NCBI GenBank assembly: GCA_025462725.1
Contig: JAOAPE010000005.1
Location: forward strand, 186,001-250,000
Length of the DNA stretch: 64,000 nt
Reading direction: 5' to 3'
DNA from: Terriglobales bacterium
Lineage (GTDB): Bacteria > Acidobacteriota > Terriglobia > Terriglobales > Acidobacteriaceae
Below the pieces are notes generated by a model. That model had not been told where the DNA came from and ran no database searches. It was given only the letters and a program-made list of their open reading frames with translations. The translations under genes were made by a program, and so were the position numbers. Shown here one piece after another: positions 1-64,000 of this stretch (positions are counted from its first letter, which is position 1; the number at the start of each line of letters is the position of its first letter).

Positions 1-139
1 TTAACACATCACTGTGACAGACTCCGCAAGCGAGCACGCGGATCCTTACTTGTCCTGCTGCCGGGTTCGGGATGTCCCGCTCGACGATCTCAATGTCCGC
101 TCCTGCCTTGGGTACGACTGCGGCTTTCATTCTTGCCAT
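1..139 (-). CDS. Zinc-dependent alcohol dehydrogenase, N-terminal part (runs off the window)
   Basis: The first 46 codons of a minus-strand gene are visible. They read MARMKAAVVPKAG and continue to RVLACGVCHSDVL at the edge. The GxCHSD motif, with Cys as a catalytic zinc ligand, is the GroES-like N-terminal signature of medium-chain zinc alcohol dehydrogenases. ATG at 139 has a GGAGAA ribosome site just upstream; a second ATG at 130 is possible. The rest (Rossmann domain and structural zinc lobe) lies outside the window, so substrate cannot be judged. Confidence 0.85.
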   Translation of the reverse strand, partial: MARMKAAVVPKAGADIEIVERDIPNPAAGQVRIRVLACGVCHSDVL

Positions 140-176
140 TGCATTTCTCCGCTCACGCTAAAGCCAAGTAAGTGTA

Positions 177-2303
177 CTAACTTCCGGTCCCGCTCAGGCT
201 TACCTTCTGAGGACTCGCGCCTCCGTCGTCAAAGATGCTGAGTGTTCCGGCCTTGCTTCCCTTCCCCGTGGGCTTGAAGCGGACTGATATCGAGCAATTC
301 GATCCCGGCGCGATTCCCGTGGATGCAGAGACACAATTGTTCGATTGCAAGAAGCTTGAACCGCTCATGCTCACGCTGGACACGTTTAACCTGACGCTGC
401 CTCGGTTCCACACTGTGATGGTTTGCGCGGCACTGGTTGTGCCAGTCCTCGTGGTTGGGAAGACGAGGCTTGTCGTTGATAGTGCAACAATCGTTCCGGT
501 TCCCATCAGCGAAACAGTCTGCGGACTCCCGGCGGCATTGTCGTTCACGGTCAACGTGCCCGTCCGTGTCCCAGCGGCAGTGGGAGTAAATTTCACGAAT
601 ATCGAACAGCTGCCCGAAGCAGCAAGGCTTGTACCGCAAGAATTCGTTTGCGAGAAGTTTCCCGAAGTCGCAATGCTGGCAATATTTAGTGGTGCAGTTC
701 CGGTATTTCTCAGCGTGACTGTTTGCGACCCGCTAGTCGTATTCACTAGTCGGGTGCTGAACGAAAGAGTCGTGGGTGAAACAGAAGCGTTGGGCTGAGC
801 TGTCCCGACAGAATACGCAACGGGATCTGACATGTGGTTCTGAATCGAAGGCAGTCCAACTGCTTGCACAAACAAGGTGTGATTCCCCTGTGAGAGATTC
901 AGGGTGCTCAAGTTGATCGAGTGCGTGCCGGATGCGAGCGTGCTCTTAGACGTCAGGTTCTGGCCATCAGTCGAATCGTAAACAATGTAGCCGCTGATCG
1001 TAGATTCACTTCCAGCGGTGGAAGAGAAGGTTGGATTCCACGACAGTGTGCTTCCAACCACTGTCGCGTTTAAACTGGAAACGCAGTTGTCGATTCCTGT
1101 CTCGACTTCCGTTCCCTCTTCGTAATCGTTCCAAGTAACAACTCCAAAGAATGGCAATTGATTACTCGTGCCGTAATTTGCATTGTTGGTTATCTGATTA
1201 AAAGTTTGGATCCAGGTATTCCCGCACTGCTGTCCATAGACACGTGGCGGAGTCGGCTTCCATGCGGCGTTAGTTTCATCGAATCCCTTCCACGCAGCTC
1301 CCCAAGTCAGCAAGCTGCTGTTGCTGCCGGTCACGGAAGTGTCATAGAAGTTGTCGAGGTAAGCGAGTCCGTAAGGATCAGAACTATCAGTGCCGTAACG
1401 ATTCACCCAGGCGAAGGCGCCATCGCTTTCAGTGTGTGTGAATCCTGGTGCATTTCGGAAGATGAATAACCCGTTTCCATGCGCATACGGCTGAACGTGC
1501 GCGCGAACGTTGCCCCAGATCTGTCCCCAATTCGGCACAGGATTAACGAAACACTCTTCGCAGAAGAAATAAAATACGACCGGGCGCCCGTCCGCTGAAG
1601 GCTGCTTCGTAACCTTATCCACCTTTAAATAGGCGGGAGCGGTGAAGTACTTCGCATTCATGTCATCCAAGTCATTCTCGATGGCAGTAGTGATGCAAGC
1701 AGTTTGATCAACACCGCCGCCATCCCGCGGACACTGCGTCCACTTGAATGAGCCGTCGTCTTCCATTAATGCAAACGTCAGCGGACATGCCGTCCCGCTG
1801 CATCGGGCATTGAGATCATCTCTAACCTTCTGAGTGACGCTGTCATAGAAATTCAGGTTGGCGCCGTAGGAATCTATGACTAGCCCGTCGAATCCGCGAC
1901 TCTTCATGTCGTCTATCTGCCCGTGGACAGTAGCTACATCATTCGAGTTGTAACCCACTTGGATGTGGCCGGTGCACATCGATCCACTGCCTGCAAATCC
2001 AGAGCCCGGAGTCATACAGAACCATGGTTCGAAATACGCAAACACCTTGGTTGAGCTTCCGGGATACAGCATGGAATGAATATTCATGCTGCTGACATTC
2101 CCGGGAGCAAGGTTGTATGTCCCGGATCCGGAACTGATCATGCTCGGCATAGCTGCCGCGCAATAGCTCGGCGAATTCGCTGCGCCACAAGCGGACGTGT
2201 TGTTGCTGGTCTCTTTGGTGAGCGTTGTTGTGGTTTGTGCTACGGAAAGGAAGGACAAGAAAAACAAAACGAACAGGAGAGAAGGAAATTTGAACGACTT
2301 CAC
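177..2303 (-). CDS. Secreted GH71/GH99-like glycoside hydrolase with FN3-like and two ASH (choice-of-anchor D) domains
   Basis: A large exported protein. The frame is open to an ATG at 2402, but GTG at 2303 is preferred because it places a classic signal peptide (VKSFKFPSLLFVLFF...SVAQ) at the very N terminus. Residues about 60-430 resemble the alpha/beta barrel of GH71/GH99-type endo-acting glycosidases: KVFAYFEPWF near the first strand, MKSRGFDGLVIDSYG (candidate catalytic or ligand Asp), and VVTWNDYEEGTEVE late in the barrel. A fibronectin-III-like segment follows. Two tandem roughly 100-residue beta-sandwich repeats (SPTTLSFSTRLV... and STTSLVFPTTRTG..., each ending GTLxxxDxxxxSPQxVSLxGTG) are ASPM/SPD-2/Hydin-type domains common in Acidobacteria. 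Probable role: extracellular polysaccharide cleavage with cell-surface or carbohydrate attachment by the C-terminal repeats. Substrate is unknown; alpha-1,3-glucan or alpha-mannan would be the family precedents. Confidence 0.75.
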   Translation of the reverse strand: MKSFKFPSLLFVLFFLSFLSVAQTTTTLTKETSNNTSACGAANSPSYCAAAMPSMISSGSGTYNLAPGNVSSMNIHSMLYPGSSTKVFAYFEPWFCMTPGSGFAGSGSMCTGHIQVGYNSNDVATVHGQIDDMKSRGFDGLVIDSYGANLNFYDSVTQKVRDDLNARCSGTACPLTFALMEDDGSFKWTQCPRDGGGVDQTACITTAIENDLDDMNAKYFTAPAYLKVDKVTKQPSADGRPVVFYFFCEECFVNPVPNWGQIWGNVRAHVQPYAHGNGLFIFRNAPGFTHTESDGAFAWVNRYGTDSSDPYGLAYLDNFYDTSVTGSNSSLLTWGAAWKGFDETNAAWKPTPPRVYGQQCGNTWIQTFNQITNNANYGTSNQLPFFGVVTWNDYEEGTEVETGIDNCVSSLNATVVGSTLSWNPTFSSTAGSESTISGYIVYDSTDGQNLTSKSTLASGTHSINLSTLNLSQGNHTLFVQAVGLPSIQNHMSDPVAYSVGTAQPNASVSPTTLSFSTRLVNTTSGSQTVTLRNTGTAPLNIASIATSGNFSQTNSCGTSLAASGSCSIFVKFTPTAAGTRTGTLTVNDNAAGSPQTVSLMGTGTIVALSTTSLVFPTTRTGTTSAAQTITVWNRGSVRLNVSSVSMSGSSFLQSNNCVSASTGIAPGSNCSISVRFKPTGKGSKAGTLSIFDDGGASPQKVSLSGTGS

Positions 2304-2453
2304 CGCGGGACCCCGAGATACGTGTTCGCCCACACTACGGGCGCAATCACGCACTAGCTTACCCTCGATAGTCAGGAGGTAAGCTGGATTTCCAGCGACC
2401 AAAACTACTTAACCCTTTGCACAACGCAAGTTGGCGCGCTCTGGCGCACGTCT

Positions 2454-2795
2454 CTATTGTTTAGGTTCCACAATGACTGCCGTTCCGTAGGCGAGTACCT
2501 CGGTCACTCCTTGCATCACCTCGGTCGCGTCGTATCTGGCTCCGATGATCGCGTTCGCTCCGAGTTGCGATGCGTGCTGGATCATGATCTCGAATGCCTC
2601 ACCTCGCGCCCGTTCGCACAATTCCGTAAGCAGACTGATATTGCCGCCTATGAGCGTCTGCAAACCCGCACCGATGGTGCCGATGATCGAACGTGAACGC
2701 ACAGTAATGCCGCGGACAACACCTAGATTCTTGGTAATGCGATATTCATCTAATTCAAATGCCGTCGTGACCATGTTGTGCGCAACTCTAGCCAT
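2454..2795 (-). CDS. YbjQ/UPF0145 family protein
   Basis: 113 residues, about the usual YbjQ length. It has the family hallmarks [41 protein letters not shown] and the C-terminal [15 protein letters not shown]. Members form ring-like pentamers and have been called heavy-metal-binding domains, but no biochemical role is firmly established. An AGGAG-type site precedes the ATG at 2795. It lies 15 bp after the neighbouring minus-strand basic-protein gene and may share its transcript. Confidence 0.85.
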
Positions 2796-2809
2796 TTCAC
2801 ACTCCTTCT

Positions 2810-2992
2810 CTAGTTACGTTCGGCATCTCTCAAAAGTTTTCCCAATGTGGATTTGTGCTTCGGCTTCTTACGCGTTTCTTTTGTCAGGTCTGGATCACGC
2901 CTGGTCGGCGGAACATTACCTACCACAGCGCGTGCCGCGGCTTTGACCGCTTTCACTGCCCGGAACGGCTTCGATTTTTTCTTCTTCGCCAT
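2810..2992 (-). CDS. Small lysine/arginine-rich protein
   Basis: A 60-residue protein starting [25 protein letters not shown] and ending [11 protein letters not shown]. The frame extends to 3028, but the ATG at 2992 gives the compact lysine-rich start typical of such proteins. It is strongly basic with no membrane segment, so nucleic-acid binding is plausible. Function is unknown. It sits immediately upstream of the YbjQ-like gene on the same strand. Confidence 0.5.
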
Positions 2993-3095
2993 CAGGTCCC
3001 AATCATCCGGCATTGCCCGTGGTAGCAAAGATTATGCAATAATCGATTGCCTTGGACTACGCCTAAGTAGCCACACTGTTATCGAGAGATATTCA

Positions 3096-3371
3096 ATGGA
3101 AGAACGCGAATACTTTGACGAAAAAGAGCAGAAGAAACCGCATACGTTGAACTGCCCTCATTGCCAGCAGCCCGGCGAATATGAGATCAACTGGCTCGTG
3201 CGCACGAAGAAAAAGCAGTTGCCACCTCGCGCCGACGATCGTGACCGGGCCAAGTTCGCCAAAGCGAAGTCATACATGGTGCGCAAGGATGACCTTTTAA
3301 TGTGCAAGAACATGCGTTGCCGCAAGCGCTTCGAGATCGCTGGTGTGCAATCCGTTGCATTTCTGGAATAA
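3096..3371 (+). CDS. Small zinc-ribbon-like protein, unknown function
   Basis: 91 residues from the ATG at 3096, MEEREYFDEKEQKKPHTLNCPHCQQPGEYEINW. Two cysteine pairs, NCPHCQQPG near the N terminus and MCKNMRCRKRF near the C terminus, could form one zinc-binding ribbon. It is highly charged, with no signal peptide. The reading frame continues upstream, but the first part of that extension overlaps the basic-protein gene on the other strand and is not convincing. No named family recognised. Confidence 0.6.
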   Translation: MEEREYFDEKEQKKPHTLNCPHCQQPGEYEINWLVRTKKKQLPPRADDRDRAKFAKAKSYMVRKDDLLMCKNMRCRKRFEIAGVQSVAFLE

Positions 3372-3588
3372 GTTCGCCTAGCGCGCCTGCTGAGTTTCCG
3401 GGCAAATCCTGCGTAATCCTGTAATTCCTACATCGTTACTTTCGGACAATGTCCCACCCGTAAGTCTTAAAAATCCAGCTACTTACGTCAGAGTTCCTGA
3501 TGGCATGACGTTTGCACTTTCCATTCGCAAGGGCAGCACAGAAACAAGCAGCCCGGAAGTGAAACAAATGTCTCGAAAGGACTCTCAA

Positions 3589-4392
3589 ATGAAAAACAAC
3601 AAAGTATCTTCGTTGATTCTTACGTTAACGGCCAGCGCGGTTCTGGTCAGCGTTCCTGCCGTTGCCCAGATCGGAGGTGCTTTGGGCAGCACCCTTGGTG
3701 GTCGCGGACAGGCTCAGGCAAATCGCGGTGGACTGACTGGCGGACTCGGCCTTGACCACACATTGAATGGCAGCGCACAGCGCGGCGGCAGCGGATTGGG
3801 TCTGGGAACTGACTCAACTCTGAACGGTACGCTTGACGCGTCCGGTACTGGTGATCGCGTGGGCGAAACAGCGGCAAAGGCCAAAGGCAAGGTGAAGAAC
3901 ACCGCTGACACCACCGTTGACACGACGAAAGGCGCGGCGACTCGCGTGAAGGGTAAAGCAGATGGCGCAAAGGACAACGCGACGAACCTGCTGCAATCGA
4001 CGTCGGTCACCAGTTCAACCGAGACATCGTCTGACGCAAAGGCGAGCAGCAGCAAGGGCGACAAGTCCGCGTCAGGATCTCTGGGGCTTTTGAATTCAAC
4101 TGACGCCAACGCCGGCGGAAAACATGTATCTGCCGATTCAAACGCGAACGGCAAGGCTTCAGCTGATTCGAACGCGAGCGTGCCCAAGCCTGGATTGCTC
4201 GGCAGCACATCGAGCGCTTCTGCTGAAAACTCCAACGCCGGAGCGGCGAAGCTGCACGGTTTGAATCGCGCAGAGAGCCGCGTTGACAATCAAAACGCTC
4301 TCTCAGCGATGCAGCACACCAAACCTGTCCAAGTCAGCGCAACCGGAGAATCAAAATCCAGCGCGAACTCGAAGGTCGGACACAAGAAGTAG
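3589..4392 (+). CDS. Secreted Ala/Ser/Gly-rich hypothetical protein
   Basis: Starts MKNNKVSSLILTLTASAVLVSVPAVAQ, a clear signal peptide cleaved after AVAQ. The ATG at 3589 is preferred over 3505 or 3568 because AAAGGA lies 8 bp upstream and the n-region is short and lysine-bearing. The mature part is low-complexity: Gly-rich LGSTLGGRG segments, a lysine/threonine stretch (AKAKGKVKNTADTTVDTTKGAATRVKGKADGAKDN) resembling LEA-like or apolipoprotein-like repeats, then Ser/Ala/Asn-rich SADSNANGKAS repeats. No catalytic motif. Likely a disordered periplasmic or cell-surface protein, possibly stress-related; this is inference only. A strong terminator follows at 4418. Confidence 0.65.
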   Translation: MKNNKVSSLILTLTASAVLVSVPAVAQIGGALGSTLGGRGQAQANRGGLTGGLGLDHTLNGSAQRGGSGLGLGTDSTLNGTLDASGTGDRVGETAAKAKGKVKNTADTTVDTTKGAATRVKGKADGAKDNATNLLQSTSVTSSTETSSDAKASSSKGDKSASGSLGLLNSTDANAGGKHVSADSNANGKASADSNASVPKPGLLGSTSSASAENSNAGAAKLHGLNRAESRVDNQNALSAMQHTKPVQVSATGESKSSANSKVGHKK

Positions 4393-4417
4393 CTGAACAA
4401 GTCGTAATTGTTGCGGG

Positions 4418-4445
4418 AAAGGGCTGCTCACAGGCAGCCCTTTTT
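4418..4445 (+). terminator. Rho-independent terminator after the secreted Ala/Ser-rich gene
   Basis: Perfect 7-bp stem GGGCTGC / GCAGCCC with a 6-base loop, followed by TTTTT. It separates the secreted-protein gene from the ETF operon starting at 4534. Confidence 0.9.
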
Positions 4446-4533
4446 ATTTGCGAAAGCTGAACTCGCCTGCACACTGAGCCACCATTCATTTATACTTTCC
4501 AGTTTGCCTTCACTCGTTCCACTCGGACTATCT

Positions 4534-5304
4534 ATGAAGATTCTTGTATGCATGAAACAGGTGCCGCAGAAAGATGCGCCCCTGAAGCTCAACGAAACCG
4601 GCACATGGATTCGCGAGGACGTTTCCTACGAAGTCAATGAGCCTGACGCCTACGCCCTCGAAGAAGCGCTCCGGCAAAAAGAGAAGCACGGTGGCGAAGT
4701 CGTCGTAATCACAGCCGGCCCCGCGCGCTCACAACAAGTCTTGCGTGAAGGTCTCGCCAAAGGCGCTGACAGCGCGATTCATCTCGAAGATCCCGGCTTT
4801 GTTGGCCTCGACGCCTTCAACACCGCAAAAGCATTCGCCGCTGCAATCAAAGAAGAAAACTTTGATCTCATCTTCACCGGATTGCAGTCAGACGATTATG
4901 GATACGCCCAAACTGGAGTCGTACTCGCCGAAATTATGGGCTGGCCGCATGCCACCATCATCATGCAAATCGATAAACAGGACGGCGGAATCAAGGTGAA
5001 GCGCGAACTCGAAGCAGGATTCTTCCAGCATGTAGACATGCCGCTTCCCGCGGTGCTCACCATCCAATCCGGCATCAACAAACTTCGATACGCAACCCTC
5101 ATCGGCATCAAACAAGCCAAGAACAAGCCGCTGCGCAAAGTCACAATGGACGAAGTAAGGTCCTCGCTCGGCGACAACATGCAGAAGATTGAAAAACTCT
5201 ACATTCCGCAAAAGACAAAAAAGACCGAGATGCTAACCGGATCTCCCGCTGAGATCGCGAAACAATTAGTCGAAAAACTAAAGAACGAGGTAAGGGTGCT
5301 ATAG
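4534..5304 (+). CDS. etfB: Electron transfer flavoprotein subunit beta
   Basis: 256 residues from ATG 4534 (MKILVCMKQVPQKDAPLKLNETG). Family landmarks include the VNEPDAYALEEALRQKEKHGGEVVVITAGP block, DLIFTGLQSDDYGYAQTGVVLAEIMGWPHAT (AMP/FAD cleft) and the LPAVLTIQSGINKLRYATLIGIKQAK recognition-loop region. EtfB pairs with EtfA, encoded 0.4 kb downstream, to bind FAD and pass electrons from acyl-CoA or other dehydrogenases to the membrane quinone reductase encoded at 7279. First gene of the operon; a TATACT element near 4487 could be its -10 box. Confidence 0.96.
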   Translation: MKILVCMKQVPQKDAPLKLNETGTWIREDVSYEVNEPDAYALEEALRQKEKHGGEVVVITAGPARSQQVLREGLAKGADSAIHLEDPGFVGLDAFNTAKAFAAAIKEENFDLIFTGLQSDDYGYAQTGVVLAEIMGWPHATIIMQIDKQDGGIKVKRELEAGFFQHVDMPLPAVLTIQSGINKLRYATLIGIKQAKNKPLRKVTMDEVRSSLGDNMQKIEKLYIPQKTKKTEMLTGSPAEIAKQLVEKLKNEVRVL

Positions 5305-5368
5305 AGAGACACTGACAACTGATGTGCCTCCTGCCACTCTCTAATAAAGAGAAATACAGGAGGGCGAC

Positions 5369-5653
5369 ATGAGTGTTTACGATCCGGAACCGAAGGTTCC
5401 AGTCGGTGACCTGGGGCATGGGTTATCGCTGGGCGGCCTTTTGCTGGTGATTTGGGCGATTGTGATTTCGATTTGGATACCGCCCCGGCTTCGTACAGGA
5501 CATCTCGTCACGGACTCCATTTGGGTCCTTTTCATCGGCGGTATTGTGCTGATGATTTGGGGCCACTTCAGAAGGCGCACTGACACGGATGATTTTGACC
5601 ACGAAGAAGTACTAGAGAAGTCTGAAAGCACCAATCGGAGGGACGCAGCCTAG
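5369..5653 (+). CDS. Two-TM small membrane protein inside the ETF operon
   Basis: 94 residues, with a strong AGGAGG site 5 bp before ATG 5369. Two hydrophobic helices, LGGLLLVIWAIVISIWI (about 22-38) and SIWVLFIGGIVLMIWG (about 50-65), are joined by a basic loop. They are followed by an acidic cytosolic tail (RRRTDTDDFDHEEVLEKSE). It resembles the small DUF5670/lmo0937-like two-helix proteins, but I do not assign a family. Its place between etfB and etfA is unusual, because those two are normally adjacent. It could be a membrane anchor or assembly factor, or an unrelated insertion. Confidence 0.7.
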   Translation: MSVYDPEPKVPVGDLGHGLSLGGLLLVIWAIVISIWIPPRLRTGHLVTDSIWVLFIGGIVLMIWGHFRRRTDTDDFDHEEVLEKSESTNRRDAA

Positions 5654-5700
5654 CCGTCAAGCTTGCGCTTCCCTATCGAATCGAGGAAGCGGAAGAGATC

Positions 5701-6699
5701 ATGGCAGACACAATCCTAGTTGTTGTTGAACAGCGCGAAGGCAAGCTGAACCGCGTCTCCTATGAGACTCTCCGGGGCGCGCAATCCATCGCCGCTGAAA
5801 CCGGTTGGACGCTGGAAGCAGCCGTGCTCGGAAGCGGCGCAGTAGTCGGCGAAATCGCGAACGAGATTGCGAAATCGAAAGTTGCTAAAGTGTACGCGCT
5901 TGATTCCGCAACCTGCGTCAACTACACACCCGACGCATACGCGGCAGCTCTCAAGCAGTTCATCACTGACAAGAAACCAACCCTCGTGTTGATGCCGCAC
6001 ACCTATCAGGTCCGCGACTTCGCGCCCAAGCTCACCACCTCGCTAAACCGCACGCTGATTTCGGACGCAACGGGATATCGCAAAGACGGGGCAAAGCTTA
6101 TTTTCGTCCGCCAGATGTTCCAAGGCAAATTCGCCGCCGATGTCTCCTTCGCCGGCGAATCCCCATTTTTCGCCACGTTCCAGACCGGCGCTTTCCGCGG
6201 CGATCAAGTTGAGAATGGCTCCGCCGCAGCACCAGTTGAAAAAGTCATACTCGATGTTCCCGCAAGCGCCATCCGCAACAAGCCTCTCGACATCTTCAAG
6301 GAAGCCAAGCAAGCAGTCGATCTCACGCAAGCAGAGATCATCGTCTCCGTCGGACGCGGCATAAAGGAACAAAAGAACATCGAGCTCGTGCAACAACTCG
6401 CAACCGCGCTCGGGGGCGTGATCGCTGCATCGCGTCCAATCTGCGACTCTGGTTGGCTTCCCATGGATCGTCAGGTTGGTTCCTCCGGCCAGACGGTCGC
6501 GCCTAAGCTCTATCTGGCACTCGGCATCAGCGGAGCGATCCAACATATCGTCGGCATGAAAGGAGCCCGCTCGATCATCGCCATCAACAAGGATTCTGAG
6601 GCTCCCATCTTTGAGATCGCCGATATCGGCATTGTCGGCAACTTGTTTGAGATCGTCCCCCCGCTCATCGAAGAAGTGAAGAAGGCGAAGGGCGCGTAA
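5701..6699 (+). CDS. etfA: Electron transfer flavoprotein subunit alpha
   Basis: 332 residues, normal length, with a GGAAGAG site before ATG 5701. The C-terminal FAD domain has the diagnostic stretch IIVSVGRGIKEQKNIELVQQLATALGGVIAASRPICDSGWLPMDRQVGSSGQTVAPKLYLALGISGAIQHIVGM...IIAINKDSEAPIFEIADIGIVGNLFEIVP, which holds FAD through the RPxxDxGW, GxSGxxVxPxLYxAxGISGAxQH and INxDxxAPIF motifs. Forms the heterodimer with EtfB. Stops 1 bp before the next gene, so translation is probably coupled. Confidence 0.97.
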   Translation: MADTILVVVEQREGKLNRVSYETLRGAQSIAAETGWTLEAAVLGSGAVVGEIANEIAKSKVAKVYALDSATCVNYTPDAYAAALKQFITDKKPTLVLMPHTYQVRDFAPKLTTSLNRTLISDATGYRKDGAKLIFVRQMFQGKFAADVSFAGESPFFATFQTGAFRGDQVENGSAAAPVEKVILDVPASAIRNKPLDIFKEAKQAVDLTQAEIIVSVGRGIKEQKNIELVQQLATALGGVIAASRPICDSGWLPMDRQVGSSGQTVAPKLYLALGISGAIQHIVGMKGARSIIAINKDSEAPIFEIADIGIVGNLFEIVPPLIEEVKKAKGA

Positions 6700-6700
6700 C

Positions 6701-7276
6701 TTGGACGATGTTCTAATCCTCACTGTGCCCGGCCTCTGGAACTCCGGCCCCGGGCATTGGCAAACGTTGTGGGAAAAGTCTCTTCCGAATTGTAGGCGGA
6801 TTCAGCAATCTGAGTGGGCGTCGCCGCGCTGCGAAGATTGGATCGCCAACATCGATGCAGCTGTGAAGCACATTGGCGGAAGGCCGATTGTTTTTGCCGC
6901 CCACAGCGCTGGATGCCTAGCAGTCGCACATTGGGCGCAGAGTGATAAAAACCTCGTCGCCGGCGCCCTCTTGGTGGCGCCTTCTGATTCCGAGCGCGAA
7001 GGCTACCCCGAAGGCGCGAAGGGGTTCCGCCCTATACGACTTGGCAAGCTTCCCCTTCCTTCGATCGTCGTCACCAGCGACGACGACCCTTGGCTCACTG
7101 TAGACCGCGCGAAACTCTTTGCAGACGGTTGGGGCAGCCGATTCGTGAACATCGGATCCGGCGGACACATCAACGCTGACGCAGGATTCGGCCAGTGGCC
7201 GCAGGGACAACAACTCTTACAGGAACTGACTCAACAAGCACAGTTGACCTCAACAACTTCAAATCGGGGATATTAA
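6701..7276 (+). CDS. RBBP9/YdeN-type alpha/beta hydrolase
   Basis: 191 residues, the usual size for this serine-hydrolase family. LILTVPGLWNSGPGHWQTLWE carries the oxyanion-loop region with the family GxxxSGPxHWQ motif. Ser lies in the nucleophile elbow FAAHSAGCLAVAHWA, Asp in VVTSDDDPWLT and His in GSGGHINADAGFGQWPQG, so the catalytic triad is complete. The only in-frame start near the N terminus is TTG at 6701, right after the etfA stop, which implies reinitiation. Why a hydrolase belongs in an ETF operon is not evident from sequence. Confidence 0.85.
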   Translation: MDDVLILTVPGLWNSGPGHWQTLWEKSLPNCRRIQQSEWASPRCEDWIANIDAAVKHIGGRPIVFAAHSAGCLAVAHWAQSDKNLVAGALLVAPSDSEREGYPEGAKGFRPIRLGKLPLPSIVVTSDDDPWLTVDRAKLFADGWGSRFVNIGSGGHINADAGFGQWPQGQQLLQELTQQAQLTSTTSNRGY

Positions 7277-7278
7277 GC

Positions 7279-8994
7279 ATGATTCACTTTCGTCGACCGT
7301 TGCCTCAGATCGAACGACCACAGATGGAAGCCGATGTTGTGATAGTCGGCGGCGGTCCATCTGGCATGGCATGTGCGTTGCGTCTTTCGCAACTCATAGA
7401 CGACCACAACGCCAAGCACCCCGAATCGCAGCTCACGAAAGAAAACATCTACGTCCTCGAGAAATCGCGCGAGACCGCGCAGCATCTTCTCTCCGGCGCG
7501 CTGCTTGATCCCCGTTCTATGCGCGAGTTGCTTCCCGGATTCGAAAAGGAAGCGCCCATCGATGCTGAGGTGGTGAAGGAAGCCGTCTACTTCCTAACCG
7601 CAAAACGAAAGTTCAAGCTGCCCATCACTCCTCCACCACTGCGCGATCACGGCAACTATGTGATCTCGATCAACAAGTTTGTGAAGTGGATGGGAGAAAA
7701 AGTCGAAGCGGCGGGCATCACCGTCTTCAACGGATTCGCGGGCTCAGAGCTTCTAATCGAAGGCAATCGCGTGATCGGCGTCCGTACCGACGATAAGGGT
7801 ATCGACAAAGAAGGAAATCAGAAATCGAATTTCGAACCCGGCTATGATCTGAAAGCCAAGTGCGTGATTCTCGCCGAAGGCAGTCGCGGTTCGCTCACCA
7901 AACAACTCGTTGCAAGATTCAATCTTGACAAAGATCGCAATCCGCAGACCTATGGTGTGGGAGTGAAGGAATTGTGGGAGGTGCCCAACGGCCGCATTGC
8001 CAAAGGCCAGGTCATCTACACCATGGGATACCCTCTGACCACGCAAGAGTACGGCGGCGCGTGGATCTACGGCTCGAAGGACAACATCGTCTCGCTCGGC
8101 TATGTTACCGGCCTCGACTACCACGATCCTCGCGTCGATCCGCAGAAGATTCTGCAGCAATTCAAGAAGCATCCCTTCATCGCGCACTTGCTCGAAGGCG
8201 GAAAGATGATCCGCTATGGTGCCAAATCCTTGCCCTATGGCGGATGGTTTGCAGTACCGCCCGTTGCAGGCGACGGATGGATGATCCTCGGCGACTCTGC
8301 CGGATTCCTCAATTCGCAACGCCTCAAAGGAATCCACCTCGCGATTAAGAGTGGAATGCTCGCAGCGGAAACTGCTTTCGAGGCCACTACTAAGTCAGAC
8401 TTCTCAAAGCAGCAACTCAGCACCTACCAAACACGCGTCGACAACAGTTGGATTAAAGAAGAGCTATGGCCGGTGCGCAACTTCCATCAAGGATTTGAGC
8501 ACGGCATGCTCGAAGGAATGTTCCACGCGGGAGTACAACAGGTCACCGGCGGACGCGGCTTGTTCGAGCGCTATGAAAGCGTCCCCGGACACGAGCGCCT
8601 GCAGACCCTGAACACGCTCTCTCCTTCAGGCGACGACCGCGCGCACATGCTCGGCGCAGCTAAGGGTGACGGCAAACTCACATTCGACAAACTGACTGAC
8701 GTCTATCACTCCGGCACCAAGCACGAAGAAGATCAGCCCTCGCATCTCGTCGTGCATGACACTAACATTTGCGCTACACGATGCACGGTCGAATTCGGAA
8801 ACCCGTGCCAGAACTTTTGCCCTGCGAGTGTCTATGAGATGGAAGAAGCTGCGGATGTCCCCGGCGGCAAGCAGCTTCGCATCAACGCTTCTAACTGCGT
8901 CCACTGCAAGACCTGCGACATCATGGACCCGTACCAGATCATCACCTGGGTTCCGCCAGAGGGCGGCGGCGGTCCGAATTACGACGGCATGTAA
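7279..8994 (+). CDS. Electron transfer flavoprotein-ubiquinone oxidoreductase (ETF-QO)
   Basis: 571 residues from ATG 7279, 2 bp after the hydrolase stop. N-terminal FAD dinucleotide site: MEADVVIVGGGPSGMACALRL. FixC-like middle: PYGGWFAVPPVAGDGWMILGDSAGFLNSQRLKGIHLAIKSGMLAAE. C-terminal cluster domain carries the single [4Fe-4S] ligands, CPASVYEM and NCVHCKTCDIMDP. This is the membrane-associated acceptor that oxidises reduced EtfAB and reduces quinone. With etfB and etfA it completes a dehydrogenase-to-quinone electron path, fitting fatty- or amino-acid oxidation. The frame is open upstream to 7195 but that part overlaps the hydrolase gene. Confidence 0.96.
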   Translation: MIHFRRPLPQIERPQMEADVVIVGGGPSGMACALRLSQLIDDHNAKHPESQLTKENIYVLEKSRETAQHLLSGALLDPRSMRELLPGFEKEAPIDAEVVKEAVYFLTAKRKFKLPITPPPLRDHGNYVISINKFVKWMGEKVEAAGITVFNGFAGSELLIEGNRVIGVRTDDKGIDKEGNQKSNFEPGYDLKAKCVILAEGSRGSLTKQLVARFNLDKDRNPQTYGVGVKELWEVPNGRIAKGQVIYTMGYPLTTQEYGGAWIYGSKDNIVSLGYVTGLDYHDPRVDPQKILQQFKKHPFIAHLLEGGKMIRYGAKSLPYGGWFAVPPVAGDGWMILGDSAGFLNSQRLKGIHLAIKSGMLAAETAFEATTKSDFSKQQLSTYQTRVDNSWIKEELWPVRNFHQGFEHGMLEGMFHAGVQQVTGGRGLFERYESVPGHERLQTLNTLSPSGDDRAHMLGAAKGDGKLTFDKLTDVYHSGTKHEEDQPSHLVVHDTNICATRCTVEFGNPCQNFCPASVYEMEEAADVPGGKQLRINASNCVHCKTCDIMDPYQIITWVPPEGGGGPNYDGM

Positions 8995-8996
8995 CT

Positions 8997-9989
8997 TTAT
9001 TTCTTCGGTGTAGCCGCTGCGGCCGCGGCCTTCTTCTCCGCATACGGATCCGGCGGCTCCACTGCGCTCTCAACCCAAGCCGTGTACCAAAGGTTCGAAA
9101 GCATCTGCGCCCCAGCGGCTAACCGTTTGTTGACGAACTCGCGGCCTTCCGGTGTTCCTTTCGCTGCAAAGCCGCCCGCCTTTTCGATTTTGTACAGGGG
9201 TTCAACCAGACTGTTCGACTCTTTCAGATACGCAATGTAATCCTGACGCGGATTCTTCAACTCCACCGGCTCATGCACCAACCCGGCAAAATCCTTTTTC
9301 TGCACGTTCTCTCGTACGAAGCGCGTCTCGAAATCAGAGTGGATGCCATGCTTCGTCACATAACCACTCGGATTCTCGCCCACCCACCCGTCGTATTTCA
9401 CACTCGTATGCAGGGGTTGCGAACCGTCTGCCACGTAATGCCCCAGCCACCCTGCGTACAGGATGATGTTGTTCTCAATCCCTTGGGCTTTCTTCTTGTC
9501 CTTGTTTGCCAGCGCGTGCCGATACTCGCGCATCGCCACCTTCATTCGTTCAAACACTTCCATCGTGATGTACGGTTGCAATCCCACTCGGTCAGGAAGG
9601 AGTTCATCGGCTTCTTTCTGCGGAGTCCCTGCCGCAAGCAGCGCTGCGCGCTTCTCATACAGCTTCTTCATGTATCCGTAGCGCCCTGTCGGAAACTCAC
9701 CGAAGTCCGCCGGTATCCGTTCCATGTCAATGAAGTGGTCTGCCTCTTGCGAAAACTTAAGTTCGGGCTCGCTGTTCTGGTTGCGCCAACGATCGGGTTC
9801 AGGACCCAGATATCCCAACCGGTCAACGGCCTTACGCATGAACTCCGGCATGGATTTGGGCAGTTTCTCCGCCGCAACCTGGTTGATCCAGGTGTGCCCG
9901 TCCTCGCCCCAAGCGTTGACATGCTGCAGGCTCGACGCCCCAATCACCATCACCACCGCGACCACCGCAAACCGCAGAAACTTCCCCAT
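8997..9989 (-). CDS. Secreted S1/P1-type zinc nuclease-like protein
   Basis: 330 residues from ATG 9989, which has GGGGGAAG 2 bp upstream. A signal peptide (FAVVAVVMVIGASSLQHVNA) is followed by a mature N-terminal Trp, AWGEDGHTWINQ. In S1/P1 nucleases and zinc-dependent phospholipase C that N-terminal Trp is itself a zinc ligand. Other expected ligands are present: ADHFIDMER (Asp/His), LGHYVADGSQPLHTS (His, Asp, His) and GIHSDFETRF (His, Glu). Probable extracellular single-strand nuclease or 3'-nucleotidase using three zinc ions; phospholipase C activity cannot be excluded. The C terminus ends in an Ala/Lys-rich tail. Its stop lies 2 bp from the ETF-QO stop (convergent). Confidence 0.75.
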   Translation of the reverse strand: MGKFLRFAVVAVVMVIGASSLQHVNAWGEDGHTWINQVAAEKLPKSMPEFMRKAVDRLGYLGPEPDRWRNQNSEPELKFSQEADHFIDMERIPADFGEFPTGRYGYMKKLYEKRAALLAAGTPQKEADELLPDRVGLQPYITMEVFERMKVAMREYRHALANKDKKKAQGIENNIILYAGWLGHYVADGSQPLHTSVKYDGWVGENPSGYVTKHGIHSDFETRFVRENVQKKDFAGLVHEPVELKNPRQDYIAYLKESNSLVEPLYKIEKAGGFAAKGTPEGREFVNKRLAAGAQMLSNLWYTAWVESAVEPPDPYAEKKAAAAAATPKK

Positions 9990-10029
9990 TACTTCCCCCG
10001 GCGAAATCGATTGTATGAAGTGCAAGGAT

Positions 10030-10035
10030 TATAAT
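10030..10035 (+). promoter_or_regulatory. Likely -10 box of the moaA transcript
   Basis: Perfect TATAAT. The predicted start point would be near 10042, just at the 5' edge of the Moco riboswitch. No convincing -35 hexamer at standard spacing, which suggests a weak or activator-assisted promoter. Confidence 0.5.
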
Positions 10036-10039
10036 GGCA

Positions 10040-10190
10040 ACAGGTTTCCGACCGTCTTTAGTTTTCATCACGCCTTTGGGAATACCCTGGCAAAGACGGC
10101 GAGTCCGAAGCTTTTTTCGGACAAGGGTTCGAGTGGAAACGCTCGCGCCTCCCGTGCAGATGCTTCTGCGCATTGGAAAGGAACCGAGTT
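10040..10190 (+). promoter_or_regulatory. Moco (molybdenum/tungsten cofactor) riboswitch upstream of moaA
   Basis: The moaA leader can be folded by eye like the Moco RNA motif known from the Escherichia coli moaA leader. Paired elements: CCGTCTTT (10052-10059) with AAAGACGG (10092-10099); GCGAG (10099-10103) with CTCGC (10142-10146); GTCCGAA (10103-10109) with TTCGGAC (10116-10122); GTGCAGA (10154-10160) with TCTGCGC (10165-10171). The conserved signature CGCCTCCCGT at 10146, followed after a variable hairpin by TTGGAAAGGAACC (about 10173-10185), matches the E. coli core CGCCTCCCGT...TGGAAAGG. The 64 bp from the motif to ATG 10255 would hold the expression platform; no intrinsic terminator is obvious, so translational control is more likely. 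Assigned by pattern recall, not by a covariance-model search. Confidence 0.8.
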
Positions 10191-10254
10191 CGCGCGCCGA
10201 ATCCTGCGTGCGTGCACTTCCTTTCCTTCCGCAAAACATTTCACGCTTGCTCTT

Positions 10255-11241
10255 ATGCGCCTGACTGACAAATTCGGCCGTGCTATCACTGACCTGCGCG
10301 TCTCCATCACGGACCGCTGTAACTACAAGTGTGTCTACTGCCGGACGGGAAACGAAGGTGCTCTCTATGCTGATCTCCCCATGCAGGATTACCTCCGCAT
10401 GGTCCGCGTACTCGTCAGCCGAGGAATCGAAAAAGTCAGGATTACCGGCGGGGAGCCCCTCCTGCGCAAGGGTATCGTCGATTTCGTTCGCGACCTCAGC
10501 CAGCTTCGCACGATAGACGGCAATCTACTCGACATCGCTGTTACCACCAACGGACACCTGCTCTCCGATCTCGCGCAACCCTTGAAGGACGCCGGCCTCA
10601 ACCGCGTTACCGTCAGTATGGACGCAGTCGATCCAGCAAAGTTCGCGCGCATCACGCGTGTAGAAAACGGATACGAAAATGTTCTCGCCGGAATTCGCGC
10701 CGCTCGTCGCATCGGATTGGATCCCGTAAAGGTGAATTGCGTCTTGCTACGCGGATTCAACGAAGATCAGATCGCGGAGTTTGGCAGGTTTGCCCGCGAC
10801 GAAGGCGTAGTCGTCCGGTTTATCGAGTTTATGCCCCTCGAAGAGGATCGCGTGTGGTCGCCGGAGAGCGTCGTGCGCTTGGAAGAAATTCTTCAGCGCA
10901 TGGCTGAATTCATGCCTCTCAAGGAAATTCCGCACGCAAAAAGCGAAACCGCTCGACGCTATGTCTTTGAAGACGGCATCGGTGAGATCGGCATCATCGC
11001 TCCCGTCTCGCACCCTTTCTGCGGACACTGCAGCCGTATCCGCCTCACATCAGACGGCAAGCTGCGCACCTGCCTCTTCTCGCAACTTGATCATGATCTA
11101 TACGGAGTGATGAAGCGCGGCTCTGACGAGGATATGGCCGCTTACATCGAAAAGGTTGTTCAGAAGAAAGAAGCGCGACACCACATCGGCGAAGCCGATT
11201 TCCAGAAGCCATCCCGCAGCATGGTTCACATCGGCGGATAG
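10255..11241 (+). CDS. moaA: GTP 3',8-cyclase MoaA (molybdopterin biosynthesis)
   Basis: 328 residues from ATG 10255, the standard MoaA size. Radical-SAM cluster CxxxCxxC is seen as DRCNYKCVYC (Cys22, 26, 29). The SAM-binding GGEPLL is present. The second C-terminal [4Fe-4S] site is PFCGHCSRIRLTSDGKLRTC near residues 254-275. The essential C-terminal Gly-Gly is present (HIGG). It converts GTP to 3',8-cyclo-GTP, the first step of Moco synthesis. No other moa gene is nearby. Expression is predicted to be sensed by the Moco riboswitch upstream. Confidence 0.97.
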   Translation: MRLTDKFGRAITDLRVSITDRCNYKCVYCRTGNEGALYADLPMQDYLRMVRVLVSRGIEKVRITGGEPLLRKGIVDFVRDLSQLRTIDGNLLDIAVTTNGHLLSDLAQPLKDAGLNRVTVSMDAVDPAKFARITRVENGYENVLAGIRAARRIGLDPVKVNCVLLRGFNEDQIAEFGRFARDEGVVVRFIEFMPLEEDRVWSPESVVRLEEILQRMAEFMPLKEIPHAKSETARRYVFEDGIGEIGIIAPVSHPFCGHCSRIRLTSDGKLRTCLFSQLDHDLYGVMKRGSDEDMAAYIEKVVQKKEARHHIGEADFQKPSRSMVHIGG

Positions 11242-11721
11242 CTAGTACTCCACCTTATTCGGACTCTTCGCCCACTCCTCAAACGCCCGGATTGCTTCTC
11301 CCCGCATCAACTGCTGGAGTGGAATCTTGCGCCCATTCACCGGTTTTTCAATCTCGTCATATATAAAGGAGTCGTCGAAGCCCGCATCCGCAGCGTCTTC
11401 TTTCGTATTCCCGAAATAGACTCTATCCGGACGCGCCCAGTAAATCGCCGCCAGGCACATCGGACACGGCTCACAGCTCGTGTAAATTTCACAGCCGGTG
11501 AGTTGGAAAGTTTTTAAAGTGGTGCACGCTTCTCTGATCGCGACCACTTCCGCATGCGCCGTCGGATCATTTGTCGCAGTCACGCGATTCACGCCGCGCG
11601 CAATGATTTGTCCGCCTTTGACTATCACCGCAGCGAATGGTCCGCCATTGCCGCTTCGAACGTTCTGCAACGACAAGGCGATCGCTTCGGCCATGAACGG
11701 ATTGGAAGAGTTTGTTCCCAT
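11242..11721 (-). CDS. guaD: Guanine deaminase of the cytidine-deaminase fold
   Basis: 159 residues, close to the Bacillus-type GuaD (about 156). Zinc site: THAE-type PTAHAEVVAI (His56, catalytic Glu58) and SCEPCPMC (Cys86, Cys89). The C terminus ...FEEWAKSPNKVEY is like the family's swapped C-terminal segment that closes the active site. It hydrolyses guanine to xanthine plus ammonia. tRNA adenosine deaminase TadA is the main alternative, but the AAIYWARPDRVYFGNTKEDAADAGFDD segment favours GuaD. Its stop directly abuts the moaA stop. Confidence 0.88.
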   Translation of the reverse strand: MGTNSSNPFMAEAIALSLQNVRSGNGGPFAAVIVKGGQIIARGVNRVTATNDPTAHAEVVAIREACTTLKTFQLTGCEIYTSCEPCPMCLAAIYWARPDRVYFGNTKEDAADAGFDDSFIYDEIEKPVNGRKIPLQQLMRGEAIRAFEEWAKSPNKVEY

Positions 11722-11783
11722 GTGCCGTTAAACCGTACTACAACAACTCTCCCAATCCAATCGCTGGCCGGTTACTCATTCGA

Positions 11784-12041
11784 TTACTTCACTGCCCACG
11801 CACTCGCGTTCAAACACTGCACAACTCCGTCAATGATCTTTCCTAAGCCATCGCGGAACTTTCCATCATCCACAATGTCGTGATTGGTCACCGCTTCGGT
11901 GACGGACAGCGCCGCCCCAATGAATGACAGCGCTGCTTCCTTCTTGTCCGTTCCTGTCTTGCCGCCAAACAACGCTTCGATCCCATGGACAACCGCCGGA
12001 ATAAACGCAACTCCGCGCAACAACTTCGCCAAAAAGTTCAT
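11784..12041 (-). CDS. Small phage-region protein, last gene of the cluster
   Basis: 85 residues, MNFLAKLLRGVAFIPAVVHGIEALFGGKTGTDKKEAALSFIG. The N-terminal third is amphipathic to hydrophobic with one short membrane-like stretch; the rest is soluble with DDGKFRDGLGKIIDGVVQCLNA. Two genes downstream of the tail protein, where lysis genes often lie, but I cannot identify a lysis function. A GGAGAAG-type site precedes ATG 12041. Family not recognised. Confidence 0.6.
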   Translation of the reverse strand: MNFLAKLLRGVAFIPAVVHGIEALFGGKTGTDKKEAALSFIGAALSVTEAVTNHDIVDDGKFRDGLGKIIDGVVQCLNASAWAVK

Positions 12042-12064
12042 CTCTTCTCCAATTGTGTTTTGAT

Positions 12065-12286
12065 TTAGTGCCGAATTTTCAGATAATCGATTCCCAGATG
12101 CACCAGCGTCAGCATCACTCCCGCCAAGCCCGCGATACCGATCGCACGCTGCACAACTGCCTCATGCCTCTCAACTCTCTCTTCCATCCGCCGCAGCCGA
12201 CCCGGTTGCCCATTTCCGATCAGCGCTTTCATCTCTGACTTCAGCGTTGCCAGATCCGCAAGGACGCGCCGTTCAAAGTCCGTCAT
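12065..12286 (-). CDS. Coiled-coil plus C-terminal TM protein, holin-accessory-like
   Basis: 73 residues from the ATG at 12286, with AAAGGAG upstream (a second ATG at 12289 is too close to it). Helical, charged N-terminal half (DFERRVLADLATLKSEMKALI...LRRMEERVERHEAVVQRA), then one membrane helix (IGIAGLAGVMLTLVHLGIDYL) and a basic tail. This architecture resembles XhlA/hemolysin-type holin accessories and fits the position after the tail gene; assignment is by shape only. Confidence 0.6.
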   Translation of the reverse strand: MTDFERRVLADLATLKSEMKALIGNGQPGRLRRMEERVERHEAVVQRAIGIAGLAGVMLTLVHLGIDYLKIRH

Positions 12287-12300
12287 CATTGCTCCTTTCA

Positions 12301-14625
12301 TCAGAACGGATAATCCACATACAGCACCGTTGAATACCGTGAATACTTTCTTGGAGTGCTGGAATCGAATTGCCTCAAGTAGTAAGTCTGCACACGCGCG
12401 AGCCTCGGCACCGTGAACGCCTGCGTAGTGAATCTCCCGATAAGGTTGTGGTCCGTCTCCGGATTCCACCCTCCATCGCTCCGCCGCATCTCCACTCCAC
12501 CGCCCCCGAGCGGCGCACTTCCCGAATCAATGGCGACTGTGGTCGAAGTGATCCCCGTGATCTCCGCGTCAGGCAAGTTCGCAATGAAACTCGTGCCCGG
12601 GACAACTGCGTCCAGCACCTCATGCAGCACTCCCTTCGCCAACTCAAACGCAGGCGACTGAGCGGCATCGTTCGCGAAGGTCAGCTTGTATTTGCGCCGA
12701 TCCTCTGACAGATCAACGAACTCAATATCTATGCCCAAAATCGTGGCTGTGAAATTTGCGGCTCTACTCGGCGCGGATACCGCAATGGCATCACCCGGCA
12801 AGGGGTCCACGTTCGCACCGCCCGGTTGGAAATCGCTCCAGCATTCGTACTCGCCGGCCCAAGCTTGTTGCGTGCTGTCGTCGAGGATTGCCAACGCCGC
12901 ATTCTCGCAATCAACAGACGTCCGCGCCGCTGGTTGCACGACTCCAGTGACGATGGCTCGCACTCCGTCATCTGCGGCGCGCGCGTGCGCAGCGATGCTG
13001 CCCGCATGTATGATTCGGGCAAGCGCCCTGCCTGCACTCCGGTAGTGCACAACAATTGCCTCGTTCGCGACCGGCACGTAGGGAGAAAAGAATTGCAACG
13101 CTCCGTATTGCGTGATTACGCACTCGGCGCCCTCTGCCACATTTCCCGGCAATCTCGTTTTCTGCGCGAATCCCGGAACCGTGCTGCGCACCTCCGCATC
13201 CACTCCACGCGAAACCGAGACAAAGGAAATGCTGCAGTTTGCATTTAGCGCATTGACCAATGCATAGGTGCAAAACGACGGAGCATTGTTGACGAAACCG
13301 TCATAAATGATCATCGCTGGCGCAGCGAGTGATCCCGGGTTCGCCGGATCAATGTCATGGATTTCCAGTACAACTCTTACTTGCGATGCGATTCCGCTTC
13401 CGCCCCGCCCATTTCCCGCAACATGAACTGAAGAATGAAATGTTTGCTGCGTTCGATACGGTTCCGCGCTGAACAACCTCGTTGTCAGCGCATACTTATG
13501 CCCGACCACCGTGGAAACAGCCGTTCCCACCAGACCGCCGTTCACCACGCCCTGTATTTGCGGCGCGCCGCCGCTCGGCGTCACTCGAAATCCTGCGAAG
13601 CAATTTCCCTGCGTCACGGTACCCGTGTACAGCCCTCCGATCAGTGCATCCGTTGCTGCAGTGAACTCGATTTCACCATGCTGCAAGCGCACAGCACCGC
13701 CAAGTTGCATTTGCTCTTGGAACTTCAGGTAGGTATGACCGTCGACTCCATCCCCGCCGTCCACTTGCAGCTTTCCAGCGCTCACCGCGAACGCACCACT
13801 CGGATCCGTTGCCGTCCAAAGCGTTGGATCAACCGAACCGCTCTTGAACTCTTCCTCGAAGATGTATCCCACTCGCCTCGTGAATGGTGAATGCGACAAA
13901 CTAAATCTCGAACTGATTCCATCTCCCAGGAAGTAATTCTTCACGAATGCCCGTGGCTCCACTTGCCCCAGCACCGTCACATCGTTTACCAATCCATCAG
14001 CTGCAATGAGCTTCAACTTTTCCGGATTCGCACTCTCATCATCCGCATCGAGCGTATGAACAGCCGCCCCAAGCGCCTTCAAACTCAGTTTCCCATCGTG
14101 CACGCGATAACTCGCCCGCGCGCGCAATGCGATCTGCGCCACATGGTCTGACCAATTGCGCTGCAGACTCACCGCGAACACCGGCAGCACATCCAACTCG
14201 TCAACTCCACTAAGGTCGAACGCTCCCGGCGAAATATCCTCGGTCAATTGCCGCAGCGACGCTCCAGCCGACCGCATCACAAACGGCGGACGCTGCACCA
14301 CGCGCTTTCGGTCGAGCGCCCATTCGTCGCTCCTGGCCTGTATGAAATACCGATGGGCCGGGCCCTTCTCTCCCCATCCCAAATACTCAAATTCTGGCGA
14401 TGAGGTCAGATTGCCAGTGAAGTAGAAATATCCGTCACCCCGCCCGATCTTGATTCGTCCACCCGCTGCGGGCACCACGAATTGCGGATCGTCAGATACC
14501 AGGCTCAATTCCGCTTGCGCTGCTCGATTCAGCTTTCGCGCGATCTTCGGCGGATGTTCCGCATCCACCATAGCTGTGTACTCGCGCACTCCTGCGCCGT
14601 CGAAGTTGTCGATTGTGATGATCAT
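12301..14625 (-). CDS. Large phage tail/baseplate-hub-like protein
   Basis: 774 residues from ATG 14625. N-terminal part (MIITIDNFDGAGVREYTAMVDAEHPPKIARKLNRAAQAELSLVSDD...) and the ISPGAFDLSGVDELDVLPVFAVSLQRNWSDHVAQIALRARASYRV block resemble phage tail-hub proteins of the gp27/late-control type. Residues about 265-440 look like a concanavalin-like beta sandwich inserted in the hub. The C terminus is beta-rich with a fibronectin-like fold. It probably forms the distal tail or receptor-contact part. It begins 31 bp after the frameshifted tail gene and its TGA lies 14 bp from the next gene. Identification rests on position plus fold-like pattern. Confidence 0.6.
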   Translation of the reverse strand: MIITIDNFDGAGVREYTAMVDAEHPPKIARKLNRAAQAELSLVSDDPQFVVPAAGGRIKIGRGDGYFYFTGNLTSSPEFEYLGWGEKGPAHRYFIQARSDEWALDRKRVVQRPPFVMRSAGASLRQLTEDISPGAFDLSGVDELDVLPVFAVSLQRNWSDHVAQIALRARASYRVHDGKLSLKALGAAVHTLDADDESANPEKLKLIAADGLVNDVTVLGQVEPRAFVKNYFLGDGISSRFSLSHSPFTRRVGYIFEEEFKSGSVDPTLWTATDPSGAFAVSAGKLQVDGGDGVDGHTYLKFQEQMQLGGAVRLQHGEIEFTAATDALIGGLYTGTVTQGNCFAGFRVTPSGGAPQIQGVVNGGLVGTAVSTVVGHKYALTTRLFSAEPYRTQQTFHSSVHVAGNGRGGSGIASQVRVVLEIHDIDPANPGSLAAPAMIIYDGFVNNAPSFCTYALVNALNANCSISFVSVSRGVDAEVRSTVPGFAQKTRLPGNVAEGAECVITQYGALQFFSPYVPVANEAIVVHYRSAGRALARIIHAGSIAAHARAADDGVRAIVTGVVQPAARTSVDCENAALAILDDSTQQAWAGEYECWSDFQPGGANVDPLPGDAIAVSAPSRAANFTATILGIDIEFVDLSEDRRKYKLTFANDAAQSPAFELAKGVLHEVLDAVVPGTSFIANLPDAEITGITSTTVAIDSGSAPLGGGGVEMRRSDGGWNPETDHNLIGRFTTQAFTVPRLARVQTYYLRQFDSSTPRKYSRYSTVLYVDYPF

Positions 14626-14656
14626 ATTTTTTGGATTGCTTGCTGATGAACTGCTT

Positions 14657-15636
14657 CTAATAAACCGCGCTGTTGCTCGCCGGAACGTAACTGCGGTAGC
14701 ACAACACCTGCTCACTATCGACTCCGTCTATTGTCGGCATCGCGATCAGTTTCGTGTGCAACGACCATGCATCGAATGCGCTGGCAATTTCACTGAACTT
14801 CTCGCCCGCGGCCACAGCTGGCCGCAATCGCGGATAGTGTAATAGACCCGTGCGCCGGTCTCGGAATCCGCCACGAACAATCCTGACCATTCCTGGAAAA
14901 ACGACCCGCCTTCGCGGTCCACAAATCCCACCACCTTCTGCAACAAACAATTCACTCCTGGAGCGCCTGCGAGCAATGGTTGCGCCAATTGCAAGGCGCT
15001 CGCGCTCTTCGCCGCAATTCGCCCCGCATTGAACGTCACGCGCCGGAGGTAATTCGGATCCAACATCACATCCGCAGCGCTCTTCACAAATGCCCCCGCG
15101 ATGCCGGCGCCGATATACCCCGTCTGCTGCGCGTAGTCGGCATCCACCGCTATCAGGTCTCCTACTGCGAAACCATCAACTGCTCCCGCGCCAACTACGA
15201 TTTCGGAAGCCGTTGATCCCGCCAACACAGCCACCGCTGCGACTGCCGCTCCACCCGATGCTGCCGGGCTAGCATCCGCCGTTTCCGCCAGCAGGTTCAT
15301 ATGTTGCGACCCCGACGAGATCGCCATCTCCAATTTTCCCCATTCGCGGAAATCGAACGTGACCAGCGCATCCCCTTTGTTTCGGAACTGGTGCTTCGCC
15401 GTTCCTTTCGCGCCACTCCGGAGCGCTTTGATTTCTGTTCCTGAACTCCGCTCAAAGTTCGATATCCAGCCTGCATCGATCCACGGCTGTGGCGGGCTAT
15501 CGAGCGCAAATCCCCCATCCCTCGCTGGATCGAAGATGCTTGGCGATTCGCTCGTCCGGCCCACTGGCGCAAAGTACGCGCGCATTCTGCGCGTGACAGC
15601 GAGCATCGACCCACGTTGTGCGTACGAGACTGTCAT
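14657..15636 (-). pseudogene. Phage tail-tube-like gene with a -1 frameshift
   Basis: From ATG 15636 the frame reads MTVSYAQRGSMLAVTRRMRAYFAPVGRTSESPSIFDPARDGG... to ...GLFVADSETGARVYYTIRDCG, then degrades into QLWPRARSSVKLPAHSMHG. In the -1 frame the sequence instead continues PAVAAGEKFSEIASAFDAWSLHTKLIAMPTIDGVDSEQVLCYRSYVPASNSAVY and stops at 14657, directly ahead of the next gene at 14625. The break lies at GGCCAGC around 14818-14826; one missing C would restore a roughly 326-residue protein. ATG 15636 overlaps the upstream TAA, as in an intact tail operon. The product is position-assigned as a tail tube or tail-assembly protein. A programmed -1 shift is possible but there is no clear slippery heptamer; decay or a base-calling error is simpler. 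Confidence 0.6.
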
Positions 15637-16133
15637 TAGAGGCTCACCTCGGCGAAGCTGAAGACATCGAGCTTCGCGCTTCTCATCAACTTGCGGCCAT
15701 CCTTGGTCGTTTCACCCAGAGTGGGACGCGTCCAGAAAACACTGCTTCCGCTGTCCAGAGCTGGAGACACCGCAAAATCCTTCAGCGCCGCACGCTTTGG
15801 TTCTGACATCAACATCAACTCGCGGTCCAACGCCGCTAATGTTCTTCCGCGGTCCTGGCTGCTGAGATCATCACTGCCTTCCGTCCAATATGAGATTTCG
15901 CAGTTCACCTTCATTAACGGATCTTCCAATCGCTCCGTCCCCGCTGCCGAAGTGGTGATGCCCCAGTGCATATAGAACACCTCAGGCTCTTGCGGACCTG
16001 CCGCCACCAACTCGTTTTCGACAACCAGGATCGCCGGCCTGCTCACCCCTTGCACTGAGATCGTTCTCAGCGGATTAAGCACCGCCAGCCTGTCGCGCAG
16101 CGCAATGAAAAAAGAGTCTTTTATTTTTTGCAT
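15636..16133 (-). CDS. Phage tail-completion-like protein
   Basis: 165 residues, MQKIKDSFFIALRDRLAVLNPLRTISVQGVSRPAILVVENE. It lies between head-completion and tail-tube genes in the canonical head-to-tail order. The alternation of a helix-rich N terminus and a beta-rich C terminus (MKVNCEISYWTEGSDDLSSQDRGRTLAALDREL...) is like minor tail-completion proteins. Overlaps the next ATG by TAATG. No specific family named. Confidence 0.55.
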   Translation of the reverse strand: MQKIKDSFFIALRDRLAVLNPLRTISVQGVSRPAILVVENELVAAGPQEPEVFYMHWGITTSAAGTERLEDPLMKVNCEISYWTEGSDDLSSQDRGRTLAALDRELMLMSEPKRAALKDFAVSPALDSGSSVFWTRPTLGETTKDGRKLMRSAKLDVFSFAEVSL

Positions 16134-16144
16134 AAGTCACCCCA

Positions 16145-16573
16145 TTACTCGCTCACTGACACGCGATACAAATACGGCACTCCGCCGAACTCATCCACCA
16201 GAACGCTTTCCACTCGCATCAACGTGCCCGCATAGATCACGCCCACCGCGGAATCGAAGAATTGTTCTGCGCTGGTCGCATCGCTGATTTGCTTGGCCTT
16301 CGCCAGGCCTGCAGCCGATATCAGCAACTCGACCTTCTTCTGCGTGCCTTTCGCGTTCCGTGCGTGTCTTGATACGACGGGTGCGATCGCCACGTCCTCG
16401 GTCACGCTGCCCGCAAGTCCCAATTGCAGAGCATCCGCCGAACCAGCCGATGCATTGACCGGCAGCCTCACCCAAACGGTGCACCCGCCCAACGTTCTAA
16501 GCAGCGCTTCCGCCGCTCTCAAAGCCGCAATGCCCCGCGACGATTGCGTGAAATCCTGATCGCCCGGCATCAT
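16145..16573 (-). CDS. Phage head-tail joining-like protein
   Basis: 142 residues starting MMPGDQDFTQSSRGIAALRAAEALLRTLGG and ending PYLYRVSVSE. ATG 16573 overlaps the upstream TGA (ATGA), so translation is coupled to the connector gene. The beta-strand-rich middle (VTEDVAIAPVVSRHARNAKGTQKKVELLISAAGLAKA) fits a small connector or stopper. Assignment depends on the operon position. Confidence 0.5.
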   Translation of the reverse strand: MMPGDQDFTQSSRGIAALRAAEALLRTLGGCTVWVRLPVNASAGSADALQLGLAGSVTEDVAIAPVVSRHARNAKGTQKKVELLISAAGLAKAKQISDATSAEQFFDSAVGVIYAGTLMRVESVLVDEFGGVPYLYRVSVSE

Positions 16574-17199
16574 CCCAACCTCTGTGCCACAAATGGCGCC
16601 AGCATCGTCCGTACTGAGGGGTCCAGCAGAGCATCGGCGAAATATTCCAGCTTCATCTGATCTAACCGCCCTGATCGGACGTTCAGCGCCGGAGTCGCTT
16701 GTGCATTCTTTACGATCTGCGCGCAGGCAAACTTCACCACATCCGGAATCTCCGCCACCCCAGCCGTGTACGTGACCTCAGCTTCGTTGTATGTGAGCGC
16801 GAGAACATTTGTCGGCAGGATTACCTCGCCCGTATTCGCATCGAAGCTCACCGCGTTGGGATCCATATTCACCCACGCACCTGGCAGGGAGAAGACTCGC
16901 GATACATCACTCGCCAAGTCGCCGCGCAACTCCCCGCGCCTCAGCGATGTGTTTCCATATCTCGCCTTTATCGCGACAATCGGACTCGACGCCCCCTCAC
17001 CTGACGTCAGCGGCAAATATGTCAGGCGAACCAGGTTCCTGTCCGGATTAATGCGTTGCTGCTCGACATACTGCGTCACCGCTAGCGACGTTCTTCGGCA
17101 ATGCGCATTGATCAATGCCGACGCCGCGCCCACCCATGATTCCGGTGTCGTCGTCTCGATCCCGAACTGTTCGTACTCAGAAGGCAACAGATAATTCAT
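16570..17199 (-). CDS. Phage head-tail connector (gp6-like)
   Basis: 209 residues from ATG 17199, chosen because AGGAG lies 5 bp upstream; the open frame reaches 17244. MNYLLPSEYEQFGIETTTPESWVGAASALINAHCRRTSLAVTQYVEQQRI is a short-helix start typical of gp6/head-completion adaptors, and the C terminus is helical (IPDVVKFACAQIVKNAQATPALN...). Directly follows the capsid gene, the usual place for the adaptor. Confidence 0.6.
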   Translation of the reverse strand: MNYLLPSEYEQFGIETTTPESWVGAASALINAHCRRTSLAVTQYVEQQRINPDRNLVRLTYLPLTSGEGASSPIVAIKARYGNTSLRRGELRGDLASDVSRVFSLPGAWVNMDPNAVSFDANTGEVILPTNVLALTYNEAEVTYTAGVAEIPDVVKFACAQIVKNAQATPALNVRSGRLDQMKLEYFADALLDPSVRTMLAPFVAQRLG

Positions 17200-17221
17200 C
17201 AGACTCCTACTTGCTGTTTCG

Positions 17222-17261
17222 CAAAAGAAAAGGCCGCTCCTCACTTTCGCGAAGAACGGCC
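17222..17261 (-). terminator. Terminator between capsid and connector genes
   Basis: On the minus strand GGCCGTTC...GGAGCGGCC followed by TTTTCTTTT. Placed 18 bp after the capsid stop, it would let the abundant capsid transcript end while some polymerase reads on. Confidence 0.8.
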
Positions 17262-17278
17262 ACCATCATCCGACCGAC

Positions 17279-18250
17279 CTATCGGTCTACGTTCACCTTG
17301 TAATGCGCATAGCTCGCGCCCTTCACCACTACGCCACCGAACTTCACAACCACGTGCTGGTTCGCCAGCGATCCAGACAAGCCCAGTTGGAACACGCGTG
17401 GATTCGGATCCGTCAACCAGTGGTACTCGATCATCTCTTCAGACACGATGTACGCTGGCAACACTGCTGTTCCGCTGCCTGGCGTTCCGGTATATCCCAG
17501 TGTCCATTCCGGAATAAGCGGCAAGTCGCCTGCTTGTGTCGAGAGCGTTTTCACGCGGATACCTCCGGCAACTTCCGTCGTCGACAGCACTATGTTGAAT
17601 GCTGCCTTAAGTTCGCGGTCGATCAGGTCAAGCAGCACCGGATTCGCATAGATCGCCGAAGGACGCACCTCATACGAAGTATTCGCGACCATCTGTGCCA
17701 CAGTGGTCTTCAGTCCGTCGACGATGCTCTGTCCCACGCCGATCGTAGCTACGTTACCGCCGTCATTGATCTGTCCGGCAGCACCGTAGTACTGGCTCGT
17801 CGTCGGGGTGCTCAGCGACGTGTCCGTCCCGTTCCACAGTGCCTTGTCATGCGTTCGCAAGAGTCCCTCTACTGCGTCTGTCAGGTCTTTCGCTTGCAAG
17901 TAGGCGAACTGACTCTGCTGCGCGCCCACTTCCAGGTCGAACATGCTGTAGTTGATTTGCGAAACCAACGCCTTCAACGGCACGCTGCGCTCAACACGCG
18001 AAGGCGCTGCCACTGCTGGTGTGATGTTGCGCGGATCGACAAACGCGTTTGACGCCGATAGCGCCGCGATGTCCGTCTGCTCGAAGAACCGTGATGGATG
18101 CCCCGTTGCCGGCGACTGCTTGATGCGCTGCCCGAATATTCCCCGGCGTCGCACCAGGTCCGTGATCTCTGTTTGGTAACGGCTCACCTCTACTGCGCCC
18201 GGCCCCATGAAGTCCGCGGCAGCGGATAAGTCAATAAATTGTGCTGTCAT
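17279..18250 (-). CDS. Phage major capsid protein
   Basis: 323 residues from ATG 18250, which has AAAGGAC upstream; the frame is open to 18448 but that extension overlaps the purE leader. [64 protein letters not shown]... continues through a long segment with [25 protein letters not shown] and ends [38 protein letters not shown]. This resembles SU10/DUF5309-like and other HK97-fold coat proteins. The loop with alternating Gly/Ser and the C-terminal beta strands fit. Separated from the protease gene by the host purEK operon. Confidence 0.7.
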
Positions 18251-18427
18251 TTTGTCCTTTCGAAGTACTTCTTTTTTCGTGCTGCTGGCGTTCCATCCAG
18301 CTCCGCTGCTAGGCAGATCTCGTTTCAAAACTCCGCGCTCCTCCGCCAATTCCTCTGCGGGAAGCAAACTGTTGATAGAATCCTTTGTCAGAATCTTTCC
18401 GTGCTGGTGCTGTCCCGAGTGAGAAAA

Positions 18428-18955
18428 ATGCCAAAGAAGAAAGCTCAACGCGGCGAAAAGATTTCCGCTTCAAAAGCTCCCCTGGTGGGACTCATCATGG
18501 GCAGCAAAAGCGATCTCGAACATCTGCAACCCGCTATCGAGATCCTCCGCGAGTTCAACGTGCCCTTCGAATCGAAAGTCGTCTCAGCGCATCGCACGCC
18601 AGACTGGATGTTCAAATACGCTGAGTCCGCCGAATCTCGCGGCATTCAAGTCATCATCGCTGCTGCTGGTGGCGCGGCTCATCTCCCGGGCATGGTCGCC
18701 GCAAAAACAACATTGCCTGTCCTCGGCGTGCCCATCCCCGCCACTCAACTCAGCGGACTCGACTCTCTTCTCTCCATCGTTCAAATGCCCAAAGGAGTCC
18801 CCGTCGGCACGCTCGCCATCGGCAAACCGGGCGCCGCGAACGCCGCACTCCTCGCCACTTCGATACTTGCGCTGAATGACCCGGCTCTCCGCGACCGCCT
18901 CAAGGCCTGGCGGAACTCTCGCACTCAGGAAGTACTCCAACAGGAGCTCCCATAA
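18428..18955 (+). CDS. purE: N5-carboxyaminoimidazole ribonucleotide mutase PurE
   Basis: 175 residues. [86 protein letters not shown] contains the class I PurE active-site motifs GSxSD, SAHRTP and AGxxAHLPG. It rearranges N5-CAIR to CAIR in purine synthesis. A lysine-rich N-terminal extension ([17 protein letters not shown]) is unusual but short. Located on the plus strand in the midst of minus-strand phage genes; overlaps none of them once the capsid start at 18250 is accepted. The stop touches the purK ATG. Confidence 0.97.
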
Positions 18956-20107
18956 ATGTCGGGTTCGAAATCAGTCATTCTTCCCGGCAGCACCATCGGC
19001 ATCCTCGGCGGAGGCCAACTCGGTCGCATGACCGCCATGGCTGCCCGTTCTCTCGGATACCGTGTTCAAGTCCTCGACCCCGATCCCTCATGCCCCGCGC
19101 GTTTCGTAGTCGATAGCTGCTTCGCTGCATCACTCGATGACGCAGAAGCCGCTGCCGATCTCGCTCGTGGTTGCGACGTCGTGACCATCGAGATCGAAAA
19201 AGTAGGACTGGCCGCCATGCGCGCCGCCGCCGAACACGCGCCCATTCGTCCCGACTTCCGCGTCCTTGAGATCATTCAGCATCGCGCTCGCCAAAAAGAA
19301 TGGCTCGACACGCATGGACTTCCCATCGGCCCATATCGCGTCGTCCGCACCGCCGCCGAACTCGAACATGCCGCCGCGGAAATTTGTGCGAGGGGAGACT
19401 GCTTCGTCAAAGCCGCTGAAGGCGGATACGATGGACGCGGACAGGCCGTCCTCCACACTCCCACCGACGCGCACAAAGCCTGGCTTTACCTCGGCGCGGA
19501 AGTTTGCGTTGTCGAAAAGGCCATTGACATCGCTCAAGAAATCTCAGTTCTCGCCGCTCGTAATCCAAATGGCGAAATCTCCATCTTTCCGCCCGCGCTC
19601 AATCACCATGAGAAGCGCATCCTCGATTGGTCCGTCATTCCCGCGCCCATTTCGCATTCACTCGCGGAACAAGCCACATCGCTAACACGGCACATCGCCG
19701 AATCGCTCAACATAGTCGGACTCATCACCGTCGAGATGTTCGTGCAAAAAAATGGCGAGCTCTTTATTAACGAGCTCGCCCCCCGCCCCCACAACAGCTA
19801 TCACTCGTCAGAGCGCGGATGCGCCACCAGTCAATTCGAGCAAGCCGTCCGCGCCGTCTGCAATCTTCCGCTCGGTTCAGTCGACGTTCTCAAACCCGCC
19901 GCCATTATTAATCTGCTCGGCGATGTCTGGCTCAAGCACCAGCACCCGAAGTTTGACGCCGCCCTCTCCGTCCCTGGCGTTCGCCTTCATTTATACGAAA
20001 AACAAGTTCCCAAGCCCGGCCGCAAAATGGGACACCTCTCCGCAGTGGCCGACACCCCCGAAGAAGCGGTCGCCCGCGTCCAAGAAGCCAAAGCCCTTCT
20101 GGATTAA
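18956..20107 (+). CDS. purK: N5-carboxyaminoimidazole ribonucleotide synthase PurK
   Basis: 383 residues beginning right after the purE stop (TAAATG). ATP-grasp enzyme: ILGGGQLGRMTAMAARSLGYRVQVLDPDPSCPA nucleotide-binding start, QEWLD-type QKEWLDTHGLPIGPY, FVKAAEGGYDGRGQAVL lysine-bearing loop, and the metal site ELFINELAPRPHNSYHSSERGCATSQFEQAVRAV. It converts AIR, bicarbonate and ATP to N5-CAIR, the substrate of PurE. The gene reads through intact with no sign of decay, unlike phage genes either side, and is 48 bp from the convergent protease gene. Confidence 0.97.
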   Translation: MSGSKSVILPGSTIGILGGGQLGRMTAMAARSLGYRVQVLDPDPSCPARFVVDSCFAASLDDAEAAADLARGCDVVTIEIEKVGLAAMRAAAEHAPIRPDFRVLEIIQHRARQKEWLDTHGLPIGPYRVVRTAAELEHAAAEICARGDCFVKAAEGGYDGRGQAVLHTPTDAHKAWLYLGAEVCVVEKAIDIAQEISVLAARNPNGEISIFPPALNHHEKRILDWSVIPAPISHSLAEQATSLTRHIAESLNIVGLITVEMFVQKNGELFINELAPRPHNSYHSSERGCATSQFEQAVRAVCNLPLGSVDVLKPAAIINLLGDVWLKHQHPKFDAALSVPGVRLHLYEKQVPKPGRKMGHLSAVADTPEEAVARVQEAKALLD

Positions 20108-20155
20108 GCCTCTCGCCTTATCCGTCTTTGATCCGCGGTTAAAAATGCGTTCGAC

Positions 20156-21100
20156 TTACCCGATCAATCCCGCCCGCGCCATCTGCGCCTTCACTGCGAT
20201 CCTCTGCTCAATACTGAGTGGTGACATCGCTGCATCCAGCGCCGCAGCGTCCATCGCATCGCCCACTTCGACACCGCTCTTCGCCAGCAATGCCGTGACG
20301 ATAGGTGGCAGCGTCTTGCGCGTGCTCACTGCGGCCCCCGCCTGCAACTTCTCACGAAGCTCCGTATTTGCGGACTCCAACTCAGCGACCTTCGCCCGCA
20401 GCACCGCCGACTCACTCTCGTCCTCTTCCACCGCTGCCACAATGCGCTCCACCTTTGCGCTCAGGTCTTCATGCTGCGCGTTCAATCGCGCGATGCTCTC
20501 GCTCAAAGCCTCTGCCGCGCTCGCCATTCGCTGCGTCACATTTGCAAGTTCCTTACTCTGCTCCTGGTTCATCGTCGGTCCTCTCCATTTTTTGTTCGTC
20601 AAATCTTCTGTATCCAATTCGATCCATGTGCTTCCGTACGCCGCCTTGCCCTTCAACAGGATTGCCGCGCCTGTGAACGTCACCTCATCCAGCATCCACA
20701 CCGGACTGCGCACATCTCGCACTCGCGCATCCGCCAATTCGTACGACATACCCAATCGTTCGCGGCTCCCTCGCATCTCTTTCGTCAATTCCGGAAAATC
20801 CCGCCCGAAGATGTAGCCGCTTACCAGCAGCTCTTTTCCTTCAATTTCCGCGCTGGTGATGATTCCCACCTTCCGTTTAGCATCATGCCCGTCGAGTGAC
20901 GGCGTGTAATCGAGCGCCATTCCGATCAGCGACGGCAATGCCGCATTCGCCGCATCTCTCGTCAGCATTACCCTATGTCCTCGCGCTCCCGCCGGCGCAC
21001 GATCGCTGCTCACATCCACCGTGCTGAGCACTCCGCGAAACCCAATTCGATTCGGATGCGGAGCCCGCGGCATCTCCACTGCTAACGCTCGTAATTCCAA
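20156..21100 (-). CDS. Prohead protease fused to a coiled-coil scaffold domain
   Basis: 314 residues. Residues about 10-165 look like an HK97-type (S78) prohead protease: LDYTPSLDGHDAKRKVGIITSAEIEGKELLVSGYIF with candidate catalytic His, and RERLGMSYELADARV with candidate Ser. Residues about 175-260 are a long coiled coil (NQEQSKELANVTQRMASAAEALSESIARLNAQHEDLSAKVERIVAAVEEDESESAVLRAKVAELESANTELREKL) typical of scaffold. The C terminus resembles other such proteins (AMSPLSIEQRIAVKAQMARAGLIG). Cleavage between the two parts would release scaffold. Normally this gene directly precedes the capsid gene; here purEK separates them. Confidence 0.75.
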   Translation of the reverse strand: MELRALAVEMPRAPHPNRIGFRGVLSTVDVSSDRAPAGARGHRVMLTRDAANAALPSLIGMALDYTPSLDGHDAKRKVGIITSAEIEGKELLVSGYIFGRDFPELTKEMRGSRERLGMSYELADARVRDVRSPVWMLDEVTFTGAAILLKGKAAYGSTWIELDTEDLTNKKWRGPTMNQEQSKELANVTQRMASAAEALSESIARLNAQHEDLSAKVERIVAAVEEDESESAVLRAKVAELESANTELREKLQAGAAVSTRKTLPPIVTALLAKSGVEVGDAMDAAALDAAMSPLSIEQRIAVKAQMARAGLIG

Positions 21101-21189
21101 TTTGCCTCTCCTGTGTTTTATGTTTCTTCTTCGCGCTCTATCCGCATTTGTCTGACTTCATCAGCGGCTGAAGTCTGTGCTTTTCCTGA

Positions 21190-22374
21190 CTACTGACTAC
21201 TAACTACTGACCTTTCCGGCAACCCGCGCATCCTCCGCACTTCATTCACCGTTAGCACGTTATTGCGCAGGAGGATCTCCTGAATCTCCGCCTCTTCACG
21301 CTCGTCGCGCGCGTCCACATCGGTGAACACAAATTCCAAGTCACTCCATCCGAGTTTCTTCCCGATGGCGTCCCTGGTAATGTGCTCCGCGAACAATCTT
21401 GCAGTCGGCACCACCGCATTTCGGAATGCCATCTGCGTCGCGATGTCAGCAGTCGACCGGTTCACATCGTGCTCCACTCCCAACGAGAACGGTGGCAGAT
21501 CGAACGCATCCGCGATGATGCGGAGCAGGAACTCCTGCCAACCCAATCGCAGGTCCGCGTCTGTCCCACCCGCAAACCGCAGCACCTCTGGCTTCTTCTC
21601 AACAGAGAGGATCGGCACTCTCCCTGTTCCTTCGATATCGTCCTGCCACCACCGGATCAGCCGCTCGTGATGCGTTGGCGTGAGGTCCTGTAACCACAAC
21701 GCGTACTGCACCACCGAGTTGCTAGCCAGTCGCGCCGCATAACGATGCGCTCCCAGAAACGCATTGATCGTCTCGAACGCCACCTCGAGTTTTCCTAACC
21801 CGAACGGTGTGTGAGTCCGCGGATTCAACCGGATGTACATCAGCTCATCGTCATTCAGTGGGATACTCGCATCCTTCCCCACGCGCCCGGTGCTTTGCGC
21901 ATAGCGCACCGAATCAGGACGCCCATCCCAATCGCCGCGCATTCTTATCGTCGCCCCATCCACCGGCCACAGTTCCAGCGGACGCGCATCGTCCCCCGAC
22001 AACTGCACCTCCACCGCGCCGAAGCCGCCAACAATCACATCCTCCAGCACCTGCTCAGCCATCGAGCGGAAACTGTCATCACTGTTCGGACTATCCAGGT
22101 TGTCCGTCAGGATTCGCACCCGCCTCTCGCCATCCACCAGTTCCGCGAGATTGCGCCCGTTCTTCGGTTGCACTCGCCAGCGCATACAGGCGATCCGGTC
22201 CTTGATCGTGTTGATCGCCTTTCTCGCCACCGGAGTCTCCGCAAATCTCCGCAGGTTAGCCGGTGTAGACTTCGGCATCGCATCGCTCCGGCCCGAATAC
22301 GTCAGCGCCGACGGCAACAACCCATTTGTCGTCCGCCTCTTCCGTTCCCCGCCACTCGCGCCGACAGTTCTCAT
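21190..22374 (-). CDS. Phage portal protein (HK97 family)
   Basis: About 394 residues from ATG 22374 (AAGG upstream). The frame is open to 22461, but that extension would translate straight through an intrinsic terminator, so the later start is preferred. MRTVGASGGERKRRTT...TPANLRRFAETPVARKAINTIKDRIACMRWRV is the portal N-terminal wing; FGLGKLEVAFETINAFLGAHRYAARLASNSVVQYALWL is the central stem-helix region; QEFLLRIIADAFDLPPFSLGVEHDVNRSTADIATQMAFRNAVVPTARLFAEHI is the characteristic clip-adjacent helix. The last residues (RSVVSSQ) are encoded by a dispersed TGACTAC repeat that provides the TAG stop. Confidence 0.85.
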   Translation of the reverse strand: MRTVGASGGERKRRTTNGLLPSALTYSGRSDAMPKSTPANLRRFAETPVARKAINTIKDRIACMRWRVQPKNGRNLAELVDGERRVRILTDNLDSPNSDDSFRSMAEQVLEDVIVGGFGAVEVQLSGDDARPLELWPVDGATIRMRGDWDGRPDSVRYAQSTGRVGKDASIPLNDDELMYIRLNPRTHTPFGLGKLEVAFETINAFLGAHRYAARLASNSVVQYALWLQDLTPTHHERLIRWWQDDIEGTGRVPILSVEKKPEVLRFAGGTDADLRLGWQEFLLRIIADAFDLPPFSLGVEHDVNRSTADIATQMAFRNAVVPTARLFAEHITRDAIGKKLGWSDLEFVFTDVDARDEREEAEIQEILLRNNVLTVNEVRRMRGLPERSVVSSQ

Positions 22375-22390
22375 CGCCTTCACTGCATCA

Positions 22391-22438
22391 ATAAAAAAGG
22401 CAGGCACCTTAGTGCCTGCCGCACGGTGCAATGCACCG
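22391..22438 (-). terminator. Double-hairpin terminator ending the DUF3037/HipA-like unit
   Basis: On the minus strand a CGGTGCA/TGCACCG hairpin (22424-22438) is followed by GGCAGGCAC/GTGCCTGCC (22399-22420) and then TTTTTTATT. The stem and U-tract are strong. It lies between the DUF3037 stop (22554) and the preferred portal start (22374), isolating the cargo pair from portal transcription. Confidence 0.85.
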
Positions 22439-22553
22439 CGAACAGCCTCTTTAATTTTCATAATTGTTTTTGCGTTTCCGAACTACGAACTAAAAATTAC
22501 GACCTACTGCTTCACATTTGAACTACATACTGACCACTAGCCACTATCCACTG

Positions 22554-23378
22554 CTACAGCCGCATCTCCCGCCGCGCTGCTTCCGCGATTCTCCCCATCT
22601 CCGCAATGCTCGCCATCTTGATCGAACTCTTCTCCAGCGTCTCTATCGCAAATCCGATCTGCTCATCCGCGCGATCCAATTTGTCTTCCAGGATTGCCGT
22701 CAACTCCGCCTTTGCATTGTCCTTCCGCAAGATTCCCTCGCGCAGCAGCGGATAGCTATACGCCAGCACCTTTGCCGAATCCACATCCGTCTCCAGCGAC
22801 ACCGCATGGAATAGCATTAACACTCCATTCGGCTGGTATCCGCAATCAATCTTCAGCGGATCACCCGTCCCCGTGTAATCACTGGCTTTGATCTTCTTCG
22901 GCATCAGGTCCCACACGCCCTCTTGTTGGAACGCCTCCCTCATCCGCGACAATATCCTCGTCCTCGCGCCGGCATCGCGTGCCCGCTTCTCTCTGCGGCT
23001 TGACTCCAGATACATCTTCGCCAGGCTCTCGATTTCTTCTTGCGGACTCTCCGTCAAACACGCCTTCGTCCCCGATACCTGCACCAGGTTCGAGAACGAA
23101 TCATCCAGTTTCTTCAGGATGATCTCGCGCCTTCCATCAGACGACGCAAGCTGCTCGCGAATCTCCGCCTCCATCGCCTCCAGCATTTCGATGTCTGCCG
23201 CCGGATCCACGCATCGCACGCGCGACCAGTCTTTCGTCAGGCGCAGGTCCGCATAGGAACCCGGAGCACCGCCAACACTCGGCCCCATCAGCACCACGCC
23301 GATATTGACGAACTCGTCCTTCACCTCGTCAGGAACATATCGCAGCAGGAAAAACTCGCATTGTTTCAACTCAGCCAT
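22554..23378 (-). CDS. DUF3037 domain protein
   Basis: 274 residues: MAELKQCEFFLLRYVPDEVKDEFVNIGVVLMGP is the DUF3037 signature (a short strand-helix start with VRYVPDxxRxExVNIGVVL), followed by ADLRLTKDWSRVRCVDP. It then continues as a helical domain to the basic C terminus. No catalytic motif is evident. DUF3037 genes often accompany HipA-like kinase genes, as here, 9 bp upstream. Function is undescribed to my knowledge; possible regulator, substrate or antitoxin-like partner of the kinase. Confidence 0.8.
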   Translation of the reverse strand: MAELKQCEFFLLRYVPDEVKDEFVNIGVVLMGPSVGGAPGSYADLRLTKDWSRVRCVDPAADIEMLEAMEAEIREQLASSDGRREIILKKLDDSFSNLVQVSGTKACLTESPQEEIESLAKMYLESSRREKRARDAGARTRILSRMREAFQQEGVWDLMPKKIKASDYTGTGDPLKIDCGYQPNGVLMLFHAVSLETDVDSAKVLAYSYPLLREGILRKDNAKAELTAILEDKLDRADEQIGFAIETLEKSSIKMASIAEMGRIAEAARREMRL

Positions 23379-23387
23379 CTTCTTCGA

Positions 23388-24221
23388 CTACATCACCGCG
23401 ACTTTCGCTTCGCTCCACTTCGGAAACGGCTCGCGTGACGACGCCCTAAACGCCGCAATTAACTCTCGCACCCGTCCCCGGCGCTTCACCAACTGCTCTA
23501 TCAATTTCTCCAACTCCTGCCAGTCTCCGTACCACTCCGGCGGGATCCCGTCCGCGCAATCGCCGATCGCCTCCGGTGTCATCGCCTCGATCCGCGACAA
23601 CCACGGCTCGAATGACTCCCACCCGCTGATCTCGCGATACACCTCATTCCGCGCATACACCCCGCGCAGCGGAGAATCCGGAAATGACCACTCTCCCGCA
23701 TTAAAACAATACCCTTGGTCGATAAATGTCGCTGTGTACTTCCGCTCGCGCACCTTCTTCCAGAACACCGCCTGCCGTCCGTTCGAGTTGCAAGTCCACT
23801 TGTCGATGCACAGCATCCCCGCGAAATCCTTTATGTTACGCACGCGTTCCATCATCGACTCTGGCAGATAATCGAACACCTGCCCTTCCAGCGGGTCCAC
23901 AACGAACCTCGCCCCAAACTGATGCCCTGCTTTGCACGCCGGACTTCGCTCCCCACTCCCGCCGCCTAACTGCATCCTCAACTCCGGCGTGTGCGACACC
24001 AACCACTCGCTCACCTCCACGACCTTCGTCGCCGGCACCGGCAGCTTGATTGCCTCCGCCAACCTTGTAGCTAGCAATTCATTCGCCAGAACCCGCAGAT
24101 GCTGCGGATTGTTTTGGAACTTCACCACATAAAAGTGCCCATCATCACACCGCATCAGGTGTGATTGCGCTCCGCCACGCATTCTGCGCACATGCTGTAC
24201 CGCCTTGATCGATCCCGTCAA
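23388..24221 (-). CDS. HipA-like kinase domain protein (HipA_2 type)
   Basis: 277 residues from a TTG start at 24221 (no in-frame ATG earlier). VQHVRRMRGGAQSHLMRCDDGHFYVVKFQNNPQHLRVLANELLATRLAEAIKLPVPATKVVEVSE has the kinase N-lobe, with a Gly-rich loop, an ATP-binding Lys in VVKF, and the NE of the NELLA motif. MLCIDKWTCNSNGRQAVFWKKVRERKYTATFIDQGYCFNAGEW supplies the catalytic-loop Asp (CIDKWTCNSNGRQ) and a metal-binding Asp (FIDQG). The C-terminal helical part has VYREISGWESFEPWLSRIEAMTPEAIGDCADGIPPEWYG. HipA_2 proteins lack the usual HipA N-terminal subdomain. Adjacent to DUF3037 and inserted between terminase and portal: a probable two-gene cargo module. Confidence 0.8.
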   Translation of the reverse strand: MTGSIKAVQHVRRMRGGAQSHLMRCDDGHFYVVKFQNNPQHLRVLANELLATRLAEAIKLPVPATKVVEVSEWLVSHTPELRMQLGGGSGERSPACKAGHQFGARFVVDPLEGQVFDYLPESMMERVRNIKDFAGMLCIDKWTCNSNGRQAVFWKKVRERKYTATFIDQGYCFNAGEWSFPDSPLRGVYARNEVYREISGWESFEPWLSRIEAMTPEAIGDCADGIPPEWYGDWQELEKLIEQLVKRRGRVRELIAAFRASSREPFPKWSEAKVAVM

Positions 24222-24331
24222 CGTCGCGCCCCGTAAAATCTGGTCTGGATTAGCCGCGTTATCTTACACAAATGGGAACCGTTCCGTTCCACTTTGAACA
24301 ATTGTCCGGATTTCGGAAATTCTCGCGTTTC

Positions 24332-25860
24332 TCACACTCTCGTCGACAATGAAGCAAAACTTGCGGCAGTTTCCCACTTCGTTCCCATCTCCAACTCCCG
24401 CACCTTCAACGCGACGCCCATCGCCATCACCCGGTCGTCGAAAGCTCCCGCTGCCGCCCTTCCATTTCCGTTCTTACCGTTGACGAACGTCGTCATCTCC
24501 CGCAACAGATTTATCCCGTTAAAGAGATTCGGATTCCGCCACTGATACCACCGCGACAATCTCCTTGCGCGAACCCGAAGTCGTTAGCAGTCCCTCTCTT
24601 CCATTGTGCGAGAAGATCGCCCCAGAGGACATGCTCCGCAAGTGCACAATCACTTCACCGCCCTGGTTGTTCCTCTCCACTGCCAGCAGCGCAGGTTGGT
24701 ACTCCTCCGCCAATTTCGCAACCTTTCGCGCCAACTCCAGCGGACTCAAGTGCCCATGCAATTCCGCGCACTGCATTCCGCTCTTCCTGTCGATCACTTG
24801 CGCGCACGCATAATCGCCATCCGATCCTCCGCCTGCCGAATCCACGCCAATGATGTACTCCCGCCCTTCCCGCGGCGGCACAAAGATCGTCACATCGTGT
24901 CGCATCGTTGCGGCTTCCACGCCCGGCAGTGCTAGCTCCAGCATCCGCTTGTCGATCGCGTCCACATCGAAGTGGCAATCTCCAGAGCGCAGAAAACAAC
25001 TCTCCGCATCTTCCGCGTACTCTTGCTTTGCCAGCACTCCGAAATTCGCCCGAATCTCTCTCCGATACGCGATCTGCCCGTCCGTTAATCCATGCCGCTC
25101 CTTGAGCTCGCTTTCTTCCTCCGTCAGGTCATCGAGCGATTTCGCATCCCTCGCGTTGTACAACGGTTCCCACCACCACGGGAAAAAATGCTGTAGGGAC
25201 TTCGTCTCTCCCGCGCGTTGCCACTCGCTGTAGAAGCATCCCACCGCGCCTCGCGGAGTCGATTCCAACACCACGCACCCGTTCGGCGGGACCGCAGCCC
25301 TCAAATGACGCCAGCGTCCCTTCCGCGTCGTGCGGCCAGCGGGCCACTTCAGAACCATGCAGGTTCTGAATAGTGAGCCCGCGGCCGGCATCCGGGTCCG
25401 CCGCCGTCTCCACCCGATACTCACTATCGAGCTCCGGAAACACAAGCTGGCGGACATTCGCGCGCGACGTTCGCAGCGCGCCCGTGCGCAACCGCTTCGG
25501 CAGGTTCTCCCAGAAGCGGTGCACGATCCTGAAAATCTCTTCCGCGGACGCCTGGTCGTGTGCCACCAACACCGTCAGCGCCCCCCGCTTGGTGATCGTC
25601 GCGATAAAGAACCGCGCCGCCACCCATGTCGTGATTCCCATCTGTCGTGCCTTCAGCACGATGTTCTTCGCCCTGAATCTCCTCGCGAACTCTCGTTGCA
25701 CGCGATTGGGATGCAACCGTACCAGCCGTCCCTCTTTATCCCTGATTCTCAGCAATGCCGGTATGAGCCGCCACATCCCCACTGCATCGGCAAACTTCAT
25801 CAAAACTCGAAGATCTCGTTGCGCTCTACTTCTTCCGATTCCTTGCTTCTCTCCCTGCAA
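24332..25860 (-). pseudogene. Terminase large subunit, broken by two +1 frameshifts
   Basis: Three overlapping frames join into one protein. Frame 1 from ATG 25860 carries the Walker-A-like KARQMGITTWVAARFF, HDQASAEEIFRIVHRFWENLP and DPDAGRGLTIQNLHGSEVARWPHDAEGTLAS. Frame 2 (from about 25303) continues LRAAVPPNGCVVLESTPRGAVGCFYSEW (coupling motif) and the nuclease strand EYIIGVDSAGGGSDGDYACAQVIDR, then AVERNNQGGEVIVHL. Frame 3 (from about 24540) ends NLFNGINLLREMTTFVNGKNGNGRAAAGAFDDRVMAMGVALKV, with the last catalytic Asp. Each junction needs one base removed, near TTT at 25303-25305 and near 24521-24545. Otherwise the protein is complete, about 500 residues. Either the gene is dying or both indels are sequence errors; no long intact gene elsewhere in the window shows such breaks. 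Confidence 0.8.
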
Positions 25861-25894
25861 TCGATCGCCCCATTCAGTCCCATTCGTTGCGCGA

Positions 25895-28800
25895 CTATTC
25901 GCAGTACAAACTCGCCCACACTCTCACCGATGTCGGACTCGTACTGAACGTCGGAGTCAGCACATTGAAAGCCACCAGGTCGCCTGCGGCGAGTGCCTGT
26001 GAGAGCCCCGACACTTCTGCCTTTCCGCTGCCTGCCTGGAATGTCATCGTCGTGCTTCCGAATGTTGACACTCCACTGTTCAGGTCCATGCGGAAGGTCA
26101 CATTGTTCGCCGCCGAATCGCGGGTCCCATCGATAAAGAAGTGGTACTGCACCTCTTTCACCGTGCACGCCTTCGGAACATAGAACTGGTTCTCCGCCGC
26201 TCGGCTTGTAGCCAGATACTTGATTCCCGCGTAATGATTCGTCGACGAAGCCGGACTGGCATCAGAGGTGTGCGCGAATTGCATTGTGTATCCATTGCTC
26301 AGGCCGGACGCATTTCCCAACGTGCTTTGCATTTGCAGGTTCGCGCCGTCATACTCCACGTCCACGATCTGTCCAGCCTTGATATCGTTTGCCGCCAGCG
26401 CGCCTCCACCATTTTTCGTGATCGTCTTCGCACCCAGCCCGTTCACATTCAATGTTGGCGTTGATGCTGCATTCGCATTGGTGGCTTTGAAACTGAAGCG
26501 CTGTCCCGCCGCGTAAGCGCCCGGCGCTGGAGACAACGTGACGACATACGCATCCGCCGCGCCGCTATCCGAACCATACTGGTAGCTCTGATTCTGGCTT
26601 CCGGATTTCGTCGCCACCGTCGCGCCATCACTCAGATCTCCGACAGCCGCAGTCGCCCCCGAAGTCGCTCGACCTTTCGCATCCACCGTGAACTTCGTGT
26701 ACGTCCCCGCTGTCACGCCGCTGGTCGCGAGAGTCGTTGCCACTGCCCCTGCCGACGTCGTCACATCTCCCGTCAATCCCGGCATCTGCGTCGCGCTTAC
26801 GGACCCGGTCAGGTTTCCAAATCCCAAACTCGTCCCATTTACCTGGAATCCGCTCGTCGCGTTCACCGTACTTCCAACGATCGTTCCCGCCGAGCTCATG
26901 CCGCCGTTGAAGACCGCCGTTCCCGACGCTCCAGTCACGCTCCACTTCTGCGTCACCTGATTATCGGAATATCCAACAACATCCAGTCCGTTGTTGAATC
27001 TCACTTTCGTGTTTTCCACTCGAAAGCGCGGGATTCCCGCTACCTGCGTATCGAAGATCGGTACTCCCGCATTTGGTGCCACATTCGGTGCCAGGATCAA
27101 TCCACTCCACGCCGCATTGTTCCAATAAAAATAGGAATGGATATTCGGCTGCGGATTCGTTCCAATCCCGATTCGCTGGTCTGTCGCGCTGAAGAACTGG
27201 TTTCCGCTCCAACCCCACTGGTCATTGCCTCGGTCGAACGTAAGCGTCCTCTGTGTCCCGCTACTATTCAGGATGTTCAGTACCTGCTGTGTCCCCGCCG
27301 TGATGTCGGACTGCCTTATCAAACTTCCAGTGACGGGATTGTTGAACACCACACCATGCTGGTTGATCGGGCCGCCGTAAAAGTCGATCCCATTCTGGAA
27401 TAGGCCGTCTGCTACAAACGCGTCGCGATACGGCTGCACGCCCGCATTCCCTACATACACGCCGCCCCCTTGCGGTTCGCCGATGATTTTTTGCAGAAGC
27501 ACCTGGACTCCCCTGCCATGATAGTTGTACCCAAGCGGCTGCTGGATCGTATCTCCCACTTGGAAATTCCCGCCTCCAGCGCTCAGGTTCACAGCAGCAG
27601 CGTTCAAACTTCCCGAAACCGGCGCAGTCAAGCTTGCGACATTCCCACCTTTAAAGATGTTGTAACTCCCTGAACTCGACATCGTCGGTCCGAGACACGT
27701 AGGCCCCAACTCATTCAGGTTGTACTCAATCACCAAGTGCGTATCGTCTGTGACGGAGATCACCGGCACTACGTGCTTAGTCACGCCATTACTGTTTCCC
27801 GCTATTTCAAGGAACAGGTCGCTCTTCGCTCCTGTGCCTCCCAGCCCCGCACTCCATCCTGTGCCCGTGCCGGTGATCGTGCATGGAGTTCCCGCACTTG
27901 CTGACGCGATATTTCCTGTGCTGTAAACGTTTCTGCTCGTATTGATCAGCGGCCTCTGTTCTCCTAGCGCCGCATTCGTTCCCGCAGTCCATGTGCCGGT
28001 CACAACATTGCCCGATACCGCCGCCACAGTCCCGCGCGGAAATCCGCCATCCGCTGACCCATTTCCCTGAATGGACGTGAACCGTCCGCCCTCGGACCCT
28101 TCATCTCCGCCCGTGCCGAATCCGCCCAGGTCGTACGACTCTCCCATCACTCCAATGCTGTCGCCTTTTCCATACGTGACCACCGTGGACACCACGCCCT
28201 TGCGCTCTCCCACCGTCCTGCCGAAGCCTTCGATTCGGATTCCCTGCCACTGCGTCTTTGTCCCCGCACCGCCCGGATACTCATTCACTCCGCCTGCATA
28301 CGCGTCGAACTCCACCAGCATCGGACTTATCACCTGTAGCCCTGCGCCCGTTGTCGTATACCGTCCGTAATAATCGATACCCCGCTTGTAAGCACTCTGC
28401 GTCGATCCGCCAATCCCGCGCCAGTCGATTATGTTGCAGTTGCTCGGAATCCCAAGTAATGACCATCCACCGCCCATAGTCGAGGGGATCACCACACTCC
28501 CATTCGCGCCCGCCAGGTCAAGGCATGCCGAATCGATCTTCGCGCCCACAGAGGTTCCCGCAAACTGGTCCGCATAGCGCACTCCCGCCAGTGTGATCGG
28601 GGTGTCATTAAGCTTTCCCAACTTCTGCGCGATACCCCCCGCTAACGTCCCATATTGCGCATCAACGTAATGTCGGTTTGCCGCCTGGTTCGGCGCCACT
28701 GGATCACCCAACAAGCTCAACACTCCGGTCATCGTGTCGCCTGCCTTGCTTACATAACCGCTGGCAACGTTCCCAACCGAAACATCTACGTAGCCTTTGT

Positions 28801-29269
28801 TGGCCACTGCACTTGCCGTAGTCGGATCCGGTGCCGTTGGACTCACCGAAAAAGTTTTCACTCCTGTGATCGATTCCGTCCCGGTCTTGTGCACCACCGA
28901 TTCCGTGTTCGACAGCACACTATCCACATACTGTTTGCTCGCAAGTTGTGCTGCCACTTGCGTGGGCACCACCGTCGCCCGGATCGCAGCAATCGTCGTT
29001 GGCGACGCCGACGGTACTACCCAGTACTCGGTCGACGTCGTCCCATCACTCAGCTTGTAAACCGCCTTGTAATAAGTCCCGCTCGGCGCGGCACCCTCAT
29101 TCGGTGCCAGTTGCACCGTCAGCAGGCCCGCTGCACCGATCGCAACGCTCAGCTCTCCTGCCGCTACAGCCTTGTTGTCCGCCGTCGAAAAGCTCGGCCA
29201 GGTGATCACCACCGTGCCACTCGCCGGCTGTCCGTTGGCCCGATACACCACATCACTGATGGTCGTCAT
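25895..29269 (-). CDS. Long phage tail-fibre-like protein
   Basis: About 1,124 residues from ATG 29269. The frame reaches 29374 through LFCCAISVLVAVAVVHASG, which looks like a signal peptide but is encoded over a terminator hairpin, so the later start is preferred. MTTISDVVYRANGQPASGTVVITWPSFSTADNKAV is a common phage-fibre or wrapping domain start. Fibre-type repeats follow: TGTESITGVKTFSVSPTAPDPTTASAVANKGYVD and AGDTMTGVLSLLGDPVAPNQAANRHYVDAQ. The middle (about 260-620) is rich in Gly and beta-helix-like segments; the C terminus (KEVQYHFFIDGTRDSAANNVTFRMDLN...) is a beta-sandwich tip. Unusually it precedes the terminase gene rather than ending the tail block. Confidence 0.6.
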   Translation of the reverse strand: MTTISDVVYRANGQPASGTVVITWPSFSTADNKAVAAGELSVAIGAAGLLTVQLAPNEGAAPSGTYYKAVYKLSDGTTSTEYWVVPSASPTTIAAIRATVVPTQVAAQLASKQYVDSVLSNTESVVHKTGTESITGVKTFSVSPTAPDPTTASAVANKGYVDVSVGNVASGYVSKAGDTMTGVLSLLGDPVAPNQAANRHYVDAQYGTLAGGIAQKLGKLNDTPITLAGVRYADQFAGTSVGAKIDSACLDLAGANGSVVIPSTMGGGWSLLGIPSNCNIIDWRGIGGSTQSAYKRGIDYYGRYTTTGAGLQVISPMLVEFDAYAGGVNEYPGGAGTKTQWQGIRIEGFGRTVGERKGVVSTVVTYGKGDSIGVMGESYDLGGFGTGGDEGSEGGRFTSIQGNGSADGGFPRGTVAAVSGNVVTGTWTAGTNAALGEQRPLINTSRNVYSTGNIASASAGTPCTITGTGTGWSAGLGGTGAKSDLFLEIAGNSNGVTKHVVPVISVTDDTHLVIEYNLNELGPTCLGPTMSSSGSYNIFKGGNVASLTAPVSGSLNAAAVNLSAGGGNFQVGDTIQQPLGYNYHGRGVQVLLQKIIGEPQGGGVYVGNAGVQPYRDAFVADGLFQNGIDFYGGPINQHGVVFNNPVTGSLIRQSDITAGTQQVLNILNSSGTQRTLTFDRGNDQWGWSGNQFFSATDQRIGIGTNPQPNIHSYFYWNNAAWSGLILAPNVAPNAGVPIFDTQVAGIPRFRVENTKVRFNNGLDVVGYSDNQVTQKWSVTGASGTAVFNGGMSSAGTIVGSTVNATSGFQVNGTSLGFGNLTGSVSATQMPGLTGDVTTSAGAVATTLATSGVTAGTYTKFTVDAKGRATSGATAAVGDLSDGATVATKSGSQNQSYQYGSDSGAADAYVVTLSPAPGAYAAGQRFSFKATNANAASTPTLNVNGLGAKTITKNGGGALAANDIKAGQIVDVEYDGANLQMQSTLGNASGLSNGYTMQFAHTSDASPASSTNHYAGIKYLATSRAAENQFYVPKACTVKEVQYHFFIDGTRDSAANNVTFRMDLNSGVSTFGSTTMTFQAGSGKAEVSGLSQALAAGDLVAFNVLTPTFSTSPTSVRVWASLYCE

Positions 29270-29326
29270 CACCGGCCCGCTCGCATGAACGACGGCAACA
29301 GCCACCAGCACGGATATCGCGCAACA

Positions 29327-29350
29327 AAAAAGCCGCCCCCAAGGGCGGCC
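29327..29350 (-). terminator. Terminator upstream of the fibre gene
   Basis: Minus-strand GCCGCCC TTGG GGGCGGC followed by TTTTTTG. It lies inside the 5' extension of the fibre reading frame and ends transcription from the phosphatase side, supporting a fibre start downstream of it. Confidence 0.8.
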
Positions 29351-29523
29351 ACTTCCACAATTAATTATCGTCATAAGATTTATTTAAGTCGAACTCCTCA
29401 ACCTAACTTGTCATCCTGAGCGTAGCGCAGCGGAGTCGAAGGATCTATGTATTTGGTTTTGCCCTCGACCGTAACGTGAACCCCTGCGCGCCTCCGGTGA
29501 ACCCGCTCCACTTTTTCCTGGTG

Positions 29524-29547
29524 CCCACGTTCGCGAAGCTAACGTGG
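29524..29547. repeat. Palindromic dispersed repeat, copy 1 (CCCACGTT...AACGTGG)
   Basis: 24 bp: CCCACGTT, central CGCGAAGCT, AACGTGG. Two more near-identical copies at 35459-35481 and 36025-36049. It occurs in the gap upstream of the phage fibre gene, where a host-type REP (cctgagcg...gtcgaagg) also occurs at 29408-29440. Confidence 0.75.
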
Positions 29548-29639
29548 CAATCTCCACAAAAAGCGGCGACGCGCTCCGTTTTCCTTAGCGCTTGCTCACT
29601 TTGCGGTGAAATCTGCACCGCCGCCGCGGTGAACCCGCT

Positions 29640-30092
29640 CTACTTCTTCAGCACCGGCTTCTCCCGCATGAAATCTTCCACACTGCGAACGTACACATCC
29701 GCAAAATCCACCACCGGGCGCCGGCTCTGTATCATGTGCATCGCATCCTCCAGGCTCCATCCCATCGAACGCAATATTGCCAACGTCATCATCGGCGCGC
29801 GGTGCACTCCCGCCGCACAATGGATGAACACCTTCGAATTGTTGCTCTTCAGCGCCTTCAATGCAAAGTCAACGCCTCGCTGCATCACACTCGCTGGCTT
29901 CGGCTGAAAATCGTCGTCCACCGGGTTCCACAACACCTCAACCTTGAATCCGTCAGCCAATGGACGGTCATCAAACTCGATCTGCATGTTGATGATGTGC
30001 GTCACGCCGGCGCGCACTATGTCGTGCATCTTGCTGTCGGTCCAGATGCCACCACCTACGGCAATCTGGTCCGTCACCCACGTCAGATCCAT
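29640..30092 (-). CDS. Dual-specificity protein phosphatase in the phage block
   Basis: 150 residues. The P-loop VFIHCAAGVHRAPMMTLAILRSMGW has the catalytic Cys92 and Arg98 (HCxxGxxRxP). An upstream NPVDDDF segment offers the general-acid Asp. MDLTWVTDQIAVGGGIWTDSKMHDIVRAGVTHIINMQ is a typical DSP N terminus. It would dephosphorylate tyrosine/serine/threonine or a small phosphate substrate. Position between a packaging-type gene and the fibre marks it as cargo rather than a virion protein, and it coexists with the HipA-like kinase gene 6 kb away in the same block. Confidence 0.88.
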   Translation of the reverse strand: MDLTWVTDQIAVGGGIWTDSKMHDIVRAGVTHIINMQIEFDDRPLADGFKVEVLWNPVDDDFQPKPASVMQRGVDFALKALKSNNSKVFIHCAAGVHRAPMMTLAILRSMGWSLEDAMHMIQSRRPVVDFADVYVRSVEDFMREKPVLKK

Positions 30093-30198
30093 TCCCCTGA
30101 TTACCCCTAACCCACGTGCTCCTGCGTTGACCCGCGGTTGATGTTGCTTTTGCCTCTAGCTGAAGGCTAAGAGCTAACAGCTAGGAGCTGCCCCAATT

Positions 30199-30534
30199 TT
30201 ACCCTGCCGCTCGCTCCTCCGCTTCCGCCTCGCGGATTTCCCTCAACAGCAACTCAGCCAGCGATTCCTCGTCCTCATCAAGCGATGCGGCGACTTTCAT
30301 CTTCTGCTCTTCCTTGACGAAATCCAGCAGGAATTTCGCATGCTGACAACTTCCCGATTTCGCTTTCTTCAAAATTGCTTCGATAATCGTCGGCATCGCT
30401 GCATTTACCGCATCCTTTGCCGCCCGCAAACCTGCATCCGACGACACGGCTTGTGTTTCCGCCGACAAAACCGCGCGCGCCGCAGGCACTGGCACCGCCG
30501 CTTCCGAAACCACCTTCCGCCTCTTATCAACCAT
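30199..30534 (-). CDS. Phage packaging-adjacent small protein (terminase-small-like)
   Basis: 111 residues from ATG 30534 (MVDKRRKVVSEAAVPVPAARAVLSAETQAVSSDAGLRAAKDAV...). The central AAMPTIIEAILKKAKSGSCQHAKFLLDFV resembles helical repeats seen in small proteins next to terminase genes (DUF5681-like). It ends EEDLAELLLREIREAEAEERAAG-like acidic helix. The frame continues to 30723 but the upstream part spans repeat sequence. Small-terminase function is position-based inference. Confidence 0.5.
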   Translation of the reverse strand: MVDKRRKVVSEAAVPVPAARAVLSAETQAVSSDAGLRAAKDAVNAAMPTIIEAILKKAKSGSCQHAKFLLDFVKEEQKMKVAASLDEDEESLAELLLREIREAEAEERAAG

Positions 30535-30680
30535 CTTCTCACCCCACGCTCCAACCACCTTCGATCTCTCTGTGTACTCTGTGTTCTCTGTGGTTAAACA
30601 ACTCTTCGCTTCTATTTTCAGAATAGCAAACCTCCACACCCCAAAGAGACAATCACTCAACAACTTTATTCTGATTCCCT

Positions 30681-31166
30681 TCAAGCACTTGCGCCAATAT
30701 CGCTCTCTTCGCCCTCTTGACATTCATTTTCGCGCGCCATTTCCTTGCGCGCTCTCCCCGCCGGACGCGCCTCTCCGATCGCGCGCAGCAGTCCCGTCTC
30801 CAAAAATATCTCGCTCAATCTGTCCAGCGCCTCCGGCATTCTCCGCACTACCGTGCGCCGCGTGCATCCGATCACCGCCGCTGCCTCTTCGTGCGAATAC
30901 TCCTGCAAGATCACCCGCGCTATCAATGACTGCGAAAATGCATCCAGCCTTCCGAGGCAACGGTCCACATCATGCACAAGGATCACCACATCTTCGAAAC
31001 TGTGTATCCGATACGAACTCACCTTCGAGCGAAAGAACTCCCGCCCCAGCACGGATGGCAATCTTCCTAACTCGATCGACATCCTGAAATACCGACGCAA
31101 CAACCCGATCGTGTACTCCCTATACAGCGACAGCTCCGGATTCAACGCCTGCTCGTTCCTGTTCAT
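30681..31166 (-). CDS. Sigma-70 region-4-like regulator of the phage block
   Basis: 161 residues from ATG 31166, overlapping the upstream TGA (ATGA). The segment CLGRLDAFSQSLIARVILQEYSHEEAAAVIGCTRRTVVRRMPEALDRLSEIFLETG is a sigma-70 region-4-type helix-turn-helix (LGxL...YSxEEAAxxIGCTxRTVxRR). There is no region 2, so it is not a full sigma factor; it is more like ArpU/late transcription activators of phages. The tail is basic then acidic. Translational coupling to the zinc-ribbon gene suggests joint control. Likely activates the downstream packaging/structural genes. Confidence 0.75.
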   Translation of the reverse strand: MNRNEQALNPELSLYREYTIGLLRRYFRMSIELGRLPSVLGREFFRSKVSSYRIHSFEDVVILVHDVDRCLGRLDAFSQSLIARVILQEYSHEEAAAVIGCTRRTVVRRMPEALDRLSEIFLETGLLRAIGEARPAGRARKEMARENECQEGEESDIGASA

Positions 31167-31378
31167 TGCACACGCTCCGATCTTGCCGTGCCGTTCACCC
31201 GCGCAAATCGCGGACGCTTCTTCTCCCGTACCAAAGCCGGCATCGGCAACTCCGACACTTTCTTCTTGCAGCCAGCGCAGTAGATCCACCTGCTGCCTCC
31301 CGGACGCAGCCACAGCCCTCCACATCGTTCGCATATCTTCAACTCCAGCGTGATCCGCTCTTCAGTTTTTTCGCTCAT
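31163..31378 (-). CDS. Small zinc-ribbon protein, coupled to the sigma-like gene
   Basis: 71 residues from ATG 31378: MSEKTEERITLELKICERCGGLWLRPGGSRWIYCAGCKKKVSELPMP. Two CxxC pairs (CERC, CAGC) form a zinc ribbon. The basic tail could bind nucleic acid. Preceded by a large structured terminator/leader (31431-31513), so its expression may be attenuated. Function unknown. Confidence 0.65.
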   Translation of the reverse strand: MSEKTEERITLELKICERCGGLWLRPGGSRWIYCAGCKKKVSELPMPALVREKKRPRFARVNGTARSERVQ

Positions 31379-31430
31379 GCGTACTCCTCGTCGCTCTCGG
31401 CTTAGCGACTGCCGCTCTTTCGCCCAAAAC

Positions 31431-31513
31431 AAAAAGCCCTGCGTAGGGACTCCGGAATCTCTCCGGATGCGCACTCTAGCTTTCGCCCGAATTCGCGGTC
31501 CCAACGCAGGGCT
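31431..31513 (-). terminator. Large branched hairpin with U-tract upstream of the zinc-ribbon gene
   Basis: On the minus strand a 16-bp outer stem with one mismatch (31498-31513 with 31435-31450; AGCCCTGCGT pairs ACGCAGGGCT) encloses 47 nt and is followed by TTTTTGTTTT. The enclosed part contains a hairpin TCCGGA/TCCGGA (31451-31467) and a GCGAAAGC tetraloop-type hairpin. This is more elaborate than an ordinary terminator. It could be an attenuator, or the 3' end of a structured small RNA. Confidence 0.7.
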
Positions 31514-31604
31514 CGTTTCTCTTACGATGACCTGCTTTGCTATTTAATTGTCTTCAGCCCTTATGATTGATTGTCGTCAGCCCCTAGACTTCGCTCCCTT
31601 CCAC

Positions 31605-31660
31605 TGTCACCATGAGCGAGCCGCAGCGGAGTCGAAGGGCAATGCTTTTGCTCTTGCTTG
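31605..31660 (-). repeat. Host-type dispersed repeat inside the phage region (modules B-C)
   Basis: On the minus strand GCAAGCAAGAGCAAAAGCATTGCCC-like module B is followed by the TTCGACTCCGC...GGTGACA module C. The gap 31514-31804 otherwise holds a CTTTGCGTCC-TTTGCGGTG repeat at 31770-31790 and no gene I can support. Confidence 0.7.
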
Positions 31661-31804
31661 CTTTTGACTTACACCCACAGCTCTTATTTTTCTCCGTGGT
31701 TCCGTAGTGAATCGTCTTTGCTTTTGAAAATGCAAATTGCAAATCCTAGCGTTTTTCCTTCGCGTACCTTTGCGTCCTTTGCGGTGAATGCTTTTGCTTT
31801 GTAC

Positions 31805-32008
31805 TCATTCCTCCGGCTTTTGCCGGAAATACCCCTCCTCATATCCCGATTTCAGCACTCTGCCGTTCTGTACCACCACGCTCAACCTCCCGCTGAATCC
31901 CAAATTCAACAGCAGTTTCTCCATCGCAGCCGATAACACCTCCGCTTGCTGCACTTTTCGGCGGAATTCCACAAAACTACGTTCCCCGTCTGAGACCACT
32001 TGTACCAT
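31805..32008 (-). CDS. Small early phage-region protein, DUF2292-like
   Basis: 67 residues with GGAGG 4 bp before ATG 32008. MVQVVSDGERSFVEFRRKVQQAEVLSAAMEKLLLNLGFSGRLSVVVQNGRVLKSGYEEGYFRQKPEE: a helix then a beta hairpin FSGRLSVVVQNGRVLKSG reminiscent of YezD/DUF2292 small proteins. It is the first minus-strand gene leftward of the repressor, in the early position. Function unknown. Confidence 0.6.
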   Translation of the reverse strand: MVQVVSDGERSFVEFRRKVQQAEVLSAAMEKLLLNLGFSGRLSVVVQNGRVLKSGYEEGYFRQKPEE

Positions 32009-32080
32009 TTTCCTCCGCCCCAGACCGCATTAGCTTATTGCTATTGTTCACCAAACAAATATATCCTTGGCCTTTGGTCT

Positions 32081-32088
32081 TGTCAAGA
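32081..32088. repeat. Target-site duplication, left copy (TGTCAAGA)
   Basis: TGTCAAGA abuts the left inverted repeat of the IS1595-type element; the identical octamer follows the right end at 34651-34658. Eight bases is the known target-duplication length of the IS1595 family. Confidence 0.9.
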
Positions 32089-32113
32089 CAGGATTATCTA
32101 CTTCACAAAAGTA
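32089..32113 (+). repeat. Left terminal inverted repeat of the IS1595-type element
   Basis: 25 bp starting CAGGATTATC. Pairs with 34626-34650 with three mismatches. Confidence 0.9.
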
Positions 32114-32128
32114 CGGCGGGGGTGTTAA

Positions 32129-33046
32129 ATGACTAAGCCGCTGCCGTTTGTAGTACCGAAAAAGCCCAAGATTCCGCAGCGCGCTAAGGGAGTGAGGCGG
32201 ATGACGATCATTGCTGGATTTAGTGGCTGGGGCGGTGTCGTGCTTTGTGCAGACACGCAAGAGACCGTAAGTGGATATGGTAAGCGAGAGGTTGAAAAAA
32301 TCTCGGTCGGAGGTCAAATGGCAGACATGGACTTTAATGTTGCTGTTGCGGCAGCAACCGACTCCGGTCCTCATGCAGATTCCCTGACGGGCGAACTGAT
32401 TTACGCAGTCTCTCAAGTGAAGGTCTATTCGCTGAGCAGGATCAAGGAAGAAATTGAAAAGAAACTCGCCGAGTATCACGCAAAACATATCTGGCCGAGA
32501 GCGTCCCAAGATCGGCCACACATAGAGACGATAGTGGTCATTCAGCACGCCGAGGGTGGCCATGCTGACATGTTCCACACCACGGATACAGCCGTTAACT
32601 GGGTTAGCGGTAGTCGGTGCTGTATCGGCGTGGGAAGCCATCTTGGAGACTTCATTCTGGAAAGGACGCTTCAAGGTGCAGGCAGTAAGAGTCACATGCT
32701 AGCCGTGGCAGCGCACATGTTGAAAGAGGTGCGTGAAAACATAGATGGGTGCGGGAAGAATGCCACAATCTGGTTTTTTGGAAAGGACGGAACGTGTGAA
32801 CAATTTTATAACGATAGATTCAAGTTTATGGAAGATCAGGTGGAGGATGTAAACGATGTCCTAAAAGAAGCAATGCGATATATGACCGATGTAGAGGAAG
32901 ACAGTGATGGTGAGGCACTACTTCACAGGTTAGATATTGAAAGGCGAAAGAACCGGGAACACTATGAACAAGAAATGGAACAAGAGCGCAAAATGGAGGA
33001 GTGGCGGCAGAAGATGAAAGATGGCACGGAAGACGCGCCATTCTAA
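32129..33046 (+). CDS. Proteasome beta-like Ntn hydrolase carried by the transposon
   Basis: 305 residues with GGGGGTG 4 bp before ATG 32129. A 25-residue basic leader (MTKPLPFVVPKKPKIPQRAKGVRRM) precedes TIIAGFSGWGGVVLCADTQET. This matches the mature N terminus of proteasome beta/HslV-type subunits: nucleophile Thr26 becomes Thr1, Asp42 corresponds to Asp17, and Lys52 or Lys57 to Lys33. CIGVGSHLGDFILERTL...SHMLAVAAHMLKEVRENIDGCGKNATIWFFGKDG matches the late GxG / helix H3-H4 / GG region. The C terminus adds a long charged coiled coil (LHRLDIERRKNREHYEQEMEQERKMEEWRQKMKDG) not found in proteasomes. No ATPase partner is encoded nearby. Probably a self-processing peptidase or amidase. Confidence 0.75.
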   Translation: MTKPLPFVVPKKPKIPQRAKGVRRMTIIAGFSGWGGVVLCADTQETVSGYGKREVEKISVGGQMADMDFNVAVAAATDSGPHADSLTGELIYAVSQVKVYSLSRIKEEIEKKLAEYHAKHIWPRASQDRPHIETIVVIQHAEGGHADMFHTTDTAVNWVSGSRCCIGVGSHLGDFILERTLQGAGSKSHMLAVAAHMLKEVRENIDGCGKNATIWFFGKDGTCEQFYNDRFKFMEDQVEDVNDVLKEAMRYMTDVEEDSDGEALLHRLDIERRKNREHYEQEMEQERKMEEWRQKMKDGTEDAPF

Positions 33047-33057
33047 TCAGAAGATGC

Positions 33058-33582
33058 CTAACGTGAATCTAGAGACGCAATCGGATCGGACACCTTTGTC
33101 AACTTCACACGCTCAAGCGGTGGAGCAACAATCGTGTGACCGCACACCATCTTTCCGACAAAGAATCCACTCTTTAATTTGGCGCGTAACTCGTTTTCAT
33201 CCTTTAGGAGTTGATCTCCCATTGGGATATGCAATCGGATGGGAAATCTGCAATCTGTTTGAGCGCATAAAAATTCTACGGAGTAACAATCTGTATCAGA
33301 GCGGAACCGACCTGGGGCCGAGTATGGTGCGAGATGCCAGCGGACATCTGCAACCGTGTAAAGAAACACATGTCCGCATTCGCGGCACCGGATATATGCA
33401 GACCAAGATGCCGTGGGCCAGCAGCCCACTGGATCTTCATCTTTTTCTAGAAGGTGTTGATTTCGCCCGAAGAGAGTGGCAGTCTGCGGCAAATTGTGAT
33501 GTGGCAAAGTGATATGGAAATATTGAAAGCGATGCGCGTGGATGTTTTTACAATTAACGACTGGCTGTATGTAGTCGCCCAT
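33058..33582 (-). CDS. Cys-rich hypothetical protein inside the transposon
   Basis: 174 residues. YIRCRECGHVFLYTVADVRWHL and SDTDCYSVEFLCAQTDCRFPIRLHIPMG give Cys pairs CxxC and C-x7-C-x4-C, and GKMVCGHTIVAPP adds a Cys-Gly-His near the C terminus, so a zinc-binding fold is plausible. The frame stops 11 bp from the hydrolase stop (convergent) and starts 1 bp before the transposase stop, so it is probably co-transcribed after the transposase. The antisense frame (33021-33512, plus) lacks such motifs. No family recognised. Confidence 0.6.
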   Translation of the reverse strand: MGDYIQPVVNCKNIHAHRFQYFHITLPHHNLPQTATLFGRNQHLLEKDEDPVGCWPTASWSAYIRCRECGHVFLYTVADVRWHLAPYSAPGRFRSDTDCYSVEFLCAQTDCRFPIRLHIPMGDQLLKDENELRAKLKSGFFVGKMVCGHTIVAPPLERVKLTKVSDPIASLDSR

Positions 33583-33583
33583 T

Positions 33584-34462
33584 TTATGCGGTCAACTTTT
33601 CAAAGGTTAGTGGGTCGGCGGTAACCATATGCTTCAAGGTGTCCAAAAACAAGTCGGAGTTCTTGCGGCGATTAAAGCGAAAAGTCATTTCGTCCAAGTA
33701 TGCGGGGAGATGCTTAGGGCTGACACGATGCCACGTTCCGATGATTCCACGCTTCAAAAGAGAGAAGGCGGATTCTACGGTATTCGTGTAAACCTCACCA
33801 CGAACGTACTCCCCTTTGCTGTGGCAAACAGTTTTGTGCTTCTTTTCAAATTGCGTCATGTCGAAGTTGTACAGTTTGGATTCGTCAGTGACGATAATCT
33901 CAACATCGTTGGCCACGTTCTTAGCAATGATGTCGTACATCTTCTCTTTGGTCAGATTGCTTGCTTTGATGAAATGCAAACGTCCACCGCGCTCACGAAT
34001 GCCGATAACAGGGGTTTTGTTGAGCCATTTAGTGGACTGCGGTTTACCTTTGCCACCCACATAGGTTTCGTCAATTTCAACGATGCCCGACAGTTTGAAT
34101 TCAGCGTCTTTCATGGCAGCGCGAATACGATGGCAGAGATACCAAGCTGTTTTGTAGCTGACTCCCAAAGTGCGCTTGATTTGGTTTGCGGACATTCCCT
34201 TGCGAGATTCACAAAGCAGATAGGTAGCAGTGAACCATTTAATCAATTCCAAGTGGGTGTCATGGAAGATCGTGCCACTCAGGACGCTAAATTGGTAGTC
34301 ACACTCAGCGCACCAAAACACTTTGCTGTTAGTGGACAGGCGCACAACGCCCTTGCCTTTGCAGCGGAGACATTCAGCACCATCAGGCCATCGCAACCGT
34401 TCCAACAGTTCGCGGCATCGTTCATCACTAGAGAATGCTTGGCAGAGGTCAATAACAGTCAT
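33584..34462 (-). CDS. IS1595-family (ISXO2-like) transposase
   Basis: 292 residues from ATG 34462. N-terminal zinc ribbon CLRCKGKGVV...FWCAECDYQFSVLSGTIFHDTHLELIKWF; HTH segment KGMSANQIKRTLGVSYKTAWYLCHRIRAAM; catalytic strand GIVEIDETYVGGKGK (first Asp), EIIVTDESKLY (second Asp), and KGEYVRGEVYTNTVESAFSLLKRGIIGTWHRVSPKHLPAYLDEMTFRFNRR (the N-x2-E IS1595 variation of the third acid). All key residues are present and the frame is unbroken, so it may be active. Longer upstream starts to 34570 are less likely. Confidence 0.93.
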   Translation of the reverse strand: MTVIDLCQAFSSDERCRELLERLRWPDGAECLRCKGKGVVRLSTNSKVFWCAECDYQFSVLSGTIFHDTHLELIKWFTATYLLCESRKGMSANQIKRTLGVSYKTAWYLCHRIRAAMKDAEFKLSGIVEIDETYVGGKGKPQSTKWLNKTPVIGIRERGGRLHFIKASNLTKEKMYDIIAKNVANDVEIIVTDESKLYNFDMTQFEKKHKTVCHSKGEYVRGEVYTNTVESAFSLLKRGIIGTWHRVSPKHLPAYLDEMTFRFNRRKNSDLFLDTLKHMVTADPLTFEKLTA

Positions 34463-34586
34463 GGCTAGTACTCCAAAGAAAGATTTAAAGCGCGTTTCAA
34501 CTCGCAAGTTAATGGCATCAGTGAAGCAGGACATTCGGAAGGCACTGAAACTACCGCCGCAACCGCCCAAACCGAAGAAACCGTAA
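34461..34586 (+). CDS. Possible 41-residue basic ORF at the right end of the transposon
   Basis: MASTPKKDLKRVSTRKLMASVKQDIRKALKLPPQPPKPKKP; its ATG lies back-to-back with the transposase ATG on the other strand. Strongly basic with a Pro-Lys tail, and an AGAGG site 12 bp upstream. It could be a small DNA-binding protein or a chance frame through the transposon's divergent promoter region. Confidence 0.35.
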   Translation: MASTPKKDLKRVSTRKLMASVKQDIRKALKLPPQPPKPKKP

Positions 34587-34625
34587 CACTTACGTTCACC
34601 ATGAGTTAAGAATAGGGTACATAGC

Positions 34626-34650
34626 TACTTTTGTCAAGTATATAATCATG
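34626..34650 (-). repeat. Right terminal inverted repeat of the IS1595-type element
   Basis: Reverse complement begins CATGATTATA and shares 22 of 25 bases with the left end at 32089-32113. Confidence 0.9.
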
Positions 34651-34658
34651 TGTCAAGA
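34651..34658. repeat. Target-site duplication, right copy (TGTCAAGA)
   Basis: Identical to 32081-32088. Removing the element plus one copy rejoins the repressor promoter region to the early-gene promoter region. Confidence 0.9.
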
Positions 34659-34684
34659 ACTCTATTTCCTTTCCGTCATTACAC

Positions 34685-34713
34685 TTGCATGCCATATATC
34701 TATTTGTTATTAT
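34685..34713 (+). promoter_or_regulatory. Promoter of the cI-like repressor, probably giving a leaderless mRNA
   Basis: TTGCAT (34685-34690), 17-bp spacer, TATTAT (34708-34713). The start point would fall at 34720-34721, on the A of the repressor ATG. No Shine-Dalgarno sequence is present. The lambda cI transcript from PRM is also leaderless. Confidence 0.5.
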
Positions 34714-34720
34714 AATTTCC

Positions 34721-35437
34721 ATGAAATTCAAAGCCCTTCAGGAAAACCTTCGTAAAACCATCCGCCGTCGCATTGACGAAGGCGATCTCACTGGACTCAA
34801 GCTCGCCCAGCAGACTGGATTTCAACAAGCTCACATCTCCAACTTCTTGAATTCCAAGCGGTCTCTCAGCTTAGAGGGCATGGACAAAGTCCTCCAAGTG
34901 CAGCATCTCTCCGTGCTCGATCTGCTTGACCCCGCTGAGATCAATAAGCGCGCCAGCATTCTGCCGCCTTCTGAAGACGACTTTGAGGATGTGCTCCTCA
35001 CCGAAGGCGCCATCGCTGCCGGTGACCCGTTGATCACGAATGAAAATGTGAAGGACATCCTGAAGTTCAAGAAGAGTTTTCTTCGCCGTCTTCGTCCCGC
35101 GCAGGAAACTCTGCGTGACAGCTGGCACCGCTTCGTCCTCGTCAAGGTCGACGCCCGCGACGGCATGAGCATGTATCCCCGCCTTCTGCCCGGCGCCACA
35201 GTGCTCATCGACCGTCACTACAATTCACTTGCGCCTTATCGCAAGAACGAGCAGAACATGTATGCCGTCCGCAAAGATGGCGGATGCACGGTGAAATATG
35301 TCGAGATGGCGGAAAACAATCTTGTCCTCCGTCCGCACAACCAAACCTATCCTGTCTCTCTCCTGCCTATCGAAGAAGACAAAACCTTTGGCGACTACAT
35401 CATCGGCCGCATCTGCCATGTCGCCATCGAAGCCTAA
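34721..35437 (+). CDS. cI-like phage repressor with S24 self-cleavage domain
   Basis: 238 residues from ATG 34721. N-terminal HTH: LTGLKLAQQTGFQQAHISNFLNSKRSLSLEGMDKVLQV. C-terminal LexA/cI peptidase: cleavage site EGAIAA/GDPL (Ala100-Gly101), catalytic Ser150 in DGMSMYPRLLPGATVLID and Lys192 in GGCTVKYVEM. Lambda cI has cleavage at 111-112 and Ser149/Lys192, so size and spacing match closely. Expected to silence the minus-strand phage genes and to self-cleave on RecA activation. The IS1595-type element now separates it from those genes by 2.6 kb. Confidence 0.9.
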   Translation: MKFKALQENLRKTIRRRIDEGDLTGLKLAQQTGFQQAHISNFLNSKRSLSLEGMDKVLQVQHLSVLDLLDPAEINKRASILPPSEDDFEDVLLTEGAIAAGDPLITNENVKDILKFKKSFLRRLRPAQETLRDSWHRFVLVKVDARDGMSMYPRLLPGATVLIDRHYNSLAPYRKNEQNMYAVRKDGGCTVKYVEMAENNLVLRPHNQTYPVSLLPIEEDKTFGDYIIGRICHVAIEA

Positions 35438-35458
35438 ACAAGAGTTCGGGCGCGCGTG

Positions 35459-35481
35459 CCACGTCGCGAAGCTAACGTGGG
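35459..35481. repeat. Palindromic dispersed repeat, copy 2
   Basis: CCACGT...CGCGAAGCTAACGTGGG, same family as 29524 and 36025. It sits immediately after the repressor stop. Confidence 0.7.
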
Positions 35482-35652
35482 AATCTTTCGAGGAGGCAAT
35501 CCTTGGATCGTTGTCTTCCAGTCCACCTGACTCACGGTTTTTGCTCTTGCTGGTGGCTGTCGGCTGATGGCTCATCGCTCCCGACCGATAGCCGATAGCT
35601 GACAGCCAATAGCCGCCTCCTCTAGAATAAACATTCAATTCTCGGAGGCCTC

Positions 35653-35871
35653 ATGGACACACCCACTCTCCCTACCTCGATCGGCGGCTCACGCCGCAAT
35701 GAAGACATCGCTCTCGATCTAATGAAATTCGTGACCGCCCACACTGACTACAGCAAGACCGCCGGCGTAGGATTCCAACAAGCTGGCGGTTCCAAGGCTC
35801 AAGACCAAGCTGACAAACTCCTCGAACTCTACAGTCGATGCCTCACCGCCGTCGAAGGCAAACACAAATAA
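35653..35871 (+). CDS. Small hypothetical protein
   Basis: 72 residues with GGAGG 5 bp before the ATG: MDTPTLPTSIGGSRRNEDIALDLMKFVTAHTDYSKTAGVGFQQAGGSKAQDQADKLLELYSRCLTAVEGKHK. Predicted soluble and mostly helical. The segment ALDLMKFVTAHT...ADKLLELYSRC has the look of a small conserved acidobacterial protein, without known function. It lies just outside the phage block. Confidence 0.65.
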   Translation: MDTPTLPTSIGGSRRNEDIALDLMKFVTAHTDYSKTAGVGFQQAGGSKAQDQADKLLELYSRCLTAVEGKHK

Positions 35872-36160
35872 CAAAATGCCCGCCCCGAAACAGGACACGG
35901 CTGCATCCTGAAACATCTTGGCCTTGTCTTTCACCCCGACAGTAAGGTCGGAGTGGGCGGGAGAGCGGGGCTTAAGCCCCGCGTTACCGCCCATTGATTC
36001 CGGCTTTAGCCCTGGCGATGGTGCCCCACGTTCGCGAAGCTAACGTGGGTCCCTTCGATCCTCCATCGACTTAAGATTCGAATTTGCTTGGGGAGGGGCA
36101 CGACTTCAGTCGTGCCATTACGCAACATATGGAATGTCGGCTTTAGCCGCTGAGGTAAAC
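35872..36160. other. Gap with host-type repeats
   Basis: No gene is supported. Contains GGGGCTTAAGCCCC (about 35970), CGGCTTTAGCC units (36000, 36140) and the third palindromic repeat at 36025-36049. Confidence 0.6.
36025..36049. repeat. Palindromic dispersed repeat, copy 3
   Basis: CCCACGTT...AACGTGGG; best-conserved copy, flanked by GGCTTTAGCC repeats. Confidence 0.75.
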
Positions 36161-36188
36161 AAAAAAAGCCGCGGCAACTCGCCGCGGC
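36161..36188 (-). terminator. Terminator of the histone-like gene
   Basis: Minus strand GCCGCGGC GAGTT GCCGCGGC followed by TTTTTTT; 18 bp after the stop codon at 36207. Confidence 0.92.
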
Positions 36189-36206
36189 TCTCAATTGCGA
36201 ATAACC

Positions 36207-36746
36207 CTATCTGCGTTTCTTAGAAGACTTCTTCTTTGCCGGCTTCCTCGCCTTCGAACTCTTCTTTGGGCTCGACTTCTTCGCTGCGCTTTTCTTCTTC
36301 CCGCGAACAGCGGAACCTGACTTCTTCCCCGCCGACTTCTTCTTCGCTGCTCCGCGGGAAGCCGATTTCTTCGCCGCCTTTTTAGGCGCACTCTTCTTCG
36401 CAGGAACGCTCTTCTTCGCTGCCGATTTCTTCTTTGCCGGGGCCTTCTTCTTCGTCGCTTTAGGGCGCGCCTGCTCGCCGCCAACTCGAGCTTCGCCAGC
36501 TGATTCACTCGGCGCCGAACCGCCGGTCGTTGCGCCACCGCCGCCCATGCGGCCCGTTGCTGCTGGACGATCTTCCTCTTCTTCCTCGTCGTCCATCATG
36601 TCATCTTCCGCAGTTTGTCCGCGGCTTAATGATTCCTCTTCTTCTTCGTCGTATTCCTCTTCGATACCGTCGCTGTAAGCAACGTCGGCGTCGTCATCCA
36701 TGTCATCATCATTGCGACCGTAGAGAGTCTCATCGTAGAAGGCCAT
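36207..36746 (-). CDS. Histone H1-like protein with acidic N terminus and Lys/Ala/Ser C terminus
   Basis: 179 residues. Residues 1-60 are strongly acidic (DDDMDDDADVAYSDGIEEEYDEEEEE...DDEEEEEDR). A Gly/Ser linker follows, then about 85 residues of KKAPAKKKSAAKKSVPAKKSAPKK type, ending KKSSKKRR. The basic part resembles HctB/H1-like DNA-compacting proteins. The acidic arm may modulate DNA binding or act as an internal shield. The AGGAGG site is 7 bp upstream. Has its own terminator. Confidence 0.8.
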   Translation of the reverse strand: MAFYDETLYGRNDDDMDDDADVAYSDGIEEEYDEEEEESLSRGQTAEDDMMDDEEEEEDRPAATGRMGGGGATTGGSAPSESAGEARVGGEQARPKATKKKAPAKKKSAAKKSVPAKKSAPKKAAKKSASRGAAKKKSAGKKSGSAVRGKKKSAAKKSSPKKSSKARKPAKKKSSKKRR

Positions 36747-36920
36747 CTTTTTCCTCCTGAAATTTGCGCATCCCAGATTACTCGCCGATGTTTACCGCTC
36801 GCTCACGCGCTTGGCTGCGCCTTTTGACCAAGAGCGATATAGTACCAGTGAAGATAACCCTGTCAACCACTCCTGCGCAAATCGCTCGGGCAGTCACTTC
36901 ATCCCTCCGCTTGGATGCGC

Positions 36921-38846
36921 CTAACGTCTCACCACCAGCACATCTCCCGGATGGATCTTTTCTGACGCTCGTCCGTTGAATTTTTGCAGCGCCGCCACCG
37001 TCGTGTTGTATCGGCTGGCGATACTCGTCAGGGTTTCACCTTCCTTCACGGTGTGCGTCTTCTTGCCTTTCTGCGCCTCGGCCAGCGTGGCTTTAGACGA
37101 TTTTCCGGCCCGCTTCTTTCCGCTCCCGAGATCCGATGCCACTTCCGATTCGCCTCTTGCTCCGGCAACTGGCTTGTAGATGAGCAGTCCCCTGCCCGCT
37201 CGTAAGCTGTTTCCTTTCAGCCGATTCCACTTGCGCACCTTCTCCGGGGGCACCCCGAAATCGTCGGCCACGGAGAGCACAGTGTCTCCTTTACGCACCT
37301 TGTAATGCGTCGCATGTTTCGAGAACGACCCGGTTCCCTCCACTGGCTTTTTGCCCGCGCTCACCGGGATAACCAGCTTGCTGCTCGCAACCAGGTCGTC
37401 CGACTGGAGGTTGTTTACTTCCGATATCGCCTTCTCCGTCGTCCGATATTTTTTCGCTATTCCGCCCAGCGTATCGCCTGCCGTCACTTTGTGGTACCGC
37501 CACAGCACGCGTTTGTCTTCCGGTATGCTCGCCATCGCAGAAAGAAATTTATCTTTAGTTCCCGCTGGCAGCTTTAGGTCGAACTCCGCATCTTTCGGCG
37601 TCACCATACGCAGCAAGCTAGGATTCAGATCCGCCAGCGTCTCCACGGAAGCATCCACCGCCTCCGCCACCAATCGCAAGTCAACTGCGTAATCCACTTT
37701 CACTGTGTCGAGCGCCTGTGTCGCATCCGCAGCTTCTATGTTCAATCCGTACTGCGACGGATTCTTTGCCATGATCGTCATCGCCACGATGATGGGCACG
37801 TAATTCTTCGTCTCCACCGGCAGCACGTTGCGCTTGTACAACTCCCAGAAGTCCGCATAGCCCGTGCGCTGCACCGCGCGCTGCACGTTTCCTGCACCGG
37901 AGTTATACGCCGCCATCGCAAGGTACCAATCGCCAAATTGCGTATACAGATCCTTTAGATACTTCGCCGCAGCCCGCGTAGATTTCTCCGGGTCTTGCCT
38001 GTCATCCACCCACCAGTTATGTTTCAGTCCGTAACCGGGAGCTGTGTAGTGCATGAACTGCCACATCCCGCGCGCGCCTACTTTTGACAATGCCAGCGGA
38101 TGAAATCCCGACTCTGCCTGCGCCAAATAAATCAGGTCCTGCGGGACACCTTCTTCCTTCAGCGTCTTGCGGATCATCTCCTGGTACCGGCCCGAGCGCT
38201 GCGATGCATTTTGGAATGTCCCACGCCCGCGTGTCGAAAAGAAATTGATGTACCCCGCAACGTAATCGTTGATGACCAGCGGCAAATCGGATCGCGTCTG
38301 CGCCAATCCTGCTTCCGCCTTCGCCTTCAGCGCCGGATCCACCGGAAACGTCACATCATTGGCTTCGTCGATTGGCGCCGGCTCCGCCTTCTGCTCAGAG
38401 AATCCATCGCCCTCTTTGAGGGCCATTATCTCCAGCCTGTTAATCCCCTCGACTACCTTGTCGAACTCGCGTTGCAGCCGCTCATCAGACCTCACGTCCA
38501 CAGGGCCCTGCATGAGCATGCTTACTGCGCGGTCGAAATCCGTCTTGGCCGCCTCCAAATGCCCGGAGCCATAATTCGCCTGCCCCGCGAGATACTCTTG
38601 CTCCACGCGCTTGATCAAATCCTCAACCGGATCACTCTTCGCTTGCGGCTTCTGCTGCACTTGCGGCGCAGCTTCCACTTTGCTCACAACGGGCGGCAAC
38701 GACGGCGCCATCGCCGCCGAGCGAGGCGCAACCTTGCTCGCCTTAGAATCTTTCGATTCACACGCCGAGGTAATCACCACCGCAGCAATTAGGCATGCAA
38801 AAAAGAATGACCTATGTAAACGAAAATTGATTTTTGACATGGGCAA
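36921..38846 (-). CDS. Membrane-bound lytic transglycosylase D with three LysM domains
   Basis: 641 residues. Lipobox ITSAC gives lipoprotein anchoring (Cys27 or 29). The SLT-fold domain has the catalytic Glu in IYLAQAESGFHPLALSKVGARGMWQFM and the MltD-like AAYNSGAGNVQRAV. Three LysM repeats follow: YHKVTAGDTLGGIAKKYRTT, HYKVRKGDTVLSVADDFGV and THTVKEGETLTSIASRYNTT. It cleaves peptidoglycan glycan strands to 1,6-anhydro products; LysM binds GlcNAc. Acts at the outer membrane inner face. The last repeat ends the protein at VLVVRR. Confidence 0.95.
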   Translation of the reverse strand: MPMSKINFRLHRSFFFACLIAAVVITSACESKDSKASKVAPRSAAMAPSLPPVVSKVEAAPQVQQKPQAKSDPVEDLIKRVEQEYLAGQANYGSGHLEAAKTDFDRAVSMLMQGPVDVRSDERLQREFDKVVEGINRLEIMALKEGDGFSEQKAEPAPIDEANDVTFPVDPALKAKAEAGLAQTRSDLPLVINDYVAGYINFFSTRGRGTFQNASQRSGRYQEMIRKTLKEEGVPQDLIYLAQAESGFHPLALSKVGARGMWQFMHYTAPGYGLKHNWWVDDRQDPEKSTRAAAKYLKDLYTQFGDWYLAMAAYNSGAGNVQRAVQRTGYADFWELYKRNVLPVETKNYVPIIVAMTIMAKNPSQYGLNIEAADATQALDTVKVDYAVDLRLVAEAVDASVETLADLNPSLLRMVTPKDAEFDLKLPAGTKDKFLSAMASIPEDKRVLWRYHKVTAGDTLGGIAKKYRTTEKAISEVNNLQSDDLVASSKLVIPVSAGKKPVEGTGSFSKHATHYKVRKGDTVLSVADDFGVPPEKVRKWNRLKGNSLRAGRGLLIYKPVAGARGESEVASDLGSGKKRAGKSSKATLAEAQKGKKTHTVKEGETLTSIASRYNTTVAALQKFNGRASEKIHPGDVLVVRR

Positions 38847-38852
38847 GAAATT

Positions 38853-39003
38853 ACCTGATTACTGGCTACTGACTACCGACTACTGCTTTGTATGTTTTTG
38901 TCGTTTAAGATTTTGCTTGATCCGCGTTGATCTACGTTGAATTTGAGACGGATGCTCTTGCTTTTGCTTTCCTGACTACCGACTACTGATTACTGACTAC
39001 TGC
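38853..39003 (-). repeat. Composite 3'-end repeat after the Cys/Met-enzyme gene (A-B-D-A)
   Basis: Minus-strand order: CAGTAGT heptad array (39003-38971) containing the gene's stop, AGCAAAAGCAAGAGC (38970-38950), ACGTAGATCAACGCGG (38935-38905), then another CAGTAGT array (38886-38853) ahead of the mltD gene. Confidence 0.7.
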
Positions 39004-40232
39004 CCCAACGCCTGCTCCACATCCCCGATCAGGTCCCCGCAACTTTCGATGCCCACTGAGAGTCTCACCGTTGCCGGTGAAACATCCAGCACCTTCAGCC
39101 GTTCTTTCGAACAATTGAAGTGCGACGCCAATACCGGATAAGAAACCGTCGACTCCACTCCGCCCAAACTGGTCGCCAAGTACCACAATCTCAAGCTGTT
39201 GATAAATCTCTCTGCGGCTTTTCCGCCACCCTTCATCTCCACCGAGACCATCATCCCGAAATCGCTCATCTGCTTCTTTGCGATTTCGTGTCCCTCATTC
39301 TCTTCAAATCCCGGATATATCACCCGCGCGATCTTCTTGTGCCCGCGTAGATATTGCGCGATGCACCGCGCATTCTTCGCTGCCTTCTCCACGCGCACTT
39401 CCAGCGTCTTCAATCCGCGCAACAATAAATACGACGCCCCCGGATCCAGCACTCCACCAGTTGTCACAGACATATCGCGCATCTTCGCCACCAGCGCCTC
39501 ATCCCTGGACACCACCGCCCCGGCCGTCAAATCGCTGTGTCCACCCAAATACTTCGTAGCCGAGTGCAACACCACGTCACACCCCAACTCCAGCGGACGC
39601 TGCAATATTGGCGTCGCAAACGTATTGTCCGCCACCACCGTCGCCCCAAATTTATGCCCGACTCTCGCCGCCGCTGCCAGATCCACGCACCGCAGAGTTG
39701 GATTCGTCGGCGTCTCCAGGAAAATCAGTTTCGTCTTCTTCGAACAAAAACTCTCGAGCCGACTCATCTCCGTATACGGTACAAAAGTTGTCTTAATTCC
39801 CAGCTTGGAGAGCACAACTTCAAACAGCTTGATCGTCCCACCGTAAACATCCAGCATGGAAACGATCTCATCACCTTGCTCGCAGACCGCAAGCACCGCA
39901 GCCAGCAGCGCCGACGTCCCACTCGACGTCACCACGCATCCGTGTCCACCCTCAAGCACCGATATTTTCTCTTCCGCCGCTGCCGTCGTCGGATTCGCAT
40001 TCCGCGTGTAGTAATACTCAGACGATTTTCCCGTCACAATGTCACGCAGACGCGCCACATTTGGCAGCGCAAAAACGGCCGTCTGCGCGATGTCCGTCGT
40101 CAGCGACCCCGCCTTCCCATGCTTTTCCTCACCTGCATGGACACACGCCGTCCCCAGCGATCCCATCGCAATTTTCGCGCCCGCTGACCCTGCCGCTGAA
40201 CCTTTCCGCACCACTCTTTTCAGCCTCATCAC
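38997..40232 (-). CDS. Cys/Met metabolism PLP-dependent enzyme (cystathionine gamma-synthase/lyase-like)
   Basis: 411 residues. PLP lysine in VVLHSATKYLGGHSDLTAGAVV. Cofactor contacts include ETPTNPTLRCVDLAAAA and VVADNTFATPILQRPLELGCD, with the substrate/phosphate YTRNANPTTAAAEEKI. The C-terminal SLGGVESTVSYPVLASH and LRLSVGIESCGDLIGD are family landmarks. Both gamma-synthase (MetB) and gamma-lyase/methionine lyase are possible from sequence. The last residues GQ and the stop lie in a repeat array. The open frame could begin at either of two ATGs (40232, 40229). Confidence 0.9.
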   Translation of the reverse strand: MMRLKRVVRKGSAAGSAGAKIAMGSLGTACVHAGEEKHGKAGSLTTDIAQTAVFALPNVARLRDIVTGKSSEYYYTRNANPTTAAAEEKISVLEGGHGCVVTSSGTSALLAAVLAVCEQGDEIVSMLDVYGGTIKLFEVVLSKLGIKTTFVPYTEMSRLESFCSKKTKLIFLETPTNPTLRCVDLAAAARVGHKFGATVVADNTFATPILQRPLELGCDVVLHSATKYLGGHSDLTAGAVVSRDEALVAKMRDMSVTTGGVLDPGASYLLLRGLKTLEVRVEKAAKNARCIAQYLRGHKKIARVIYPGFEENEGHEIAKKQMSDFGMMVSVEMKGGGKAAERFINSLRLWYLATSLGGVESTVSYPVLASHFNCSKERLKVLDVSPATVRLSVGIESCGDLIGDVEQALGQ

Positions 40233-40263
40233 GAGCAGTATACCCTCTCATCAGCACCCACGA

Positions 40264-40512
40264 TTCTGTCACCCTGAGCGGAGCGCAGCGAAGTCGTAGG
40301 GCAATGCCTTTGCTCTTGCCTTTGCTCTTGCCTTTGCTCTTGCCGTTGCTCTTGCCTTCGCTCTTGGCCTTTGCTTTTGCCGTTGCTCTTGCCGTTGTTG
40401 TTGCCTTTACTAGAAACTAAAAACTAGAAACTAGGAACTGCCCCAAAACAAAAAACCCCCAGCTAATCGCCGAGGGTTTCCTGACTACTGACTACTTGCT
40501 ACTGACTACTGC
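40264..40512 (-). repeat. Composite 3'-end repeat after the large TonB receptor (A-terminator-B-C)
   Basis: Minus order: CAGTAGT array overlapping the receptor stop (40512-40481), a terminator, TTTCTAGTTTTTAG units, a long array of about a dozen GGCAA(GAGCAAA) units (about 40410-40305) and the REP-like GGCATTGCC...GGTGACA (40304-40264). Some of the module-B units are near-identical, so the array is expanding here. Confidence 0.7.
40444..40478 (-). terminator. Terminator of the 1,220-residue TonB receptor gene
   Basis: Minus strand AACCCTC ... GGGGGTT with T-run TTTTTTGTTTT. The stem is 5-7 bp with one mismatch. Confidence 0.7.
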
Positions 40513-43500
40513 TACCAAGTGATCTTCATTCCGAACTGGAACTGCCGCGGATCATACGCCGCGGTCGGTGTCCCCGCCTGTGTGTACAGCGGATTCACAT
40601 CAGCCACGTTGAACCGGTTCAAGAGGTTGAAGGCATCCATCATGATGTTCAGGTTGACCTTCTCTGTGACCGGGATTCTGCGCGCAATCCGCAGGTCCGT
40701 AAACACCGTGTAAGGACGTATCCCCGCATTCCTCTTCAGGTTTCCCGTCAGCGGAAGTGAAACGATTCCGTCGTTCACGCCATCGATGAAACAGGTCGCC
40801 TTCAGATATCCGCTCGGTGAATACTTTGAAGCAACTGCCAGATTGCCGCACAGGTCAGGCGCTGTTGCCTGCGCCGCTGTGGCGATCATGGGACGGTCCG
40901 TCGAAGAACTCAGATCGAAGTTTTGGTCTGTACCCGTAAGAATGTTGAACGGACGTCCCGACGCCAACTCGATGATCGGAGCTACCGTCCAGTCGCTTGC
41001 CAATCTCGACCAGGTCTTGCTGCCGCTTACTGTGCCGCTCTGGTACACGCCACTCAACACAAAACGATGCCGCTGGTCGAATGTTGAGTTCGCGCGTTCC
41101 AATGACGGCTGGCGGCTGTCCTGTGGTGCCAAGAGCGATTGCAAGTCAGTCGAATCGTCGATCGTGTGTGACCACGTGTACGAGGCCAGGAATTCATAAT
41201 GATTGCTGAACCGCTTCTTCAGGTTTGTCGTCAGTCCGTGATAAACCGAACTGCCGTTCGAGAAGTTCGCGATCATGTCGCTGAACGGTACTGATGTCCC
41301 CACACCAAGATTGTTTGCCGCAGCGATTGCTCCAATGCCGGCCGCTGTGCAACCCGGTACCGCAACACCAGCCAGTGACGGATTCAACCCTGACTTGCGG
41401 AAAAAACTCAGCGCTGCCGCTGGGGCGAAAGCTCCGGCAGGTTGTAATCCGCCCAGCGTTCCCGGGCATATCTGCACGCTCAACGGACTGGATGGGTACG
41501 CAGCATTGTTCGTCGGCAATCCTGCCGCCGTCGCCGCCGCTACCGCCTTCTCCCAGTTCGATACCAGCGCCTCAGAGTTCACGGGATTCACGTTGATCGG
41601 ACGATTCAAATGCCGACCGCCATTGTAGTTGTATCCCACGCTCAAGCTGAAGTCGTTTCCGAACTGGTGCTCAACTTGTACGTTGGCCTGTTGCGAATAA
41701 CCATATTGGAAGTTGCTCGCCACCGGGAATCCGAACGGTTGCACGCTCAAGGGGAAACCTGCTGTCAGGTATGCCTGGTTCAGGAAGATCGAGCTTTGAT
41801 TGTTGAAATCAAAACGTTGTTGACCCGGCAGATACGCCAACGCCGGCGCCAGTGCCGCCGGGAAGCAATTCGGATTCGTTAAACTTCCTTGGAAGATATT
41901 GGCCGCATTTAAATTCGTTACGGGGCTAGTCGCGCTCAACACGCTCGCCGGAGTGCATGGTGAACCGCTGCCGAAGAACGCCAACTGTGGTGCTTGCGTT
42001 CCGTCCGCAACCGCCGAGTTGAAAGCCAGCGCCAACAGCGGATGGTCATAGAACATTCCGTACGATGCCCGGAATACGGTCTTGCCATCCTTCCACGGGT
42101 CCCACGCGATTCCGATACGCGGAGCAATGTTGTTGCTGTCCTGCGGAATGCCTTCCACGATTCCCAGAGCCGCTTCCGCCGCCGTTGATGTCGCAGTGTT
42201 GGCCGGGAATACCGGAGTGAATTCAATGTCATAACGCACGCCATAGTTCAGCGTGATGGTCGGGGTGATCCGCCACGAATCTTGTATGTACGCGCCCAAT
42301 GTCTTGTTGGTGAAATTCAGGTTCGGATCGCCCACACCTTGCACGAACACTTGCGGCAGTCCTAGCCCATAAGCCTGCACCGGAGAGAACTTCGGCAATC
42401 CCGCCACCGGGGTGATCTCGCCAAAGTTAAACAACCCGCCGAAGTTCACAGTGAACTGCGCTTGCAACGGGATGTGATTGTAATCGGCACCAAACTTGAA
42501 CGTATGCTTGCTGTGGCTCCATGTGAAGTTATCGGTGAACTGGAAACGTTTCTCCACGCGGTCTACATAAGAGAATGGTTCGCGTCCGAAGAATCCATAT
42601 CCCGCAATGTTCTCGGCTACACCGCTACCGCCTGCGGCTTTGGAGAAGTCATAACGGAGTCCGCGCCGCGCACCTTGGAAGCGGAACTCGTTGACCATGT
42701 TCGAACCGATCAAGTCCGTGTGCTGCGCCAGGATGCTGAAATCACGATACTGCTGCCGTGACGTTCTGCTCTCCGCATTCTGTCCGAAGTTTTGGTTCTG
42801 GGCATTTACCTGGATACCGCTCACCGTGCTCGGGCTCACGCTCGCGCGCAACATCAGGTTCTGGTTATTGGTAAGGCGATGGTCAAGTCTCAATCCCCAA
42901 ATGCTCGTGCCTTCAGACACGGGATAATTTCCCGTCAATGTATTCAGCGGCACGAACGACGCTGGTAGCGGAATACTCGTTGTTGCAAACCGCGCGAAAC
43001 CGCCGAGCACCGCCGGAGAGTGTCCCGTCAATGCGACTCCTGAAGCCGATCCCACTAGTCCCACATACTGTGCCGTCCCCGCATTCACGGGAAACGCCGC
43101 TGCATTCTGGATGATCGCCTGTTGCGCCACCGTGCCTTGGATCGTGATCGGAGTACCCGCGGGCAATCCAAACGCTGGCCCGAAGCGAGTCGCATCGATG
43201 TTCACAAGGTCAAAATTGTTCTTACCGATAGTCGAGAATCCCGTCTCTTGCCTGCGCGTCGTCTCGAATGACAAGAAATAGAATGTGCGGTCCTTCTTCA
43301 ACGCGCCGCTCAACGTTGCTCCCGCTTGCACGCGGGTGTATGCCGGATTCGGCGTATTCGTAAACGGATTGTCCGCCTGCAACGCCCTCTGTCTCAGATA
43401 GCCATAGACCGAACCGTGTGTGTCGTTGCCGCCACTGCGCGTAACGATATTCACCACGCCGCCGGATGCGCGCCCATATTCCGCCGCATATCCGTTCGTG

Positions 43501-44174
43501 ATCATCTGGAACTCTTGCACTGCCTCTTGCGAAACGGTCGATCGAATCCCATTGACTGAGTTGTCTTCAGCGTCTGCGCCGTCCACGTTCACCAGGTTGG
43601 AACGTGCGCGCTGTCCGCCGATATTCAACCCCGAGGTCGGTGCTGCGCCAATACTCGGTGCCACGTCTCGGGCCGTCTGTGAATTGGTCAGAACAAAGTT
43701 GATGTAGTTGCGGCCGTTCGTCGGCAGGTTATCAATGCGCTGCTGGTTTACCGTGCTCGTCGCCGATGTCCTCTGCGTCTCAATCACTTCCGCTTGCGCA
43801 TCCACTGTGACTTCCGCGGCTGCAGCAGCCAACTTCATTGACACCGGCAATTCCGCGCTCTGTCCCACCGTCAAGTTCAGGTTCTTGGCAGTCGTCTTGC
43901 TGAATCCGGTCGCCTCCACAGTCATCACATAACTACCCGGAGGCAGCAGTTGCAGAAAGTATTCGCCTTGGCCATCCGTCTTCGTCGTTCTGACGATGTT
44001 TTTGGCATCATCTCGCACAGTCACTGTGGCGTTCGTCACAACCGCGCCGTTCGGGTCTTTCACCGTTCCGCGCAAGTCTGCTGTGGCTACGTTCTGCGCC
44101 ACGGCGCTCGCCAACAGCAGCAACATACCTACGACCAAAGACGCCACTCTCATATTTCGATTCATGGGCTGCAC
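40512..44174 (-). CDS. Oar-like TonB-dependent receptor with N-terminal carboxypeptidase-like domain
   Basis: 1,220 residues. Signal peptide MNRNMRVASLVVGMLLLLASAVAQ. Carboxypeptidase-like Ig domain about 28-110 (ADLRGTVKDPNGAVVTNATVTVRD...GSYVMTVEATGFSKTTAKNLNLTVGQSAEL). Plug with INFVLTNSQTARDVAPSIG...GLNIGGQRARSNLVNVDGADAEDNSVNGIRSTVSQEAVQEFQMITNGYAAEYGRASGGVVNIVTRSGGNDTHGS. Then a long beta-barrel ending ...FNLLNRFNVADVNPL...RQFQFGMKITW with a terminal aromatic. It is outer-membrane; such proteins import glycans or other large ligands in Acidobacteria/Bacteroidota. No adjacent partner indicates the ligand. Confidence 0.93.
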   Translation of the reverse strand: MQPMNRNMRVASLVVGMLLLLASAVAQNVATADLRGTVKDPNGAVVTNATVTVRDDAKNIVRTTKTDGQGEYFLQLLPPGSYVMTVEATGFSKTTAKNLNLTVGQSAELPVSMKLAAAAAEVTVDAQAEVIETQRTSATSTVNQQRIDNLPTNGRNYINFVLTNSQTARDVAPSIGAAPTSGLNIGGQRARSNLVNVDGADAEDNSVNGIRSTVSQEAVQEFQMITNGYAAEYGRASGGVVNIVTRSGGNDTHGSVYGYLRQRALQADNPFTNTPNPAYTRVQAGATLSGALKKDRTFYFLSFETTRRQETGFSTIGKNNFDLVNIDATRFGPAFGLPAGTPITIQGTVAQQAIIQNAAAFPVNAGTAQYVGLVGSASGVALTGHSPAVLGGFARFATTSIPLPASFVPLNTLTGNYPVSEGTSIWGLRLDHRLTNNQNLMLRASVSPSTVSGIQVNAQNQNFGQNAESRTSRQQYRDFSILAQHTDLIGSNMVNEFRFQGARRGLRYDFSKAAGGSGVAENIAGYGFFGREPFSYVDRVEKRFQFTDNFTWSHSKHTFKFGADYNHIPLQAQFTVNFGGLFNFGEITPVAGLPKFSPVQAYGLGLPQVFVQGVGDPNLNFTNKTLGAYIQDSWRITPTITLNYGVRYDIEFTPVFPANTATSTAAEAALGIVEGIPQDSNNIAPRIGIAWDPWKDGKTVFRASYGMFYDHPLLALAFNSAVADGTQAPQLAFFGSGSPCTPASVLSATSPVTNLNAANIFQGSLTNPNCFPAALAPALAYLPGQQRFDFNNQSSIFLNQAYLTAGFPLSVQPFGFPVASNFQYGYSQQANVQVEHQFGNDFSLSVGYNYNGGRHLNRPINVNPVNSEALVSNWEKAVAAATAAGLPTNNAAYPSSPLSVQICPGTLGGLQPAGAFAPAAALSFFRKSGLNPSLAGVAVPGCTAAGIGAIAAANNLGVGTSVPFSDMIANFSNGSSVYHGLTTNLKKRFSNHYEFLASYTWSHTIDDSTDLQSLLAPQDSRQPSLERANSTFDQRHRFVLSGVYQSGTVSGSKTWSRLASDWTVAPIIELASGRPFNILTGTDQNFDLSSSTDRPMIATAAQATAPDLCGNLAVASKYSPSGYLKATCFIDGVNDGIVSLPLTGNLKRNAGIRPYTVFTDLRIARRIPVTEKVNLNIMMDAFNLLNRFNVADVNPLYTQAGTPTAAYDPRQFQFGMKITW

Positions 44175-44759
44175 CTTCTTGCGTTCAGTTTTTTAATTCA
44201 GAGTTCGACTAAGACTTCGACTTCATCGGATCACAAATGGCTTGAATATTTCTTCGTGTCCTTCGTGTGGAATGGGTTTCACGCAGCGCGCAGCTGCATT
44301 CATCCACACATTAGGACTTTTGAGTTCCAGTACGAGACTCGACTGGACAGGACTCGCCCTCGCCGGCCATCCATATAGAAAAGGAGTTCGCAATTTCTAC
44401 ATCACTTACCCATGCCAAAGCAAGAAGTAAGTGCAACAAACGTTTAGGGTTAAGTGCTTTTGCTGATTCCTCTACGCGACTGTGGAAAATGAATCGCGTT
44501 CACCCGCACTGAACAAGACTGGAAAGCGGATTGCATTCGCAGACCGCACGAGCCTTCGTGCTGCCTTCGTGACCGTCGTGTGAAAGTTCTTATTGCCAGT
44601 CCCTACTAACAACTGGGCACTGAGGGTATGAGTAGCCCTACTATTTAAGATTTAGGACTTTGCCTCTTGTCACTCCGCGGTGAAAGCTTGAACTAGCCAT
44701 TGTCCACTTAGCCTCAATGTGCGTCCTCAATGCATTCGACCTACACTACGAACTACAAA
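44175..44759. other. Gap of repeats, no gene seen
   Basis: Between the TonB receptor start and the isoaspartyl peptidase end. Holds CTTCGTGTCCTTCGTGTGG-type repeats (about 44255 and 44555-44580), TCCGCGGTGAAAG (about 44675) and a variant of the CTACGAACTAC stop-proximal repeat (about 44740-44775). No promoter motif is convincing besides the receptor's upstream AAGGTG site. Confidence 0.6.
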
Positions 44760-45728
44760 CTACGCCCCACGAACTACTGCCACATCCTCCAACTCCTTCG
44801 TCCTCACACCCCAAGCCATTCTCGGAGTGTTATACGCAATCCCATACCTGCCGCTCGCATCCAGCAAAATGATTCCGCCATGTCCATTCAGCCGATTCTT
44901 CAAATTAGCAATCGCCTCATCCGCCGCTACCTGCGGCTCTTTTCCCGCAGCCACCGCGTCCGCTGCCGATTTCGCCAGCACCAGTTTCATGATCGGCTCT
45001 CCCCATCCCGTGCATGACGCTGCCGCACTCAGGTTGTCCGCGTAACATCCGCATCCGATCAACGACGAATCACCCACGCGCCCTGGCTCTTTGTTCACCG
45101 TCCCACCCGTCGACGTCGCTCCCGCAATGTTCCCATTCACATCCACAGCGACTGCGCCCACCGTGTCGTGCGACATCTGCTCCGGAACGCGACTCTGCTC
45201 GTCACCACCGCTAAACGTCGTGTCTTTCCCGCCAGCCGCCAACACCGCTTTGAAATCCCGCAATCGGACGACTTCACGCTCCACTACCAGTTCTTTGTTA
45301 TCGATCAACTCCATCCCATGCTCTTGCGCAAACTTCTCCGCGCCCGCGCCAACAAAATAGACGTGCGGACTCTTCTCCAGCACCAGCCGCGACAACCTGA
45401 TCGCGCTCCTCACCCGCTGCACTCCGCCGACTCCGCCGGCACGAAGCGTAGCTCCATCCATGATCAATGCATCCATCTCGACAGTTCCCACGCTGGTCAG
45501 AAAACTTCCTTTGCCCGCATCGAACGTGTCGTCCTCTTCCATGACCATGACTGCGGCTTCCACCGCATCCACCGCCGACCCGCCCCGCTCCAACACCTTC
45601 CATCCCGCAGACATGGCGTTACGCACCCCACGCTCATGCGCCGCGACGGTGTCATCTGGCATCGCCCACGCCCCACCATGCACCACCAACACCGGCCGCC
45701 TATGCTTACTACTGCAATTCTGCTTCAT
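44760..45728 (-). CDS. Isoaspartyl peptidase / plant-type L-asparaginase
   Basis: 322 residues. Ntn-hydrolase precursor that self-cleaves before Thr189 in MSHDTVGAVAVDVNGNIAGATSTGGTVNKEPGRVGDSSLIGCGCYADNLSAAASCTGWGE. The N-terminal VVHGGAWAMPDDTVAAHERGV and NAMSAGWKVLERGGSAVDAVEAAVMVMEDDDTFDAG motifs fit. It hydrolyses beta-aspartyl dipeptides and asparagine. The start is ATG 45728; no signal peptide, so cytosolic. Confidence 0.95.
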   Translation of the reverse strand: MKQNCSSKHRRPVLVVHGGAWAMPDDTVAAHERGVRNAMSAGWKVLERGGSAVDAVEAAVMVMEEDDTFDAGKGSFLTSVGTVEMDALIMDGATLRAGGVGGVQRVRSAIRLSRLVLEKSPHVYFVGAGAEKFAQEHGMELIDNKELVVEREVVRLRDFKAVLAAGGKDTTFSGGDEQSRVPEQMSHDTVGAVAVDVNGNIAGATSTGGTVNKEPGRVGDSSLIGCGCYADNLSAAASCTGWGEPIMKLVLAKSAADAVAAGKEPQVAADEAIANLKNRLNGHGGIILLDASGRYGIAYNTPRMAWGVRTKELEDVAVVRGA

Positions 45729-46099
45729 ATCAGTGAGAACACTTCTCCCAATTCGCTATTGAACAAGGCTACCTGTTGAGCAATCGCAGCAACAGAGCGA
45801 CCATGCCCAACATTCACTGTCACCCTGAGCGAAGCGCAGCGTAGTCGAAGGGCAATGCCCTTGCTCCTGCTTTTGCCTTGCTCTTGCTTTTGGTGTTGTC
45901 AACCAGAACCAAAAACGAAAAACTAGAAACGGGTTTTTGAACTTTATTACTGGGATGCTGCAGGTGTAAAGGGAGGGAAGACAAAAATGAACTTTACTGA
46001 TTAACTTCTCTTTGTGATTCTTTGTCTTCTTTGCGTGTTTGTGGTCCAAGATTTTGAACTCATGGAGTCATTTCGCCATCCAGCACTAAGTGCTAACTG
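45729..46099. other. Gap with composite repeats
   Basis: Includes modules B-C on the minus strand at 45818-45900 (GCAAGAGCAAGGCAAAAGC, then GGGCATTGCCC...GGTGACA), an ACTAGAAACG unit, and a TCTTTGTGATTCTTTGTC repeat near 46010. A minus-strand frame through them is repeat-derived and not a gene. Confidence 0.6.
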
Positions 46100-46735
46100 C
46101 TAACTGCTAGCTGCTGTCTTCTCCATCGCACTCGTCTGCTGATACGTGTACGCGATCCTATGTATCACTGTCAGCGTCGATATCACCGCCAGCACCCACA
46201 GCACCGGCGCCATCGCTCCAAATTTCTCAAACAACGCGCCAATAATGATCAACACGATCCGCTCCGGACGCTCCATGAATCCAACCTTGCACGTCCCGAT
46301 CAGCGACTCAGCCCGCGCGCGCGTATAACTCACCATCACCGAGCTGACCATCACGAACGCCACCAGCCCGATATAAAAAAATCGGTTCGCCCGTGCGTAA
46401 TACACCAGCAACCCAAAGAACAGCGCGACATCGCTATATCTGTCGATGACCGAATCAAAGAACGCGCCGAAGACCGTCACCTGGTTCGTCGCCCTCGCCA
46501 CCCGGCCATCCACCATGTCAAAGATACCCGCGCCGATGATCACCAGCCCGGCATACAAAAACATTCGCCAGTGCTCTTCGCCAGACGCATATCCAAACAA
46601 CACCGCTGCCACTACATTAATGACGAGTCCCATGAACGTGAGCACGTTCGGCGATATCCTCGTCAGCGCAAGCCCACGCACGATGGCGTACAACAACACG
46701 CTGCTCGCTTTTCCAAATGATCTCGTCCAACTCAT
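46100..46735 (-). CDS. CDP-alcohol phosphatidyltransferase family membrane enzyme
   Basis: 211 residues from ATG 46735 (MSWTRSFGKASSVLLY). CDP-alcohol motif D-G-x2-A-R-x8-G-x3-D-x3-D is seen in MVDGRVARATNQVTVFGAFFDSVIDRYSDV. Six hydrophobic segments follow. It would transfer a phosphatidyl group from CDP-diacylglycerol to an alcohol; PgsA-like or inositol-phosphate type cannot be told apart. Inner membrane. Confidence 0.92.
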   Translation of the reverse strand: MSWTRSFGKASSVLLYAIVRGLALTRISPNVLTFMGLVINVVAAVLFGYASGEEHWRMFLYAGLVIIGAGIFDMVDGRVARATNQVTVFGAFFDSVIDRYSDVALFFGLLVYYARANRFFYIGLVAFVMVSSVMVSYTRARAESLIGTCKVGFMERPERIVLIIIGALFEKFGAMAPVLWVLAVISTLTVIHRIAYTYQQTSAMEKTAASS

Positions 46736-46885
46736 AGTTGTTTTTACATCCCGAGCGCAGCGAGGGAGCCCTACGACTCTGCAAAATGCCCGCACTTACC
46801 TGAAATCTAATCCCGAGCGCAGCGGCGGAACCTACGATCTCGCATTTGCTCCACTAGCCACTAGTCAGTATCCACTGACCACTAC

Positions 46886-46912
46886 TTCCTGACTACCGAC
46901 TACTGACTACTG
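46886..46912 (-). repeat. CAGTAGT array forming the greA stop
   Basis: The last two greA codons and TAG fall in this array (minus strand CAGTAGTCAGTAGTCGG), continuing as GTAGTCAGGAAGTAGTG to 46886. Confidence 0.8.
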
Positions 46913-47380
46913 CTCTTCGTCATGTATCGTCTTCAACTTCAGCACTTCCAACTCTCTCGTTCCGCCCGGCGTCACTACATTCGCCGTCTCGCCCACCTTC
47001 TTTCCCACCAGCGCCTTCCCTATCGGAGACGTCGTCGATATCAATCCTTTCGTCACATCTGTTTCTTCGCTCGTCACCAATTTGTAAATGATCTCTTCAT
47101 CTTTCGTACTGTCGTAAACGGTCACGGTCGCCCCGAACGCCACCCTGTCCTTGGGGATGTTCGTCATATTGACCATCGCCAACTCGCCCACACGTTTCTT
47201 GAGCTGCCCCAGCCGCGCATTGACGAAGACCTGCCGCTGCTTCGCCATGTGATACTCAGCGTTTTCGCTCAGGTCTCCCAGCGCCGCCGCCTTCTTGATC
47301 TCTTTGGGAAGCTCATTGGTGAGCTCATACTCAAGCGCTTTTATTTCTTCTTCTAATTTTTTTTTGATCTTCTCAGGCAT
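46907..47380 (-). CDS. greA: Transcript cleavage factor GreA
   Basis: 157 residues from ATG 47380. N-terminal antiparallel coiled coil with the acidic tip KKAAALGDLSENAEYHMAKQRQ (Asp and Glu at the loop) and the C-terminal FKBP-like VSEETDVTKGLISTTSPIGKALVGKKVGETANVVTPGGTRELEVLKL. It restarts backtracked RNA polymerase. An ATG-less extension (TTG 47383) is one codon longer and not preferred. Confidence 0.96.
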   Translation of the reverse strand: MPEKIKKKLEEEIKALEYELTNELPKEIKKAAALGDLSENAEYHMAKQRQVFVNARLGQLKKRVGELAMVNMTNIPKDRVAFGATVTVYDSTKDEEIIYKLVTSEETDVTKGLISTTSPIGKALVGKKVGETANVVTPGGTRELEVLKLKTIHDEEQ

Positions 47381-47591
47381 CAACTATGGACCGCCTCGCT
47401 ATAGCCTCCGATTATAGCTTGAGCCGTTTTAGCCATGAAAAAACCAAACGGGCTCATAGGCCGCTGCCGACACCCCAGAGCTTCCCTTTGCGTACCTTCG
47501 CGCACTTTGCGGTTCGAGGTTTCGCTCTCACCTCAACTCACAGCCGACACGACAGCTGACAACCGCCTTCCCCCTGTATACTTTCTCCCCT

Positions 47592-49604
47592 ATGAAACAT
47601 GCTCTGCTCTGCCTGCTCCTCTCCGCCGCCGCATTCGCACAAGCTCCACAAAAAGGTATCGAAGTCTCTGATCTGAATCGTTCGGTCGATCCATGCACAG
47701 ATTTCTTCGAATACTCCAATGGCACTTGGCGCGCCAACAATCCCATGCCTGCCTCCATGGTCCGATGGAGCCGCCGATGGCAAGCCGGAGAAACTTCCAA
47801 AGAGCAGCTCAAGACCATCCTCGACGACGTCTCAACCCGCAAAGATTGGCCGAAGGGAAGCGTCGAACAGCTCATCAGCGATCACTACGGTTCATGCATG
47901 GACGAAGCCCGCGCCAACAAACTCGGCGCCACGCCCATTCAGCCTCTGCTCGCCGAAGTCGACGCCGCCAAGAACACCGCCGACATCCAGCGCATCATGC
48001 GCCACTTCCACGAACTCGCTATCAACGTTCCATTCGGCCTCACTGGCTCTTCTGACAATCACAATCCCACGCAAGTCATCGCAGACATCTACGCCAGCGG
48101 ACTCGGTCTCCCTGATCGCGACTACTACTCCAAGCCCGAACCCCGCTTTAAGGAAGCTCGCGAGAAGTATCTCGTTCACGTCGCGAACATGTTCAAGCTT
48201 GCAGGCGCGTCAGAAGCCGACGCCAAAGCGGCCGCCGACACCGTCCTCGACATGGAGACCAAACTCGCCGACGCTTCGCTCGACAACGTTGCCCTGCGCG
48301 ATCCCAAAGCCACAGACCATAAGACCTCATTCGCCGACCTGCAAAAGCAAACGCCGCACATCGATTGGGTCGGATACTTCCAGAGCGGCAAACTATCCCG
48401 CGCTGATCTCAACCTGCAGGAACCGAAGTTCCTGAAAGAAGTTGACCGACAACTCCAGGAAGTCTCTCTTGCCAACTGGAAGACCTATCTGAAGTGGCAC
48501 CTCCTTCGCTCCGCTGTCGGCTCGCTCTCTGACCCATTCGTCGAAGAGTCTTTCAACTTCAACAGCAAGTATCTCGGCGGTGCCAAAGAGATGAAGCCGC
48601 GATGGAAGCGCTGCGTCGAATCGACAGATGCACTTCTCGGCGAAGCTCTCGGCCGCAAGTACACAGAAAAATATTTCCCGCCGGAAGCCAAGGCCCGCAT
48701 GCAGGATATGGTGAAGAACCTTCTCGCCGCACTCGGCGACACCATCAAGGGTCTCGAATGGATGCAGCCCGACACCAAGAAAAAGGCGCTCGAAAAACTC
48801 GCCACCTTCAATCCCAAGATTGGATACCCCGACAAGTGGAAGGACTACAGCAAAGTAAAGATTGGTCGCGACTCCTTCTGGAACAACGTCGTTGCCGGTC
48901 GCGGATTCAATGTTCAAGACGACCGCGCCACCATCGGCAAGCCCGTCGATCGTGGACGCTGGGGCATGACGCCGCCCACCTCCAATGCTTATTACAATCC
49001 GCTGCTGAATGAGATCGTCTTTCCCGCCGGAATCCTGCAACCACCCGCCTTCAGCATGCAGAACGTTGACGCCGTGAACTACGGCGCCATCGGCGTCGTC
49101 ATCGGACACGAGATCAGCCACGGCTTCGACGATCAAGGCGCACAATATGACGCCCAGGGACGCCTCAACAATTGGTGGACAGAAAGCGACCTCAAACAAT
49201 TCCAGGAAAAAGGAAGCTGCGTCGTCAAACAATTCGATAGCTACTTCATTGAGCCCGGCATCCACCACAATGGAAAGCTTGTTCTCGGCGAAAGCATCGG
49301 CGACCTCGCCGGAGCAAAGATCGCATATCTCGCCTTCAAGAAATCGCTCGAAGGCAAACCGCCCGCACCAACCATCGACGGCTTTACTCCCGACCAGCAA
49401 TTCTTCATAGCCTGGGGACAATTCCGCGGAGACGCAATCCGCCCCGAGACCCAACGCCTGATGGTCCAATCCGATCCGCACCCTATCGGGAAATATCGCG
49501 TCATCGGCCCACTATCAAACCTTCCCCAATTCAAGGAAGCATTTAGTTGCAAGGTCGGCTCAGAAATGGTCCGCCCCCCACAAGATCGCTGCGAGGTCTG
49601 GTAA
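47592..49604 (+). CDS. Secreted M13-family metallopeptidase (neprilysin/PepO-like)
   Basis: 670 residues. Signal peptide MKHALLCLLLSAAAFAQA. Zinc site VIGHEISHGFDDQGAQYDAQGRLNNWW (HExxH near residue 504) and third ligand Glu with GESIGDLAGAKIAY. The large N-terminal helical lobe restricts substrates to peptides. C-terminal CRW-like CKVGSEMVRPPQDRCEVW closes the family. A TATACT box at 47576 with start point only a few bases ahead of the ATG suggests a very short leader. Confidence 0.95.
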   Translation: MKHALLCLLLSAAAFAQAPQKGIEVSDLNRSVDPCTDFFEYSNGTWRANNPMPASMVRWSRRWQAGETSKEQLKTILDDVSTRKDWPKGSVEQLISDHYGSCMDEARANKLGATPIQPLLAEVDAAKNTADIQRIMRHFHELAINVPFGLTGSSDNHNPTQVIADIYASGLGLPDRDYYSKPEPRFKEAREKYLVHVANMFKLAGASEADAKAAADTVLDMETKLADASLDNVALRDPKATDHKTSFADLQKQTPHIDWVGYFQSGKLSRADLNLQEPKFLKEVDRQLQEVSLANWKTYLKWHLLRSAVGSLSDPFVEESFNFNSKYLGGAKEMKPRWKRCVESTDALLGEALGRKYTEKYFPPEAKARMQDMVKNLLAALGDTIKGLEWMQPDTKKKALEKLATFNPKIGYPDKWKDYSKVKIGRDSFWNNVVAGRGFNVQDDRATIGKPVDRGRWGMTPPTSNAYYNPLLNEIVFPAGILQPPAFSMQNVDAVNYGAIGVVIGHEISHGFDDQGAQYDAQGRLNNWWTESDLKQFQEKGSCVVKQFDSYFIEPGIHHNGKLVLGESIGDLAGAKIAYLAFKKSLEGKPPAPTIDGFTPDQQFFIAWGQFRGDAIRPETQRLMVQSDPHPIGKYRVIGPLSNLPQFKEAFSCKVGSEMVRPPQDRCEVW

Positions 49605-50090
49605 GACTCCGGAGCAAAACAGCCCCACAGTGGCGAATGATAGCTTCCCGGCACGTCAGTGCCGGGAAGCCCGGACAAAAGGAACCAGTCCCGTAGGGAC
49701 GGATGAAACCGCCCATTGTTTTGAGTGGCAGGCTTCTATAAGAATCGAGAGTCGCTAAAGGGCTGTTCCAATCCCGAGTGCGCAGGCCTTTAGGCCTACA
49801 TGAATTGCGGATTAAAAGTGCTTTGCTTTAAACCTGTGTTCGGGTGGCCCAGCCCTTAGGCCAGCAAATTGCCGGGGCTTCAGCCCCTCGTGTCTCGGGT
49901 GGCGCAGGCCTTTAGGCCTGCATCATCAAGCTGATTAGTAATGGGCTTTAGCCCCTGAGGTAATCCTTCTCCTGCACCGAGCAATTTGCCGCTCTTTGCG
50001 TACTTTGCGATTGAAGCTTCAAACAGCAAGTGACCAAAGTACCCTTGGAACACCACTGGCCGAACGCTACACTCCCACCGAGGGCCCCCC
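49605..50090. other. Gap with GGCCTTTAGGCCT repeats
   Basis: No gene. Contains the inverted CCCGGCACGTCAGTGCCGGG (49655-49674), three GCAGGCCTTTAGGCCTGC-type palindromes (about 49785-49925) and GGGCTTTAGCCC (about 49943-49955). A CTTTGCGTACTTTGCG repeat lies near 49995. Confidence 0.65.
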
Positions 50091-51146
50091 ATGATCAACA
50101 AACTCGCTCTTTTTTCGTTGCTGCTCCTTCTTTCCACTTGCTTCGCCCAAAAAACCTCCTACGACGACCTCTACAGGAGAGGAAGTGATGCGGTCGCCTC
50201 TGGAGACGCTATCCGCGCACGCGATGCCTTTTGCGAAATCATTAAATCCGATCCCGAATACAAAGACGCCAAAGAACAATGCGACCAATACACAGTTGCC
50301 GCCCAGAGAACACTTAACCGATACAAGATCAACTTCGCTGATGGCATGGCCTACATGCAGAGGGGCGACTACGATTCCGCCGAAATCAAATTTCGCGCAG
50401 TCAAAGCTGGGGAATACGCCGACATCGCAAAACAAAAGCTCGCCGAACTCCAGCCTTTGAAACGCGACAAGCTCACAGCCGATCTTGCTGCTCGCGAATC
50501 GGTCAGAGAAGATGTCAAACGCAAACAACTTCTCTACGATCGCGGATACACCGCACTGAATTCCGGTGAGATTGTTGCCGCTCGAGATGCTTACTGCGAA
50601 CTCGCTCGCGTCGACGCCAGATACAACGATGCCGAAGGTCTGTGCGCCACTTTCACGACACGCTCAAATCGTCTCTTCGATCGCATGAATCAGGATTACG
50701 AAGAGGGTCTGGCATTTATGCAGGGCGGCGATTACAGCTCAGCGGAGATCAAGTTTCGCGAGGTCACTGCCGGAGACCACGTGAATGATGCTCATCAACA
50801 TCTGGTTGAGATCATCAAGCTGAAACTTGCTAACAAGACCGGCCAGTCGGCCGCAGCAGCAATACGGGGCGCTCATTCCAAATGGCTGGCCAAGACTCTT
50901 GAGAACGCATCCACCATCAAGCCCGGCATGGCCCGCAACCAACTACTCGCTCTGTTCGTCGAACAAGGCGGATACTCCGCCTCTTCTCGCACGCACCGAA
51001 CGTATATATATAAAAGCTGCCCTTACATCGCTGTCGATGTCGAGTTCACGCCCGTCCTCGATTCGGAGAACAAAGCCACGGAATCCCCACGCGACAAAAT
51101 CGCCAAAATCTCCCGCCCCTACCTCGCCTACCCCATTTACGACTGA
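50091..51146 (+). CDS. Exported TPR-like helical protein with two internal repeats
   Basis: 351 residues. Signal peptide MINKLALFSLLLLLSTCFAQ (the Cys is not an ideal lipobox). Two repeats: LYRRGSDAVASGDAIRARDAFCEIIKSDPEYKDAKEQC... and LYDRGYTALNSGEIVAARDAYCELARVDARYNDAEGLC..., each followed by MAYMQRGDYDSAEIKFRAV / LAFMQGGDYSSAEIKFREV, making TPR-like pairs. C-terminal domain (TIKPGMARNQLLALFVEQGGYSASS) may have a different fold. Likely a periplasmic or membrane-assembly scaffold; no partner gene seen. Confidence 0.75.
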   Translation: MINKLALFSLLLLLSTCFAQKTSYDDLYRRGSDAVASGDAIRARDAFCEIIKSDPEYKDAKEQCDQYTVAAQRTLNRYKINFADGMAYMQRGDYDSAEIKFRAVKAGEYADIAKQKLAELQPLKRDKLTADLAARESVREDVKRKQLLYDRGYTALNSGEIVAARDAYCELARVDARYNDAEGLCATFTTRSNRLFDRMNQDYEEGLAFMQGGDYSSAEIKFREVTAGDHVNDAHQHLVEIIKLKLANKTGQSAAAAIRGAHSKWLAKTLENASTIKPGMARNQLLALFVEQGGYSASSRTHRTYIYKSCPYIAVDVEFTPVLDSENKATESPRDKIAKISRPYLAYPIYD

Positions 51147-51332
51147 CTTAGGTTTCTTCGCGCCTCCGCGGTGAAAAAAGCTCTTCACCTTCACTATCTA
51201 CCGCCCACTGGCCCCTGCATTTGGTCGCAACTCGGCGTACTCCGCCCGTTTGACCACTCCTTCCACATACGTTATAATTTAGTTAAGTCTCCCCTGCGCC
51301 CGCGGGTCCGCGGAAGGTCAAAACGAGTGTCT

Positions 51333-51863
51333 ATGTCCACTGAATTCAGCTTCCAGATAGGCGACAAAGTTGTTTACCCCAACCATGGGGTGGGTATCAT
51401 CGAGCAGATCAGCAGCCGGGTCATCGGCAGCAATGTCGAACGCTTTTATCTGCTGAAGATTAAGGCTAGCAGCCTTAAAGTGATGATTCCATTCAACAAT
51501 GTGGGCAATGTCGGACTCCGCCGGGTAGTTAAGAACGGCGAAGTTCAGAAAATTATCGACTTCCTCAGTACCGGCGACATCGACAGCAACGCCGACTGGA
51601 AAGACCGCTTCAAAGAAAATTCAGACAAGATGCGCACCGGCACACTTTTGGAGACGGCCATCGTCCTCAAGAGCCTGCTTTGGCTCAACCAAACCAAGCC
51701 GCTCTCATTCCGCGAGAAGAAGATGCTTGACCGCGCCCGATACCTCCTCGTAAGCGAACTCGCCATGGCCCGCAACATCGACGAGGAATCCATGGAAGAC
51801 CTGCTCTCCAAGGCCCTCTCCAAATCCAAACTTAAATTCCCCGAAATCACCGCCGAAGCCTAG
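51333..51863 (+). CDS. CarD-like transcription regulator
   Basis: 176 residues from ATG 51333 (MSTEFSFQIGDKVVYPNHGVGIIEQISSRVIGSNVERFYLLKI). The Tudor-like RNAP-interacting domain is followed by a helical domain (LDRARYLLVSELAMARNIDEESMEDLLSKALSKS). CarD binds RNA polymerase beta and stabilises open complexes, especially at rRNA promoters. The frame extends to 51171; the ATG at 51333 starts right at the conserved part. Confidence 0.92.
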   Translation: MSTEFSFQIGDKVVYPNHGVGIIEQISSRVIGSNVERFYLLKIKASSLKVMIPFNNVGNVGLRRVVKNGEVQKIIDFLSTGDIDSNADWKDRFKENSDKMRTGTLLETAIVLKSLLWLNQTKPLSFREKKMLDRARYLLVSELAMARNIDEESMEDLLSKALSKSKLKFPEITAEA

Positions 51864-52147
51864 ACGACCTGGCACTACATTGGCCCTAGATTTGTCATCC
51901 TGAGCGAAGCGCGGAGCGCGCAGTCGAAGGACCCCTACCACTCTGCAATCGGCTGGCATTCACCCAAACGCTTGTCATCCTGAGCGAAGCGCGTCAGCGC
52001 GAAGTCGAAGGATCCCTACCACTCTGCAATCTGTTCGCGTCAACCGATGTCACCCTGAGCGAAGCGCGGAGCGCGCAGTCAAAGGACAATGCCTTTGCTC
52101 TTATTGCTTTTGCTCTTCCTAACTACTAACTACTGACTACTGACTAC
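51864..52147 (-). repeat. Composite 3'-end repeat after dinB (A-B-C) plus two extra C copies
   Basis: Minus order: A heptads 52147-52119 overlapping the dinB stop, B GAGCAAAAGCAATAAGAGC (52118-52086), C TTGACTGCGC...CAGGGTGACA (52085-52048). Two more C modules (51975-52025 and 51893-51945) reach the carD end. Repeated GCGCGGAGCGCGC/GCGTCAGCGCG segments are internal palindromes. Confidence 0.75.
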
Positions 52148-52656
52148 AAATACCTCTCCCTCAACACTCCCATATGATGCTCCACATGCCCCGGCACAAT
52201 GAACGCCAGCGCCCTTACCGTAAACGGATTTTCACTCGCGATCCCACTCTTCATCCACGCATCGTTCGGCATGTTTTTGAACAATGAGATCGTCGCCAGC
52301 CGCACGCGACTAAACTCCTCCACATGCCCGGCCCACGAAATCCGGTCCGCCTCAGCGGCCGCAGCGGCAATGTCCTGGTCGAACCCCGGCAACGGACTAT
52401 CAAACCCGCGCGCAAACCATAATGCCCTAAACGCAAACGCGCGCTCCGTGTCATTCACATGGCTGAGCAACTGCCGGATACTCCACTTCTCTGGCGCATA
52501 CCGGTGCTGCGATTTCTCTTCCGATATCCCCTGCAAGAACGCGATCGTCTCCGGCAACTGCCGCTCGATCGCCGCCACCGGATCATCTCCAACTACTTTG
52601 TCAATGTAAGTGAAATAGTAAGCTGCAGATTCTGTCTTCTCTGGACGTCCATTCAT
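52144..52656 (-). CDS. DinB-family protein
   Basis: 170 residues. YAPEKWSIRQLLSHVNDTERAFAFRALWFARG and ALAFIVPGHVEHHMGVLRERYL contain the three-histidine metal site of DinB/YfiT-like four-helix bundles (His in LSHVND and HVEHH). Likely a metal-dependent enzyme or thiol transferase; specific activity unknown. Confidence 0.85.
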   Translation of the reverse strand: MNGRPEKTESAAYYFTYIDKVVGDDPVAAIERQLPETIAFLQGISEEKSQHRYAPEKWSIRQLLSHVNDTERAFAFRALWFARGFDSPLPGFDQDIAAAAAEADRISWAGHVEEFSRVRLATISLFKNMPNDAWMKSGIASENPFTVRALAFIVPGHVEHHMGVLRERYL

Positions 52657-52717
52657 GCAATGACTCTACCCCAACTGCTGGGTACTTGCATTTCCGATCG
52701 GGAATAAGAGTGGGACG

Positions 52718-52806
52718 GACATCCCGCGTTTATCTGCGTAAATCCGCGGCTGCCTCTGCTGTTCCTGACTACCGACTACTAACTACTGCTTCCTACTGAC
52801 TACTGC
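52718..52806 (-). repeat. Composite 3'-end repeat (A-B-D)
   Basis: Minus order: CAGTAGTCAGTAG... array 52806-52764 containing the stop of the 223-residue gene, AACAGCAGAGGCAGC, then GCGGATTTACGCAGATAAACGCGGG (52745-52718). Confidence 0.7.
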
Positions 52807-53471
52807 TTCCCACCAAACCTCAACATCAACCCCTTGCTGCTCGTTGTCGCTTTCGTCACTTGCCCAACCGCAGTACCCAGCAGCGCATTCGGATCCACCA
52901 CGACGGCATCTTTTTCCATTCTCACAGCGCCACTCTGCTTTGTCTTGATCGACTTCTCCGGGCTGAATCCCAGCATCCCCGCCAGCGACTTGATCGGAAT
53001 GATCCCCGCTTTTTCAGACTTGATTTCCAGCCGCAGCATTCCTTCTTTCGTCAGTGACACTGGCCCCTCGATATTGATCGGCACCGGGATCCCCGTTTTT
53101 TGCATGGTGGCGCTGATCTTCGCCCTCTGTCCTTCTTCTGTCTCGATCTTAAAATCCTTGATGTTCGTGCTCGCGATCTTGTCATTGATCAATCGCGTTA
53201 GTGCCTCTGACGTCAAGAACGCGTCACCGGAGCGTATAACCGTTGGCTTTGTCGCTTTAAATTCTTTCGGAGGAAGTTCCACATCGAGGTTCGTCAGTGC
53301 CACAGGCGCGCCCGACCCCGTCGTGAGTGTCGCAGCTTGTATCTGCAACCTGCTCCAACGAGGTACAGACTTCTTTACCGCAGGCACATTTTTTTCGGCC
53401 GCGAAGCAAATTGTCGCAGAGAGCATGATGGCAATGGCTGAGTAAAAGGACAGTCGCTGCAAGAGAAGCAT
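52800..53471 (-). CDS. Exported LmeA/DUF2993-like lipid-binding protein
   Basis: 223 residues. Signal peptide LSFYSAIAIMLSATICFAAE. The body has alternating strands typical of TULIP-fold/DUF2993 proteins: VALTNLDVELPPKEFKATKPTVIRSGDAFLTSEALTRLINDKIASTNIKDFKIETEEGQRAKISATMQKTGIPVPINIEGPVSLTKEGMLRLEIKS. Such proteins bind phospholipids or glycolipids in the envelope. The specific assignment is moderate. Confidence 0.6.
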   Translation of the reverse strand: MLLLQRLSFYSAIAIMLSATICFAAEKNVPAVKKSVPRWSRLQIQAATLTTGSGAPVALTNLDVELPPKEFKATKPTVIRSGDAFLTSEALTRLINDKIASTNIKDFKIETEEGQRAKISATMQKTGIPVPINIEGPVSLTKEGMLRLEIKSEKAGIIPIKSLAGMLGFSPEKSIKTKQSGAVRMEKDAVVVDPNALLGTAVGQVTKATTSSKGLMLRFGGKQ

Positions 53472-53650
53472 GACCGTTCGATGCCCAGCAGAGTGCGGAC
53501 GTAAACAGCCACTCTGTAAGTCAGCAGCAACAACTCTCGCAAGCTACATCCGACGCATCTCTTCATTCGTGGAGCGTGTCATCGCGCGGCGCGGCGAACG
53601 GATTTGCTTCATTTCGAGTTCAACCTTTGCGTGGCAGGCTTTTGCTTTTC

Positions 53651-53680
53651 CTGACTACCGACTACTGATTATCGACTACA
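53651..53680 (-). repeat. CAGTAGT array after the 862-residue TonB receptor
   Basis: Minus GTCGATAATCAGTAGTCGGTAGTCAGGAAA, followed by AGCAAAAGCC (53650-53640): modules A then B. Confidence 0.75.
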
Positions 53681-53681
53681 C

Positions 53682-56270
53682 CTAGAACTTGAATCTCGCC
53701 GTCATCTGCAATTTACGCGACGGCAACTCCGCCACTGGCTGCCCAAAAAACGGGGAACGCTGGTTCCCGATAAACGTCACATAATTCGACCGATTGAAAA
53801 TGTTGAACGCATCAAACGCCATTGTTGCCACCGGGCTCTTGTCTTTGCGGGAAGCCATCAGCTTGAAGTCGTGCGACCACCGCAGATCAACGTCAGCGTA
53901 ACCCGGCCCGCGCGCGCTGTTCCTGCTTACTCCCGCAGGACGCTCATTCGCAAATCCATCGCGGTTGAGATCGAGACCGGTTGTGATCGTGTACGGCTTC
54001 GCCGACGCCAGGCTCAATCCCACGCCGATATTGAAAAACTTGCCTGCATTGATGACTTCAAGAAGATTCAATCGGTGTCGCTGATCAAAATCGCTCCGCC
54101 CCCACTCGCCCGTCAGGTCATAGCTGTTCGCCGGAAAGAATCCGATTCCATTCGTGTCGTTCATGCTCTTGCTGAACGTGTACTGTGCTTGCCCGGTGAT
54201 TCTCTTGCTGATCTTCCCCTTGAGGCTGATCTCCAGCGCATTCGACTGTTGGCTGCCGGTCGCTTCGATCTGCCGGACAGTGCCCAGCGTCAGGTCCGGA
54301 CGCGCCACAAAACTCGGCCCAATAGGCGCATTGACATCGCGCGATCGAAATACATTCGACGACTCAGATCCCCTATATCCCACTGACACTGTCGCTTTCC
54401 CAAGCTGTCTTTCCACACTGACCCCGTATTGCACCGTGAATGGGATTGCCACATTCGGCGCTAACACAACTCGGTTCGTCGGATCGGAAGAGAGCGATCC
54501 TCCATTCTGAAATGCATTCGGATAACTCGGATTCGTGAGTACATAACTATTAATGTGACCGCCATCGAACCGCGCCAGATCTGAGATCGGATTCCCTCCT
54601 GTACGGTCATAGAAAACCCCGCTGCCGCCGCGGATCACGACCTTCCGACGTTTCCCCGGCGCATAGGCAAAGGAGGCGCGCGGAGCAAAATTGTTGTTGT
54701 CACCGAAAGCATTTTGCCAGTCGTAGCGTAGCCCCAACATCACCGAAAGGTTCGGCTTGAATTTAATCTCATCTTGCACGAAGCCGCCGATTTCATCCTG
54801 CTTGAAAACCACACGCCCATTCCCTTGTTGGATCGTGAACGCGTATGGAAGATTCGCCGCATAACTTGAAAGATCGCTGAAGAAGAACGTGCCGCCAACA
54901 TTGTTGGTATCCAACAGCAACCTGTGACTGATGTTCGGAATATTGATTCCCGTTTTGATCGTGTGGTTTTTCTTAGTCCACGTCAGTATCCAGTTGAAGC
55001 GGACATCTTTCTCCGCGCGATACCTGTTCGTCTGCGCGCCGCCGCCGGTGAAACTGTCCAGCACGATGAGTTTCTGGCTAGGATCTGTACTCTCCGTAAG
55101 GTCGTGGTTCGTCTCCCACCGGATCTGAAGTTGGCTCAGCAGATTCGGAGAGATGATCAGGTTGTCCGTGAACTGGTACTGGTCTTCACGCGAACTGGCA
55201 TTCGTTCCCGCAGTGCTCAGCACTACTCCGCCCACATTTTGGTTCTGATTGCTGTCCTGCTGGAAGCTGTATTGAAAAGCGATATTGTGCCTGTCATTGA
55301 TCACGTGCGAGATTCGCCCCGCTAGTTCCGTATTCCTCTGCGGAGTGGCCACGTTCCCCGTCACTATTCCCGACGCATTCCGCGCAAAGATCACCGCTTG
55401 CAGATCTTCCTCTTCGCGATTGCCGGAGATCAGGAATGAAGTCTTCCCACTCCTCCCGATGGGCCCGATCAACGAACCTTCAAAAATTCGCCGCTGCTCC
55501 GGAGGCTTCGAACTCGCGAATCTGTCGGACGCGTTCAAGTGGTAGTCGCGGAAAATAAAGTTGAACGTGCCGTGATATTCGGGAGCAGCCTGCTTTGTGA
55601 CTATCTCGATCCGTCCTCGTCCGGGACGAAAAAACTCTGCCGCATACGGATCGTCATTTATCTTCACCCGCTCGATCGCGGATGGCGACACTCCAGCTTT
55701 ACTGGCTTCAATCCCATCCACCACCAGCGAAACTCCGCCCGTTGCGATCATCGACGGGTCTAGGAACATCGACAGCGCAGCAACATAGTTCTGGTCAAAG
55801 ATGGGCAGGTTCTCCAGCGCGCTCTGGTCAACTTCTATGCTGTCTTGATTAGCGGCACTCTGGGCAGCCACCCTCGAGTCGTCGTTAGCAACATCCACAT
55901 TCTCTTTCACTGCCGCGACCGGTAACACCACAGTCAGGGCCGCGGGCTTTCCAGCAGCGATCTCCACCGCCTTCTCAGTCGGCTCAAAACCCTCACGCTT
56001 GATCGTGAGTTTGTAGGCTCCGGGAGTGATCGCCTGAAAACGAAACTTCCCAGCAGCGTCCGATGTTGTGGAAAAAAACTGCGTTTGATTCTTAGCGGAT
56101 ACCAACAAGACAGTCGCATTGGGGATCACTGCGCCAGTAGCGTCCTGCACTTGGCCCTCGAAAGTGACTCCCCCGCGCTGAGCAAAGAGCAATGTAGAAA
56201 AAAGTATGAAAGCGGCTACAAACTTGAAAATGAATTGCCCGCACTTAATAAACCGGCCCGCAAGATGCAT
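53682..56270 (-). CDS. TonB-dependent receptor, short Oar-like type
   Basis: 862 residues. Signal peptide FKFVAAFILFSTLLFAQ. N-terminal carboxypeptidase-like domain GVTFEGQVQDATGAVIPNATVLLVSAKNQTQFFS...GAYKLTIKREGFEPTEKAVEIAAG. Plug YVAALSMFLDPSMIATGGVSLVVDGIEASKAGVSPSAIERVKINDDPYAAEFFRPGRGRIEIVTKQ lacks a classical TonB box. The beta-barrel ends AFNIFNRSNYVTFIGNQRSPFFGQPVAELPSRKLQMTARFKF. Outer-membrane importer; ligand unknown. No associated binding-protein gene. Confidence 0.92.
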   Translation of the reverse strand: MHLAGRFIKCGQFIFKFVAAFILFSTLLFAQRGGVTFEGQVQDATGAVIPNATVLLVSAKNQTQFFSTTSDAAGKFRFQAITPGAYKLTIKREGFEPTEKAVEIAAGKPAALTVVLPVAAVKENVDVANDDSRVAAQSAANQDSIEVDQSALENLPIFDQNYVAALSMFLDPSMIATGGVSLVVDGIEASKAGVSPSAIERVKINDDPYAAEFFRPGRGRIEIVTKQAAPEYHGTFNFIFRDYHLNASDRFASSKPPEQRRIFEGSLIGPIGRSGKTSFLISGNREEEDLQAVIFARNASGIVTGNVATPQRNTELAGRISHVINDRHNIAFQYSFQQDSNQNQNVGGVVLSTAGTNASSREDQYQFTDNLIISPNLLSQLQIRWETNHDLTESTDPSQKLIVLDSFTGGGAQTNRYRAEKDVRFNWILTWTKKNHTIKTGINIPNISHRLLLDTNNVGGTFFFSDLSSYAANLPYAFTIQQGNGRVVFKQDEIGGFVQDEIKFKPNLSVMLGLRYDWQNAFGDNNNFAPRASFAYAPGKRRKVVIRGGSGVFYDRTGGNPISDLARFDGGHINSYVLTNPSYPNAFQNGGSLSSDPTNRVVLAPNVAIPFTVQYGVSVERQLGKATVSVGYRGSESSNVFRSRDVNAPIGPSFVARPDLTLGTVRQIEATGSQQSNALEISLKGKISKRITGQAQYTFSKSMNDTNGIGFFPANSYDLTGEWGRSDFDQRHRLNLLEVINAGKFFNIGVGLSLASAKPYTITTGLDLNRDGFANERPAGVSRNSARGPGYADVDLRWSHDFKLMASRKDKSPVATMAFDAFNIFNRSNYVTFIGNQRSPFFGQPVAELPSRKLQMTARFKF

Positions 56271-56615
56271 GCCGTGATTGTATGCAGGAAACCTGAAATT
56301 TTGCTGAAGAGCGGTGCCCGGTTCAAATCACAATTCAAAAACGAATATTCTTACGCTTTCCTTCGTGCCCTTCGTGAATCCTTTTGTGTCCTTCGTGTGC
56401 TCAGGTTTGAGGTTTGCGCCCAACTTGCTCCTTCGTTCTCAGGTTTGAGACTCGCGCCAGCTCTAGCCACTACTCACTGAGCACCACCCTTCACAAATGC
56501 CTTCCTCTGCGTCTCCCCGCCTATTTGTTGAAATCTCTTTTCAATCCGCGCGTTCATCTGCGTAAAGCCGTGGCTGCCTTTGCTGACTACTGACTACGAA
56601 CTACTGACTACTGCC
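56271..56615 (-). other. Gap with A-B-D composite repeat (56545-56611)
   Basis: Minus order: heptad array 56611-56580, CAGCAAAGGCAGCC, ACGGCTTTACGCAGATGAACGCG (56570-56545). The rest contains CTTCGTGCCCTTCGTGAATCC and CTTCGTGTGCTC repeats (56365-56405). No gene is supported. Confidence 0.65.
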
Positions 56616-57863
56616 TCACTCCCCCATCAGCTCTCCCAATCCCCTCAACGACTCCACATGGTCACACACGATCTTGATCGCCGCCATGATCGGCACTGCC
56701 AAGATCAATCCCATTGCGCCCCACAAGAATCCCCAAACCAGCAGCGACATCGTCACCACCAACGGATTCAACTGCAACCGCGATCCCAGCAGCTTGGGAT
56801 ACAAAACATTGAACGCAAATAAATGGATGGCGAACACCGAGAACGCCACTGCCAGCATGTGCGACGCATTCAACTGTCCCATCCCTGCTGCCAGTGGAGG
56901 CACTACCGCCAGCAATACTCCCAGGTACGGGACCAGGCTCAGAAATCCGCTGATGAATCCGAGGAAGTAGAAATACGGCACGCCCGCCCACCAGAACGCG
57001 CCAACACTCATCACTCCCATGATCAACCCGACTACAACATTCCCCGTGATGAACGCCCGCAGCATCTTCGCCACGCGCCCCAGGGCCACATAGGCAGTCG
57101 TCCGGTTCTCATCGCTGAACATGCGCACCGCGGACGCCCGCATGTGGTCCCGCCACGTCACCATAAAAAATGCCAGGAACGGGATGAATGTCACCGCCAG
57201 GATCGTCTCGCTTAGCGAACCTGCCGTTTTTGTAAGTCCGGCGATTCCGCTGGCTGCCACATCCTTCACCGGGATCGCGTTTCTTTCCTCCGGAGTAGCG
57301 AGTTGTTTACTGGTGTTCTGCAGGTCTTGCGTCTGTCGGCGGAATTTCAGCACAGAGTCTTTCACTCTGTCTGTGTACTTCGGCAGCTCGTGTACAAAGC
57401 TTTGCGCCTTCACGTATGAAAAATAACTGGCCGCATAGAGCACTCCGCCGATCACCGCCAGCATCACCAATGCTCCTGCTGCTCTCGGTATCCGTATCCG
57501 CTCCATGGCCTCCACGAAAGGTTCCATGATGAACGCCAGCAAGAGTGCAAACATCAGCGTCACAAACACTAGCTTGCCGACATAACAGATCGCCAACACC
57601 GCAGCGAATGCGATGATCTTCTGCGCATGGTTGCTTTCTAGTTCCAGCGGCAACACTACAGGCTCGCCATTCTGGATTACGGCAGAGCCCGCATTGCTCC
57701 CTTCGGCACCAGGCCTCGAGGGCGCGGTGTTTTCCTGTGCAGCAGTCGTCACCGGCCCTGTGCTTCCCTCGCTACCGATCCTCGGCGTCGCGGTGCACTC
57801 CTCGGGAGCAGTCTTCGCCGAGGCCTCAGGCTTTGCCCGGCTCATCTGTTTTATCTCAGCCAT
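56616..57863 (-). CDS. AI-2E/PerM-family membrane transporter
   Basis: 415 residues. A cytosolic tail of about 90 residues rich in Ala/Ser/Pro is followed by 7-8 TM helices with the family feature set ICYVGKLVFVTLMFALLLAFIMEPFVEAMERIRIPRAAGALVMLAVIGGVLYAASYFS, the large loop, and AFITGNVVVGLIMGVMSVGAFWWAGVPYFYFLGFISGFLSLVPYLGVLLAVVPPLAAGM. The C terminus ends VCDHVESLRGLGELMGE. Exports autoinducer-like or other small molecules; no substrate hint here. Confidence 0.93.
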   Translation of the reverse strand: MAEIKQMSRAKPEASAKTAPEECTATPRIGSEGSTGPVTTAAQENTAPSRPGAEGSNAGSAVIQNGEPVVLPLELESNHAQKIIAFAAVLAICYVGKLVFVTLMFALLLAFIMEPFVEAMERIRIPRAAGALVMLAVIGGVLYAASYFSYVKAQSFVHELPKYTDRVKDSVLKFRRQTQDLQNTSKQLATPEERNAIPVKDVAASGIAGLTKTAGSLSETILAVTFIPFLAFFMVTWRDHMRASAVRMFSDENRTTAYVALGRVAKMLRAFITGNVVVGLIMGVMSVGAFWWAGVPYFYFLGFISGFLSLVPYLGVLLAVVPPLAAGMGQLNASHMLAVAFSVFAIHLFAFNVLYPKLLGSRLQLNPLVVTMSLLVWGFLWGAMGLILAVPIMAAIKIVCDHVESLRGLGELMGE

Positions 57864-57875
57864 TCACATCTTCAG

Positions 57876-58433
57876 ATGCCGGCAAACTATAATTCTGGTG
57901 TGCGACTAGGAAACAATTCCGCGGCTCCGGATGCCGACGAATCATCCAATTCCGAAGCTGGCTCAAGCAGCCCAGCCGCTACCGGCATTCACGCGAACAC
58001 CGCGCGCAAGCGCATCCTCGCTCTCGACGTCGGCTCCCGGCGCATCGGCCTCGCCGTCTCCGACGCGCTCGGCATCACCGCCCAGGGACTCGACACTCTT
58101 CATCGCAAGAACAAACGCAGCGACATGGCCGAACTGCAAAGACTTGTTAGCACATACGATATTGGCGAGATAGTTATGGGAAATCCCCTGCAGATGAGCG
58201 GCTCGGAAGGCACCCAGTCCGGCAAGATCACTGAATTCGCGGAACAACTCCGGCACCGTCTCGGCGTTCCCGTACATTTATGGGACGAACGCCTGACCAG
58301 CGCCGAAGCCCACCGCATCCTCGACGAATCCGGCCAGTCAAAAGACCGCATGCAGCGTAAGGGAAAGGTTGACCGCATCGCAGCCGTGCTTATTTTGCAA
58401 TCGTTTATGGAGTCCCGCTCCCCGCACAGATGA
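57876..58433 (+). CDS. ruvX: Putative pre-16S rRNA nuclease / Holliday-junction resolvase RuvX (YqgF)
   Basis: 185 residues. RNase-H-like fold: RILALDVGSRRIGLAVSDALGITAQGLDTL (first Asp), IGEIVMGNPLQMSG, VHLWDERLTSAEAHRILDESG (Glu) and KGKVDRIAAVLILQSFM (last Asp). A 45-residue low-complexity N-terminal extension is present (SAAPDADESSNSEAGSSS); ATG 57876 or an internal start could be used. It is likely involved in pre-16S processing and sits upstream of mltG as in many bacteria. Confidence 0.92.
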   Translation: MPANYNSGVRLGNNSAAPDADESSNSEAGSSSPAATGIHANTARKRILALDVGSRRIGLAVSDALGITAQGLDTLHRKNKRSDMAELQRLVSTYDIGEIVMGNPLQMSGSEGTQSGKITEFAEQLRHRLGVPVHLWDERLTSAEAHRILDESGQSKDRMQRKGKVDRIAAVLILQSFMESRSPHR

Positions 58434-59059
58434 ACAGCTCAACGTGATTCGGTACGCTAGTTGACGATTTAATGTCAGTAGTGAAATCTCTCGGCACCAA
58501 TTGAAGCAGTTGGTGCTTTGAGTAACAGAGCCGCGTGCCCAATCCCGGGTGGCGCAGCCTTTAGGCCTGGACATTGTCTTCGTCTTCTTAAGGAAACCTT
58601 TCTTGTTGCCGCAGACAGGCTGCGCGCGACGCGTGCCAGCTCTGGTTGACTTCATAGGGATGGCTTTGCCCGGTGCCCGTCTTGAGCGCGCGGCGAAGGG
58701 TGGGCCAGCGACTGCATCGGCCTCGGCTCCGCTTTCGCCAGCCCCGGGTACATACCTTTGCGTCCTTTGGTGAACCGCCTCCATTCCTTTTCCCTTGACG
58801 CGCCTAACAATGTGTAGATATACTTCACTGTAGTATATTAACTGTCAGTTAATAGCTAAAGTCTTTTACTTTCTATATTTTGATATCCAACTCCTTTGGT
58901 TCCGATATTTTGCGACAACGTCCGATAACGGGTCCACTAAGCCTCATGTTCTCAATACCTTAGGATTGTGAGGGGGGCGGGGGGGTAGCACAACCAAACC
59001 GTCGCACTACCATCAACAGCACTTAGGCTGCAGCATCTATACAATCAAAAACTAAGCGA
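58434..59059. other. Gap between ruvX and mltG with an AT-rich segment and a G-tract
   Basis: Contains a GGCGCAGCCTTTAGGCCTGG palindrome (58549-58568), an AT-rich stretch 58810-58890 and GGGGGGCGGGGGGG at about 58972-58985. No CDS is credible; the long minus-strand frame 58338-58784 is noncoding repeat sequence. A promoter for mltG is probably in the AT-rich stretch. Confidence 0.55.
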
Positions 59060-60049
59060 GTGAAGAAACTTCTCAAAATTTTCGTTGTAGTAATGCTCCT
59101 GTTTGCCATCTGGATCGGCTTTGCGCTAGTAGCGCCGCAGACGCCCGCGACGCAGCAGTTTGTTGTGCTGAAGCCGGGAACATCTACGCGACAGATCGCG
59201 AGTGAATTGGAACACGCAGGTGCGATCCGCAGCAGCACTGCGTTCTTGCTTTATCACTACCTGCGCGGGAAGCGCACGCTGAAAGCGGGTGAGTATGCAT
59301 TCGAGCATTCAGCGAGCACGTTGGATGTTTACAACCGGCTTGCGCGCGGCGATGTTTACTCGCACACCGTAGTAGTACCGGAAGGGTTCAATATCTTCGA
59401 TATTGCCGACGCGCTTGAGGCAGCGAAGGTTTGCAAGCGCGATGATTTTCTGCGGGTCGCACAGACTGACACCTCACTCATCGCCGACATTGATCCCGAA
59501 GCAAAAACTCTCGAAGGATACCTCTTCCCTGACACCTACAACATAAGCCGCTCGCAAACACCGCGCGACGTGGCGGCGACGATGGTCAAACGCTTTCGGC
59601 AGAACGCAACGACGATCGGGTTGAACACCAATGTGCATCGCACGGTGACACTCGCGTCCATCGTTGAAAAAGAAACGGGAGTGAAATCGGAGCGACCGCT
59701 TGTAGCGGGAGTTTTCGAGAACCGGCTCGCGCACCACATCGGACTCGCCACGGATCCGTCTGTGATCTACGCGTCGTTGTTGATCGGAAAGTTTGACGGC
59801 ACGATCCATCAATCCGATCTCGCGCTCGATTCGCCTTACAACACATATAAGAACGCCGGGCTGCCGCCCGGGCCCATCGCGAATCCGGGACGCGAATCGC
59901 TGAAGGCGGCGATGCAGCCGACACAGACGGACTATCTATATTTCGTCGCCAACAATCTCGGCGGACACAATTTTGCGCGCACCATCGAAGAGCACAATCA
60001 CAATGTGGCGCTGTATCGGCAAGGTCTGGCCAAGGCAGGAAATAATTGA
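59060..60049 (+). CDS. mltG: Endolytic murein transglycosylase MltG
   Basis: 329 residues from a GTG at 59060. Single N-terminal membrane helix KKLLKIFVVVMLLFAIWIGFALV, LysM-like region, and the catalytic domain with VTLASIVEKETGVKSERPLVAGVFENRL (catalytic Glu) and ALDSPYNTYKNAGLPPGPIANPGRESLKAAMQPTQTDYLYFVANNLGGHNFARTIEEHN. It cleaves nascent glycan strands, setting their length. Typical partner of ruvX. Confidence 0.95.
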   Translation: MKKLLKIFVVVMLLFAIWIGFALVAPQTPATQQFVVLKPGTSTRQIASELEHAGAIRSSTAFLLYHYLRGKRTLKAGEYAFEHSASTLDVYNRLARGDVYSHTVVVPEGFNIFDIADALEAAKVCKRDDFLRVAQTDTSLIADIDPEAKTLEGYLFPDTYNISRSQTPRDVAATMVKRFRQNATTIGLNTNVHRTVTLASIVEKETGVKSERPLVAGVFENRLAHHIGLATDPSVIYASLLIGKFDGTIHQSDLALDSPYNTYKNAGLPPGPIANPGRESLKAAMQPTQTDYLYFVANNLGGHNFARTIEEHNHNVALYRQGLAKAGNN

Positions 60050-60165
60050 AACCAAGTTGGCGCTTTACACGTCAAAGGGTCATGTGTGAGGTTGGGTAGC
60101 TCTGCGCGACCAGAGCTGCGGGGCTGATTTATACTCATCTGTCGTATTTCATTCGCATCTTATAA

Positions 60166-61164
60166 GTGTTAGGAAGTCTCGATTTGCTCTCGCAAGTACG
60201 CACTTTTATTCTTCTGGGTGTCGCGCTGTTCCCGCTGACCGGCTGCCTTTTCCGGACACACAATGTGGCGCGTCCGATGAGCACCGCGACACTGGAGCAC
60301 GCGACGCTTGCAGACCTGGTCAACCGCATCAACTCCGACGCGGCTAAGATCAAAACGCTCAATCTGACCGTCGATATCGGCAGCTCTATCGGTGGCGCTA
60401 AGAAGGGCAAGGTCACCGAGTTCCAGGAGGTTCGCGGATACGTGCTGGTGCGCAAGCCGGGGATGCTGCGCATGATCGGATTGTTTCCAGTGGTTCGCAA
60501 CCGCGCCTTCGACATGGTCAGCGATGGCAACCAATTCAAGCTCAGCATTCCTCCGAAGAACAAGTTTGTTGTCGGTCCGAAAGACGTGAGGGTGCCCTCA
60601 AAGCAGCCATTTGAAAATCTGCGTCCTCAGCAGATCATGGACGCGCTGCTGATAAAAGAGATCGACCCGAAGGATGAGCTTGCAGTGTTGGAATCCGGCA
60701 CGGAAAGAGCCGAGGACCCGAAATCGAAGAAGGAAGTAGAACTGCCGAATTACGTGGTGGACGTGATCCATCATGGAAATGACGGGGCGTGGCTTGCTCG
60801 CAAGATTTTTTTCAGCCGTACCGATCTGCAGCCAACCAGACAGGTGCTCTACGACAAGTTGGGGAACATCGACACCATCGCACGCTACGGCAACTACACG
60901 GAGGAAGGGCATCCGGGAATCATGTTTCCGAATGTTATTCAGTTCGAGCGTCCGCAGGAAGAGTATGCGATGCAACTGGGAATGGTGAAGGTGACGGTCA
61001 ACGAGCCGCTGCGTGATGACCAATTCGAATTGACGCAGCCGGTGGGATCGCAACTTCAAATACTCGAAGGCGCTTCTTACACCGTTCCCGCACGCAGCAG
61101 CAACACCCATCCACAGCAGCCGCACGAGAACTCATCGATTGAGTCACATTCGTCGGGAAGATAG
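60166..61164 (+). CDS. LolB-like outer-membrane lipoprotein
   Basis: About 332 residues from a GTG at 60166 (TTG 60181 also possible). Lipobox LFPLTGC. The body (LADLVNRINSDAAKIKTLNLTVDIGSSIGGAKKGKVTEFQEVRGYVLVRKPGMLRMIGLFPVVRNRAFDMVSDGNQFKLSIPPKNKFVVGPKDV) is like the LolA/LolB/DUF4292 half-barrel. The C terminus is extended and His/Gln-rich. Next to a LolE-like permease gene 0.26 kb downstream, so a lipoprotein-sorting role is plausible, but this is inference. Confidence 0.75.
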   Translation: MLGSLDLLSQVRTFILLGVALFPLTGCLFRTHNVARPMSTATLEHATLADLVNRINSDAAKIKTLNLTVDIGSSIGGAKKGKVTEFQEVRGYVLVRKPGMLRMIGLFPVVRNRAFDMVSDGNQFKLSIPPKNKFVVGPKDVRVPSKQPFENLRPQQIMDALLIKEIDPKDELAVLESGTERAEDPKSKKEVELPNYVVDVIHHGNDGAWLARKIFFSRTDLQPTRQVLYDKLGNIDTIARYGNYTEEGHPGIMFPNVIQFERPQEEYAMQLGMVKVTVNEPLRDDQFELTQPVGSQLQILEGASYTVPARSSNTHPQQPHENSSIESHSSGR

Positions 61165-61171
61165 CGAGGAG

Positions 61172-61384
61172 TTACTGGCGAGAATCGTCAGGGAATGAGA
61201 CTTCCACTTCGCCAAAATCGGCGAGTTGTTTCAGGAGAGGCGCTGCCTCTTCTTCAGACTTCCCTTTTCTCCGCAGAAAATTCTGTATACGCTGAATCTC
61301 GCCGGCTTCGCAGGCGATGCCATTGCGCGAGATCTCGTATCTGCCGCTCTCGCCTGGGACGACGATGATCTTGTAAGTGCGCAT
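61172..61384 (-). CDS. Small hypothetical protein on the opposite strand between lolB-like and permease genes
   Basis: 70 residues from ATG 61384: MRTYKIIVVPGESGRYEISRNGIACEAGEIQRIQNFLRRKGKSEEEAAPLLKQLADFGEVEVSFPDDSRQ. A short beta-strand pair then helices. A TATACC box close to the ATG would give a nearly leaderless transcript. Its opposite orientation between two plus-strand genes is notable. Function unknown. Confidence 0.6.
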   Translation of the reverse strand: MRTYKIIVVPGESGRYEISRNGIACEAGEIQRIQNFLRRKGKSEEEAAPLLKQLADFGEVEVSFPDDSRQ

Positions 61385-61428
61385 GCGAGGCAAGGTATAG
61401 TCCCCTGCCCTGATAAAATCAATAGCTC

Positions 61429-62535
61429 ATGAACAAGATGATCATTTCCAACCTTGTGCATCGGCCAATACGGTCGCTGATCAGCATCACTGCGATTGCG
61501 GTGGAGGTCACGTTGATCCTGGTAATCGTCGGGCTATCGATGGGCATATTGAATGACGCGAAGACGCGCACTGCGGGCATTGGTGCCGATGTAATGGTGC
61601 GTCCTCCTGGGTCATCAAATTTTGTGGGTGTGAGCGGAGCTCCGGTATCAATAAAGGTGGCCGATGTTTTGCGCAAGCTACCGCATGCGGCGGCGGTGTC
61701 ACCGGTGGTGACACAGATGAACACTGGCGGCGGATCAGTGGAAGTGCTCTACGGGATCGACTTACCGAGTTTTGAATCGCTGAGCAATGGATTCCACTAC
61801 ATATCCGGCGGACCATTCACCGGGCCAGACGACATCATCGTGGATGACCTCGTCGCATCGTCAAAACATTTAAAGGTGGGCGACGAGCATGAAGTCTTGA
61901 ACCACAAGTTCCGCGTGTCAGGGATCATTGAGAACGGAAAAGGTGCGCGCAAGTTCATGCCTATCCAAACGGTACAGGAGATGATCGGCGCGCAGGGCAA
62001 GGCCTCCATCTTCTATGTGAGGCTGGATGATCCGGCCAATGCGGCAGCGTTCGCGGATGAAGTGAAACACGTTCCCGGGATGCAGACGTACAGCGCGCAG
62101 TCAGTAAAAGAATGGCTGTCACTGATGACTCCGGACAACGTTCCGGGATTCTCGGCGTTCATCGATGTTGTGATTGGAGTCTCGGTCTGCATCGGATTCA
62201 TCGTGATATTCCAATCGATGTACACAGCAGTGATGGAACGCACGCGAGAGATCGGCATATTGAAATCGATGGGCGCGTCTAAATGGTATGTAGTGAAACT
62301 CATTCTGCGGGAGACGATGGCGTTGGCAATAGCGGGCATCCTCGTAGGCATTGGCATCAGCTATCTAGCGAGTTACGGAATCGTGCATAAATTTCCGACA
62401 GTGCGAGTGGTTGTGCAACCTGATTGGGTGTTGAAGGCTGCGCTGATTGCGGCAGTGGGATCGCTGATGGGCGCGGTGTATCCGGCATTCAGGGCGGCGC
62501 AGAAGGATCCGATTGATGCGCTGGCGTATGAATAG
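61429..62535 (+). CDS. ABC transporter permease of the MacB/LolE (FtsX-domain) type
   Basis: 368 residues. N-terminal helix LISITAIAVEVTLILVIVGLSMGI, a periplasmic domain with the MacB-PCD-like LKVGDEHEVLNHKFRVSGIIENGKGARKFMPIQTVQEMIG, and the FtsX C-terminal three helices (SMYTAVMERTREIGILKSMGASKWYVVKLILRETMALAIAGILVGIGISYL). It would release lipoproteins or export substrates with an ATPase not present in the window. Position after the LolB-like gene supports, but does not prove, a Lol role. Confidence 0.9.
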   Translation: MNKMIISNLVHRPIRSLISITAIAVEVTLILVIVGLSMGILNDAKTRTAGIGADVMVRPPGSSNFVGVSGAPVSIKVADVLRKLPHAAAVSPVVTQMNTGGGSVEVLYGIDLPSFESLSNGFHYISGGPFTGPDDIIVDDLVASSKHLKVGDEHEVLNHKFRVSGIIENGKGARKFMPIQTVQEMIGAQGKASIFYVRLDDPANAAAFADEVKHVPGMQTYSAQSVKEWLSLMTPDNVPGFSAFIDVVIGVSVCIGFIVIFQSMYTAVMERTREIGILKSMGASKWYVVKLILRETMALAIAGILVGIGISYLASYGIVHKFPTVRVVVQPDWVLKAALIAAVGSLMGAVYPAFRAAQKDPIDALAYE

Positions 62536-62700
62536 CAGTAGGCAGTAGCAAGTAGTCGGTAGTCAGGAAGAGCAAGTGCAGTGCAGCGGCTATCAGAGTC
62601 AAGGTCAACCCAAATTCAGGCAATGGCAAGTCAAGGGCAACGGCAAGTCAAAGGCAAGAGCAACCGCGGATTTCTGCAGGCGAACGCGGATGAATCTCAG
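62534..62700 (+). repeat. Composite 3'-end repeat after the permease (A-B-D, plus strand)
   Basis: A heptads 62534-62568 begin within the stop context (TAGCAGTAGGCAGTAGC), followed by GAGCAAGTGCAG...GGCAAGAGCAACC module B (62569-62663) and CCGCGGATTTCTGCAGGCGAACGCGGATGAA (62664-62697). This is the same A-B-D order seen on the other strand, here matching the plus-strand gene. Confidence 0.75.
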
Positions 62701-62706
62701 GAACGG

Positions 62707-62734
62707 AAAAGCCCACCGAGTTGGTGGGCTTTTT
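62707..62734. terminator. Bidirectional terminator after the permease unit
   Basis: AAAAGCCCACC GAGTT GGTGGGCTTTTT: strong stem with T-runs on both sides. Confidence 0.9.
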
Positions 62735-62877
62735 GCTGCAGTAGCAGCAGATTAAGGAATGTAACCCAAACCTAATGTAGTCAATCCAATGGATTGTAGG
62801 CGTGCAAGGACGGAATCCGGGGTCGGATTCGTGCACTGTTCCTGCATCTTAGAATTAGGCTATATACTTTAGGGCGA

Positions 62878-63291
62878 ATGCGTCGCTGGTTATCAATCGC
62901 GTTGGTGGGCTGTGTTATTCACCTGACACTCGCGCCGGCGTTCGCCATGTCGATGAGCTTGCAGGCGTGTTGTCGGCGAGCCACTCAGCCGATCCGGGAT
63001 TCAGCCAATGAGATGAGCACTGAGCATTGTCATGGGGCGATGAACTCGAATGCCGTTGCTTCCAAGGCCAGCGTACCTGTTGAGACGACGCTGCATGCCG
63101 GTGCGGGCAAGTGTCCGATGACTTGCTGCGACCAATCGCAGTCGGTTTCCAAGTTTGCCGTTGCATTGGGCGCTTCGGCCTCAAGCATCTCTACTGAGGC
63201 TTTTGGCGCGGTGCAATCCATCAGCGTTTTTGTTGCGAACGGATTTTCCTCTCACACTGATCGCGGCCCTCCTTCCCTTCTGCTTTCCTAA
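62878..63291 (+). CDS. Secreted Cys/His-rich, probable metal-binding protein
   Basis: 137 residues. Signal peptide MRRWLSIALVGCVIHLTLAPAFAMS. Mature part has Cys/His/Met clusters: SLQACCRRAT, MSTEHCHGAMNSN, AGKCPMTCCDQSQ. Such CC and CHGM patterns occur in copper- or iron-handling exported proteins. Directly precedes the TonB-receptor gene at 63412, so co-operation in metal uptake is an attractive but unproven idea. Confidence 0.65.
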   Translation: MRRWLSIALVGCVIHLTLAPAFAMSMSLQACCRRATQPIRDSANEMSTEHCHGAMNSNAVASKASVPVETTLHAGAGKCPMTCCDQSQSVSKFAVALGASASSISTEAFGAVQSISVFVANGFSSHTDRGPPSLLLS

Positions 63292-63411
63292 TCACTGAAT
63301 AAATTGCGAACGCGGCTCCTGACTGCATCAGGTTCTTCGTTTGTTGTTCGTTGTTTTGCTGCGTTCGCAGCAGACGACATGTGCCTGAGTTAGGCCAAAG
63401 GAAAGTTGAAG

Positions 63412-64000
63412 ATGATCTCATATTCAAGCATTGTGTGCGGGTTGGTGATCGCGCTCGTGATTCTTATGTCTGCGCCATTAAGCTTCGCGCAGCAAGTCAT
63501 CACTGGAGCAACGGTGAGTGGACGAGCGGTGGACCCTTCGGGAGCGGTCGTGCCGAATGCGGTCGTGTTTGTGCGGAACACCGACACGAACCAGCGTTGG
63601 GAGGTGAAGAGTGGCAGCGACGGCGGTTTCCGTTTCCGATATTTGCCGGTGGGTAATTATGAGTTGAGAATTACTGCGCCGGATTTTGCGGAATATCGGC
63701 AAGCATTAGCGATTTCCGCCGGGCAAGCATTTGAATTGGCGGCGCAACTGAGGTTGCCAAATAGTACGACCACGATCGAGATCACAGAGTCAGCACCATT
63801 GATTGAAACCAGAAGAACACAGGCGGCTGCGCTCGTTCCGCAGGCAGAGATCGAGTCACTGCCGCTCAACGGGCGTAACTATCTCGACCTCACATTATTA
63901 GTGCCGGGGGTTTCGCGAACGAACACAGGTGCGCCCCAGCGATTCGTAGAGACTTCGGCAGTGCCGGGGACGGGAGTTTCGATCTCAGGTCAGCGGAATC
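63412..64000 (+). CDS. Oar-like TonB-dependent receptor, N-terminal part (runs off the window)
   Basis: The first 196 codons are present from ATG 63412 (AAAGGAAAG upstream). Signal peptide MISYSSIVCGLVIALVILMSAPLSFAQ; carboxypeptidase-like domain VSGRAVDPSGAVVPNAVVFVRNTDTNQRWEVKSGSDGGFRFRYLPVGNYELRITAPDFAEY; then the start of the plug, IESLPLNGRNYLDLTLLVPGVS...GTGVSISGQRN. The latter is the typical Oar/SusC-type plug opening. The barrel is beyond the window. Confidence 0.9.
   Translation, partial: MISYSSIVCGLVIALVILMSAPLSFAQQVITGATVSGRAVDPSGAVVPNAVVFVRNTDTNQRWEVKSGSDGGFRFRYLPVGNYELRITAPDFAEYRQALAISAGQAFELAAQLRLPNSTTTIEITESAPLIETRRTQAAALVPQAEIESLPLNGRNYLDLTLLVPGVSRTNTGAPQRFVETSAVPGTGVSISGQRN

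What the first reader, a model, noticed from the sequence alone, without database searches (positions are those of the whole stretch)
32089..34650. A complete IS1595-type transposon carrying a proteasome-like hydrolase
Both ends are visible: 25-bp inverted repeats (22/25 identical), bounded by the exact 8-bp direct repeat TGTCAAGA, the length typical of IS1595 insertions. Between them lie an intact transposase, a proteasome-beta-like Ntn hydrolase, a Cys-rich protein and a possible 41-residue ORF. Passenger genes are known in some IS1595 groups, but I do not recall a proteasome-fold peptidase as cargo. The element is AT-richer than its flanks, which suggests recent movement. It may be a mobile protein-degradation or defence cargo.
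Basis: partly seen in the sequence, partly recalled or inferred. Interest (0 to 1): 0.85.

Follow-up and report, generated by a model that had tools for sequence, protein, structure and literature searches.

The report
Jumping gene carrying a proteasome-like peptidase
This is a complete bacterial transposon that carries a relative of the proteasome's cutting subunit, and in this bacterial family such peptidases turn out to be regular, swappable passengers of two kinds of transposon, for which I found no published description.

Summary
Window 32089-34650 is a complete 2,562-bp IS1595-family element: 22/25 terminal repeats, exact 8-bp duplication TGTCAAGA, intact transposase. The uninterrupted site is seen in two congeneric genomes. 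Its first gene is a proteasome-like Ntn hydrolase (Thr1, Asp17 and Lys33 equivalents conserved; confident model closest to Anbu). The association recurs: the hydrolase occurs in 72 of 398 genomes of the same family (58 at E 1e-10 or better). Of 68 loci examined, 44 have an IS1595 or IS1 transposase ORF (or fragment) within 1.3 kb, 36 of them convergent 3' neighbours. Twenty-four elements, with either transposase family, have their own 8-bp duplications. The tentative 41-residue ORF is a conserved microprotein present in all 17 complete IS1595-type hydrolase elements. Hydrolases are exchanged between elements: transposases 90% identical carry hydrolases 22% identical, and IS1 and IS1595 hydrolases interleave on one tree. 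Close pairs show purifying selection. Some other IS1595 elements in these genomes use the same slot for toxin/defence-like genes. I read the hydrolase as a mobile, exchangeable proteolytic module, most likely of conflict or defence type. That function is inferred, not shown. My paper searches found no description of the association; passenger genes in insertion sequences are known.

The parts
32081..32088 (.). target-site duplication, left copy TGTCAAGA
   Evidence: single TGTCAACA copy at the empty site in L112 and L113
32089..32113 (+). left terminal inverted repeat
   Evidence: 22/25 to the right end; related ends in 16 further IS1595-type elements
32129..33046 (+). proteasome-like Ntn hydrolase with Pro/Lys/Arg-rich leader, 305 aa
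   Evidence: family profile, fold and catalytic residues
32201..32206 (+). internal start codon ATG followed by the Thr1 codon; 281-aa leaderless form
   Evidence: this position is ATG in 44, GTG in 19 and TTG in 1 of 64 located family members
33058..33582 (-). Cys-rich zinc-ribbon-like protein, 174 aa, optional accessory gene
   Evidence: homologues next to the different IS1595 transposases of L192 (E 6e-7) and L189 (E 8.1e-5); Cys-rich ORFs by eye in L015, L079, L080
33584..34462 (-). IS1595-family DDE transposase with N-terminal zinc ribbon, 292 aa
   Evidence: Pfam 4.1e-33 and 8.3e-10; NCBIfam 7.8e-57
34461..34586 (+). conserved basic microprotein (41 aa); start codon overlaps the transposase start codon in CATG
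   Evidence: found in all 17 complete IS1595-type hydrolase elements, 14 of which built the profile; coding signature over 18 copies
34626..34650 (-). right terminal inverted repeat
34651..34658 (.). target-site duplication, right copy TGTCAAGA

Best explanation
A complete IS1595-family transposon that inserts with an 8-bp target duplication and carries, at its left end, a proteasome-like threonine peptidase. SHOWN: the element, its insertion event, the recurrence of hydrolase plus transposase (IS1595 or IS1) as duplication-flanked units, the conserved microprotein, exchange of hydrolases between elements, purifying selection in close pairs, and conservation of the Thr1/Asp17/Lys33 equivalents. 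INFERRED: translation starts directly before Thr1, methionine aminopeptidase exposes the nucleophile, and the subunit assembles through its long C-terminal helices into an Anbu- or proteasome-like peptidase. A second, upstream start makes a leader-tailed form whose Thr1 is masked. The peptidase degrades proteins of rivals (phage, other mobile elements) or of the host, so that the element is kept, much like the toxin/defence-type genes that sit in the same slot in some sister elements. The conserved microprotein belongs with the transposase end, as a transposition or adaptor factor. Identity and mobility about 0.97; the conflict/defence function about 0.35.
For: Ends, duplication and empty site. 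Recurrence with own duplications: 16 IS1595-type and 8 IS1-type elements with 8 bp, one more with 7 bp, against 2 of 702 mismatched controls. Adjacency in 44 of 68 loci, 36 convergent, against about 0.1-0.2% expected from transposase density and 0 of 12 HslV/Anbu-type control loci. Cargo exchange: L051/L083, L082/L096 and L072/L081 share ends and transposase at 79-86% DNA identity but have hydrolases that do not align as DNA; rank correlation -0.15 in the IS1595 set; interleaved tree. dN/dS 0.09, 0.15, 0.10. Model pLDDT 92.6, best PDB match Anbu. A transposase-less element keeps the hydrolase (L103). Other slot contents include RelA/SpoT-like, M78 peptidase plus DUF4411, DUF433, Schlafen AlbA_2.
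Against: No activity or expression data. PADLOC has no model for the hydrolase. No known defence gene was found beside it in the window element (the Cys-rich and transposase proteins were scanned). No match for homologue L055 in the phage or plasmid collections. Slot neighbours are only partly of defence type: 6 of 19 searched slots have a Pfam family above cut-off, the rest are unknown or membrane-like. In the IS1 set some close transposases keep related hydrolases (L079/L080 85% and 45%; correlation 0.27).
Confidence: 0.6

Rival explanations
1. The hydrolase is a transposition regulator: it degrades or processes the element's own transposase or the microprotein, limiting copy number.
For: Convergent neighbour of the transposase in 36 of 68 loci; wherever the microprotein was found in an IS1595 element, the cargo was an Ntn-type gene; one to four hydrolase matches per genome; small basic proteins lie at the right end of both element types, L094 excepted.
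Against: Transposases 84-90% identical carry hydrolases 17-22% identical; hydrolases of IS1 and IS1595 elements share clades; L103 keeps the hydrolase without any transposase; IS1-type elements lack the microprotein.
Confidence: 0.25
2. Host-beneficial housekeeping cargo: an ATP-independent peptidase that clears damaged proteins and is merely shuttled by the transposons.
For: Purifying selection, Anbu-like fold; solo copies without a detected transposase or remnant at some loci such as L014, L053, L018.
Against: Patchy distribution (72 of 398 genomes), extreme divergence and exchange, and a slot partly filled with conflict-type genes are unusual for housekeeping functions.
Confidence: 0.2
3. 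The protein is not a peptidase but a connectase-like protein ligase or other transferase using the same Thr1 chemistry.
For: Proteasome-like homologues include the ligase connectase (PMC8665760, text read).
Against: The predicted model has two early helices (56-71, 78-97), whereas connectase lacks the first two helices according to that paper, and a long C-terminal helix as Anbu has.
Confidence: 0.1
4. Chance or decaying hitch-hiker: the hydrolase was captured by accident and does nothing.
For: Some copies are broken or partial, for example L092 with a split frame and L060/L108 in two pieces.
Against: Adjacency p about 1e-86, dN/dS about 0.1, triad conservation.
Confidence: 0.03

Closest known systems
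IS1595 family insertion sequences, and passenger-carrying insertion sequences ('tIS')
   Same: DDE transposase with zinc ribbon, 8-bp target duplication, passenger region. Passenger genes in IS families are called tIS (passage in PMC7986276); the IS1595-IS1 relation is in the title of Siguier et al. 2009, seen only in that reference list (the paper itself is not held)
   Different: Proteasome-like peptidase as a recurrent cargo, a conserved microprotein, and cargo exchange with IS1-type elements
Anbu / HslV / 20S proteasome beta and the 22 newer proteasome homologues of Fuchs, Alva and Lupas 2021 (PMC8665760; text up to the reference list read)
   Same: Fold, Thr1-Asp17-Lys33, long C-terminal helix as in Anbu
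   Different: Those authors report no genomic context suggestive of function, and the main text has no occurrence of 'transpos' or 'acidobacter'; here the context is a transposon. Whether this family equals one of their clusters could not be tested
Phage-borne PPH and AAH proteasome homologues (PMC8665760)
   Same: Proteasome homologues spread by mobile elements
   Different: Phages (PPH: order Caudovirales) rather than insertion sequences; PPH is about 140 residues, this one 281

Membership tests
IS1595 family | ISXO2-like DDE transposase domain and Zn ribbon | tested here: met
   Pfam PF12762 4.1e-33, PF12760 8.3e-10; NCBIfam NF033547 192.6 bits, cut-off 75
IS1595 family | 8-bp target-site duplication and terminal inverted repeats | tested here: met
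   8-bp repeats for an IS1595 member also in PMC12561309 (passages)
IS1595 family | placement in an ISfinder subgroup | not testable with these tools
proteasome-like Ntn hydrolases | Thr/Ser nucleophile, Asp17, Lys33 | tested here: met
   A1: T, D, K invariant in 8 of 8; A3: Asp and Lys invariant, Thr at 90% or more in 46; Ser in L052
proteasome-like Ntn hydrolases | proteasome beta fold | tested here: met
   AlphaFold2 pLDDT 92.6, pTM 0.87; Foldseek Anbu E 1e-10, TM by target up to 0.80 in the rows shown (top 50 of 1230); profile against PDB 2e-15
proteasome-like Ntn hydrolases | oligomer and peptidase activity | not testable with these tools
   needs protein
Anbu | Anbu subfamily by sequence | tested here: inconclusive
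   Nearest fold, but the sequence profile ranks proteasome beta above Anbu and no NCBIfam model passes its cut-off for any of 8 hydrolases
known anti-phage defence systems (PADLOC 2.0.0) | match to a defence protein model | tested here: not met
   0 of 10 proteins: 8 hydrolases, the window's Cys-rich protein and transposase

The most novel reading that the evidence does not exclude
A family of proteasome-type threonine peptidases whose main habitat is transposons: an exchangeable proteolytic conflict module traded between IS1595 and IS1 elements, made in two forms from one gene (Thr1 exposed by an internal start, Thr1 masked by a Pro/Lys/Arg leader), with a dedicated microprotein partner in the IS1595 branch. 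It would be a mobile proteolysis-based defence or addiction system of a new kind.
Probability: 0.3. Interest if true: 0.92.

Novelty: new variant of a known kind. Interest (0 to 1): 0.82.

Why it matters
Many proteasome homologues in bacteria have no known function or informative gene context. Here one large, catalytically conserved group has a very clear context, inside transposons of two families, and is passed between them like a cassette. That turns an orphan question (what do bacterial proteasome-like peptidases do?) into testable ones: does Thr1 activity alter phage or plasmid entry, host survival, or transposition? It also shows that an IS1595 passenger slot in this bacterial family works as a carrier for fast-changing genes.

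Tried and rejected
Searching the window hydrolase alone: best PDB hit E 0.88, 7 of 396 genomes of the phylum, own genome included, no viral contig. It is too divergent; profiles were needed. Known defence system: rejected, no PADLOC match. Plasmid and phage collections: no match with the L055 homologue at E 0.01. IMG/VR: one relative, L160, without an IS1595 or IS1 transposase in the fetched stretch. Two thaumarchaeal hits (L128, L129) have no such transposase either and look like ordinary proteasome subunits (my reading).

Microprotein as a general IS1595 part: rejected, not found in 36 of 40 other IS1595 loci nor in L020/L021; the four that have it (L194-L197) carry Ntn-type cargo, L194 above the Pfam cut-off, L195 and L197 below it, L196 by motif only. 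The reverse does not hold: Ntn-like L191 lacks it, and of 23 convergent IS1595 hydrolase loci four have no detected microprotein (L054, L069 and L077 are cut off in or just after the transposase, L093 has only a remnant). The KGG small protein of IS1-type elements is not hydrolase-specific, since hydrolase-less L201, L202 and L204 have a similar one.

Promoters inside the terminal repeats: -35-like TTGACA is obvious, but my -10 test was badly anchored and gave 6% and 12% against 2-3% in controls. I draw nothing from it. Positive selection as the source of divergence: not supported by three pairs (dN/dS 0.09-0.15, all with dS above 1, so rough; four further pairs were saturated). Autocatalytic propeptide removal alone does not explain why the residue before Thr1 is always a start codon. 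The first count of that codon (63 of 68 loci located) had three positions wrong (L060, L107, L094); one search relocated or dropped them and read the mended ones, giving 64 located and L060, L085, L092, L108 left out.

HslV-type controls: 13 fetched (L147-L159, about 1.5 kb of flank each side), one (L157) dropped because it proved to be a hydrolase next to an IS1 transposase in another family of the phylum. Naming 10 of them HslV-like and two Anbu-like is my reading of their sequences.

Proteasome plus IS1595: 0 papers. Most subscription papers are not held.
Full report
WHAT IS THERE. The window lies in a 4.33-Mb genome, by its relatives an acidobacterium (named matches of the hydrolase are mostly Acidobacteriaceae/Acidobacteria MAG records; an inference). 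At 32089-34650 is a 2,562-bp element with 25-bp ends matching at 22 positions and the exact duplication TGTCAAGA on both sides. Inside are a hydrolase gene (+, 32129-33046), a Cys-rich gene (-, 33058-33582), an IS1595 transposase (-, 33584-34462) and a 41-codon gene (+, 34461-34586) whose start codon overlaps the transposase start in CATG. In the congeneric genomes G518 and G412 the same place has both flanks joined at a single TGTCAACA, so the insertion is an event, not old synteny. A decayed relative stands elsewhere in the same genome: G000:C26 (L015) has a hydrolase ORF, a 65-aa Cys-rich ORF and a transposase remnant.

THE HYDROLASE IS PROTEASOME-LIKE. The window protein alone scores below the Pfam cut-off (E 0.18), but homologues L015, L016, L017 and L019 pass it, L013, L014 and L018 do not. 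In the first eight sequences the six invariant columns include Thr1, Asp17 and the Lys33 equivalent; with 46 sequences Asp and Lys stay invariant and Thr is at 90% or more. A profile of the 46 hits proteasome beta-2 at 2e-15 and Anbu at 1.7e-11 in the PDB. The AlphaFold2 model (pLDDT 92.6, pTM 0.87) matches Anbu best (E 1e-10, TM by target length 0.78-0.80 in the top four rows) and then proteasome beta. It ends in two long helices (204-229, 237-273), as Anbu has a C-terminal helix H5 (paper text).

TWO STARTS. The codon just before Thr1 is ATG in 44, GTG in 19 and TTG in 1 of 64 located positions (four loci not located). GTG makes up 279 of 1,092 Val codons in the bodies, so 19 of 19 is not chance: this is a start codon, and removal of Met exposes Thr1 (the last step is established knowledge, not tested). 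Yet 58 of 64 loci also have at least 12 open codons upstream, coding a Pro/Lys/Arg-rich leader (Pro 20%, Lys 11%, Arg 17%, against 4%, 5%, 5% in the bodies and Pro 7-8% in the shifted frames), with a frequent R-L-P motif whose third codon bases vary. I infer a leader-tailed form with masked Thr1 and a leaderless active form; an autoprocessed propeptide is the alternative. A few loci have no leader (L014, L016 and L053 for example).

THE ASSOCIATION IS GENERAL. With an eight-sequence profile, 72 of 398 genomes of the family have a match, 58 of them at E 1e-10 or better. In a phylum-wide sample 47 of 396 genomes hit a larger profile, ten at E 1e-20 or better; 10 of 13 weak ones inspected look like ordinary HslV. 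I fetched 60 stretches around places (each E at most 4.1e-11; weaker ones were not fetched) and added eight loci (window, L013-L019). The hydrolase was found again in all 68. My tally: 36 of 68 have a transposase ORF or fragment within 1.3 kb, 3' and convergent (23 IS1595, 13 IS1); 8 have one in another orientation; 24 have none. Of these 24, at least eight show a transposase remnant, a matching end or a complete transposase-less element (L015, L016, L055, L074, L067, L073, L100, L103), and several lie at contig ends. In 20 of these genomes there are 71 IS1595 and 16 IS1 transposase matches in about 95 Mb (sum of rounded sizes), so 36 of 68 has a binomial p near 1e-86 (loci are not fully independent). 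None of 12 HslV/Anbu-type control loci had such a neighbour (a thirteenth, L157, was dropped, see Tried and rejected).

COMPLETE ELEMENTS. Sixteen IS1595-type elements, the window included, have exact 8-bp duplications, and L097 has 7 bp. Eight IS1-type elements with ends GGTA(G/C)TG... have 8 bp; in L094 the transposase points the other way. Pairing left and right sides of different loci gave 2 hits in 702 pairings against 16 of 27 real loci; the two are presumably L051/L083, which share the duplication ACTTCAGT in what looks like a repeated target. L017 is close in plan: transposase 56%, microprotein 54% over 26 residues, hydrolase about 20%, duplication CTCTGTGG.

THE 41-RESIDUE ORF IS A GENE. 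A profile of 14 copies finds it in all 17 complete IS1595-type hydrolase elements (14 by construction, L065, L066 and L072 independently) and in L086 and L087, in none of the IS1-type ones and not in L020/L021. Over 18 aligned cores (L082, L194, L196 and L197 were lost by the search pattern), third codon positions vary most (entropy 1.53 against 0.89 and 0.47), amino-acid identity (63%) exceeds DNA identity (59%), and only its own frame lacks stops. Consensus RVPTRKLLASIKRDLR...KPKKG. Among 40 other IS1595 loci L194-L197 have it, and these carry Ntn-type genes as well. So wherever the microprotein was seen, the cargo was of this type.

CARGO EXCHANGE. Element pairs L051/L083, L082/L096 and L072/L081 align at 79-86% DNA identity over about 1.1 kb (transposase, microprotein, right end) and at 82-89% over 77-84 bp at the left end, but not in the hydrolase between. 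Over 17 IS1595-type loci (L087 in, L092 out) transposase identity averages 65% and hydrolase identity 20%, with rank correlation -0.15 (p 0.09; pairs not independent); L051/L083 have 90% and 22%. For 13 IS1-type loci the correlation is 0.27, and some close pairs keep related hydrolases (L079/L080 85% and 45%). On a tree of 58 hydrolases (bootstrap not fully settled, several long branches) IS1595 and IS1 labels interleave: L013 (IS1), L051 and L052 (IS1595) form a 100/93 clade; the IS1595 label is no more clustered than shuffled labels, while IS1 is. Close pairs show dN/dS 0.09, 0.15 and 0.10, with dS above 1. So the gene is functional, moves between elements and between transposase families, and is not bound to one transposase. 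L103 is a 1,411-bp element with perfect 20/20 ends and an 8-bp duplication that keeps a hydrolase (69% identical to L101) and a 129-aa ORF but no transposase.

WHAT ELSE FILLS THE SLOT. Of 40 other IS1595 loci, 32 gave a candidate end pair, a few weak. In 29 of them I translated the region left of the transposase and searched the main protein of 19 against Pfam. Six have a family above its cut-off: RelA/SpoT (L168; PADLOC candidate PDC-S33, 2.3e-93), M78 peptidase plus DUF4411 (L170), DUF3800 (L176), DUF433 (L179), Schlafen AlbA_2 (L185), Proteasome (L194). The rest are unknown or, by eye, membrane proteins. Several of the named families are typical of toxin-antitoxin or defence loci (recalled). 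This is the main ground for reading the hydrolase as conflict-type cargo. All eight complete IS1-type hydrolase elements also carry a basic KGG protein of about 90-100 aa, at the right end except in L094, and most carry further variable genes. Cys-rich proteins like the window's recur beside other IS1595 transposases (L192, L189).

MECHANISM. Best reading: the transposon inserts with 8-bp duplication; the left-end gene is expressed; Met removal gives a Thr1 peptidase that assembles into an Anbu-like complex; its activity against host or rival proteins pays for the element or protects it. Transposition control by proteolysis is the chief rival, weakened by cargo exchange and L103 but kept alive by the pairing with the microprotein.

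NOVELTY. Passenger genes in insertion sequences are known (PMC7986276, passage), and Siguier and others' 2009 IS1595 paper is known to me here only from its title in that reference list. The 2021 survey of 22 new proteasome homologues found no genomic context suggestive of function and does not mention transposons in its main text. My paper searches found nothing on this association. I file it as a new variant of a known kind.

Noticed in passing
window 34651-35437: The element sits about 70 bp upstream of an HTH/S24 (LexA-like) regulator gene starting at 34721, so it may disturb that gene's promoter.
   Followed up: partly
L103:4028-5438: Transposase-less element with perfect 20/20 ends, 8-bp duplication, hydrolase and a 129-aa ORF that by eye resembles a PD-(D/E)XK nuclease; its ends resemble those of the IS1595 element in L189.
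   Followed up: partly
L101, L105, L088, L094, L084, L108 (tandem); L064, L070 (divergent): Hydrolases next to IS1595 or IS1 transposases in other orientations than convergent; a second architecture.
   Followed up: partly
L157 (genome G362, another family of the phylum): A divergent hydrolase with leader-like N terminus directly beside an IS1-type transposase, outside the window's family.
   Followed up: partly
L160:4863-5654 (IMGVR_UViG_3300047576_000027): A hydrolase of this family with a Pro-rich leader on a 107-kb viral contig, no IS1595 or IS1 transposase in the fetched stretch.
   Followed up: no
L161-L200: IS1595 elements of these genomes commonly carry about 0.5-2.4 kb of passenger DNA, with some toxin/defence-like and many unknown or membrane-like proteins.
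   Followed up: partly
L051, L083, L194: Three elements share the target duplication ACTTCAGT; in L083 the flank occurs repeatedly, suggesting insertion into a repeated (REP-like) target.
   Followed up: partly
window 33058-33582; L189; L192; L066; L079; L080; L015: Small Cys-rich, zinc-ribbon-like proteins recur as extra genes near IS1595 and IS1 transposases; L189 and L192 match the window's, L066 matches L015's, L079 is weak and L080 by eye only.
   Followed up: partly
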